This document shows, in pieces, positions 1-35,669 of a DNA stretch of 35,669 nucleotides. Position numbers and translations under genes: made by a program. The DNA is from a virus. Numbering within the stretch: position 1 is the stretch's first letter; each line of letters begins with the position of its first letter. The stretch lies in IMG/VR virus record IMGVR_UViG_3300034072_000742, positions 1-35,669 of that record, one strand, 5' to 3'. The notes under the pieces were generated by a model. That model did not search any database and was not told where the DNA came from. It saw nothing but the letters and a program-made list of their open reading frames with translations.

Positions 1-363
1 CTCAATGAAAAGTTCATGGGCTCGGTGTTTGAACATGGCCCAAGTCATGAATGTTGCTTTGCGATTGAGAAACCAATCCAAAGGAAGGTAGCTCATATAC
101 TGACTAGCAGAGGTTCGCCGGTTCACCCCCAGATGGCCAGGTTGGAACCTACCATCTGGGTTTACCTTTTTGGTAAAATCATGTGACCCGTAGAGCACCA
201 CTGGTCCATCAATTCTGTCGATATGAGAATAAGTCCCGTCATCTTCTCGTTCAATCTCAATCACATCGTGACCAAGAGAGCGAATGACATCGGGTAAAGG
301 ACGCTGACCATAGATCATGCGTTCAAGAATGTAATCGTCGAGAATCCAAGTGACTAAGGTCAT
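1..363 (-). CDS. Partial CDS, probable R2K/DUF4343-type ATP-grasp protein
   Basis: An open frame starts at the ATG at 361-363 and runs off the left edge of the window (121 codons visible). The N-terminus reads MTLVTWILDDYILERM and later contains a VVLYGSHDF segment. This resembles the N-terminal half of phage R2K-type ATP-grasp proteins, which ligate or modify peptides; the catalytic C-terminal half is not in the window. A near-consensus promoter (370-398) lies immediately upstream, so the leader is very short or absent. The start codon sits in one arm of an inverted repeat (361-385). The reading frame is well supported; the family call rests on general resemblance only. Confidence 0.6.
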   Translation of the reverse strand, partial: MTLVTWILDDYILERMIYGQRPLPDVIRSLGHDVIEIEREDDGTYSHIDRIDGPVVLYGSHDFTKKVNPDGRFQPGHLGVNRRTSASQYMSYLPLDWFLNRKATFMTWAMFKHRAHELFIE

Positions 364-385
364 CCTACTATATTAGGGTAGGATG
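361..385 (-). promoter_or_regulatory. Inverted repeat containing the start codon of the 1-363 gene
   Basis: CATCCTAC and GTAGGATG form a perfect 8-bp stem around a 9-nt loop, and the gene's ATG is part of one arm. Folded in mRNA it would occlude the start codon; as DNA it overlaps the -10 element and could be an operator. The hairpin is seen directly; its role is inferred. Confidence 0.5.
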
Positions 386-398
386 ACCCCAAAGTCAA
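370..398 (-). promoter_or_regulatory. sigma70-like promoter for the 1-363 gene
   Basis: On the minus strand, TTGACT (398-393) and TAATAT (375-370) are separated by 17 nt. Transcription would begin at or just before the ATG at 363, implying a leaderless or nearly leaderless mRNA. Confidence 0.6.
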
Positions 399-403
399 CC
401 AGC

Positions 404-751
404 TTATGCGGCCTGCTGAATGTCTTCCTGATAGTTCTGCTCAAACGGCAGTTCAGTCAGTATTTCAACGTCGTCACTTAGCCTCTCAATTTTCAGATTG
501 GCCTCTGCCATTAAAGTCAGCATCATATGACGAAGCTGTTCCGACATCTGAATAACCTTGACATCGGAATCAAGATTGGCATCACGACGTATTTGATGAA
601 TACGATCCTTGGCCGCTTTGCGCGCCTGTTGTAGAAGCATTCTGCTAACCGTCTGTCCCACAACATCGAGGGATACCTCTTCAGACTGTTCCAGAGCTTC
701 AGGGGCAATTTGGGTTAGGTCTAGATTGAACTCTACTTTGAACTTTGACAC
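404..751 (-). CDS. Hypothetical protein, 115 aa
   Basis: GTG start at 751 preceded by GGGAGA at good spacing. The product is acidic overall and mostly predicted helix, with a central basic helical segment (RKAAKDRIHQIRRD). No motif recognised. It ends 41 nt before the ATP-grasp gene, with a promoter in between, so it is probably a separate transcript. An ATG start would shorten it strongly, so GTG is preferred. Confidence 0.65.
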   Translation of the reverse strand: MSKFKVEFNLDLTQIAPEALEQSEEVSLDVVGQTVSRMLLQQARKAAKDRIHQIRRDANLDSDVKVIQMSEQLRHMMLTLMAEANLKIERLSDDVEILTELPFEQNYQEDIQQAA

Positions 752-966
752 AGTCGATCTCCCAAACGGGTCTCTTATGCGGAAAAGGAAGAATGCTCAG
801 ACCAAAAGGGACAAGTCCCAAAGGGCAGTGCCCTATTCCGATCTGTGTGCCTAAGCATATCCTGTCCACTAGCAGAAAATTCATGAGAAGCCAAGAGCAA
901 AAAGCATTTTACTTTTTAGTCCAGTTTCTCTGAAATATATCTCTAATGCCTTGAAGAAACAAGATA
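752..966. other. 215-bp intergenic region with two small hairpins
   Basis: No convincing gene. On the minus strand GGGACttGTCCC followed by TTTTGG (about 808-822) resembles a weak terminator, with AGGGCACTGCCCT just before it in the transcript (about 824-836). The string TGTCCACTAG near 869-878 recurs upstream of the VWA gene, and a shorter form (TCCACTAG) recurs upstream of the MoxR gene. Confidence 0.35.
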
Positions 967-1293
967 TTATGAATTATTTGAATACAATCCAAAGCCTATG
1001 AAAAGCGGCAGGTCCGTTTCGTTATAAAGACTGTACGGCCCCAATTTGAAATAGAGTGCTTCTCTTACGTCTTTGAAAATAATACGTATATAGGTATGAG
1101 GGACATGATCAGGTGTTGGAGAGATTTCTTCAATCTGACTCAAGTCCCAAGGACTCTTACAATTCTTATAAAGCCAGATCTCCACAAAACTATAGAGAAG
1201 ATCAACATTGATCTTCTTCAGATGAGTTACCTCAAGGGTAACCGTGAAACCATCAACCAAAGACTGTGAATGAGACTCTCTTATCAAGTTCAT
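967..1293 (-). CDS. Small FKL-signature paralogue A, 108 aa
   Basis: Unknown function. Near the C-terminus it has FKDVREALYFKLGPYS, the signature shared with about ten other small proteins in this window (3355, 19998, 20417, 20824, 22778, 23020, 23340, 23561, 30214, 30462), followed by a roughly 18-residue extension. Start ATG at 1293 has only a weak ribosome site (ACGGG) and lies 10 nt after a strong hairpin (1304-1333). A CATAAATA box, similar to a T4 late promoter core, lies at 1296-1303. Confidence 0.65.
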   Translation of the reverse strand: MNLIRESHSQSLVDGFTVTLEVTHLKKINVDLLYSFVEIWLYKNCKSPWDLSQIEEISPTPDHVPHTYIRIIFKDVREALYFKLGPYSLYNETDLPLFIGFGLYSNNS

Positions 1294-1303
1294 CCCGTAT
1301 TTA

Positions 1304-1333
1304 TGAGTTGCGCTATCTTATTAGCGCAACTCA
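1304..1333 (-). terminator. Terminator hairpin after the RNA ligase gene
   Basis: Perfect 12-bp inverted repeat TGAGTTGCGCTA / TAGCGCAACTCA with a 6-nt loop, 9 nt past the RNA ligase stop. It has no long U tract, so it may also act as an RNA-stability or processing element. Confidence 0.65.
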
Positions 1334-1342
1334 CTTAGGGCT

Positions 1343-2545
1343 TCACTCACACAGATTAGTGTCCCTGAAATCGCTCCAAGAAGTTCCACCCCACAGGTGA
1401 CGCATTGAGTTCACCTTGGTCTGGCTACCAAGCTGCGAGCCCACATACTTGATCAACAGCGAATAGACCCCTTCTTCGCCATCTGCCAATCGGTCCCAAG
1501 TCGAAAACTTAAAGCCCTGGAGCCCGTTCTTTTCGCTGGTAACCTTTTCAGCAAACTTCTTCTTGCTACCGTTGAAGTTGTCGAAATCCGCCTGGACTTC
1601 CCAGTAGAGTTCGCTTGCCAGCTTCTTCAGTCCTACGAAAATGCTCTTGGCAAAATCGTCAGCAGCCTGAACTAGGTCCTCGGGCAGAAAAGGCTTGGCG
1701 TCATCCAGCTTTTCGTCCACGATCAGACGAATAACATCCTTTTCATGGTTGAGATGTTCCAGCGTCTTATGGAGCAGCGAATACCATTCTCCCTTCAGCT
1801 TGAGCATGGTGCCGTCTGCCCAACGGAAAACATCACCTTCCTCGCCCTCAACTCCTCGGATCTCGGCAATGGTTTCGTCGTCAATGCCAGTGATCTCGCC
1901 GGAAAAAGAACAACAAGGAATACCATAGGAGGCGGCTTCCTCCTTGAGCAAAGGAGCATCCATATACTCACCGGTTTCGTTGTCGCGAATAGCAGTCAAA
2001 ACCAGCTGAGTTACCGGATAATCGATAACAATGCGCTGAATGCGAGAGCACCATTCAAAGATCGGAGTCTTACCCTGGCTCATCCAATACTTACAGAACT
2101 CGTGATACTCGACACGATCCTTGGCCCACACGTCTACGGGCGCAGCCACTCCGGTAAGACCCATCTTGGTACAGAAGCGCACCTCACCGTTGATCAGCAA
2201 CGGCGTGATCATCGAACCATCAAGCTTCTTGAACCGACGATACGGCTTTGACCAATCGACTGATCCCGGCATAGTCTCAGGGCGTTCTCCTAGGTTGAAG
2301 AACTTATGATACTTGCGAGAAATCACCTTGCCAGTCGCAGTGTCAAAGGTAATACCACGACACTCGCGCAACAGTGCGGTCCGTCGATCAGTTACCGGCG
2401 GGAAGGTGTCTTCGAAATTGACGAGATAGTTGATCACGGTGTATCCGTGCTCTTCGTCCACCTTGACCACGAATTCTTCACGGCCCTCAATGGCTTCAAG
2501 AATTTCCGACAAATGCGTAATCTTGGGAAATTGATAGGAAGTCAT
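1343..2545 (-). CDS. T4 Rnl1-type RNA ligase
   Basis: About 400 aa, an ATP-dependent RNA ligase of the T4 gp63 type that seals 5'-phosphate/3'-OH RNA ends, classically to repair cleaved host tRNAs. The nucleotidyltransferase motif KLDGS has the adenylated lysine at about residue 107. It is preceded by KFFNLGE and followed by EWCSRIQRIVIDYP, RDNETGEY, GDVFRWADGTMLKLK and WYSLLHKTL, in the Rnl1 motif order. T4 Rnl1 is 374 aa, so length fits. I chose the ATG at 2545 because AAAGGTGA lies 5 nt upstream; a longer frame to 2608 would run into the long inverted repeat. Downstream is a terminator hairpin. Whether its substrate is tRNA here is inferred. Confidence 0.9.
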   Translation of the reverse strand: MTSYQFPKITHLSEILEAIEGREEFVVKVDEEHGYTVINYLVNFEDTFPPVTDRRTALLRECRGITFDTATGKVISRKYHKFFNLGERPETMPGSVDWSKPYRRFKKLDGSMITPLLINGEVRFCTKMGLTGVAAPVDVWAKDRVEYHEFCKYWMSQGKTPIFEWCSRIQRIVIDYPVTQLVLTAIRDNETGEYMDAPLLKEEAASYGIPCCSFSGEITGIDDETIAEIRGVEGEEGDVFRWADGTMLKLKGEWYSLLHKTLEHLNHEKDVIRLIVDEKLDDAKPFLPEDLVQAADDFAKSIFVGLKKLASELYWEVQADFDNFNGSKKKFAEKVTSEKNGLQGFKFSTWDRLADGEEGVYSLLIKYVGSQLGSQTKVNSMRHLWGGTSWSDFRDTNLCE

Positions 2546-2588
2546 TGATTTCACCTTTGCGTTTGGTTTTGAACTATTGCTGAAAAGG

Positions 2589-2637
2589 AATTTCCTGTTC
2601 AGTGTCAATGTTGGATAATGACACTGAACAGGAAATT
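2589..2637. repeat. Perfect 19-bp inverted repeat in the RNA ligase leader
   Basis: Arms 2589-2607 and 2619-2637 are exact reverse complements, with an 11-nt loop. TTGACA occurs twice on the minus strand (2642-2637 and 2609-2604), so the repeat overlaps possible -35 elements for the RNA ligase gene. No clear -10 box matches (ATTATC after 17 nt is weak). Could be an operator, an attenuator or a terminator of the upstream clpP transcript. Confidence 0.7.
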
Positions 2638-2648
2638 GTCAACCAGAC

Positions 2649-2668
2649 TTTGGTGTCTAGACACCAAA
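2649..2668 (-). terminator. 20-bp palindrome directly after clpP
   Basis: TTTGGTGTCTAGACACCAAA is a perfect palindrome beginning 1 nt past the clpP stop codon. It lacks a U tract; probably a terminator or processing hairpin. Confidence 0.5.
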
Positions 2669-2669
2669 T

Positions 2670-3290
2670 TTATGGGCGATGTTCAATTACCTTGTCCCCC
2701 AGACCCATAGCAACTGCTTCTTCAGCTGAGAGAAAAGTGTCAAACTTCATGGTCTGGAAGAGTTCTTCATATGTCTTACCAGCAGTGTTGTGGCGAACAT
2801 ACAGTTGGGTCAACCGCTCGTTGATTCGAAGAGATTCTTCGAATGACCGCTTAGCGTCTTCAAACTGCAAATCCTGAACGTGTACTGAACCGCTGGTCCC
2901 GCGGGTGCCGCTTGACACGCGGTGGATCATAGTGCGTGATTCAGGCAAGAGATAACGCTTACCAGCGGCGCCGGCCTGTGCCAAGAACGAACCCATGGAA
3001 CAAGCTTGACCCATAACCAGCGTATTCACATCTGGCTTGATAAACCGCATGGTGTCATAGATAGCTAAACCAGCAGTAACGGCCCCACCGGGGGAATTGA
3101 TGTAGAGCCAGATATCCTTGGCAGGATCTTCGCTTTCGAGAAAAAGCAGCTGAGCGCAGACAATCTGCGCCATCTGATCTTCAACCTGGCCATTGAGGAA
3201 CACGATACGTTCTTTGAGAAGGCGCGAATAGATATCATAGGCGCGCTCTCCGCGACCGGTAGTCTCAATAACAGTTGGAACCAATGGCAT
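2670..3290 (-). CDS. clpP: ClpP-like ATP-dependent protease proteolytic subunit
   Basis: 206 aa, normal ClpP length. The serine-protease triad is visible: Ser98 in GQACSMGS, His123 in MIHRVSSG and Asp184 in [29 protein letters not shown] matches the oxyanion/handle region. ClpP forms a barrel fed by ClpX or ClpA; no unfoldase is seen in this window, so it probably docks on a host or distant phage ATPase. Start ATG at 3290 follows AAGGAG. The usual HQPxGG after the histidine is replaced by HRVSSGTRG. It lies between small unknown gene 3355 and the RNA ligase. Phage ClpP enzymes are often linked to capsid maturation, but no head genes are nearby. Confidence 0.92.
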
Positions 3291-3354
3291 TATAAAAACT
3301 CCTTGCGTTAGAACACCGTGTTAAAACCATAATCCATTGATAGCAATATTCAAA

Positions 3355-3666
3355 TTACTTTGTTTCCCACGCCTGGTGTCCACCACGAAGCTTGAACATG
3401 AGTGCGTCATTCTTATCTTCGAATCGCACAACCATGATATAGCCGTCAGCTTTTCCCTTGGGATTTTTATAGGTGTAATAGGCCCACTTGCCAGGAGTAT
3501 TTTCCATTAGCCAATTCTCGACTTCCTTGGCTGCTTCAAAAGTATCCGGAAGTTGGAACTGAGTCCGAGTCCAGGACTTCTTCATGGGACCAGTCAAAGA
3601 CCTACGAAATAGCTTGTCGGTCTGAACTTCAAAATCAGTAAAAGTGAGGGTTGTTGGCTTTTCCAT
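3355..3666 (-). CDS. Small FKL-signature paralogue B, 103 aa
   Basis: Unknown function. The C-terminal part reads YIMVVRFEDKNDALMFKLRGG, a close match to the shared signature; the middle has a helix EAAKEVENWLMENT comparable to the KWL helix of the 23020-23851 array. Preceded by a promoter (3674-3703) and probably cotranscribed with clpP. Confidence 0.7.
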   Translation of the reverse strand: MEKPTTLTFTDFEVQTDKLFRRSLTGPMKKSWTRTQFQLPDTFEAAKEVENWLMENTPGKWAYYTYKNPKGKADGYIMVVRFEDKNDALMFKLRGGHQAWETK

Positions 3667-3673
3667 ACCACCT

Positions 3674-3703
3674 ATTATGAAGTAAAACCAACCCGATTGT
3701 CTA
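3674..3703 (-). promoter_or_regulatory. Possible sigma70-like promoter for 3355-3666 and clpP
   Basis: TAGACA (3703-3698), 18-nt spacer, CATAAT (3679-3674) on the minus strand, just after the terminator at 3713-3739. Moderate match. Confidence 0.4.
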
Positions 3704-3712
3704 TATTCTAGT

Positions 3713-3739
3713 CAAAAAAGAGCCCCATAGCATGGGGCT
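3713..3739 (-). terminator. Rho-independent terminator
   Basis: AGCCCCAT / ATGGGGCT stem with a 3-nt loop (3721-3739), followed on the minus strand by CTTTTTTG. Canonical form; ends the transcript carrying the VWA gene and the 51-aa ORF. Confidence 0.85.
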
Positions 3740-3762
3740 AGTTGACAGCAAGGCTAGTAGAG

Positions 3763-3918
3763 CTAGGGCCGTATTCCGGCCCCTGTGAGCAGCTTTTGAG
3801 GGTCTAAGGTAGAGTCTTGTGCCGCAAGCATTGTTACGACATGATGAATCATGTCGCCATTTGCTTGGTCATAATTTTTGAGTATACGAAGAACTTTGAT
3901 GAGGGTAGGTTTGTGCAT
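3763..3918 (-). CDS. Small ORF, 51 aa
   Basis: ATG at 3918 preceded by CGGAGTG at 6-nt spacing; begins MHKPTLIKVLRIL and ends TGAGIRP. The final codons and stop lie in a GC-rich hairpin (3766-3782), with a canonical terminator 20 nt further on. No homologue recognised. It fills most of the 317-bp gap between the VWA gene and 3355-3666. Coding status is supported by the ribosome site and context only. Confidence 0.5.
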   Translation of the reverse strand: MHKPTLIKVLRILKNYDQANGDMIHHVVTMLAAQDSTLDPQKLLTGAGIRP

Positions 3919-3934
3919 TAGCACTCCGATCTAT

Positions 3935-3959
3935 GTGGGAGAGTCCAGGACTCTCCCAC
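3935..3959 (-). terminator. Perfect 12-bp hairpin after the VWA gene
   Basis: GTGGGAGAGTCC / GGACTCTCCCAC around one base, 25 nt past the VWA stop; in RNA the innermost pairs would open as loop. No U tract. Confidence 0.65.
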
Positions 3960-3983
3960 ACAAAGTAACTCTCTACAGAATTC

Positions 3984-5273
3984 TTATGCCGCGCGGCGCT
4001 CGTTTTCCTTCACATAATACGCGGTCATGCCCCAGGGAGCCACGATGCTCGTGTTGCCATGGACAATGAACAGCGTATCGCAATAGTCCTCTTCGCCCCA
4101 CGTGCCGCACGGATAACCATCCGTGAACATCACGAACTTCTTGGGTTCAATGCTGTCACCGATGCCATCGATGTCACCGAAGCCATAGCCGGCCGGATCG
4201 CGCATGAACTCCCAGTTACACTCGAACATGGTGCCACCGCCGCCCTTGGGCTCGTAGTCCATAATCTCGTCAATGTTGTTCTGTGTGAACACCTTGGGAT
4301 TATAGACCTGGGTGTCGAACGTCCAAAGCGTCAGCTTGAAGTCATCGAACGTTTCCATAATGCCCTTGGTTTCCGAGAGGAAATCGCGCAGCATCTGATC
4401 GGTCATCGACCCCGAGGTATCAATACAGACCGCAACGTCGACCGTGTCCTTGAAGTTGCTGCCAGGAAGGATAACGGACGCGCCGCCACCAATACCCCAC
4501 GACCGCTTGCTGGGACGGTTGAACGTATAGTCATCCTTGATAGAAGACTGGATGTGCATCTCGAGAAGAGTCCGCCAGTCCATAATGGGGTTGGTGAATT
4601 CTTCAATGAGGCGACGCACCCCTGCGGGGACCTTACCGGCGCCAACCGCCTGAGCCGCATTGATAACAGCAGCCTTGATCTCATTGCGGATCTTTTGCTT
4701 GTCCTCTTCGGTCAACTGGGGAGGACCGTCGGGACCGCCCTGGACCGTGACCGTAATGGTCTTGCCACTACCGTTGCCATCGCCATCGCCATCACCGTCG
4801 CTGCCGTCCATTTCCAAATGCTCGTCCAGCGTCATCTGAATCTTGGTCTGGTTCTGCTCCAGCAGTCGGTAAACTTCCTCAGAAGTCATTTCGTCTGTAT
4901 ACTTGTCATCATACAGACCGCCCTTGGGCATGTTACCCAGCTTTTCCTTGACCAGGGAATAGTTGACGATGTAGTCATTCGCCATATTCCACAGCTTGTG
5001 TTCGCGCGAGCCCTTGCGGCCAAGGTGATCATAAACACAGTGGAGGACCTCATGACCAATGAGGAACAGCAGTTCATCAGGGGTCAGAGACTTGATAAAT
5101 TCGCGATTGTAATACAGCTTGCGGCCATCGGTCGCAGCCGTCTTACACCACTTGGTAGCGTCAACGAGCTCCATACGGGTTGCGAGATTGCCGAAAAACG
5201 GCTGGTTAAAGAGGAGCCCTACTCGGGCCTGAACGATCGACTGAACGACCGGATCGGACATATTTGCTGCCAT
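3984..5273 (-). CDS. VWA-like protein with N-terminal HExxH metallopeptidase domain (DUF2201 type)
   Basis: 429 aa. The N-terminus carries HEVLHCVYDH at residues 74-83, a zinc-binding HExxH with a third candidate ligand (His83). An acidic DG-rich linker (157-168) leads to a C-terminal VWA-like domain with MIDAS motif DTSGS (Asp285, Ser287, Ser289). This architecture matches the putative metallopeptidase/VWA family that is partnered with MoxR AAA+ ATPases, as here with 5431-6648 immediately upstream. The pair probably forms a chaperone-like remodelling or proteolytic machine; the substrate is unknown. It has its own promoter (5301-5328), and a hairpin after MoxR separates the two, yet neighbourhood strongly implies joint action. 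Confidence 0.85.
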   Translation of the reverse strand: MAANMSDPVVQSIVQARVGLLFNQPFFGNLATRMELVDATKWCKTAATDGRKLYYNREFIKSLTPDELLFLIGHEVLHCVYDHLGRKGSREHKLWNMANDYIVNYSLVKEKLGNMPKGGLYDDKYTDEMTSEEVYRLLEQNQTKIQMTLDEHLEMDGSDGDGDGDGNGSGKTITVTVQGGPDGPPQLTEEDKQKIRNEIKAAVINAAQAVGAGKVPAGVRRLIEEFTNPIMDWRTLLEMHIQSSIKDDYTFNRPSKRSWGIGGGASVILPGSNFKDTVDVAVCIDTSGSMTDQMLRDFLSETKGIMETFDDFKLTLWTFDTQVYNPKVFTQNNIDEIMDYEPKGGGGTMFECNWEFMRDPAGYGFGDIDGIGDSIEPKKFVMFTDGYPCGTWGEEDYCDTLFIVHGNTSIVAPWGMTAYYVKENERRAA

Positions 5274-5300
5274 GAGATCCTTCCTTTTGTTGTGTCCACT

Positions 5301-5328
5301 AGTATAGCGGAAAACATCGTCGTGTCAA
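5301..5328 (-). promoter_or_regulatory. sigma70-like promoter of the VWA gene
   Basis: TTGACA (5328-5323), 16-nt spacer, TATACT (5306-5301). Strong match, with CTAGTGGACA directly following. Confidence 0.7.
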
Positions 5329-5369
5329 CTTTTTAGGTGACAAGGTCAGTTGTGATTTTGTGATAAAAT

Positions 5370-5401
5370 GAAAGGGTGACCTGTTGCCAAGCCACCCTTT
5401 C
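5370..5401 (-). terminator. Terminator hairpin after the MoxR gene
   Basis: GAAAGGGTG / CACCCTTTC 9-bp stem followed on the minus strand by ATTTTATC. Confidence 0.65.
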
Positions 5402-5430
5402 CCCGTTAGGCCACGGGAAGCCGTTACGGA

Positions 5431-6648
5431 TCAAGCCGCCAGGATCAGGTCCTGATACTTGTCCGAGAACTCATCCCAGTTCTTCATGCCCGACGGATCG
5501 AACTGAATCCGGAAGATTGCCAGCGCAGTCCGCGAACCCATGATGACCATTTCCGACTGGAAGTTCTTCATCATGAAGCCCAGGAAGTTGTCCACGTTGG
5601 TCGAGAACTTCTTCTTGTCCTCGGGCTTGGCGCCCTTAGCCGTCGAAGAGTCATACCGGTCCTTGAGCTCATAGCACAGAGCAGTGGTCAGAGCATACAT
5701 CAGCGAGATGTCAGCGCCCTTCTTCAGCTCAGTGATCTTGCCCTCGAGGATGTCGCCGGCCGCGGGCAGATTTGCCGCATTCTTGCGGTATTCCAGGAAC
5801 TTGACCGCGATGCCATCACCGACCGAACCGGCGATCAGGCTCATCTGAACCGTTTCAGGAATGTTGGGATCACCGCGCAGAATGTCGGAGACCATTTCCC
5901 ACGAACGCGGGGTGGGGAAGCCGCGCGACGCGCTGGTAGCTTCGAACTGGAACAGTTCGTGCTTGAAAGCGGTCAGGTAGCCGACCACCGCCTGGTGGAA
6001 ACCGGTCTGCAGAGCAAAGGTCTGGAAATCCTCGAAGTCCACGCGCATTTCAATGTGCGTGAAGCGATTCTGGAGCGGAGTGGGCATCTTGAACGTCGCG
6101 CCCTTGTCAGTCTCGCGGTTACCGGCCGCCATCACGATCACGTTATCGGGGACCACGTATTCGCCGAGGGCGCCATCGAGAACCAGCTGGTAGGAGCCGG
6201 CCTGGACCGAAGGAGCAGCGTTGGGCAGTTCGTCCAGCAGGATGATAGCACCATCGTACTTGTGACCCATATCATCGGTGATCTGAGCCTTGCGCATGGG
6301 CGTTCCATCATCAGCGACTCCGCGCTTCGGCAGCATCTGCGGGATAGCCCATTCAACATAAGCACGACCGGTCATATCGTCCTTGAACGGAACCGGGATA
6401 CCACGAAGGTCGGTGGGTTCCATCTGAGTCAGTCGGATATCGATGAGCTTGAAGTTCAGTTCGTCAGCGACCTGCTCGACGACCGAAGACTTGGCAATGC
6501 CAGGCGCGCCCCAGATAAACAGACCACGACGCTTCTTGCCGCGTTCTGCGTTCTCGAGGTTGACCTTGACCATATGCTTGATAGCAATCGCAGCCTCCGA
6601 CGGCTTGACCGTCAGTGTGTCGATGCGCGTTGAACCCTTCTTGGACAT
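5431..6648 (-). CDS. MoxR-family AAA+ ATPase
   Basis: 405 aa. Walker A GAPGIAKSS (47-55) and Walker B AIILLDE (134-140) identify a AAA+ ATPase; MEPTDLRGIP and NRFTH are typical of the MoxR/APE2220 group. These ATPases form rings that act with VWA proteins, here the downstream metallopeptidase/VWA gene. I chose ATG 6648 because AAGGAG precedes it at 6 nt; a longer frame to 6738 would cross the promoter. Codon use is more GC-rich than in many neighbouring small genes, as is that of the VWA gene and the NAD-type ligase gene. Confidence 0.9.
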   Translation of the reverse strand: MSKKGSTRIDTLTVKPSEAAIAIKHMVKVNLENAERGKKRRGLFIWGAPGIAKSSVVEQVADELNFKLIDIRLTQMEPTDLRGIPVPFKDDMTGRAYVEWAIPQMLPKRGVADDGTPMRKAQITDDMGHKYDGAIILLDELPNAAPSVQAGSYQLVLDGALGEYVVPDNVIVMAAGNRETDKGATFKMPTPLQNRFTHIEMRVDFEDFQTFALQTGFHQAVVGYLTAFKHELFQFEATSASRGFPTPRSWEMVSDILRGDPNIPETVQMSLIAGSVGDGIAVKFLEYRKNAANLPAAGDILEGKITELKKGADISLMYALTTALCYELKDRYDSSTAKGAKPEDKKKFSTNVDNFLGFMMKNFQSEMVIMGSRTALAIFRIQFDPSGMKNWDEFSDKYQDLILAA

Positions 6649-6695
6649 TGTAACTCCTTTTGTTTGGCCTAACGGTTTGCTGTAAACCTTCACCA

Positions 6696-6723
6696 TTACT
6701 AGCGTCAACGAAAGAGGTGTCAA
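6696..6723 (-). promoter_or_regulatory. sigma70-like promoter of the MoxR gene
   Basis: TTGACA (6723-6718), 16-nt spacer, TAGTAA (6701-6696) on the minus strand. Confidence 0.6.
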
Positions 6724-6832
6724 CCAACTTTTTTCCACTAGGTGAAGATTTTTGCCCCCGCCGTGTTTCAGCTGTTAACTGACAGGTAAGAGTTACGCAA
6801 TAAAGATTTTGCGTCAGAGGTGAATTTTTTCT

Positions 6833-7231
6833 TTAGCCGGAGAATGCGTTGAGGAGAATATCAAGATCTCCTACAAGTTTGGCGCGCATGGCGAGATCGG
6901 CTTCAAAGAATGTAACGGTTATAGGTAGATAATTGTTGGCATGCCACGGCATACTACATTGTCGATCCAGATATAAAACATGACGGCTTGAAAAGGTTTG
7001 TTGGTCAGGGAAAACCACTTCAAACTTTTTGAAAAAGCTTGTCATTATTGCCAGTCCACCCTGACTCAACTGAAGTCCACATTTGGCATCATCATTCCCA
7101 CCTCGGAAATTTTTAAACATCATACGGATAAGTTCATCATCCGTCATGTTTGGTATTTCATTAGCGTGCTTGACCGGATTGGCATCATATGCCTTTCTTA
7201 TAGCAGCCACTATGGGATAATGTATACTCAT
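6833..7231 (-). CDS. Conserved phage hypothetical protein, 132 aa
   Basis: Contains LIRMMFKNFRG, LQLSQGGLAIM and a C-terminal MRAKLVGDLDILLNAF. The pattern recalls a small conserved protein seen in many large myophages; function unknown. Its ATG overlaps the stop of 7228-7515 as ATGA, so the two are translationally coupled. The final stretch before the MoxR promoter has no clear terminator. Confidence 0.75.
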   Translation of the reverse strand: MSIHYPIVAAIRKAYDANPVKHANEIPNMTDDELIRMMFKNFRGGNDDAKCGLQLSQGGLAIMTSFFKKFEVVFPDQQTFSSRHVLYLDRQCSMPWHANNYLPITVTFFEADLAMRAKLVGDLDILLNAFSG

Positions 7232-7515
7232 TCAGAAATAGGCTTACCACCCGTTAGCTCATAAACTTTGAACTTGTCAGTCTTGAAGAGCTTATTGAGT
7301 TTTTCAGCAAGATTGAATGCGTGACCCGGATTGCTAAAGCTGACCTTTTTGTATTTGGGACCAGGATAGTTTACCAGACTGTTGATCGATCTCAAATTGA
7401 TCGGTTTGCCCTCAAAGAACACGGCATAGATAGCTTCAGCTTCCAACACCTGTTCGGCTTTGAAGGTCTTTGGATCAGTGTAATCCAATAGTATTCTTGG
7501 TTTTGGCCTAGACAT
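7228..7515 (-). CDS. Hypothetical protein, 95 aa
   Basis: ATG at 7515 preceded by GAGAGGT. Basic C-terminal part PGPKYKKVSFSNPGHAFNLA then LNKLFKTDKFKVYEL suggests a small alpha/beta domain. Function unknown. A GATAAATA box lies upstream at about 7541-7548. Coupled to 6833-7231. Confidence 0.7.
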   Translation of the reverse strand: MSRPKPRILLDYTDPKTFKAEQVLEAEAIYAVFFEGKPINLRSINSLVNYPGPKYKKVSFSNPGHAFNLAEKLNKLFKTDKFKVYELTGGKPISE

Positions 7516-7554
7516 TTGCGACCTCTCTATTAAGCACATGGTTATTTATCCAAC

Positions 7555-7582
7555 TTGACTCCTAATGAATATATGTTAGAGT
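7555..7582 (+). promoter_or_regulatory. Possible promoter for coaD
   Basis: TTGACT (7555-7560), 16-nt spacer, TAGAGT (7577-7582) on the plus strand, 27 nt before the coaD start. The -35 is good and the -10 weak. Confidence 0.5.
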
Positions 7583-7609
7583 AATCCTGATTTGGAGAGA
7601 ATTTTTCTT

Positions 7610-8143
7610 ATGAGCACAATTGGACTATATGCAGGATCCTTTGATCCCATGACACGGGGACATTTGGATATCTTGAGCAAAGCAGCTCAGACCTTTGATA
7701 CAGTCCATGTGGCAGTTGGTCGCAATGCTACCAAAAAGGGCTTCTTTGATGTAGAAACCCGAATCGTACTGATGAAGCAGGCTGTCAATGAATGGGAGAA
7801 TCCCATTCTCAAACAGGCAGTTGAAATGGGTCGTTTGACGTTTGGTCGATATGAAGGAATCAGTATTATCAAATATGCCAACCATATTGGTGCCACTCAC
7901 ATTGTTAGGGGCCTCCGCCAGGCGGGCGACTTCAATGATGAGTTTGCTTTGACAGGTGCCGCTGCCTATTTGGATGGCAATATTATCTTTACCCATTTTA
8001 TTGGTAAGGAAAAATATCTGCATGTTTCAAGTAGCACTGCTCGTGAACTAGCCAGTCTGGATGAAGATATCAGCTGGCTAGTCACCCCTAGCGTTGAAAA
8101 AGCTCTCGAGGATGAGTTTGCTGCTCGCAGACTCAACAGGTAA
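7610..8143 (+). CDS. coaD: Phosphopantetheine adenylyltransferase
   Basis: 177 aa, slightly longer than bacterial CoaD (about 160). The nucleotidyltransferase motif is GSFDPMTRGH (His18), followed by IVRGLRQAGDF (98-108) and SSSTARELASLDEDISWLVTP (140-160), all in CoaD order. The enzyme adenylates 4'-phosphopantetheine to dephospho-CoA, the penultimate step of CoA synthesis. ATG 7610 is preferred, with GGAGAG upstream; a TTG 18 nt earlier is less likely. It is on the plus strand against a minus-strand background with its own promoter, and its stop abuts the next ORF. Its use to a phage is unclear: it may boost CoA or act on a related substrate. Confidence 0.9.
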   Translation: MSTIGLYAGSFDPMTRGHLDILSKAAQTFDTVHVAVGRNATKKGFFDVETRIVLMKQAVNEWENPILKQAVEMGRLTFGRYEGISIIKYANHIGATHIVRGLRQAGDFNDEFALTGAAAYLDGNIIFTHFIGKEKYLHVSSSTARELASLDEDISWLVTPSVEKALEDEFAARRLNR

Positions 8144-8332
8144 ATGGAAAGATTTCTCCTCATTTTTCTAGCTATCTTTTTGCTAGTAACCATCTGCTTG
8201 GCTATCCAGATTCAGATAGGTCATAAAAGAGATCTCAATTATCCAGCACGTATATTGATATTCTTGTTGACCCTATTGATGATCTTTACGTTCTATCACG
8301 TCAACCAAAGTCTGCTCACGCTGGTTGATTAG
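8144..8332 (+). CDS. Small two-helix membrane protein, 62 aa
   Basis: ATG immediately follows the coaD stop (TAAATG), so translation is coupled. The sequence is two hydrophobic segments (about 4-22 and 36-53) separated by a basic loop GHKRDLNYPARI, a hairpin topology. Size and topology would fit a small holin-like or membrane-modulating protein, but nothing confirms this. The last ~60 nt overlap the convergent gene 8273-8542. Confidence 0.6.
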   Translation: MERFLLIFLAIFLLVTICLAIQIQIGHKRDLNYPARILIFLLTLLMIFTFYHVNQSLLTLVD

Positions 8333-8542
8333 AGAAATCATCTCCTGCCTCGTAAGGTCACCAAACCATTTGCGAGGATTACCACAACAAAAATTAGAGC
8401 AGGGATGCGGTGTTACCGCTGATCTACGAATCCAACCTGTGCGGTCCTCTGCGTGACCCCACCAACCAAGAGCGCTCGCGCGACGTTCCGCACGAGCAAT
8501 AGCGCGCTCACGTTGAGCACGTCTCCAAGACCTATTTCGCAT
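8273..8542 (-). CDS. Small basic protein with CGNPRK motif, 89 aa
   Basis: ATG at 8542 preceded by GGAGGT at 6 nt. The N-terminus is very arginine-rich (MRNRSWRRAQRERAIARAER) and the C-terminal part has CSNFCCGNPRKWFGDLTRQE. A short His/Cys-rich CGNPR(K/R) family of bacteria and phages has this layout and probably binds nucleic acid or zinc. Function is not established. Overlaps convergently with the end of 8144-8332. Confidence 0.75.
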   Translation of the reverse strand: MRNRSWRRAQRERAIARAERRASALGWWGHAEDRTGWIRRSAVTPHPCSNFCCGNPRKWFGDLTRQEMISLINQREQTLVDVIERKDHQ

Positions 8543-8563
8543 GTTTACCTCCACACGCCTAGG

Positions 8564-8585
8564 CCCCAGCGTTAATTCGCCGGGG
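8564..8585 (-). terminator. Hairpin between the phosphoesterase and CGNPRK genes
   Basis: On the minus strand CCCCGGCG pairs with CGCTGGGG (one G-U in RNA) around a 6-nt AT loop. No U tract; may be a processing or partial termination signal. Confidence 0.5.
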
Positions 8586-8629
8586 TCAGGGCATGTTGGG
8601 AGGTCTAAGTTCCTTGATTTCCATATTGT

Positions 8630-9502
8630 CTACTTAGTGGAAATGTCGATTTGAGTCAAGGTAAAGGGTGGATTTTCCCTTGGATAGCCGCGAGCATTAT
8701 TGGCGTATATCACGCCCTCGATTTCTCGCATCTGACGATGATGAGTGTGTCCATATATCCAAAGTTTGATTTTGTTTTTGGAGTCTGCTTGGATTACCTG
8801 GTCGAGCGCAGTGTTTACATAGCTGGGAGTAAGAGTATTCCAAACAATATCTCCTACCTTCCATTCCATGAGATCCGCCCTTGGACTCATGTGAGTGGTA
8901 ACCACGATAGCATGAATGGATTCGTCTTCACCGGCAATTCTTACTTGTTCGGCAAGATTGATAGCTTGGGTAGCGGCCAGACTTTCAACCGTAGAACCGT
9001 TGAAATCCAAAAAGCGAGAATCGTTGGAATATTGATTCCAAGCCCGCTTGGCAGTGAAATCGCTGATTCCTTGGTCTTCATAAGCTCTAAAATTATACCA
9101 GCCGGTACTACCAAAGAAAGCCACCCCATCTAGAGTAAAGCTGTTATCGTCCTTTAGATAATGAACATTATCCAAGCGACTCAATTGATTAGACAAAAAT
9201 TCCATACCATGGTCAATCGACATATCATTATCATAATGATCGTGATTGCCTTCAACTACTACCACATGCTCATATTCAGCAGATGCTGCTTCAATTACCT
9301 GGATAGTAGTGATAAGATTGTTGGATATATCACCAGCAATTACTAAGACCCGACTATCTGGATTCTTATATTCTCTCCAATCAATATAAAGAAACAGAGA
9401 CTCGTAAGGTTCACCTGACCACTTACGACTATTGGGATCATGAAGTCGAGTCTGATTGTGCCAAGCGTCAACATGAAGGTCAGAGCAGAAATCTATTTTC
9501 AT
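8630..9502 (-). CDS. Calcineurin-like metallophosphoesterase
   Basis: 290 aa with the full metal-binding series: DLHVD (residues 7-11), AGDISNN, EGNHDHYDND, THMSP and GHTHHR. These define the two-metal phosphoesterase fold; substrate could be nucleic acid, cyclic nucleotide or phosphoprotein. Start overlaps the stop of 9499-9717 as ATGA, so it is the last gene of a coupled set 10181 to 8630. Confidence 0.85.
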   Translation of the reverse strand: MKIDFCSDLHVDAWHNQTRLHDPNSRKWSGEPYESLFLYIDWREYKNPDSRVLVIAGDISNNLITTIQVIEAASAEYEHVVVVEGNHDHYDNDMSIDHGMEFLSNQLSRLDNVHYLKDDNSFTLDGVAFFGSTGWYNFRAYEDQGISDFTAKRAWNQYSNDSRFLDFNGSTVESLAATQAINLAEQVRIAGEDESIHAIVVTTHMSPRADLMEWKVGDIVWNTLTPSYVNTALDQVIQADSKNKIKLWIYGHTHHRQMREIEGVIYANNARGYPRENPPFTLTQIDISTK

Positions 9503-9717
9503 TTGAAAGATCCCCCGCCTATGACAACTTCAGTTACTTCCTTGGCTTTCGAGAGCTCGTTTATTTCCCTCAATAGTTCGTTTTCTCTAACCAACATCAG
9601 GGAAAGCTCATTTGAAAGATCTTGAGCTTGATCCATTGTCATAGAAAATGCCACTGAACGTGATCGACTCTTCTGGCGCACTGAATCAATGAAACGTCTT
9701 ATAACCTGATAGTTCAC
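9499..9717 (-). CDS. Small helical protein, 72 aa
   Basis: GTG start at 9717 overlaps the stop of the preceding gene (GTGA). Basic N-terminus (RQKSRSRS) followed by a heptad-like helix LSNELSLMLVRENELLREINEL that probably forms a coiled coil. Function unknown. Confidence 0.65.
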   Translation of the reverse strand: MNYQVIRRFIDSVRQKSRSRSVAFSMTMDQAQDLSNELSLMLVRENELLREINELSKAKEVTEVVIGGGSFK

Positions 9718-10181
9718 TTGTCTTGCCCCACCGATAAGTTGGCTTGAGTATTCAGCATACTAATGTGGTTGCTGAGTTCCAGTTTGTTACGAAAAGGTCC
9801 AACTGACTCGTATTGTTTGGTGGTACTTTCTTTGGGACAATATGCGATTGTCCAACCGTTGGGGAATTTCAAACCCCAATATCCCGCAGCAAATATCATT
9901 CTACCACCAGTGGTATACAGTGGTGGCTTCTCGCTTTGGATCACAATATGTTCATGTTTGACTGGATAGCCATTTATCTGGCTAACTTCATTGTCTTCTT
10001 GTCGCTGTTCCAGAGACAACTTGCCAAACTTCTTTTCAACCGCCTGGTAATCTTCAAATTCAAGACGACTAGAAGGGCTCATAAAAAGATAGCCCTCGTC
10101 GGTTTTAAACAAAAGACCTGAAGATCCAGATGTCGTGCGAATAATCCAGCTATTGCTGGTGAGTTGGAGCATTTTGCTCAT
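9714..10181 (-). CDS. Conserved phage hypothetical protein, 155 aa
   Basis: Contains NSWIIRTTSGSSGLLFKT, an FAAGYWGLKFPNGWTIAYCP segment and ESVGPFRNKLEL. I recognise the pattern as a conserved hypothetical of T4-like phages but know no function. Strong ribosome site GGAGG at 8 nt, and promoter 10196-10223. Confidence 0.8.
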   Translation of the reverse strand: MSKMLQLTSNSWIIRTTSGSSGLLFKTDEGYLFMSPSSRLEFEDYQAVEKKFGKLSLEQRQEDNEVSQINGYPVKHEHIVIQSEKPPLYTTGGRMIFAAGYWGLKFPNGWTIAYCPKESTTKQYESVGPFRNKLELSNHISMLNTQANLSVGQDK

Positions 10182-10195
10182 TGAGTCCTCCAGTT

Positions 10196-10223
10196 ATTAT
10201 ATCTATCCTAACAGATATAACAA
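10196..10223 (-). promoter_or_regulatory. sigma70-like promoter for 8630-10181
   Basis: TTGTTA (10223-10218), 16-nt spacer, perfect TATAAT (10201-10196) on the minus strand. Confidence 0.6.
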
Positions 10224-10239
10224 CCAGAGTTCAATAAAA

Positions 10240-10566
10240 TCATGGATTCAAGGTGGGTGGAATGTCTTGACCAGTTGCTAGATACGCCGCATGAAAAATG
10301 GCTCTAGTCTGATCTCTAGTCGTGTTGGTATCCAATATGCCTCGAACAATCAAAGCGCATTGAATAAACCCAATCCAACGACCAGTCTTATCAACAGGAT
10401 TCTGTTGATTCCGGTCCATTCCAGTTTCTACCAGCCAGAGTAAATGGTCATAGTTGACTTCATCTACTATCGGGGTGTTTCTGATAAGCTCTTCATTATC
10501 AATGATGACAGTTCTCAATTCCGTCATCACCTGCATCTGAGCATCACGAACTTCTTGGAGTATCAT
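10240..10566 (-). CDS. Conserved phage hypothetical protein, 108 aa
   Basis: Helical protein with DKTGRWIGFIQCALIVRGIL in the centre. The ATG overlaps the upstream stop (ATGA at 10563-10566). No enzymatic motif recognised. Confidence 0.75.
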   Translation of the reverse strand: MILQEVRDAQMQVMTELRTVIIDNEELIRNTPIVDEVNYDHLLWLVETGMDRNQQNPVDKTGRWIGFIQCALIVRGILDTNTTRDQTRAIFHAAYLATGQDIPPTLNP

Positions 10567-10994
10567 TTTGGCTCAATGCTTTCGGCGGGACGATAGTAGC
10601 GACCAGCTGTCTTACCATCCAGACGATGTTCGTCATTTTTATCATTGGCCCAAGCACTTACAATGAAGCCCTCTCTAGCCAAAACGTAGGAATAATCGTA
10701 ATCTTCGCTTAGGTTATGAACTCTGATGAGCATCTTTTGGATCTTGTTTAACGAGATACCAGACTCATTTATCTGTTCATAAATCTCCACAAGAGTGTTG
10801 TTGGGATGAAAAATTTCTTCCCTCGAGGGAAGAGGAATGATACCACGACGATCTTCCATAAGCTGCTCAGCAGCATGGAAAGTGACATCTACTTCCTTGA
10901 TCTGGCTAACAAACTCGGCACACATTTCACCAACGTTCTCGGGGAAGAAAATCTTATTATGATAACAGCGAAGATTGATACGTGGCTTAGCCAT
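10563..10994 (-). CDS. Hypothetical protein, 143 aa
   Basis: ATG at 10994 begins MAKPRINLRCYH, 4 nt past the CYTH stop; a longer frame (to 11087) would only read through the CYTH gene out of frame. Contains a tyrosine-rich DYDYSYVLAREGF and a C-terminal AGRYYRPAE. Function unknown. Confidence 0.65.
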   Translation of the reverse strand: MAKPRINLRCYHNKIFFPENVGEMCAEFVSQIKEVDVTFHAAEQLMEDRRGIIPLPSREEIFHPNNTLVEIYEQINESGISLNKIQKMLIRVHNLSEDYDYSYVLAREGFIVSAWANDKNDEHRLDGKTAGRYYRPAESIEPK

Positions 10995-10998
10995 AAAA

Positions 10999-11565
10999 TT
11001 AGGCGATCTCCTTGAGCAGTTGTATGACTTTAGAACGTTCACACAACTTGCGATTCTTGAACCGACCGTCATCTTCTGGTACGGCAAAAGTCAGATACTC
11101 TTTTACCAGCGGATGAAGTCGATCGGGAGGTCCTGCGTTGGCAGGCACCTCAAACTCCGCCATGGCAAGGTAGATACCTTTTTGGTCTCGGAAAAAGTCA
11201 ATCTCCCAAACACCTGAAGTATTATTACATGGAAGTAGAAATCGTGTCTTTATAATTTTATGATCTGCTTCATCCCAAGCAAGATCAAAATCTTCCTTGG
11301 AGATCTCACTTTCAATCTCCAAACATCCTGGTTGATTGGTCAGATCATGCTTATAAGTGAATATGCGTTCAGTCTTGGGTTCATCTTGAAGTTTACCTTG
11401 GTAAATCTGCCAAGTTTTCAAACGAACTCTGCCACCCCTGCTGAGATATCCTTGCTGGATATCTACCTTGCCAGTAATAAGCCCAGGGGTGTCAATTGGG
11501 CTTAGTCTAGCCCAAAGTTCTTCAGCATCTCGAAGGACATACTTAAATTCACGTTCAATTGGCAT
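10999..11565 (-). CDS. CYTH-domain protein (triphosphatase / adenylate cyclase superfamily)
   Basis: 188 aa. The N-terminal EREFKY is the ExExK signature; QQGYLS, GRVRLKT, EIESEIS and MAEFEVP continue the tunnel-fold beta strands lined by charged residues. CYTH enzymes hydrolyse or cyclise triphosphates (inorganic triphosphate, thiamine triphosphate, ATP, RNA 5' ends). Which one applies here cannot be said. ATG 11565 follows GGAGG. Confidence 0.8.
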   Translation of the reverse strand: MPIEREFKYVLRDAEELWARLSPIDTPGLITGKVDIQQGYLSRGGRVRLKTWQIYQGKLQDEPKTERIFTYKHDLTNQPGCLEIESEISKEDFDLAWDEADHKIIKTRFLLPCNNTSGVWEIDFFRDQKGIYLAMAEFEVPANAGPPDRLHPLVKEYLTFAVPEDDGRFKNRKLCERSKVIQLLKEIA

Positions 11566-11638
11566 TTGCGTCCTCCGTCCCTGTGAGTGTCATATGGGAC
11601 CTGTAAAATCTTACGTCAATCCCTGTAGCATCACCTCT

Positions 11639-12685
11639 CTAAGAATTTGTATAGGGTGCCTGTAGAAGAGCAGCATACTCGTTGGGGTTCTTGGATAGAT
11701 TGACAAGCGCCATCTCCTCACAGAACTTTAAGAACCAAATTCCAACGCCGGATTTCTTTGGCTGCTGAACAGCTTCAAGGATAACGGCATCCAAAAGTTG
11801 CTTGATCTCTTCGGGTTGTTGACGAAGATCAATTAGCGTCTGATTTCGACGATAGGCGTCTTGGACTTTGACAATATTACCCTCATGGTCTTCCCATTCG
11901 TCGTTCATGAACAGGGTCCAGTCGTATCCTCTACCGGCACGGTCTTCGTATGCCTCTTTGATACCGGGCTTTTTGGAGGATCCATTCTCTCGCACACCAG
12001 GCTTGGCACTCATGATATTGTCTGAGGCATCACCTCTGATACATTTCTTAAACAGTTCATATTCAGGGTCGGGAGGACTGATATATTCAGTTGTCTTCTT
12101 CTTGACCTCGCGAACCTTACCATTCTTACCAATGACCTTTTCCGTAATGGTCTTTTCCTTGGCAGCAGGCTGGTCCTTTTCATCAAGAACAAAATCCTTG
12201 GTGATGGTCCACTGTTTGACGCCGTCGTAGATCTTCACGTTATCAGCTAGTAGCTGATAAAAATCACTGTCACCGGAAAAAATGATGTGCTGGTCATTGG
12301 GATGAAGGTCAATCCATCGAGCAATAAAGTCATCAGCTTCACAACCAACAGACTCAAGAACTGTCACATTGGTTCTCTTGCGAAGAAACTCAACAAGATG
12401 CTTCATTGTGTCAAAATAAAGCTCGTCCTCTTCTCGTTCACTTTTGGTCTTCAAAGCATCTTGGACGCGACGGTGAGCCTTGTAATCTGGATAGATTTCT
12501 CGTCTCCAAGAACTCTTATCCAACGCCACCACAATGTGATCAGCCCCAAATTTACGCCAGATCTGACGCAAGCTGTTGAAACAAATATGTAGAGCCATTC
12601 CTGCTTTGGTAGCAGCGTCACCAGTGGTTACATGCTTGCAACGATGAAAAAGGTTACTGGCGTCCACAAGAGCATACGTTGCCAT
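11639..12685 (-). CDS. RNase H/FEN-like 5' nuclease (T4 Rnh type), hybrid 5' end
   Basis: 348 aa. PIN-like metal ligands are visible in VDASNL (Asp8), ALDKSSWRREIYPDYKAHR, ESVGCEADDF and GDSDFYQLL; RGDASDNI marks the helix-hairpin-helix that binds DNA. Such enzymes remove RNA primers and 5' flaps at the lagging strand with the T4-like polymerase and clamp. The ATG overlaps the stop of the GIY-YIG gene upstream (TAATG) and relies on AAGGAAA inside it. The first 12 codons nearly duplicate those at the start of that gene, with almost every codon changed, so this gene's 5' end appears to have been replaced. Somewhat longer than T4 RNase H (305 aa). Confidence 0.88.
   Translation of the reverse strand: MATYALVDASNLFHRCKHVTTGDAATKAGMALHICFNSLRQIWRKFGADHIVVALDKSSWRREIYPDYKAHRRVQDALKTKSEREEDELYFDTMKHLVEFLRKRTNVTVLESVGCEADDFIARWIDLHPNDQHIIFSGDSDFYQLLADNVKIYDGVKQWTITKDFVLDEKDQPAAKEKTITEKVIGKNGKVREVKKKTTEYISPPDPEYELFKKCIRGDASDNIMSAKPGVRENGSSKKPGIKEAYEDRAGRGYDWTLFMNDEWEDHEGNIVKVQDAYRRNQTLIDLRQQPEEIKQLLDAVILEAVQQPKKSGVGIWFLKFCEEMALVNLSKNPNEYAALLQAPYTNS
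12650..12685 (-). repeat. Recoded copy of the nuclease's first 12 codons
   Basis: Encodes MATYALVDASNL. The second copy at 13399-13434 encodes MATYAIVDASNL. The two match at 22 of 36 bases, and ten of twelve codons differ while eleven of twelve residues agree. Confidence 0.85.
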
Positions 12686-13434
12686 TATTTTCTTTCCTTA
12701 TTTCTTTTGGTTTTCCAGGCTTTCTTTGCAGCTTCAGATCTTTTAATTCTTAGCTCTTCGGGATCCATGGCTTCTTGCTTTGCCTTTCTAGTGGCTACTA
12801 TCATCGCCACTACTTCAGGTGGACGCGGTCTTCCACTTTGGCTCAACGATCTTTTCAAATTAGACTCAGAAGTCTGAGTTTTGCCGATATGTGATTCACT
12901 TAGTTTGCGTCTATATTCTTCTGAGAGAGTCTTACCCTTGTTCCAAGGAACGCTCCCTTTCATCCTCTGACTGAGTTTCTCACGATATTCAGGTGATCTC
13001 TTTTTGCCGGTATTAGCAATACTAATAGCTGCCTTCTTCGCGTCAGAACAGGGAATGCCGGCGGTCCCACCGTCGCCACCTTCAGTTAGATTGGTTAGAT
13101 TACCTGAGTGGTTGTTGAGTCGGCCTAGGCGCAGGATAACATTGGTCTCGTAGGCAAGTGCCTCTTCCTCAGTATCAAAATATTCGAGGATGCTAACTTT
13201 GGGCTCTAGGCCTCTACCCTTGATCTTTCGTATTCTAGATTCTTTAAGCGGGTTACAACCCGCTGACTTATGACCCTTTACATGGGTCCATGCCCTTCCG
13301 TTCTTACCTTTTCCTATATAGAAGGGCTGGTAGGTGAATTCTTCAGAATGTAAAGACGGGTCAAGCAGAGCGTAGACATAGAATCGATCCACTTCTACTA
13401 AATTGGATGCGTCTACTATTGCGTAGGTAGCCAT
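12685..13434 (-). CDS. GIY-YIG homing endonuclease fused to the nuclease gene's original start
   Basis: 249 aa. After 12 residues captured from the host nuclease, the catalytic module reads FYVYALLDP then FYIGKGKNGRAWTH, the GIY-YIG core of the SegF/LEM-3-like type, with a conserved glutamate in YETNVILRLG. The C-terminal half holds NUMOD3-like DNA-binding repeats (GKKRSPEYREKLSQRMKG, PWNKGKTLSEEYRRKLSESH) and a basic tail. It uses the strong ribosome site AGGAG that must once have served the nuclease. The stop overlaps the nuclease ATG by one base. It probably cleaves an intron-less, uninvaded nuclease gene near codon 12; site preference is inferred. Confidence 0.9.
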   Translation of the reverse strand: MATYAIVDASNLVEVDRFYVYALLDPSLHSEEFTYQPFYIGKGKNGRAWTHVKGHKSAGCNPLKESRIRKIKGRGLEPKVSILEYFDTEEEALAYETNVILRLGRLNNHSGNLTNLTEGGDGGTAGIPCSDAKKAAISIANTGKKRSPEYREKLSQRMKGSVPWNKGKTLSEEYRRKLSESHIGKTQTSESNLKRSLSQSGRPRPPEVVAMIVATRKAKQEAMDPEELRIKRSEAAKKAWKTKRNKERK

Positions 13435-13491
13435 TTGAATCTCCTGATTATCCGTTATCTTAACATCAAGAGAAGTCAGAAATCATTATTC

Positions 13492-14346
13492 TTAGCTGTA
13501 TTCTGTCAATCCATCATCGCGCTTGGTGCGACTAACCCCTGCCATTGGCATCGGATCTGAGGATCCATCATCAATATCTAGTGGATTATCAATGTTAAGC
13601 ATTTGGCGCATGGCTTCTTCAAACCATTTGTCTACTATCTCGTCCGGGGTGACGCCAGACCAGCCTTTGCTTTCCAGGAACTGAATAAAGTATTCATTCC
13701 AATCTAGCTCAATGACCATCTGGGTGTTTTCGCCGCGAATAGTATGATCAGCACCGATGACATTAAACCAAGGTTCTCTTAGAAGAGTAGCCACTTCCTT
13801 GTCGTGCTCGTTTTCAGTTATATTTCCAAACTTGAGCTCTAATCCAAGCTGAGCAATCTTGTAGTCAATGGATGATTTGTCATCAAACTTCATGTCTAGA
13901 AGTTCGTGCTCTGCTTGCTCTTCAGTCTTATGACCAAATCTGACATCCAGTTTGAGCTTATCTCTTTTGTAAGACTCAGTTTCTTTGTTGTCGTAGGACA
14001 ATTCAAAAAGCTTGTATTCCAGCTCTTCCAAGCTGAGTTTGCCAAACTTATGGAGGTATTTGGCTATCGCGCGCTCGCGGTCCGTCTCATTGAGATTGAC
14101 ATCATTTTCAATCAAGCCAAGACCATAATCAAACTCACCAATCTTATGATAGCGATAGTCTAGTCTGAGTTTGTCGGTGCGATATGCCTTGGTATCCTTG
14201 TCTTCATGGTCAATATCTAGAAGACGGTAGGCCAGATCCTCGCCATCCCAATAGTATTCAGCCTCGGCAACCTTACGAAGAGAGCCTGCTAGTCCCCAGT
14301 GAGCGGGCCAAAAGCCAAAAGGAATGATGCGTTTGATCTTAGCCAT
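13492..14346 (-). CDS. Conserved phage protein with three ~40-aa repeats, 284 aa
   Basis: Residues about 40-79, 111-150 and 147-186 are variants of one unit: hydrophobic-rich start, DK/NK, then Y(K/R)xDKLxLDxRFG and an acidic end. The C-terminal region contains LREPW, LDWNEYFIQFLESKGWSG and DEIVDKWFEE. Conserved in T4-like phages as far as I recall; no function known. It lies upstream of the endonuclease-invaded nuclease gene. Confidence 0.75.
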   Translation of the reverse strand: MAKIKRIIPFGFWPAHWGLAGSLRKVAEAEYYWDGEDLAYRLLDIDHEDKDTKAYRTDKLRLDYRYHKIGEFDYGLGLIENDVNLNETDRERAIAKYLHKFGKLSLEELEYKLFELSYDNKETESYKRDKLKLDVRFGHKTEEQAEHELLDMKFDDKSSIDYKIAQLGLELKFGNITENEHDKEVATLLREPWFNVIGADHTIRGENTQMVIELDWNEYFIQFLESKGWSGVTPDEIVDKWFEEAMRQMLNIDNPLDIDDGSSDPMPMAGVSRTKRDDGLTEYS

Positions 14347-14355
14347 ATTAACCTC

Positions 14356-14886
14356 TTATGTTATCTGAGTATTTAATCCAATGATATTCAATATCTGGGT
14401 GATGCGATCCACCTCGGGGTCATTGGTCACTCTATGATAATCAATCGATTTGGCATCTAGAAAGTTCTTGATAGCATCATCGACCTCTATTGCCTGTTCA
14501 GCAGTTTGGTTTCGACCAGTAGGCTGATAAGCAAAATCTCTACCAATCAAAAAGTTATGATTTTCGTAGGAATTCCAGACTTCCATTAGGAATGTATCAA
14601 AGGTAGAAAAGTAGTCATCAGATTTATAAATGAGCCCAAGCGGCAATGGACTATCGGTTATTACAAATTCAACCTGTTCGCTCAGACGTTGAATTCTGCG
14701 ATTCTGCTTTGCCAAGATATATAGCTGATCAGTCAAGACATTTTGACGCTTCTCCCACGTCATATCCTTGGCATACTCGGTTACTAGCTCTACTTCCACT
14801 TGGCGCTTCTTCATTTCAAAGAATAGCCCTGCGGCGGTGGTGGATTTACCAGCACCAGGTCCACCCCATATATTGATAACTTTCAT
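14356..14886 (-). CDS. P-loop kinase / ATPase of the NadR-like AAA_28 group
   Basis: 176 aa. Walker A GGPGAGKST (8-16); EYAKDMTWEKR, DQLYILAKQNRRIQRL and FVITDSPLPLGLIY follow the pattern of nicotinamide riboside kinase-like domains. It probably phosphorylates a nucleoside or nucleotide; the substrate cannot be read. ATG 14886 is preceded by GAGGG and is preferred over a longer frame crossing the palindrome at 14904-14933. Confidence 0.75.
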   Translation of the reverse strand: MKVINIWGGPGAGKSTTAAGLFFEMKKRQVEVELVTEYAKDMTWEKRQNVLTDQLYILAKQNRRIQRLSEQVEFVITDSPLPLGLIYKSDDYFSTFDTFLMEVWNSYENHNFLIGRDFAYQPTGRNQTAEQAIEVDDAIKNFLDAKSIDYHRVTNDPEVDRITQILNIIGLNTQIT

Positions 14887-14903
14887 CTTGAACCCTCTTG
14901 AAA

Positions 14904-14933
14904 TAACAGGTGGGACCATGGTCCCACCTGTTA
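14904..14933 (-). terminator. Perfect 30-bp palindrome, probable terminator
   Basis: The two 15-base halves (TAACAGGTGGGACCA and its complement) match exactly; on the minus strand it is followed by TTTC. It lies 7 nt past the stop of 14941-15207. Confidence 0.65.
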
Positions 14934-14940
14934 CTTTGTA

Positions 14941-15207
14941 TTATTCTGGATCTGGAATCTGAGTAGCTTCCGCTAGGGTCTCAAACCATGGCTGCTGTAG
15001 CCTGGTTTCCAGGCTGGCCATCTCGTCCAAAAATACCTGTCTAGCCACTGGTGTTTCAGTCTGATATACTGGGATTTCTAGACCTGCTTGTGACGTGGCA
15101 AAAAGCGTACCAGTCATAAGATCATTTGGAATATCAACCACAGTAGCTGACAGATAATATCCGTCGATCAGATATGATCTGATCCTTCTAATTGTCTCGA
15201 GAATCAT
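14941..15207 (-). CDS. Hypothetical protein, 88 aa
   Basis: Start ATG at 15207 overlaps the upstream stop (TGATG). Mixed beta then helix, ending in PDPE. Function unknown; coupled to 15207-15461. Confidence 0.6.
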   Translation of the reverse strand: MILETIRRIRSYLIDGYYLSATVVDIPNDLMTGTLFATSQAGLEIPVYQTETPVARQVFLDEMASLETRLQQPWFETLAEATQIPDPE

Positions 15208-15461
15208 CACTTCACCCCACTAGGATCAAAAATCTGATGGCCGACACCGGCCACAAAGATGCCTGTGGCAGTCGCCACTTTTTCCGCCTGGATAGCGGAC
15301 ATTACTGGAGTCAACTCATAACGCTGACCTGACTTAGAGATTGCGGTAACACGCGCCGAAGAACGACGAATGTCAGGTAGATTGATTACCCTTTCGGTAA
15401 CCACGGCTTCGACCTCATCTGCGAGGAGTTCGCCATTCATAGTCTTAATGGTATTTGCCAT
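15207..15461 (-). CDS. Hypothetical protein, 84 aa
   Basis: ATG at 15461 with GGAAA upstream; a TTG 12 nt earlier is less likely. Contains RVTAISKSGQRYELTPVM, which suggests a beta-rich fold. Function unknown. Confidence 0.6.
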   Translation of the reverse strand: MANTIKTMNGELLADEVEAVVTERVINLPDIRRSSARVTAISKSGQRYELTPVMSAIQAEKVATATGIFVAGVGHQIFDPSGVK

Positions 15462-15478
15462 CTTATTTTCCAATCATG

Positions 15479-15691
15479 TTAGAATTTGGTATACGGAGCC
15501 GTTGCTAGTTCTTGAAGAAAGGCAAGGTAGTCCTTTTCTGAATCAAACTCGAGTTCGATCAAACCATTATGGCTAGTGACCGGATCGTGATAATGAACTT
15601 TTGCCTCTACCTTTTCAAATACATCGAAAGAATGAGTGATTCTATGTATTTGAGAAACTAATATAGTGAAATTATCAGTAACTAGAAACAT
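15479..15691 (-). CDS. Hypothetical protein, 70 aa, distant FKL-family candidate
   Basis: The segment LIELEFDSEKDYLAFLQEL resembles the C-terminal module of the 19998-20420 protein, without the FKL core. Its ribosome site (TTAGGAG) lies inside the 5' end of the divergent endonuclease frame, which suggests that the endonuclease really starts at 15707. Confidence 0.6.
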   Translation of the reverse strand: MFLVTDNFTILVSQIHRITHSFDVFEKVEAKVHYHDPVTSHNGLIELEFDSEKDYLAFLQELATAPYTKF

Positions 15692-15706
15692 ATGAAATCT
15701 CCTAAT

Positions 15707-16318
15707 ATGATATACTCAATATACAGGATCCAACACCAGGTTAGCAATAAAATCTACTTGGGTTACACCAGTTTGACTACTGAACAGCGGTTTGACCTTC
15801 ACGTCATGGATTCAAAGAGAGACAGCAATAGCCACCTACATCGCGCTATAGCCAAGTATGGTCGCGAAGCCTTTGTAATCGAGACGATCTATCAGTCCAA
15901 AGACCGAGATTTTACTCTAGAAGTCATGGAACCTTGGTTCATTTCTGAATATCGTAAAGCTGGATTTGAGCTTTACAATATCCAAGATGGAGGAAAAGGC
16001 TACAAAAACAATCCTCGATCTAAACCAGTTGAGTTGTATGATGCTGATCTCAATCTTATTGAAACTCTACCTAGTCAATCATCGGTCGCCCGCCGTTTGT
16101 CATGTAACCTTTCAACAGTTATACAAGCCTGTAGGAATGCAGAAGCCGGAAAAGCATCACGCCTAAAAGACTATTGGGTATGCTTTACTGGATCCAAACC
16201 AGTTAAAAAGGACACTTCTTACCTTCTGGCGAGGAATAATCGTATCAAACCATTTTTAGGTAAGAAGCGTCCTGATCATAGTAAATGGATGAAAGAAAAC
16301 AATCCTCGAAGAAAGTAA
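15707..16318 (+). CDS. GIY-YIG homing endonuclease, free-standing
   Basis: About 203 aa. Begins directly with the catalytic core MIYSIYRIQHQVSNKIYLGYTS; later HRAIAKYGREAFVIE and a conserved glutamate region (DFTLEVMEPWFI) fit the GIY-YIG fold. The C-terminal part SQSSVARRLSCNLSTVIQAC looks like a helix-turn-helix (NUMOD1-type) DNA-binding module, and KKRPDHSKWMKENNPRR is NUMOD3-like. It opposes its neighbours, and its stop is immediately adjacent to the queE stop. An in-frame ATG at 15692 would overlap the ribosome site of the divergent gene, so 15707 is preferred. Probably targets queE or its 3' boundary; no duplicated gene end was found here. Confidence 0.85.
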   Translation: MIYSIYRIQHQVSNKIYLGYTSLTTEQRFDLHVMDSKRDSNSHLHRAIAKYGREAFVIETIYQSKDRDFTLEVMEPWFISEYRKAGFELYNIQDGGKGYKNNPRSKPVELYDADLNLIETLPSQSSVARRLSCNLSTVIQACRNAEAGKASRLKDYWVCFTGSKPVKKDTSYLLARNNRIKPFLGKKRPDHSKWMKENNPRRK

Positions 16319-17194
16319 CTATTTTCCGACCACGTTGCCAAACACGAGTGTGTGAACACGAGTAGCCACGCTATACCCACGCTCAACTGCCATTTCAGCA
16401 ATCTTTGCTTGGTGACTTTCCTGCATTTCACGATCAGCCCCAACAGGCATGATCCAAACGTCCCAATCGATACCAGCCTCACGATAGAGGTCAGTTGCTC
16501 TCGCGACTTCGTCCCAGTTACGGTCAGTGCCATTACAAACATACTTCAGCTGTCCAGCATTGCTGATAGCCTTGTATTGCGCTAAAACTTCTGGCTTGAT
16601 CGCGTTAGCCCACATCTCACCACTCAGGTAGAGCTTGGGAGATACTGACCAAAACAGCTCACCGTCGTGATTCACGAAAGTGTTTTCAAAAGCGGGACGA
16701 GGCTTCTGAGTGCCGTTTGTCTCGATGGTAACAAACTTGGGCGTGTTGTTACGAAGAGCAAAGTTTTCCATTACATCCACAATAGCCGTCTGACTCATCA
16801 TAGGCTCACCACCAGTGAATGCCATGTGATGCCACTGCTTGGATGTGGGATGAAGGAACTTACCACCCGGTAGGGTTGCTTCAATCTTATCACAGATTTC
16901 AGCAGCCGTGCTCTGGTGGGCTAGAGCACTGAACTTCTTGGCCCAGGAATAGCTAGAATCACAACCGCGATGGAAAACCGGAAGAGCTTCCATGGACTTG
17001 TATTCCGAGGGATCAATCTTCAGATAGTCCAGATCATAGGTTTCTGGCTTGTCGGGTTGTTCCTGGCCGAACCCCGCGCATTCAAAGTTGCAGCCCCAGA
17101 CGCGCAACCACGAAGTGGGACGGCCGGTGTAGGCTCCTTCACCTTGAAAGGTCTGTCCAAAAATTTCAGAATATCTATATTTCTTCTCTGTCAT
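16319..17194 (-). CDS. queE: QueE-like radical SAM enzyme (7-carboxy-7-deazaguanine synthase)
   Basis: 291 aa. The N-terminus IFGQTFQGEGAYTGRPTSWL, WGCNFEC, CDSSYSW, FTGGEP and VTIETNGT are the QueE motifs in order. QueE converts 6-carboxytetrahydropterin to 7-carboxy-7-deazaguanine using SAM and a 4Fe-4S cluster. Here the three cluster cysteines are Cys35, Cys39 and Cys78, spaced CX3CX38C, so about 36 residues are inserted before the last cysteine compared with CX3CX2C. With folE it points to a 7-deazaguanine pathway (tRNA queuosine or modified phage DNA). ATGA overlap with 17191-17724. Confidence 0.9.
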   Translation of the reverse strand: MTEKKYRYSEIFGQTFQGEGAYTGRPTSWLRVWGCNFECAGFGQEQPDKPETYDLDYLKIDPSEYKSMEALPVFHRGCDSSYSWAKKFSALAHQSTAAEICDKIEATLPGGKFLHPTSKQWHHMAFTGGEPMMSQTAIVDVMENFALRNNTPKFVTIETNGTQKPRPAFENTFVNHDGELFWSVSPKLYLSGEMWANAIKPEVLAQYKAISNAGQLKYVCNGTDRNWDEVARATDLYREAGIDWDVWIMPVGADREMQESHQAKIAEMAVERGYSVATRVHTLVFGNVVGK

Positions 17195-17724
17195 TTTGTA
17201 TCTCCGTAGCTAAACAATGAGTCTTCCCTAGTCCAGATTATCTTCACTGACTTTTGACGTGTTTTTGCGACCTCTTTCTTGGAAAATTCCTCAAAGAATG
17301 ACGCAAAAGTGGCGTTGTTAGCTAGAAATTTATTGTGTTCCGCTTCAAGTAGTGGCTGCACTACATCAATGGAAACCTTGAACCATTCACTATGACCGGC
17401 CTCCTCCGTCACCGCTGCACGAGTCACCACTTGTCCATCTTTCAACTGTCTATGGACAGCCTTCTCAATAACAGCGGCTGATTTTCTGCTGTTGGTCATG
17501 ACATAAAAAATGACCTCTAAACCTCGAGGATTACCCTGATTGAGAGCTCTAATTCTACCATAGAATTCGTCTTCATTCACGATACTAGCAGCTAGTATCC
17601 CAATCTTGAGCCAATTTGGATTACCAGGCATTTCCGGATCATCATTGCGTTCACGAACAACATAGACGAAGTAACGGTTGGGGTCAGTTTCTTGCTTAAC
17701 AGTCTGGGTAGTTTTCTTACTCAT
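17191..17724 (-). CDS. T5orf172/MUG113-type GIY-YIG-like protein
   Basis: 177 aa. RYFVYVVRERN, WLKIGILAAS, RIRALNQGNPRGLEVIFYV, VIEKAVHRQL and SEWFKV match the T5orf172 domain, a GIY-YIG superfamily member of phages and Bro proteins, thought to be nuclease-like. It is coupled on both sides (ATGA at 17721 and 17191), between the phosphoribosyltransferase and queE, so it is a stable operon member rather than a homing gene. Function unknown. Confidence 0.75.
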   Translation of the reverse strand: MSKKTTQTVKQETDPNRYFVYVVRERNDDPEMPGNPNWLKIGILAASIVNEDEFYGRIRALNQGNPRGLEVIFYVMTNSRKSAAVIEKAVHRQLKDGQVVTRAAVTEEAGHSEWFKVSIDVVQPLLEAEHNKFLANNATFASFFEEFSKKEVAKTRQKSVKIIWTREDSLFSYGDTK

Positions 17725-18230
17725 GCTTTCCACCATTCTTCGTATGGGAATACAATCCAGGACTCATCTTCGGCACGGGAGATTTCTCGACCCACATAAT
17801 CTGCTTCAAAAATGTCCTGGCTGATGTTGTTCCACAACACTGCTACTTTGAATCGGTCTTCCCATCTTTCCAGAGGTAGATTAGGTGTCCCACTCAAATT
17901 GACTAAATTGGTAATCTCATCTGCTACTTTACACAGAGTCTCACCAGAATCGCAAATATCATCTACCAGAAGAATGTTTTGTCCTTCCTTGATCCTACGA
18001 GCGACATCTGAGATTTCACTCACATGGCTAACCATGTTGTCTCGCAGGCTATAGTTGATAGTCTGGAGAGGTTTACCTAGATAATGACTCAGCATAGTTG
18101 CCGGAACCAGTCCACCGCGAGCAATACCCACGACTACGTCTGGCTTAAAATCACCAACACTCATCTGACGAATGATCTCTTGAAGATCACCTCGCATTTG
18201 TTCGTTGGTGTAAATGATCTTGTTGGGCAT
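17721..18230 (-). CDS. Type I phosphoribosyltransferase, hypoxanthine/xanthine type
   Basis: 169 aa. VVVGIARGGLVPATML (32-47) and the PRPP-binding loop NILLVDDICDSGETL (85-99) define a purine-type phosphoribosyltransferase. It would convert a base plus PRPP to the nucleotide. In an operon with queE, and next to folE, it may act on a 7-deazaguanine base rather than hypoxanthine; that is inference. Start ATG 18230 follows GAGGTG. Confidence 0.82.
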   Translation of the reverse strand: MPNKIIYTNEQMRGDLQEIIRQMSVGDFKPDVVVGIARGGLVPATMLSHYLGKPLQTINYSLRDNMVSHVSEISDVARRIKEGQNILLVDDICDSGETLCKVADEITNLVNLSGTPNLPLERWEDRFKVAVLWNNISQDIFEADYVGREISRAEDESWIVFPYEEWWKA

Positions 18231-18246
18231 AACGCACCTCGCTGAA

Positions 18247-18278
18247 AATACTGGTGTGGAGTCAACCGCACCAGTATT
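18247..18278 (-). terminator. Terminator hairpin between old folE end and phosphoribosyltransferase
   Basis: 13-bp inverted repeat with one mismatch (AATACTGGTG core) and a 6-nt loop, just after the stop of the folE remnant. It presumably ended the original folE transcript. Confidence 0.65.
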
Positions 18279-18285
18279 CTATATT

Positions 18286-18422
18286 TTAGGAGTGGCCCTT
18301 CATACTCAACATGAGCTTGTAGAACTCGTCCTTGAGGTGCGGTTCATCACGGAACTTGCCACGCATGATCGCAGTCGTCATGTCGCTTTCATGTTCCTTG
18401 ACGCCACGATGCGTCATACAGT
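18286..18422 (-). pseudogene. Displaced 3' end of folE
   Basis: Minus-strand frame from TGT at 18420 to TAA at 18286 encodes 44 residues (starting CMTHRGVKEH) aligning without gaps to FolE from Cys204: 35 of 44 residues identical. The bases are clearly more diverged than the residues. Homology stops abruptly at 18422 where FolE would continue upstream. It has no start codon of its own with a ribosome site and is read as the original gene end cut off by the endonuclease insertion. Confidence 0.9.
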
Positions 18423-18437
18423 CTGAATAAATAGGGT

Positions 18438-19175
18438 ATGGTCTACTCACGTTATAATCCCAAATCTACTTCTGTTTTTATTAAAGAAGCTCAAACCACA
18501 CATGGTAACTTCTATGATTATTCTGAAACAGAATACAAGAACTACTCAACCTTTGTCAACATTATTTGTCCAGAACATGGAGAATTCAGTATAAGACCGG
18601 ATCACCACCTTAAAGGAGCCAAATGTCCTAAATGCCGCCACGCTGATCAGAGACAATCTCGTTCACTGGGAACTGAAAAATTCGTCTCTACTGCTAGATC
18701 TATACATGGTGATGAGTATCACTATGACAAGGTCCAGTATGTGAACGCCAGAACTAAGGTCACTATTAGTTGTCCAAAACATGGTGACTTTGAACAGCAA
18801 CCCAGGGCACATCTTTACCAGAAAACCAAATGCCCTAGATGCTCTAAATCAGGATCGTCTAAAATAGAACAAGCATGGCTTGATTCTATTGGTCTTCCTT
18901 GTGACTCTACCCATCGACGTGTACGTCTTGATCTAGGAACTAGATCAATGATTGTTGATGGATTTGACCCAGAAACAAATACAGTATATGAATTTCACGG
19001 TGACTTCTGGCACGGTAATCCAAAAGTTTATCCTTCTGCCGACTTTAACCAAATGACCAAATGTTCGTTTGGTCATTTGTATCAGAGAACCAAGGCCACT
19101 GAAAAGCTTATCAAGGATGCTGGCTTTAATTTGGTGGCATGTTGGGAAAGTGAATTCCAACATGCCACCAAATAA
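18438..19175 (+). CDS. EDxHD (Vsr-like) homing endonuclease inserted in folE
   Basis: 245 aa. Two N-terminal repeats of the type THGNFYDYS...ICPEHGEFSIRPDHHLKGAKCPKC (about residues 15-65 and 80-135) are DUF723-like zinc-finger DNA-binding modules. The catalytic domain reads SKIEQAWLDSIGLP, MIVDGFDPETNTVYEFHGDFWHGNP, giving the E-D-x-H-D residues of the I-Bth0305I family. It lies opposite to folE, its stop touching the folE stop, and splits folE from its displaced original 3' end. AATAAATA just upstream resembles a T4 late promoter core but is only a few bases from the ATG. Confidence 0.92.
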   Translation: MVYSRYNPKSTSVFIKEAQTTHGNFYDYSETEYKNYSTFVNIICPEHGEFSIRPDHHLKGAKCPKCRHADQRQSRSLGTEKFVSTARSIHGDEYHYDKVQYVNARTKVTISCPKHGDFEQQPRAHLYQKTKCPRCSKSGSSKIEQAWLDSIGLPCDSTHRRVRLDLGTRSMIVDGFDPETNTVYEFHGDFWHGNPKVYPSADFNQMTKCSFGHLYQRTKATEKLIKDAGFNLVACWESEFQHATK

Positions 19176-19925
19176 TTAGCGAGCCTGATAGCCCTTCATT
19201 GCCCCCAGAAGCTTATAGAACTCATCTTTGAGGTGCGGCTCTTCTCGGAATTTGCCTCGCATAATAGCAGTTGTCATATCACTGTCGTGCTCTCTGACTC
19301 CCCTCATTGTCATACAGTGGTGTTCTGCTTTTAGTACAACCGCAACATTCTCGGTCTCAGCATAACGAACCAGTTCGTCAGCAATCTGAGTCGTCATTTC
19401 TTCCTGGATCTGTGGACGTTCCGCAATCCAATGAACAATACGATTGAACTTCGAGAGGCCAATAACCTTGTCCTCAGGAAAGATGCCAACCCAGCAACGA
19501 CCCACAATATTCTGGAAGTGATGGGCACAAGTTGAGCGAATCGAGATCGGACCGGCGGTATAGAGGTCCTGGTAACCTACGTTGGGGAACGAAGTGATCT
19601 TTGGAGCACCAACATATCGACCGCCATAGGTTTCGTTCACATACATTTTGGCAACTCGACGAGCAGTGCCATTGGTGTTGTGGTCATGGTCGGTATCGAT
19701 GACTAGGCTGCGGAGAACCGCTTCCATCTTTTCGGTGACTTCGTCGACCAAAAGAGCGCGCTCTTCATCAGTAATGAAACCTGAAATGTTGTCATTACAG
19801 TGGAACTTCTGCCCTGCTGCGATGAGGCGCGCACGGATCTTCTCAGAAACGGGAACCTCTTGCCCACAGCCGCCAGCTTCACAATCGTTGGAGCCACAAC
19901 CTGTGGTAAGTTTGGTATCGGACAT
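19176..19925 (-). CDS. folE: GTP cyclohydrolase I, hybrid with replaced 3' end
   Basis: 249 aa. Zinc ligands are Cys133 and His136 in STCAHHFQNI and Cys204 in HHCMTMRG; GLSKFNRIVHWIAERPQIQE is the FolE I core. It makes dihydroneopterin triphosphate from GTP, the first step to folate or, with QueD and QueE, to 7-deazaguanines. A cysteine-rich N-terminal extension (Cys10, Cys15, Cys20) is unusual. From codon 204 to the end (19176-19318) the sequence is a second version of the 18286-18422 remnant, so the gene seems completed by DNA brought with the endonuclease. Own promoter at 19958-19986. Confidence 0.93.
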   Translation of the reverse strand: MSDTKLTTGCGSNDCEAGGCGQEVPVSEKIRARLIAAGQKFHCNDNISGFITDEERALLVDEVTEKMEAVLRSLVIDTDHDHNTNGTARRVAKMYVNETYGGRYVGAPKITSFPNVGYQDLYTAGPISIRSTCAHHFQNIVGRCWVGIFPEDKVIGLSKFNRIVHWIAERPQIQEEMTTQIADELVRYAETENVAVVLKAEHHCMTMRGVREHDSDMTTAIMRGKFREEPHLKDEFYKLLGAMKGYQAR

Positions 19926-19956
19926 TAACTGTCTCTCCTTTTTATTTGTTGTTCTA

Positions 19957-19986
19957 TACTCTACTTAGAATTGGGTAGAGTGTCAA
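19957..19986 (-). promoter_or_regulatory. folE promoter with embedded inverted repeat
   Basis: TTGACA (19986-19981), 17-nt spacer, TAGAGT (19963-19958). ACTCTAC and GTAGAGT form a 7-bp inverted repeat over the spacer and -10, a possible operator. A TATAAATT box overlaps the -35 edge. Confidence 0.6.
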
Positions 19987-19997
19987 TTTATAGGGTG

Positions 19998-20420
19998 TTA
20001 ATACGAGCTTAATTTAAACATAACCGCTTTGGCCTTGAGAAATCTGGCATAATCATCCATGTCTTCAAATCCAATTGTCAGTTGACCTTTTGATCCATTG
20101 GCAGGGCTCAAAAGGCTATCCTGGTATACTGAAATTGATCTATGGTCAGAAGTGGGGACAACTTGGACTGAAATAAAATAGAGCCCAATGTTATTGGTAT
20201 CGCAATATTTACGAATATCCCCAGCAAAGTCTTTCCACATTACTTCTTCAAGTTCAATATGGTTTTTGATTTCTACAGAAAAAGAAGCATTCGCGTGGAT
20301 GACTACCCTATTTCTCATCATGTTAGCATAGAGCTCTGATCCAGGTGTTACATTGGAAAGGAGAATCTCTTTGGGCATTTTGACATCAGTTATGGTCAGA
20401 TCAACAGATGGTGATGTCAT
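19998..20420 (-). CDS. Small FKL-signature paralogue D, 140 aa
   Basis: Start ATG 20420 overlaps the upstream stop (ATGA). Has DFAGDIRKYCDTNNIGLYF and ends GFEDMDDYARFLKAKAVMFKLSSY. The DIRKYCDT helix is shared with 20417-20827 (SIRKFCDT) and 20824-21231 (QMEAWCDS), so these three are tandem relatives. Function unknown. Confidence 0.7.
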   Translation of the reverse strand: MTSPSVDLTITDVKMPKEILLSNVTPGSELYANMMRNRVVIHANASFSVEIKNHIELEEVMWKDFAGDIRKYCDTNNIGLYFISVQVVPTSDHRSISVYQDSLLSPANGSKGQLTIGFEDMDDYARFLKAKAVMFKLSSY

Positions 20421-20827
20421 TTGGATAACCTCAATACTAGACCCTGTTCTTTGAGCCAAAGATCCATGTCTTCTCGGCGTTCAAAGAACAGTTCCATGTC
20501 ATACAAATACTGGTCAGTTGTTCTGTTCATATGACCTTTGATCTTCCAAGACCAATAGCCTTCTAATCGAGTGTCACAGAACTTTCTGATACTTTCACGT
20601 AGCTCTGCCCATTCATCAGTTTTGCTGGTTGAAATGCTACAGGAAAACTTCATCTCAACTCTATTGAGATGGAAGGCAACACCAAGATCTTTGAATTCAT
20701 TGCGAAGCTTAACCGAAGTTTCTATCCGCTTTAGTTTTCCAAAGGTATCATCAGATGTGATATCAAAGACGATATCACGATCAATGAATTTGCTATGGCG
20801 AACCGAATGGCAAACAATATCGTTCAT
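20417..20827 (-). CDS. Small FKL-family paralogue E, 136 aa
   Basis: ATGA overlap with 20824. SIRKFCDTRLEGYWSWKI in the middle and FFERREDMDLWLKEQGLVLRLSK at the end align with its neighbours. The FKL core has drifted to LRL. Function unknown. Confidence 0.7.
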   Translation of the reverse strand: MNDIVCHSVRHSKFIDRDIVFDITSDDTFGKLKRIETSVKLRNEFKDLGVAFHLNRVEMKFSCSISTSKTDEWAELRESIRKFCDTRLEGYWSWKIKGHMNRTTDQYLYDMELFFERREDMDLWLKEQGLVLRLSK

Positions 20828-21231
20828 GGAAGAGACAACTTGGTAATTACCGCACAATCGCGGATATATCGGATAAGGTCTTCCTCATACTCAAACATGA
20901 ACTGAATTTTGAGTTCACTACTAGGCAAACCATCGTCTAGCTCGTCCTCATTATCCCAAACAGTCCAAAGTCCTGAGCAGTTGGAATCACACCATGCTTC
21001 CATCTGACTAAAGGCATCAGTATATTCGGTTGTGATATCTTCAATGGGTCTACCACCTTCATGAACTTTTCTGATCTTGATGGTTATCAGAAATTTGTTC
21101 CTATGGAAGTTCTGATAGAGGTCAGACCATACCGGTCTAACCTCTCCAGTTGAGCTACTGCCCAGAAACAAATCATTATATCGGATCATGCGACAGCGTC
21201 GCATTTGATCGATTTTGATTTCAGCCAGCAT
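20824..21231 (-). CDS. Small FKL-family paralogue F, 135 aa
   Basis: ATG 21231 overlaps the glycosyltransferase stop by 11 nt; the longer frame to 21384 overlaps that gene too far to be real. QMEAWCDSNCSGLWTV and FMFEYEEDLIRYIRDCAVITKLSLP place it with the two genes downstream. Function unknown. Confidence 0.7.
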   Translation of the reverse strand: MLAEIKIDQMRRCRMIRYNDLFLGSSSTGEVRPVWSDLYQNFHRNKFLITIKIRKVHEGGRPIEDITTEYTDAFSQMEAWCDSNCSGLWTVWDNEDELDDGLPSSELKIQFMFEYEEDLIRYIRDCAVITKLSLP

Positions 21232-22363
21232 AGCGATACTGCTCGCCCTGTCCCAGAAGAATATCAATAGTGCGGTCAATGGTCTTGTGCTGATCATCAG
21301 CAGCATACCAGACTTCACTATCGTCCAAAGTAGTGAGAAGATAATCCATCTTGGTGATGGCATCTTCAACGGACCAAGGCACATAGAGATGCTTGGCAGA
21401 ATTGTTGAGAGCCTGTGGGAAGCTGCGGAAAGCAGGACATAGACTCAGGGTGCCAAGCGCCGAAGCTTCGTTCAGTGTATTGCTTTGCCAATCCTGGCGA
21501 GCACAATTGAACTGAAGCTGCGAATCAGCGAGGATCTCATAATATTCAGACTTCTTGAGACCTTCTTTGATAACCAACTTGCCGTCTGCTTCTAGACGAC
21601 GTGACCGGTCAACATATTCCTGATGAGTTGAACGAAGATGCTTGGCACCAGTTAAAATCCAAAACTCATATCCACGACTAACGAAGTCACTGTTTTCAAT
21701 GAGGTCCATGAAAAAGTCAGGCTGTTTTTCATGATCAAATCGAGAGGTATAGACAATGCGCTTTTTCCGCTCATTGAGGGGCTTTAGAGCGTCAAAACCT
21801 CCCACGCGACTACGGACTTCCTCACGGTCAAATGGCAGACCAGTGACGTAGAGAGGGGCTTCTAAGAGGGCGATTCGCATATGCGGACCCATCTCAGTGT
21901 TGGCCATCAGAATACCGTCACAAGTCTTACTGACCAGCTGCTCGAAATCACGCATCCAATTGCGCCATGGAAAAACAAAGTCATCAGGGTCGATGGACTG
22001 CGCAAGGTTGCGAGTAAAGACCTTGGGCTTCATGTGAGCAGGAAGCTGCTCCATGATATATGGCAGACTTTCATAGCCTGGCTGGAAGAGGTCCTCACTG
22101 AAGATTACATCGTTGCCAGTTACTTCACCAGCTTCCATGAGACGAACCAATTCAGCCATCTGGGTCATGCTCCAATAGCAGCGACCGTGGGCATCCAATA
22201 CCTGACCCGTCTTGATTTCCTTATCCTCGCGAAGGGTTCTGCCATAAACAGTGAGGAATGGGATGCCCCGCTCCTTGAACCTGCTTTCGTTCCAGTCCTT
22301 TAGCTGAAGAGTATAACGCTCTTCATAAGGCTCCAGTGGTAGATAGATAATACGCTTGCTCAT
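21221..22363 (-). CDS. GT-B glycosyltransferase
   Basis: 380 aa. RIVYTSRFDHEKQPDFFMDLIE opens the C-terminal Rossmann domain, and LQFNCARQDWQSNTLNEASALG is the donor-binding region of GT4-like phage glycosyltransferases. Substrate may be a modified DNA base, as in T4, or a surface glycan; the nearby 7-deazaguanine-type genes make a DNA role attractive but unproven. First of a coupled run into three small paralogues. Confidence 0.75.
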   Translation of the reverse strand: MSKRIIYLPLEPYEERYTLQLKDWNESRFKERGIPFLTVYGRTLREDKEIKTGQVLDAHGRCYWSMTQMAELVRLMEAGEVTGNDVIFSEDLFQPGYESLPYIMEQLPAHMKPKVFTRNLAQSIDPDDFVFPWRNWMRDFEQLVSKTCDGILMANTEMGPHMRIALLEAPLYVTGLPFDREEVRSRVGGFDALKPLNERKKRIVYTSRFDHEKQPDFFMDLIENSDFVSRGYEFWILTGAKHLRSTHQEYVDRSRRLEADGKLVIKEGLKKSEYYEILADSQLQFNCARQDWQSNTLNEASALGTLSLCPAFRSFPQALNNSAKHLYVPWSVEDAITKMDYLLTTLDDSEVWYAADDQHKTIDRTIDILLGQGEQYRYAG

Positions 22364-22369
22364 TTGGGT

Positions 22370-22741
22370 TCACTCCTTGACGGGGTATTCAGCAAAACTG
22401 CCATTTTCACCATCTTCACTTACCTCAATGGTAATGTGACGTCCTGGATACTTGGTAGTAATCTGAGTAAAGAGATCGTCGCTTATCATTTCGCAACTCT
22501 TGAAATCAAGCTGTAGAGTTCCCTCATTGTAGAGGCCTTCAAGCCAACGCTTGAACTGTATGAACTCTAGATCGCGGTCTTCATGAAAGACCTCAATCCA
22601 CACCTTGAAGTGGAAAATGTGACGATGGGGATGACCCAAGAAGCTAACGTCAGCTAAATTGGGATCAGTGAGGGCTGCGGGATATTTGTGGATCCCCTCC
22701 TTGCGGAAAGTGACCCAGATCATCTTGAAGTTTTCTGTCAT
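22370..22741 (-). CDS. Divergent QueD / 6-pyruvoyltetrahydropterin synthase-like protein
   Basis: 123 aa, QueD size. GIHKYP, GHPHRHIFHFKVWIEV, EFIQFKRWLEGLY, SCEMISDDLFTQI and ITIEVSEDGENG follow the T-fold QueD order, with histidines placed like the zinc ligands and a late glutamate like the substrate anchor. The catalytic cysteine that precedes HGH in QueD is absent (VSF here). It sits 6 nt before the glycosyltransferase and one gene cluster from folE and queE. Homology is inferred from motif order only; if it is not QueD it is a conserved phage protein of unknown role. Confidence 0.55.
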   Translation of the reverse strand: MTENFKMIWVTFRKEGIHKYPAALTDPNLADVSFLGHPHRHIFHFKVWIEVFHEDRDLEFIQFKRWLEGLYNEGTLQLDFKSCEMISDDLFTQITTKYPGRHITIEVSEDGENGSFAEYPVKE

Positions 22742-22777
22742 ATCTTGTTCTAGCAGAACAGGTGACCAAAAAGCAAA

Positions 22778-23032
22778 TTACATCCAGGTCATTTTAAACA
22801 AAATTGCCGCTTTGACGTCTTGGAATTCCATAGAAACTTGCCACTGACTGATGATCTTTAGATCAAAAGAAATCCCATGACGATCAACCCATTCACCAAC
22901 ATCTCGATAGAGAGTCGCATACCAGATAGACTGACCATCCCTTGGTATAAATTTGCGATCTATTATACAAAGTGGTTTGACACCAATCTCTTTTCCAAGC
23001 TGAGTACCAATCAAAAGAGTTACTTTTTCCAC
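22778..23032 (-). CDS. Small FKL-signature paralogue G, 84 aa
   Basis: GTG start at 23032 overlaps the stop of 23020-23349. VGEWVDRHGISF then SMEFQDVKAAILFKMTWM, a clear match to the array signature. Last gene of the four-gene array. Confidence 0.75.
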   Translation of the reverse strand: MEKVTLLIGTQLGKEIGVKPLCIIDRKFIPRDGQSIWYATLYRDVGEWVDRHGISFDLKIISQWQVSMEFQDVKAAILFKMTWM

Positions 23033-23349
23033 GCTACTTTCTTTCTTTTATTGATGCTTTGATGGAAAAGTTCTTCAAATTGGGCATTTCCAAAATACTC
23101 TGAACCCCAGGCTAGTATAAATGTTCTCGCCGCCTTTACATCAGAAAACCTCAGATAGACGTCGTTGGTAGACCTTTTCCCGGTTTCAGGTTTATCCATA
23201 AGAAGATATTTCTTATATGAAATCCTGTTATCTCTTAGCCAGTCTACCATGTCCCTATTGAGTTCAACCCTCCAGCTACTACGGAAAGAGTCAGAGCCTG
23301 ATACCCATCTCCAACAATGACGTCTAGCTAGCTTGACTGTTACATCCAC
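23020..23349 (-). CDS. Small FKL-signature paralogue H, 109 aa
   Basis: Best start is GTG 23349, overlapping the end of the next gene; the longer frame to 23757 only shadows two other genes. RDMVDWLRDNRISYKKYLL and LRFSDVKAARTFILAWGSE match the array, with the FKL core changed to FIL and a basic C-terminal tail (INKRKKVAWKK). Confidence 0.6.
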   Translation of the reverse strand: MDVTVKLARRHCWRWVSGSDSFRSSWRVELNRDMVDWLRDNRISYKKYLLMDKPETGKRSTNDVYLRFSDVKAARTFILAWGSEYFGNAQFEELFHQSINKRKKVAWKK

Positions 23350-23570
23350 CGCAGCTTGAACATCACTGCCTGATTTTTGTTTGGGATGATCAGTAGTGCT
23401 GCTGAATTCTCCGGACGCCATCCCGGTGGACAAAACACATATTGAATCTGATTCTCCGCCAACCATAGGGCAATCTCGTCTCGAAGCTTGAGACGATAGC
23501 GTTGGTTCGACTTCACCATTTCCACATGGTGAGATCTCAGTTTGAAAGTTTGGTTTGCTGTTATGACCAT
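23340..23570 (-). CDS. Small FKL-signature paralogue I, 76 aa
   Basis: ATG overlaps the stop of 23561-23851. LRDEIALWLAENQIQYVF then IPNKNQAVMFKLRWM. Shortest complete example; the unit helix-linker-strand-FKLxW is plainly visible. Confidence 0.75.
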   Translation of the reverse strand: MVITANQTFKLRSHHVEMVKSNQRYRLKLRDEIALWLAENQIQYVFCPPGWRPENSAALLIIPNKNQAVMFKLRWM

Positions 23571-23851
23571 GTGAGTTTGAACAACATTGCGTGGTCTTTT
23601 TGTTCAAATATGATTCGGCTACGTCCATTGCCCCCGAGTACCATTTTATGAGGAAAGTTACGATCTTGTAGCCATTTCTGAATATCATGCTTGAGTTTTC
23701 TAGACGTTCTTCTCGTCTTGAAACCATATTTGGAAGTATTGGGGGTCGAAAACTCAAAATCCCAATGTTTTATGTGATAGAGCTTGATCGTGCGAATCTT
23801 CTCTTCAGCATAAAACTCTTTGCTCTTCCAAAGATCAGGCTTTTCGGGCAT
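23561..23851 (-). CDS. Small FKL-signature paralogue J, 96 aa
   Basis: ATG 23851 overlaps the glycosylase gene by 17 nt. KLKHDIQKWLQDRNFPHKM then IIFEQKDHAMLFKLTWS. First gene of the four-gene array 23851 to 22778. Confidence 0.75.
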   Translation of the reverse strand: MPEKPDLWKSKEFYAEEKIRTIKLYHIKHWDFEFSTPNTSKYGFKTRRTSRKLKHDIQKWLQDRNFPHKMVLGGNGRSRIIFEQKDHAMLFKLTWS

Positions 23852-24407
23852 ATTTGTTCCAAATCATTAGATCGAAATCTGCAACGCTCATACCACTAGC
23901 ATCTGCCAACTTGAGGAACTCTTCCTCAAGTGTCTTATACTTGGGGCCGGCCGGTGGAGTCCCCTTTTGATCAGTAATACCCAAATCCCGCATGTGGCGA
24001 ATCACATGAGTATCAAGACAAGCAATGCGCTGATTTTTACGAGTGTGGAGAACAAAATAGCGAGCAGTTTTGGCGCCCACACCGTGGATGGATTCGAGAT
24101 CCTCAACAGAGCAGGTAGCTAAATTCTTACCAACACTCTCTCGAAAAGCTCGTTCCAGCTTGGTATACTGGCCCAAACGAGATTCTTTGATCCGGTCAAG
24201 CAGGATACCACTCATGTCCATAACACTGACAATCTGGAATGGAGTCGTGAAACCGGGGAACTCTTCCCTGCCCTTGCTCAAAAAGGATTCAAGAGTCTTT
24301 GCCTGTTGGACTGCGGTTTTTCCCGCAACTGAGATACAAAAGAGCCAGAACTCTTGTAGTTCTTCAACGGTTCGGTCAAACTTTGTGACATCAGTTGGAT
24401 CTATCAT
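23835..24407 (-). CDS. HhH-GPD DNA glycosylase (Nth-like)
   Basis: 190 aa. ESIHGVGAKTARYFVL is the helix-hairpin-helix with a lysine (113) at the Nth catalytic position, and CLDTHV gives the catalytic Asp132. It would excise damaged bases; the retained lysine predicts glycosylase plus lyase activity. No C-terminal 4Fe-4S cysteine cluster is present, unlike classic Nth (211 aa). It complements the UV endonuclease at 30874. Confidence 0.8.
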   Translation of the reverse strand: MIDPTDVTKFDRTVEELQEFWLFCISVAGKTAVQQAKTLESFLSKGREEFPGFTTPFQIVSVMDMSGILLDRIKESRLGQYTKLERAFRESVGKNLATCSVEDLESIHGVGAKTARYFVLHTRKNQRIACLDTHVIRHMRDLGITDQKGTPPAGPKYKTLEEEFLKLADASGMSVADFDLMIWNKYARKA

Positions 24408-24625
24408 AACTTTACCATAAGGTAATAGAACAGAGTTGTCACTCTCGATCTTGGGGAGCCGCCGCTCCCCGCCTTCTGCCTGCTCTCGAGACTCGCGGTC
24501 TCTCGGTGCGTTGATCCGTAATCACCTCCTCAGGTACAAAGTATGGCAGGCTCCAGCGAAACTTTACGTTCCAAGATGGGATTAGATCCCGATCTTGGAG
24601 GGGCTTTAAAGCCCCTCCAATATCA
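24408..24625 (-). ncRNA. Structured 218-bp intergenic region after the clamp gene
   Basis: Four hairpins are visible: 24595-24620 (10-bp stem TTGGAGGGGC), 24571-24598 (CCAAGAT + GGGAT stems), 24488-24502 (GAGAC/GTCTC) and 24453-24470 (GGGGAGC/GCTCCCC). The first two share TTGG and cannot both fully form. Between them and the next gene the minus strand has AGGAGGTGAT, a complete anti-16S match, with no ATG at usual distance. A short GTG-initiated basic frame (28 codons) is possible. Could be an attenuator, terminator cluster or small RNA. Confidence 0.4.
24595..24620 (-). terminator. Terminator hairpin after the clamp gene
   Basis: Perfect 10-bp stem with TTTAAA loop, 5 nt past the clamp stop. 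Lacks a U tract. Confidence 0.65.
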
Positions 24626-25378
24626 TTACTTCTTGCGCGCAGGAAGAATGAACTTGTATTCAGCCTGGTTGCTGGCCATTGAAATCTGCAATGCGCCACG
24701 CGAAGAGAACTGAAGCTTGAGGTTCTCATCAGCACCCAGCTTGAGGATTGCGAGCACTGGAGCAATACCCCAATGTAGATCACCGCCGAGAGTGCCCTCG
24801 ACGTCATCCGCAATAGTCAAGAACGCACGGTGCATCGACGAACCTTCGTCACCAATGTAGAATCGCAGTTCGTTCTTGCCCTCGACCTCAACGGTCTTGA
24901 CCATGAAGAAGTTCTCAAACTGGCCGTAGAGACCTGCGAGAGCCTGGAGTTCCTTGAGCTTGCTTGCCGAGGGATCGATTTCAACGTCCCAAGTGGTGCC
25001 CAGGAACTTTGCCTGTTCAGGGATCAGATCCGAAGCCATCAGACGATAAGCACCGCTGCTCTTGCCGTCAGCTGACTTAAAAGAGATTTCCTCAGGGGTC
25101 ATCTTGCCATTGCGCTCACGACGCTTGACTTCAATCTTGGCGTCATCGGTCTTGAACAGGGCATAGTTGACTAGACCTTGAAGAAGACCCAAGTGGCTCA
25201 TACCAAATTCGCCCTTGAGTTCAGGCTCAGCCTTGAGCAGCTGACCCTTGACGATCACAGTGCGCTCATTGTCCATGGCTTCAATGATAGTCTTGTCATC
25301 GTCGCCTGTGATCTTGATAGTATCGATATTGTTGACACCAATAGCATGACGCACAATATCCTGAATAGTTTCACGCAT
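24626..25378 (-). CDS. Sliding clamp, T4 gp45-like
   Basis: 250 aa against 228 for T4 gp45. The acidic N-terminus, the repeated beta-rich halves and the SNQAEYKFILPARKK end fit a trimeric DNA clamp that tethers the polymerase. Strong ribosome site (AAAGGAG) and a promoter at 25412-25440 support independent high expression. Sits two genes downstream of the polymerase, as in T4-like replication regions. The fold call is from pattern and context; there is no single catalytic motif to check. Confidence 0.8.
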   Translation of the reverse strand: MRETIQDIVRHAIGVNNIDTIKITGDDDKTIIEAMDNERTVIVKGQLLKAEPELKGEFGMSHLGLLQGLVNYALFKTDDAKIEVKRRERNGKMTPEEISFKSADGKSSGAYRLMASDLIPEQAKFLGTTWDVEIDPSASKLKELQALAGLYGQFENFFMVKTVEVEGKNELRFYIGDEGSSMHRAFLTIADDVEGTLGGDLHWGIAPVLAILKLGADENLKLQFSSRGALQISMASNQAEYKFILPARKK

Positions 25379-25411
25379 ATTAATATGCTCCTTTTCGTTT
25401 CTTGTTACCAG

Positions 25412-25440
25412 TTTTACATGAATTCTGGTGAAATATCAAT
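25412..25440 (-). promoter_or_regulatory. Probable promoter of the clamp gene
   Basis: TTGATA (25440-25435), 17-nt spacer, TAAAAC (25417-25412). Confidence 0.45.
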
Positions 25441-25446
25441 AATTGG

Positions 25447-25743
25447 TTAAATCACCCGGATTTCACACTGGCCCTTGCCAATTGGTGAATTACCATTGGT
25501 AAAAACAGCTACTTCGTAGCCTTCACATTCCACTGAACTGGCAAACTTGTGAAAATCTTCTACCTTGGATTCTGGGATGATCCAGTTGGCTGCTTTCTTA
25601 CCGTTATTGACAGCAATCATATAACCAGCATAGGTGAGCTCTGGAAATTGAGCAAACAGGAGTTCTCCCGTTCGACGCTCACTTGTCTTGAGCTCTTCGC
25701 GGGTTGGGCCCTTGGTCTTGTTAATCAGGAGAACTCTGTTCAT
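25447..25743 (-). CDS. Hypothetical protein, 98 aa
   Basis: ATG 25743 with GAGGA upstream, right after the polymerase stop. Basic N-terminus then YAGYMIAVNNGKKAANWIIP and a C-terminal beta part. Function unknown; lies between polymerase and clamp genes. Confidence 0.65.
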   Translation of the reverse strand: MNRVLLINKTKGPTREELKTSERRTGELLFAQFPELTYAGYMIAVNNGKKAANWIIPESKVEDFHKFASSVECEGYEVAVFTNGNSPIGKGQCEIRVI

Positions 25744-25751
25744 TTTATTCC

Positions 25752-28739
25752 TCAAAAGCTGAATAGATCATTGAAAGTGGTGTCTTCTCGAGTGGCACTT
25801 AAATCCCACTTCAACACACCTATAAGATTCGAGACCTTTTTATCAATAATTGTTTCTTCCATCAGCTCATTATCAAAAGGCAGTTCCTTATACCACTGAG
25901 GTAGATGCGGTTCATCAAAGGGATAGGCAACGCTATCCATCTTCAGAGGATTGGGCTTGAGCTTACAAACGATAACCTTCTGTCCGTCAGTAATCTCCAT
26001 GCTGAATCTGTCACCATACATTTCTCGCAAGGTATTCCAGTTCATTGCTGCGCGAACATGACCAGGGACCATGACCTTTTCCTTGGTCCCACTCTTCATG
26101 ATATCCTTGCCATCGCCTTCTTGAATACGACTCATATAACCTGTGATACCATTGACCTTCTTTGGTGTTCCCTTGAGCCAGCCGTCTAGTGCCCTGAATT
26201 CCACTCGGAAATCTTTGATCATCTGGATGATTGTTTCCTTGGTACCACCATCCAACAAAGTTGTAATGATCTTTTCCAAGAATTCCTGCATCATCTTTGG
26301 AGTGTCAGCGCGCTTGAGATCCAAACCAACTGCTTTGACCTTACCTGGTTTACCGTTAACATCTAGGCGGACGTTATCCTTGTCATACATCAAAAGAGCA
26401 TAACGTTTCTTGGTGATAAACAAGCCACGACTCGCAATGAGCTCTCGACCTGCTTTGATGATAGCCCCTCGCTCAAGACCAGTATTGAACGCCATATCCA
26501 TGAATGGAGGAAAGCTTTCATTTACCGCTTCACCAATGCCATCATAAAGTTCGACCATTCGGTCTCGGTTTTGGAGCATTGGTGCCAGCTCAGGATCCGC
26601 TTCCAACATATCAACTGCGGTGAAATAAACCGAGTCAGTATCGTTGTAGAGGATCGCATCACCACGGACGTCGTAAACCCCTGTGATGATTTCATTGGTC
26701 TTGCTGCTCATGTGTTTGGTAATTGAGCGACCCGACAGTGTAACTGACTGACCAATACGCGCATCGTAAAATCTACAACCTTCGTTGAGCAAAGCACCAT
26801 AAAGAGAGTTCAGAAGAATTTTACGCGCTTGCTGTCGCTGGTTCCAAAATACTTCATGGCTTTTGGCTTCTTTTACAAAATCCGGTTCAATGAAGATACG
26901 GTCATCTTCAATACGGATAGCCTTGTCAGCAACTAGAAAATCAATCGCATCTTTGTCTCCTGATTTGATGAAATCAGGCAAATTAGCAAGATCTGCGCTA
27001 TTTCTACCAGGCATGGCCCCAGTGGAAAACTTTTCCCAGTCGACCTTGAAACCTTTTGCTTGAGCCGCAGCTTCAGAGAATACAGTTTCTTTGAACTGCA
27101 TCTGCTTTCTCTGGGAATACCACTTGCCCAAGAGACCAGGAATAACTGCTTCTACGTCAGTTCGGAAGATTGTTCCGTTGGCAGTGATACAATATGGATT
27201 ACCCTGAAGAAAGATGTATTCGTAAAGTTGTTCACCTGTGACTTCAATGCTTTGACCTTCTTCAAAGTCAACAACCATTGATTCCTGGCTCTTAGTAGCA
27301 ACCATGTCATACTCAAGGGTCGCAAATAGTCCTTCCCAACATTCAGGTCCGGGAATACCCTTGGCAAGTCTGGAGTCAATCAAAGCATTAGTGCGGTCCA
27401 GTCTTATCTGGCCCACCAGGGTCTCAGGACCCATGTTGAGGGCTCTCAGGGCAGATGGATACAGCGAGTTGATATCGCAACACGCGATTTCCCTATGGAT
27501 GCCAATTTTCGGCTTAGCAACATACGCACCAACCACTGGTCGCTTTTCACCAGTATTCCTGAAAGGACGCGGACCATCATCTTCCTCATTCCAATCATCC
27601 TCGTCATCATCCATATTGACGTCAAAGTCTGGACGTTTGCGATTAGGAACACACATACCACGCTGATGTGCTTCGTTGATGATTGCTTGCTCAATTAGAG
27701 CAACTGATCCCATGGTTGTGGGCAGAAGAACGGTATTAGTATGGGCAATCTGGTTTGCTAGTTCGATAAAACGCTTTTTGGCGTCAATCTTCTGTAGGAG
27801 CGCAGTATCCTGGCGGTTATATTCCAGGAACTTACGAAAGTCTCGTTTGTAGAGGTTATCCAGAGTTCCGCTATATGGTGTCTTGTTTTCACCTACCTCA
27901 ATTTCACCCACATAATCAAGTCGATAGCTGTGGAGTTCCTGTGGATTGTGCTTTTTGTAGAGTTCCAGATAGTCTAGATGAATACGTCCAATTAGCTCGT
28001 AAGTTTCCTGTTCCTTCTTGAACTGGATATACTTCTTGCGCTTGGGACGCTGGTTCCACAAACAAAGTTTCTTGGTATAATCCTTACCCATGAGCCGCTC
28101 AATACGGTTCACCACATAGGGAATATCGAAACCTTTGCTGTTCCAACCTGAGAGGACGTCGCAGTCCTCAATCAAGTCCAGGAACATAGTGAGGAGTTCA
28201 ACCTCATCGTTACACAGATAAGTGTTGGGAAGACTTCTGCAGATCTCGTCAGCAGCTTCCCAAGTGAGGTGGTCCTTGTCGACCACAGGCAAGTTAGGCT
28301 TCAAACATACCGTGTAAAGTGTATCATCACTGGTACGATGGACTGAGATAGCCGTAATGGCACTGAATGGATCCCATGGACTCGCAAAACCTCGCTGTGG
28401 ATCAAAGTCCACCTCAATATCGAAAAATCCAATATTCAGAACGGGAGATTCTACACCGAGGTAATTTTCTTCCAGACAGCGAAAAACAGGATTGATATCG
28501 CTTTCATAGGTGCGACGACCGCTTTGAAGTTTCAGCTCACGCTGAAATACTTTGTTAGAGGTAAAACTACTTTTGGATACAGGGCGACCCCACATATCCT
28601 TGAAACGACCACCACGAGCATCTTCATAATAGAACACATAATTGGCGGGCAGAGATTTGAAAATTCTCTGACCATTAACGCGCTCTACGATAAGAATCTC
28701 ATCCTTTTCTTTGTCATGCAGGGCATCAACGTAGGACAT
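25752..28739 (-). CDS. Family B DNA polymerase, T4 gp43-like
   Basis: 995 aa (T4 gp43: 898). Exonuclease motifs: FFDIEVDF (Asp107, Glu109), VLSGWNSKGFDIPYVVNR and YNRQDTALL. Polymerase motifs: CCDINSLYPSALRALNMG (A), KILLNSLYGALLNEG (B), YNDTDSVYF (C) and TKKRYAL. All catalytic residues for polymerisation and proofreading are present. An acidic insert (DVNMDDDEDDWNEEDDGPRP, about residues 374-393) precedes motif A and is unusual. The C-terminus ENTFNDLFSF-like end (TTFNDLFSF) resembles the clamp-binding tail of gp43. Confidence 0.96.
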   Translation of the reverse strand: MSYVDALHDKEKDEILIVERVNGQRIFKSLPANYVFYYEDARGGRFKDMWGRPVSKSSFTSNKVFQRELKLQSGRRTYESDINPVFRCLEENYLGVESPVLNIGFFDIEVDFDPQRGFASPWDPFSAITAISVHRTSDDTLYTVCLKPNLPVVDKDHLTWEAADEICRSLPNTYLCNDEVELLTMFLDLIEDCDVLSGWNSKGFDIPYVVNRIERLMGKDYTKKLCLWNQRPKRKKYIQFKKEQETYELIGRIHLDYLELYKKHNPQELHSYRLDYVGEIEVGENKTPYSGTLDNLYKRDFRKFLEYNRQDTALLQKIDAKKRFIELANQIAHTNTVLLPTTMGSVALIEQAIINEAHQRGMCVPNRKRPDFDVNMDDDEDDWNEEDDGPRPFRNTGEKRPVVGAYVAKPKIGIHREIACCDINSLYPSALRALNMGPETLVGQIRLDRTNALIDSRLAKGIPGPECWEGLFATLEYDMVATKSQESMVVDFEEGQSIEVTGEQLYEYIFLQGNPYCITANGTIFRTDVEAVIPGLLGKWYSQRKQMQFKETVFSEAAAQAKGFKVDWEKFSTGAMPGRNSADLANLPDFIKSGDKDAIDFLVADKAIRIEDDRIFIEPDFVKEAKSHEVFWNQRQQARKILLNSLYGALLNEGCRFYDARIGQSVTLSGRSITKHMSSKTNEIITGVYDVRGDAILYNDTDSVYFTAVDMLEADPELAPMLQNRDRMVELYDGIGEAVNESFPPFMDMAFNTGLERGAIIKAGRELIASRGLFITKKRYALLMYDKDNVRLDVNGKPGKVKAVGLDLKRADTPKMMQEFLEKIITTLLDGGTKETIIQMIKDFRVEFRALDGWLKGTPKKVNGITGYMSRIQEGDGKDIMKSGTKEKVMVPGHVRAAMNWNTLREMYGDRFSMEITDGQKVIVCKLKPNPLKMDSVAYPFDEPHLPQWYKELPFDNELMEETIIDKKVSNLIGVLKWDLSATREDTTFNDLFSF

Positions 28740-28777
28740 GGATTCTCCTTATTATTTTGTTTTATGGATATATTTTA

Positions 28778-29062
28778 TCATAACACCAGAATAGAGAGAC
28801 CTACAATATTCAGGACGGTGTTAAAGGCCATGAGCACAAACATCCAAGATGCTTGGCGCATATAAGCCCCGATCATAATCATTGAACTGCCAATAAACCA
28901 AAGGGTATAGCAGAGCAGCATTGGAGGCATCGCGGCTCCAAAGCTCATTATGGCGGTTGCCATAATGCTAAAAGCAGTACCTAAAAATTCAAACCAGAAC
29001 ATCCGACGATTGTTTTCCCAATCGTTTTTCCAGTGATTGATCACGTCTTTTATGATTTTCAT
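28778..29062 (-). CDS. Small membrane protein, 94 aa
   Basis: A charged N-terminus (KNDWENNRR) followed by three hydrophobic segments at about 27-43, 48-65 and 72-93. No family recognised. Located just upstream of the polymerase gene. Confidence 0.65.
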   Translation of the reverse strand: MKIIKDVINHWKNDWENNRRMFWFEFLGTAFSIMATAIMSFGAAMPPMLLCYTLWFIGSSMIMIGAYMRQASWMFVLMAFNTVLNIVGLSILVL

Positions 29063-29077
29063 GGTTTGCTCGTGATT

Positions 29078-29102
29078 ATGGGGAGGGACAAACCCTCCCC
29101 AT
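29078..29102 (-). terminator. Terminator hairpin
   Basis: ATGGGGAGGG / CCCTCCCCAT 10-bp perfect stem with a 5-nt loop, following the stop of 29111-29368. Confidence 0.75.
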
Positions 29103-29110
29103 ATCTTATA

Positions 29111-29368
29111 TTAGGCGCGACCAACAGCGGCAAGAATTTCTTCTACCTCATTGACAGCTTCCTTGTCAGCTTCAAGCGATGCCTTGTAAGCAGCCTTAAT
29201 AGCTTTGTTGATGGCAGCTGGCTTCAGATTTAGTTCTTCAGCAACTGCCTTGACTACATCCTTGAAGCCTGCCTTGAGGTCATCAACTTCCTGTGTGATC
29301 TTGAGACCTTCGTCGATAACGCGCTTGAGCTTCTTGGTATCTTCGGTGGTCAGGTTAGTGGTGCTCAT
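29111..29368 (-). CDS. Small helical, lysine-rich protein, 85 aa
   Basis: ATG 29368 preceded by GGAGAAC. Nearly all helix with many K/A/E residues, e.g. LKRVIDEGLKITQEVDDLK and AINKAIKAAYKASL. The composition recalls T4 DsbA-like small phage DNA-binding proteins (double-strand binding regulators of late transcription); that is a suggestion only. Isolated by a terminator downstream. Confidence 0.65.
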   Translation of the reverse strand: MSTTNLTTEDTKKLKRVIDEGLKITQEVDDLKAGFKDVVKAVAEELNLKPAAINKAIKAAYKASLEADKEAVNEVEEILAAVGRA

Positions 29369-29428
29369 ATTGTTCTCCATAATGAACGTTTGTGAGTTCA
29401 CTATGAACAACCTGGTGTTATCTTGTCA

Positions 29429-30187
29429 TTATTTCCAACGCTTGACTATATGAACCGAACGAGCCGAAGAATCAGAGAACGGATCTAAAGACTTGATATC
29501 CATTTGCGCATCCTTGTGTAGCGCACGATAGCTCATCTCATGAGCGAGCTTCTCTGGGAGCGGAAGACCCTCTTTTTTAGCAAGTTTAGTCGCTAGTTTG
29601 TGATCGGCTTCTTCTCTAGCTAGCTCAAGATCCAAATCATCATCTAGGATTTCCTTGTCACTATTGGATGGAATAGCTGCCATGTTTTTTGAAGCAATAA
29701 AATCCAATACCTTGCTGTAGTCTTCTATGTTGTCAAAACAGATACATGCCACAGTTCTCGTTTCGCGATTGATAAAATCCCAACGACGTTTCAGGGCTTC
29801 ATGAGCTTCTCGAACCTGATCTGGAGTCATAAAGGTCACACTGGTTGTCCCACGATTTACCCAGGGTATACCCTTATACATCAAGACACCCATAGCTGTT
29901 TCCAGTTCTTCCTCGGAATCAAACTCAATTGTGTTATTGAGTTCGTCACTGGAATCTATGATATCCTCAACATTTGAATCATCTGACTCGTCTTCAATAA
30001 CTGGCTTGGCTTTGGGCTTTGGAGCCTTCTTTACTCTAGCGGTCAACTCTGAGGTTTCAACAGAATCCAACTCCATTTCTGCTGAAACTTCACTTATGGC
30101 CTCGTCAATGTTAACGCCGGTGATTGTCTTCTCTGCGACGCGGAACGAAGCCTCGGCGAGAAGAGTTTCGAAAATCAATTTGTTCAT
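29429..30187 (-). CDS. Hypothetical protein with acidic linker, 252 aa
   Basis: Excellent ribosome site AGGAGG. A basic patch ARVKKAPKPKAKPVI is followed by a strongly acidic stretch, then two related alpha/beta segments (TIEFDSEEELETAMGVLM and CICFDNIEDYSKVLDFIAS) that look like the F-D-x-E-x-Y module seen in the small FKL proteins. Function unknown. Confidence 0.7.
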   Translation of the reverse strand: MNKLIFETLLAEASFRVAEKTITGVNIDEAISEVSAEMELDSVETSELTARVKKAPKPKAKPVIEDESDDSNVEDIIDSSDELNNTIEFDSEEELETAMGVLMYKGIPWVNRGTTSVTFMTPDQVREAHEALKRRWDFINRETRTVACICFDNIEDYSKVLDFIASKNMAAIPSNSDKEILDDDLDLELAREEADHKLATKLAKKEGLPLPEKLAHEMSYRALHKDAQMDIKSLDPFSDSSARSVHIVKRWK

Positions 30188-30213
30188 GGGGAACCTCCTG
30201 AGGTTTTTCCTAT

Positions 30214-30462
30214 TTATTGGATATCAGGGGCTTGATCTGAAAAGCGCAATTTAAAGAGCGCAGCGTCGCGTGGGTCAGCAAACCACACGCCTGTTTCATG
30301 AGGATGACAATCATGATTGATTGCGGTCTTCATCCAAGGATCTACTTCGTCATCCCACCAGACGGCCAGCATATTCTTTTGGGGCTCACTTAGTAATCGC
30401 GGTAGTCCGATATCTTCCCAAAAGATAGTAACACTTCTGAGCTGTACAACAATCGGATCCAT
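30214..30462 (-). CDS. Small FKL-signature paralogue K, 82 aa
   Basis: ATG 30462 overlaps the upstream stop (TAATG). Ends GVWFADPRDAALFKLRFSDQ, a close signature match. Function unknown. Confidence 0.75.
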   Translation of the reverse strand: MDPIVVQLRSVTIFWEDIGLPRLLSEPQKNMLAVWWDDEVDPWMKTAINHDCHPHETGVWFADPRDAALFKLRFSDQAPDIQ

Positions 30463-30947
30463 TATCCCCAAGCCAACTTGAAGAATGCGGCATCACCTTT
30501 GCGGAGAAAACGATAACGATATGGGTTTACTATGACCCAACGGCCTTTGGCACAATTGTCTGCCCAGTGGGCTATTGAATGTCTAATAGCCTCTGCTGAT
30601 TCACCCTGTCGTTCCTGGTCCGATATCTTATCACGATTGACCTTGACATCATATCCAGTCATCATGGCCCACCAGTTTGTCATTGAGCCATATCTAGCAT
30701 ACATGAATATCAACCATACCTGAAGTGGCGGAGCCAGCTTAGACATCTGCCACCAGATATCATTACCTGTTGATACCACCAGTATCAAGGGAATAGCAAG
30801 ACATCCAGTCAGGACAATGTTGAGACTTACAAGAAATTGTTGGAAATTCAGTCCACGTTGAATCCGCTTACTGTCATAAAACAGCGCCGATGCTTTTGGC
30901 TCGTTCGTATAATTGACGTGACGCAATTTGTTTTCCTTTTGCCTCAA
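30462..30947 (-). CDS. FKL-signature paralogue L with membrane segments
   Basis: The frame ends AIRHSIAHWADNCAKGRWVI, then FLRKGDAAFFKLAWG, the array signature. Upstream lie two hydrophobic segments (QQFLVSLNIVLTGCLAIPLI and PPLQVWLIFMYA), so this member may be membrane anchored. The start is unresolved: the full frame begins with TTG and overlaps the UV endonuclease gene by 74 nt; the first ATG, at 30746, leaves 94 aa without the first membrane segment. Confidence 0.55.
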   Translation of the reverse strand: MRQKENKLRHVNYTNEPKASALFYDSKRIQRGLNFQQFLVSLNIVLTGCLAIPLILVVSTGNDIWWQMSKLAPPLQVWLIFMYARYGSMTNWWAMMTGYDVKVNRDKISDQERQGESAEAIRHSIAHWADNCAKGRWVIVNPYRYRFLRKGDAAFFKLAWG

Positions 30948-31911
30948 CCTCTAGATCGGTCCAGATCAGATGACTGATAGCCCAATCATTGGATCCCTGA
31001 TTCCAGCAACCATAGCTATGAGCTCTAAGCTTACTAGGCTTGTAATCTTCTTCTCTGAGCACTTTATAGTCAGGTCGGGTGACTGAGCAAGCGTCTTCTA
31101 GCAAAGTCTCAGAACTTGTACTGAAATGACCAAGAGGTCGAATACCTCTCCATGACTCTTTTACCTTGTCAATTCGTGGATCAGAGGGCTGGATATATTC
31201 ACCGTTAGATTGAACCCAGTGATGATGGATATCAAGAATGATCGGAACTACTGAATGTAGACCAGCAGATATCATTGAGTCCAAAGAGCAGCCAAACTCA
31301 TCATTCTCAATGGTCAGAAGATTGCGTAAAGTTGGGGATAATCTATTTTGAATTGTGCTCTTAAGTTGAACTAGATCTGGATCTAGATTGCTGTTGGCAT
31401 GGATATTGATAGCAAAACCCTGCGTATGCCAATCAGCACCATAGCCCATTGATTGTGCCAGATAGCCATGGTATTCCAGATCTATAATGCTGTTGTCCAC
31501 CACATCAGACCTTTGACTACAAAGTGTGGTGAATTGACCCGGATGGGTACAAAGTCGTATCCCATGGATAGAAGCAAAGTTACTGGTATTCTTTAAGCCA
31601 TTTTCAATGAGATTTTTCACATCGGAATGCCCATACACCCAAGCAAACTCAGGCACAGTAAAGGCAGGCAGAAAGTCACTAGTAATGCGAAACAGACGCA
31701 TTGCTTCCGGCTGTTTGGAAAGCCATTCCAACTGACGATTAAGAGCTTTGATATTGTGATCAACAAGACCATAGAGCTTGTCATAGACCTGCTCTTTTGT
31801 CATTTTACGCAAAGCTGTAAGCGTCGTAGACGCTTGGTTCATAGAAGCTTTGAGGGTCTTATCGTCAGTTTCAAACTTACAACAGAAACCAATGCGAGGA
31901 AATGTGTTCAT
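30874..31911 (-). CDS. uvsE: UV DNA damage endonuclease UvdE/UvsE
   Basis: 345 aa. RIGFCCKF at the start, RLFRITSDFLP, CTHPGQF, TIENDEFG and ILDIHHHW are the TIM-barrel metal and substrate motifs of UVDE. The enzyme nicks 5' to UV photoproducts, starting excision repair independent of UvrABC. The start codon lies in a 10-bp inverted repeat (31909-31930), and AGGTGA occurs just before that hairpin, so start access may be structure-controlled. Confidence 0.9.
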   Translation of the reverse strand: MNTFPRIGFCCKFETDDKTLKASMNQASTTLTALRKMTKEQVYDKLYGLVDHNIKALNRQLEWLSKQPEAMRLFRITSDFLPAFTVPEFAWVYGHSDVKNLIENGLKNTSNFASIHGIRLCTHPGQFTTLCSQRSDVVDNSIIDLEYHGYLAQSMGYGADWHTQGFAINIHANSNLDPDLVQLKSTIQNRLSPTLRNLLTIENDEFGCSLDSMISAGLHSVVPIILDIHHHWVQSNGEYIQPSDPRIDKVKESWRGIRPLGHFSTSSETLLEDACSVTRPDYKVLREEDYKPSKLRAHSYGCWNQGSNDWAISHLIWTDLEVEAKGKQIASRQLYERAKSIGAVL

Positions 31912-31930
31912 ACCGCTACTTAGCGGTATG
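31909..31930 (-). promoter_or_regulatory. Hairpin containing the uvsE start codon
   Basis: CATACCGCTA / TAGCGGTATG perfect 10-bp inverted repeat with a 2-nt centre; the ATG at 31911-31909 is the end of one arm. May sequester the start or terminate the upstream transcript. Confidence 0.55.
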
Positions 31931-31954
31931 AATCACCTAAATCAACACCTAATT

Positions 31955-32359
31955 TTACCAGCGGGCGACTACCTGAATGTCGATTATCTCGCCAAACTCA
32001 GTAGTCACTGTGCCGACCATATGCTTGCGATTGTCCATCCAGAAGTCGTTTTCATATTCGCGCACCTCACGATTGGTTCCACCGAGCGAATTGCCCTCGG
32101 CATCGTGAGTGGGTCGATGAGTTGAAACTCGGGTCCAGTTAACCGGATCCAGAAGCGCAGGCCAGTAAACGGAAGTCATTTCACCCGACTGGTCCTTGCT
32201 CACGATATTGAACTGATTGCGGACAATTTCAGGCTCTGTGTGAATCTTCTCGATCAGCGCCTGGAGACAATCCTGAGACGAGAATCGCTTCTCACCCGGA
32301 TCGCGGAATGCTGGCACCAGTCCGATGCCAGCAATGGGATTAAATCCACCGTTACTCAT
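31955..32359 (-). CDS. Hypothetical protein, 134 aa
   Basis: ATG overlaps the ligase stop (TAATG). C-terminal part VREYENDFWMDNRKHMVG and EIIDIQVVARW suggests a beta-rich domain. Function unknown; translationally coupled to the DNA ligase. Confidence 0.7.
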   Translation of the reverse strand: MSNGGFNPIAGIGLVPAFRDPGEKRFSSQDCLQALIEKIHTEPEIVRNQFNIVSKDQSGEMTSVYWPALLDPVNWTRVSTHRPTHDAEGNSLGGTNREVREYENDFWMDNRKHMVGTVTTEFGEIIDIQVVARW

Positions 32360-34344
32360 TATCCCCACATCTCCTTTGCCTGCGTGATCGAAATCACATT
32401 GTCCTCACCGATGAGCTGTCGGGCCTTGACCAGCTTGCTCGAATTACCCGAAGGATCCTTGGCCACGAGGTAAGTCGTATCCTTGTTGACCGAGGAACCG
32501 ATCCGTCCCGAACGGGCTTCAATCTTGGCTTCCAGGTCCTTGTCACGAATGCCCGTGAACACAACCGTGATGCCGTCGAGATCGCCACCGGTTACCTTTT
32601 CCTTGGGAGCAACCAGCGTATAATAGCCGTCAATCTCCTTGAGGAAGTCCAGGAACTTGGGCAGATTGTCCACAATAGTCTGGGCGGTCTTGGCCTCAAA
32701 GCCTTCAAGCTTTGCGATTTCCTGAACCGTCACTGTGCCGTTGAGAATGGGATCATTGCCCAGTGCCTCAATGACCTTTGTCATCTTGCGCCGACCAATG
32801 CCGCGACCCAGCAGCGAGGTGGCACCTGCGAGGATGCCAAGCTCTACATTACCCAGCTTGAGCTTGAGTCCGTTGTAGATTTTAGTGCCCGCACTGTCAC
32901 CGGCCGCTGCCTTCAGCGTGGCTTCATCGGCCTTGATGATCTGAGCGCACGTTGTCAGCCCCGCATCGTAGAGCTTTTCAATGCTACCCTCTCGCAAGTG
33001 AGGAACATCCAGGCCAGTGGCCCCAAAAGTGCCATTGATGACCTCCAGCTGGACTGCCCGATTGTTGGTAGTGTCGGTCATCATCAGATCGACCTGTCCA
33101 TCTGTCCATTCCAGCGGCCCGAATTCATTTTCGCTGGGTTCGGCCCACTTTGCGGCGGGTTCCACAACCTTCTGAATAAACGGGATTACATCGCCTGAGC
33201 GTGTGATTTGGATCTTGGCGCCCGGGCCGATGATGTTATCCCGAATAAACTTGGCGTTGAAGCCAGTGGCGTAAGTGATCGTCACACCTACCAGGTCAAC
33301 GGGGTCGATTTCTACGCGCGGCTTCAAATAACCGGCCTTACTGGGGTTCCAGTGGACTGCCTTGACCGTTGCGATTGCGACGTTGTCCTCACTACCGACC
33401 TTGAACTTCTTGCTGCTGATCGGGTTGATGCTGCTGGACTTGCGCGTCAGCGTTTCAACAATCGCAAGGTTGTCGAGGTCGATAACAATGCCGTCAATTG
33501 CTGTCGGACTCTTCGACCGACGTTCGTTGAGATAGGCAATCAGGAACTCGTCAGTGAGTTCGCGACCCTTTTTCGTGATATATGGAGTGACTTCATAGCC
33601 GGCTTCTTCGAGAACTCGGAACTGATCCGACTTGCTCATCAGAGGCTTCACAATACTGGTCGCGATCAGCTTGACATTGTCGTAAAAGCTGTCAGGCGAT
33701 TCACTGGCGTTCATGCGACCCGCAACATAGTTGCGCGGATTCTTGTAGGTGCGACCGCCTTCAGCTTCTGCCTTGGCCTTCATGTTTGCGAAGACGCTAT
33801 CTTCCATGATAACTTCCAGGCGGACGTCGTAATTCTCGATATTCATCACATCCAGGCTGCGAGGCAGGCTCTTGATGCGCTTCATATGCCGAGTAATGTC
33901 CGCACCCTGGAACCCGTTGCCGCGAGAATAGGCAATACGGAGTTCTCCAGCCTTGCCATGGTAGTTAAGTGCGGAAGTGCCGTCCTGTTTATCCGAGATC
34001 ACAAAGGTCTCGTCCAGCCAGCCGTTGGCTTCAATCCACTTGAGGGTTTCACCTTCGTATACCTGATCCAGCGATCCCATGGGATGGGGGAGGTCAATCT
34101 TACCGCCGCGCACATCACTACCTACCGTAGTGAGGAAAAGGCTCTTGGGATCGAGAACCCGCAGCATCTTCTCGAGCTCATCATACTGTGCGTCGGTGAG
34201 GAAGCTTTCTTCCTCCACTCCGTTGTGGAAGAGGTCTGATGCTTCAGACAGGATGTGGACGAGCATTTCAGGGGTCGGTTCGACCTCACCATTGAGAATC
34301 TGCTGGGCTGCTTCGACCGCATCGAAGAACTGGATCTTGGTCAT
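32359..34344 (-). CDS. ligA: NAD+-dependent-type DNA ligase lacking the zinc finger
   Basis: 661 aa. N-terminal LTDAQYDELEKML and HPMGSLDQVY fit the NMN-binding and linker parts; the adenylation site is DKQDGTSAL (Lys119), with SRGNGFQGADIT after it. OB-fold, helix-hairpin-helix and a C-terminal BRCT (GITVVFTGIRDKDLEAKIEA, about 585-661) follow. The four zinc cysteines of LigA are missing; the corresponding stretch (EWTDGQVDLMMTDTTNN) has none. It joins nicks on the lagging strand. Promoter at 34375-34403. Confidence 0.9.
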   Translation of the reverse strand: MTKIQFFDAVEAAQQILNGEVEPTPEMLVHILSEASDLFHNGVEEESFLTDAQYDELEKMLRVLDPKSLFLTTVGSDVRGGKIDLPHPMGSLDQVYEGETLKWIEANGWLDETFVISDKQDGTSALNYHGKAGELRIAYSRGNGFQGADITRHMKRIKSLPRSLDVMNIENYDVRLEVIMEDSVFANMKAKAEAEGGRTYKNPRNYVAGRMNASESPDSFYDNVKLIATSIVKPLMSKSDQFRVLEEAGYEVTPYITKKGRELTDEFLIAYLNERRSKSPTAIDGIVIDLDNLAIVETLTRKSSSINPISSKKFKVGSEDNVAIATVKAVHWNPSKAGYLKPRVEIDPVDLVGVTITYATGFNAKFIRDNIIGPGAKIQITRSGDVIPFIQKVVEPAAKWAEPSENEFGPLEWTDGQVDLMMTDTTNNRAVQLEVINGTFGATGLDVPHLREGSIEKLYDAGLTTCAQIIKADEATLKAAAGDSAGTKIYNGLKLKLGNVELGILAGATSLLGRGIGRRKMTKVIEALGNDPILNGTVTVQEIAKLEGFEAKTAQTIVDNLPKFLDFLKEIDGYYTLVAPKEKVTGGDLDGITVVFTGIRDKDLEAKIEARSGRIGSSVNKDTTYLVAKDPSGNSSKLVKARQLIGEDNVISITQAKEMWG

Positions 34345-34374
34345 CTGGGCTCCTTGTGTTTCGATCTATACTCG

Positions 34375-34403
34375 ATCTTTAACACAGACTACTCAGTTGT
34401 CAA
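34375..34403 (-). promoter_or_regulatory. Probable promoter of the DNA ligase
   Basis: TTGACA (34403-34398), 17-nt spacer, AAAGAT (34380-34375); a TATAGA lies slightly further downstream. The -35 lies within the end of 34389-34790. Confidence 0.45.
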
Positions 34404-34790
34404 GCGGATAAGCTCTTCCTGGATCGTTTTCATTGGCAAGTGTTTGGACAAACTTTTCAACAAAATTCTACGATACCATAAGTTCCATTCCTTGGCATCA
34501 GCACTCAAGGCAGTATTTTCTATGGCATCTTGGGCAGATATGCCAACTAAATCACCGTGATGTAATTTCAAAGCCAAATCATAAAATTCAGCAAAAGTTA
34601 GAGTTCCGGGTTCTTCGTCATCATCAGGAAGAGCTGGGACATTGCTGACTTTGAAATCGTAATCAGGCGACGTTCCTAGACTCAAACCAATCCAAAACTC
34701 TTCAGAATCTTGATCCCACGCTTGTTCCAATGTGATTCGATGATTGCTTTCAGGGTTAAGAAGTGATTGAACAATCTCAATAGTTTTCAT
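34389..34790 (-). CDS. Orphan N-terminal DNA-binding domain of an ATP-dependent DNA ligase (probable)
   Basis: 133 aa. GTLTFAEFYDLALKLHHGDL, VGISAQDAIEN and LWYRRILLKSLSKHLPMKTI follow, in order and spacing, the N-terminal DNA-binding domain of T4-type ATP ligases (in T4: a TLTDMLDFI helix, LTGNAAIEEL, then LRRVMMRDLECGAS). The protein stops exactly where the catalytic domain would begin; no KxDG motif is present. It lies directly upstream of the NAD-type ligase, so it may be the leftover of a replaced ligase or a loader for it. Family assignment from memory, not a search. Confidence 0.6.
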   Translation of the reverse strand: MKTIEIVQSLLNPESNHRITLEQAWDQDSEEFWIGLSLGTSPDYDFKVSNVPALPDDDEEPGTLTFAEFYDLALKLHHGDLVGISAQDAIENTALSADAKEWNLWYRRILLKSLSKHLPMKTIQEELIRLTTE

Positions 34791-34797
34791 CGTTCAA

Positions 34798-35403
34798 TCA
34801 CTTCTTGTTAAGCCAGCGATTTAACTCGTCTCTGGATACTACCACGTATCCTTGTTCAGCGAGCATATTCATGAATAGATGCGGTAGTTCGTAATCAACT
34901 TTACGGTATTGCTCTGGTAATTGTTCCCAGGGGCGCATAAGTGGATGTTGTTTACTTTTCTCATTTACCAATAGACCAAATGACCAACCGGATTTTGCTC
35001 TAGCATCATACCAGCGTTGGTGTTGGTGCTTTGCCAGCGTTTCACAAAGATTGTTGTAATCATCTTCTTCCATTACAACGGCGTCTGCTGGACCTTGACG
35101 CGCGGATTTCACTTCTTCAGAACTAGTTTCAATCTCGCCCTTGGGATATGCTTCTTCAATAACATCCGTTTCTTTTTGTGTTAGATCACGGGTTAAAGGA
35201 ATTTCATAATAATGGGTGCCACCTCGGGTCTCTTTGTGGACCATAAAAACCACATCTGGATTACCTTGGGGATTGGTAGTCTGCACGCTGGAGAGAACTC
35301 CGTCTGGCAGATTATTCTTAACACAATGATACCACGCGATAGCCTCTTCTTTTACAAGAGGCTCACTGGTTTTTAACCTAATGAAGAGGGGAATCTCTGT
35401 CAT
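34798..35403 (-). CDS. RyR-domain protein, 201 aa
   Basis: Residues about 116-188 match the RyR repeat: LAKHQHQRWYDARAKSGWSFG, then HPLMRPWEQLPEQYRKVDYE and LAEQGYVVV. The N-terminal 110 residues are unassigned. RyR domains in bacteria and phages are thought to bind nucleotide-derived ligands and appear with conflict systems; none is visible here. Confidence 0.75.
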   Translation of the reverse strand: MTEIPLFIRLKTSEPLVKEEAIAWYHCVKNNLPDGVLSSVQTTNPQGNPDVVFMVHKETRGGTHYYEIPLTRDLTQKETDVIEEAYPKGEIETSSEEVKSARQGPADAVVMEEDDYNNLCETLAKHQHQRWYDARAKSGWSFGLLVNEKSKQHPLMRPWEQLPEQYRKVDYELPHLFMNMLAEQGYVVVSRDELNRWLNKK

Positions 35404-35404
35404 A

Positions 35405-35669
35405 TTAATACTTATCTGGTTCCATATCAGGATTATCTAGATTTGTTGAGTCATCATACACTGGATCAACTGGACCAGTATTCAGATTAACTTGCGTAAC
35501 TGGCATCTGAGTAGGCTGCGTCTGGGCCACTTGTGATGGCATCACATAAGTTGGCACCATTACTGGTGTATTGGGTGATCTATCACTTTCACCTGTTTGG
35601 CGGATTTGTTCAATCTGAGCATTACCTCGAGTCCACGCAGCAACACCTAGAATAGCACCGAACGCAACA
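35405..35669 (-). CDS. Partial CDS, membrane-anchored P/Q-rich protein
   Basis: The C-terminal 88 codons are in the window. VAFGAILGVAAW looks like the end of a membrane segment; then NAQIEQIRQTGES and a low-complexity tail rich in Pro, Gln, Val and Thr ending PDMEPDKY. The 5' end is beyond the right edge. Looks like a single-pass protein with a flexible cytoplasmic or periplasmic tail. Function unknown. Confidence 0.6.
   Translation of the reverse strand, partial: VAFGAILGVAAWTRGNAQIEQIRQTGESDRSPNTPVMVPTYVMPSQVAQTQPTQMPVTQVNLNTGPVDPVYDDSTNLDNPDMEPDKY

Follow-up and report, generated by a model that had tools for sequence, protein, structure and literature searches.

The intergenic region between the sliding clamp and DNA glycosylase genes of the window (the whole 35,669-nt stretch analyzed, IMG/VR record IMGVR_UViG_3300034072_000742) is occupied on the minus strand by a structured RNA element of about 128 nt, a larger unit than had first been noted. 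From 5' to 3', the element consists of hairpin P0, the 5' strand of P1, a loop with a Shine-Dalgarno (SD) sequence, hairpin P2, the 3' strand of P1, hairpin P3 and the tail AAGAUCGA, and the long-range stem P1 encloses both CCUGAGGAGGUGAUUAC and P2. Evolutionary comparison supports it as a previously uncatalogued structured RNA of jumbo phages, without a family in Rfam 15. We propose, with slightly less than even confidence, that it is a cis-acting, multi-helix element which docks the 30S subunit and serves initiation from a displaced SD in the polycistronic replication transcript.

The gene order at the locus, read on the minus strand, is DNA polymerase, a small ORF, sliding clamp, element region and glycosylase, with the following features.

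24626 to 25378, minus strand: sliding clamp gene, related at 45.6% identity to the clamp annotated in phage Phosso
24595 to 24620, minus strand: clamp-end hairpin A, outside the element
24571 to 24598, minus strand: hairpin B, not conserved in relatives
24445 to 24572, minus strand: whole conserved RNA element from P0 to tail, matched by covariance model R1 with 154.9 bits and E 2.1e-30, the window element being one of the six training rows of R1
24558 to 24572, minus strand: hairpin P0 (GGAAC-GUAAA-GUUUC), covarying in clade A
24545 to 24557, minus strand: P1 5' strand (GCU, internal GGA, GCCUGC), with covariation
24520 to 24530, minus strand: invariant AGGAGGUGAUU inside the P1 loop, a perfect 10-nt complement of the 16S rRNA 3' tail
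24488 to 24502, minus strand: hairpin P2, inside P1, with three of five pairs covarying and all cells paired in 9/9 elements
24471 to 24483, minus strand: P1 3' strand (GCAGGC, AGAA, GGC), from the hand alignment
24453 to 24470, minus strand: GC hairpin P3 with a GGCG loop and no U-tract after it, three of seven pairs covarying
24445 to 24452, minus strand: conserved tail between P3 and the start codon, present in 9/9 complete elements
24404 to 24442, minus strand: 12-codon GTG ORF whose TGA overlaps the glycosylase ATG (ATGA), also found in L003 with one residue changed
23835 to 24407, minus strand: Ogg-HhH-type DNA glycosylase gene (PF22175, 29.6 bits against a cut-off of 27)

No tRNA or tmRNA was found. 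Behind the glycosylase, at 22778-23851 on the minus strand, a run of small ORFs shares a recurring C-terminal theme (AMLFKLTWS, AVMFKLRWM, AILFKMTWM) and is possibly a repeated small-protein family.

The sequence features named in the first-pass annotation are all present: hairpins A and B with the bases TTGG (24595-24598) in common, an SD-like motif, AGGAGGTGATT, at 24520-24530 on the minus strand with no start codon at SD spacing, and two GC-rich hairpins downstream, which correspond to P2 and P3. That annotation left out the long-range stem P1 around SD and P2, the conserved tail (AAGATCGA) and the start codon that directly follows the tail. The suggestion that A and B exclude each other holds as far as the shared TTGG is concerned, but the exclusion itself is weak, as the joint fold keeps A whole together with 9 of 12 B pairs (predicted folding energies of -20.4 kcal/mol for A alone, -14.4 for B alone and -28.7 for the joint fold). 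An attenuator with mutually exclusive helices was therefore rejected, given that A dominates the joint fold, that both hairpins lie outside the conserved unit, and that in relatives the clamp-end hairpin recurs while hairpin B and the shared TTGG do not. An intrinsic terminator was also rejected, with no T-run after hairpin A or P3 and neither of them in the terminator scan. The sequence 24640-24408 as a whole folds better than 200/200 shuffles (z -4.2), which can largely be ascribed to the clamp-end hairpin and the GC-rich hairpins.

The structured RNA that had been suggested is supported by covarying stems in related phages, a test set beforehand. An alignment of 11 rows, comprising ten elements (one cut by a contig end) and one weak chance match that was kept, had 97.0% of 268 cells paired and 14 of 26 pairs changed on both sides. 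None of 500 shuffles reached any of five measures, and when the partners were slid by 1-3 columns as a control, pairing fell to 33-52%. Since this alignment was fitted to the structure and hence leans towards it, the elements were also aligned by hand, with the cut element of L017 dropped. In the nine complete elements every cell pairs, and double changes occur in P0 (two pairs), P1 (two), P2 (three) and P3 (three), P0 and the outer part of P1 being compared in the six clade-A elements only. The inner part of P1, P1b, is GCCUGC/GCAGGC in clade A versus AGCUGC/GCAGCU in clade B. R1, which was built from the six clade-A elements, detects the clade-B elements of L012, L007 and L008 at E 5.5e-10, 8e-9 and 2.8e-6, respectively. 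Judged by this comparison, P0, P1, P2 and P3 form a real, conserved and covarying fold. The support comes from covariation and not from stability, because isolated elements fold little better than shuffles: the window element has a z of -0.60, and eight single elements range from -0.01 to -3.0, seven of them above -2. An additional pairing between CAAGA of the tail and UCUUG of the core was rejected, as it is possible in the CUUGAGG forms and is lost without compensation in the CCUGAGG forms.

Relatives of the clamp were found on ten IMG/VR contigs, four of them longer than 400 kb. The contig of L009 ends inside the clamp gene, and the element is present in 9/9 of the other IMG/VR contigs, which extend past it. 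Searched with R1, whole IMG/VR records gave one strong match each (7/7) plus two extra ones that are weak (E 0.03 and 0.18); the Phosso, Atu_ph07 and PA5oct records gave none. The extra match at E 0.03, in the L007 genome, is just a gene-end hairpin followed by AAGATCGA, and a second GAGGAGGTGATT in the L012 genome was also dismissed as an element. Across the complete elements the tail shows a single change, to CAGAUCGA in L006. What precedes the element varies: in some genomes it immediately follows the clamp gene, in others a different gene. In L003 a class I tRNA synthetase ORF (4268-5656; PF00133, 1.5e-94) lies between clamp and element; a similar ORF precedes the element in L006, and none is found at the corresponding place in the window. 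By its text MPPPNITGKLHMGHA, the synthetase is presumably of the valyl type. In L014 two adjoining ORFs with similar N-termini (MDINDLYLELGK and MDINKLYEELGR) occupy this interval (12916-13362 and 13404-13745); they have no Pfam match and look like a duplication. Behind the element, relatives carry endonuclease genes or others at the corresponding start position, and the element is thus kept while both neighboring genes change between genomes.

Beyond the clamp relatives, a looser pattern returned 22 viral stretches, of which 13 were new (L025-L037). These look like coding matches or ordinary SDs and were rejected as elements; none matches R1 at E 1 or below. In GTDB genomes the pattern occurred in at least 117 stretches, and in 80 of these the best R1 match had an E of only 0.37. 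A blastn search with one element against 50,697 phage records gave only chance-level matches (E 8), and R1 had no match in 15 glycosylase loci of other phages (Caulobacter, Erythrobacter, IMG/VR), Phosso included. A clamp search started from Phosso found nothing. Between the clamp and glycosylase of Phosso (L019, 6648-6753) there is a short look-alike, CGGCCC...AAAGGCGGUGAUUC...GGGCCG followed by a hairpin, in which the CGGCCC/GGGCCG stem surrounds AAAGGCGGTGATTC; it is not detected by R1 and is a possible reduced relative of the element. Rfam 15 gave no match at the gathering score in the window or in the loci of nine relatives, and only chance-level matches at a relaxed threshold in the element region. 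No description of this RNA was found in the open-licence literature consulted.

In the SD core, AGGAGGUGAUU is identical in 10/10 aligned elements, within the invariant loop motif CxUGAGGAGGUGAUUxC, and the 13-nt core does not change across elements whose clamps are 73-79% identical to that of the window. In all ten elements this maximal anti-SD complement stands without a start codon at SD spacing. As a motif alone, AGGAGGTGAT is weak evidence, because it occurs once in the window and 8% of 300 simulated windows also carry one. With the letters that we take to be those of the 16S tail, the duplex with AGGAGGUGAUU has a computed energy of about -20 to -22 kcal/mol. Opening the core inside the P1-closed fold is predicted to cost about 5.7-8.0 kcal/mol in nine elements, and the core is partly paired in all predicted folds, with a mean unpaired probability of 0.17-0.36. 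Partial pairing of this kind could also belong to a regulatory leader which exposes or hides the SD upon binding a ligand, a tRNA or a protein, possibly in autoregulation by a replication protein. Loop residues other than the SD are conserved as well (UGAGGAGGUGAUU, and GAGC after P2), which would fit such a leader; however, the Rfam searches above gave it no counterpart and the downstream genes have no obvious common pathway, and we regard this explanation as quite improbable.

Four of the nine complete elements are followed by an ORF of 82-273 aa whose start lies at -1 to +6 nt relative to the tail end.

L004: GIY-YIG protein, 273 aa
L006: 132-aa protein with a relative in L014 (27/41 identical)
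L008: HNH protein, 169 aa
L012: 82-aa ORF

To judge from the sequences, initiation at the codons behind the tail is consistent with the N-termini of the GIY-YIG, HNH and 132-aa proteins. In the window and L003 the 12-codon GTG ORF begins at +2 and its stop overlaps the glycosylase start, and in L007 a TTG ORF of 16 codons begins at +6. The start lies farther away in L014 (+22) and L013 (+20). Measured from the core SD, the distance to the start is 79-90 nt in seven of the nine complete elements. At the start itself, the SD match is at most 3 nt in seven of the eight elements compared (window, L003, L004, L006, L008, L012 and L014; L007 was not among the eight). As a reference, among 543 ORFs of 100 aa or longer taken from parts of two of the genomes and from the window, 59% show an SD match of at least 4 nt at the first ATG, a proportion that is probably low because the set includes false ORFs. 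The lack of an SD in L004 and L008 is therefore no strong argument, since SD-less homing endonuclease genes are common in T4, where 6 of 12 such genes are described as having no discernible initiation region (PMC2988022).

The short ORFs in the window, L003 and L007 could be due to chance. The window GTG is part of a GTGACA (24437-24442, minus strand) which lies 35 nt before the glycosylase in four genomes, the others being L003, L008 and L012. In L008 and L012 other genes are inserted between element and glycosylase and GTGACA still lies 35 nt before the glycosylase; the window GTG is therefore perhaps conserved for another reason. GTGACA could be a promoter-like box, the window copy being listed in a promoter-like scan with 9/12 matches, or an old start codon. 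In other phages the glycosylase family occurs without the element, and in several the glycosylase start overlaps or abuts the preceding gene, which fits translational coupling. A different GTG, within the core SD itself, had been put forward as the start of a very short leader peptide. It does not qualify as a conserved start, as in L008, L013 and L014 the frame is open for just 3-9 codons; in L006 it runs into the next ORF.

An invariant anti-SD complement without a start codon, in an element that is flanked by stable hairpins and outlasts both of its neighbors, could instead point to a small RNA acting in trans, which would be cut from the replication transcript and bind the 16S tail of free 30S subunits, dampening or redirecting host initiation. 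Phage phiKZ is described as producing an RNA of about 100 nt through 3'-UTR processing (PMC8545117). However, in every locus examined the element lies within a coding operon and has the same orientation as its genes, it is present in a single copy, P3 is without a U-tract, and the promoter-like scan has no match at the 5' side of the element in the window. The start codons abutting the tail in several genomes would be needless for a free RNA. We therefore consider a trans-acting role unlikely.

The tail is not specific to initiation, because the 3' ends of two other genes in the L007 genome also carry a GC hairpin with AAGATCGA or CAGATCGA directly after it (L158, reverse, at about 1800-1835, and L167 at about 16636-16660), where the combination may be a phage-specific 3'-end or processing motif. 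In the window, at about 3905-3960 on the minus strand, a hairpin is followed by TAGATCGGAGTGCTAATG with a short ORF starting behind the hairpin, and L174 has a near-identical copy. The recurrence of a hairpin with (A/C)AGATCGA at two gene ends of one genome would suit a unit for RNA processing or termination, with the SD match as a by-product. Neither processing nor termination would need P1 and P2 or account for a core that is invariant while the clamps diverge, and this explanation is highly implausible.

One genome hints at a link between the core SD and the gene behind it. In L008 (3764-3898), CACCUCCUCAA, also written CACCTCCTCAA, lies between P3 and the tail just before the HNH gene and is an exact 11-nt complement of the core UUGAGGAGGUG, with a computed duplex energy of -18.4 kcal/mol. 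The longest core complement in the other nine sequences, Phosso among them, is at most 5 nt. The L008 complement is a possible built-in lock on the core SD. As phage homing endonuclease genes are reported to often hide their ribosome-binding site in RNA structure (PMC2988022), a lock ahead of the HNH gene is a hint, though no proof, that the core SD acts for the gene that follows. In this respect L008 resembles I-TevI, mobE and segB, whose ribosome-binding sites are described as sequestered by hairpins; it differs from them in that the I-Tev genes are given an SD about 8 nt from the AUG (PMC2988022) and in that the lock is found here in one genome only.

These observations are what the cis-acting 30S-docking proposal is meant to join. 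The 16S tail would open the weak local pairing of the SD, at a cost of about 6-8 against a gain of about 20-22 kcal/mol, and would thereby tether the 30S subunit at the P1 loop. P1 and P3 would remain folded on the 30S platform with the tail AAGAUCGA lying along the way to the P site, and the docked subunit would capture the SD-less start codon that directly follows the tail. In the window, capture would start the 12-codon ORF, and because the stop of this ORF overlaps the glycosylase start, the glycosylase may then be translated by coupling. The geometry, with the SD within the P1 loop, is the main weakness of this proposal. With the SD enclosed by P1, secondary structure by itself does not bring it to within 5-13 nt of the start, the range for T4 genes 25 and 38, and the proposal thus depends on tertiary folding or a standby-type capture. 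The remote starts of L013 and L014 also speak against it, as does L013 in keeping the core SD although its glycosylase has an SD of its own.

In T4 genes 25 and 38, RNA folding is described as bridging the SD-AUG gap, from 27 to 11 nt and from 22 to 5 nt (PMC3014915). As in these genes, the SD in our element is part of a phage mRNA and too far from the start, with no nearer SD except in L013. However, T4 has one hairpin between SD and AUG, whereas here the SD is inside a long-range stem, and four helices and a tail are conserved while the downstream gene changes. Bypassing P2 and P3 would still leave far more than 11 nt between SD and start, outside the 5-11 nt spacing.

The E. coli thrS mRNA has its SD near the start codon. 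It is an example of a split ribosome-binding site; in such sites and in ribosome standby sites, a distant site is described as binding the 30S subunit while the folded RNA is accommodated on the platform, and distant standby sites are reported to support high translation rates (PMC3936740). The distant site of thrS is single-stranded RNA upstream of a hairpin, whereas in our element it is the SD itself.

The STAB-SD of Bacillus thuringiensis cry3A is an SD-like sequence far upstream which is reported to pair with 16S rRNA without initiation (PMC4113751), and the element likewise combines a strong 16S complement with the lack of any start codon at SD spacing. By the same logic, a bound 30S subunit could shield the downstream mRNA from ribonucleases without starting translation there. 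The retention of the core SD in L013, where the glycosylase has its own SD (AGGAG), would fit such a role. Nevertheless, STAB-SD acts on mRNA stability near a mature 5' end, with no such end known at the element, and here a conserved fold within an operon surrounds the complement; neither this P1/P2/P3 fold nor the conserved tail nor the tail-adjacent start codons would be explained. We consider such a stabilizer distinctly unlikely.

Returning to 30S docking, a bolder form of the proposal is that the element represents a new RNA family resembling a small bacterial IRES, which captures the 30S subunit through its full-length anti-SD complement and starts translation at any start codon placed just behind its tail, so that different genes, including homing endonuclease genes, are pluggable, and which is maybe tuned to ribosomes that carry the phage-encoded bS21 protein. 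This is conceivable but doubtful. A bS21-like protein (PF01165 above cut-off) was found in five of nine records searched, namely Phosso and the four element-bearing IMG/VR records longer than 400 kb (G001, G004, G005 and G006). It was also found in 3/8 records of phages without a known element, and therefore no association between bS21 and the element is shown. A role in redirecting translation has been proposed for the bS21-like proteins of huge phages (PMC7162821), and phage bS21 is background here, not evidence for the docking mechanism. The RegB nuclease (PF10715) had no match, but its control also matched nowhere.

Initiation from a displaced SD is a function of an already known kind, and a multi-helix, gene-independent version would be new. 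If the proposal is true, an SD can work about 80 nt from the start, given a conserved fold that holds the ribosome, and the few known cases of split SDs would widen into a portable initiation module, with bearing on how phages steer host ribosomes. The element also offers a small family in which 30S docking and start selection can be tested against each other. Should the mechanism prove wrong, jumbo phages still have a structured RNA which evolution supports and which Rfam 15 lacks.
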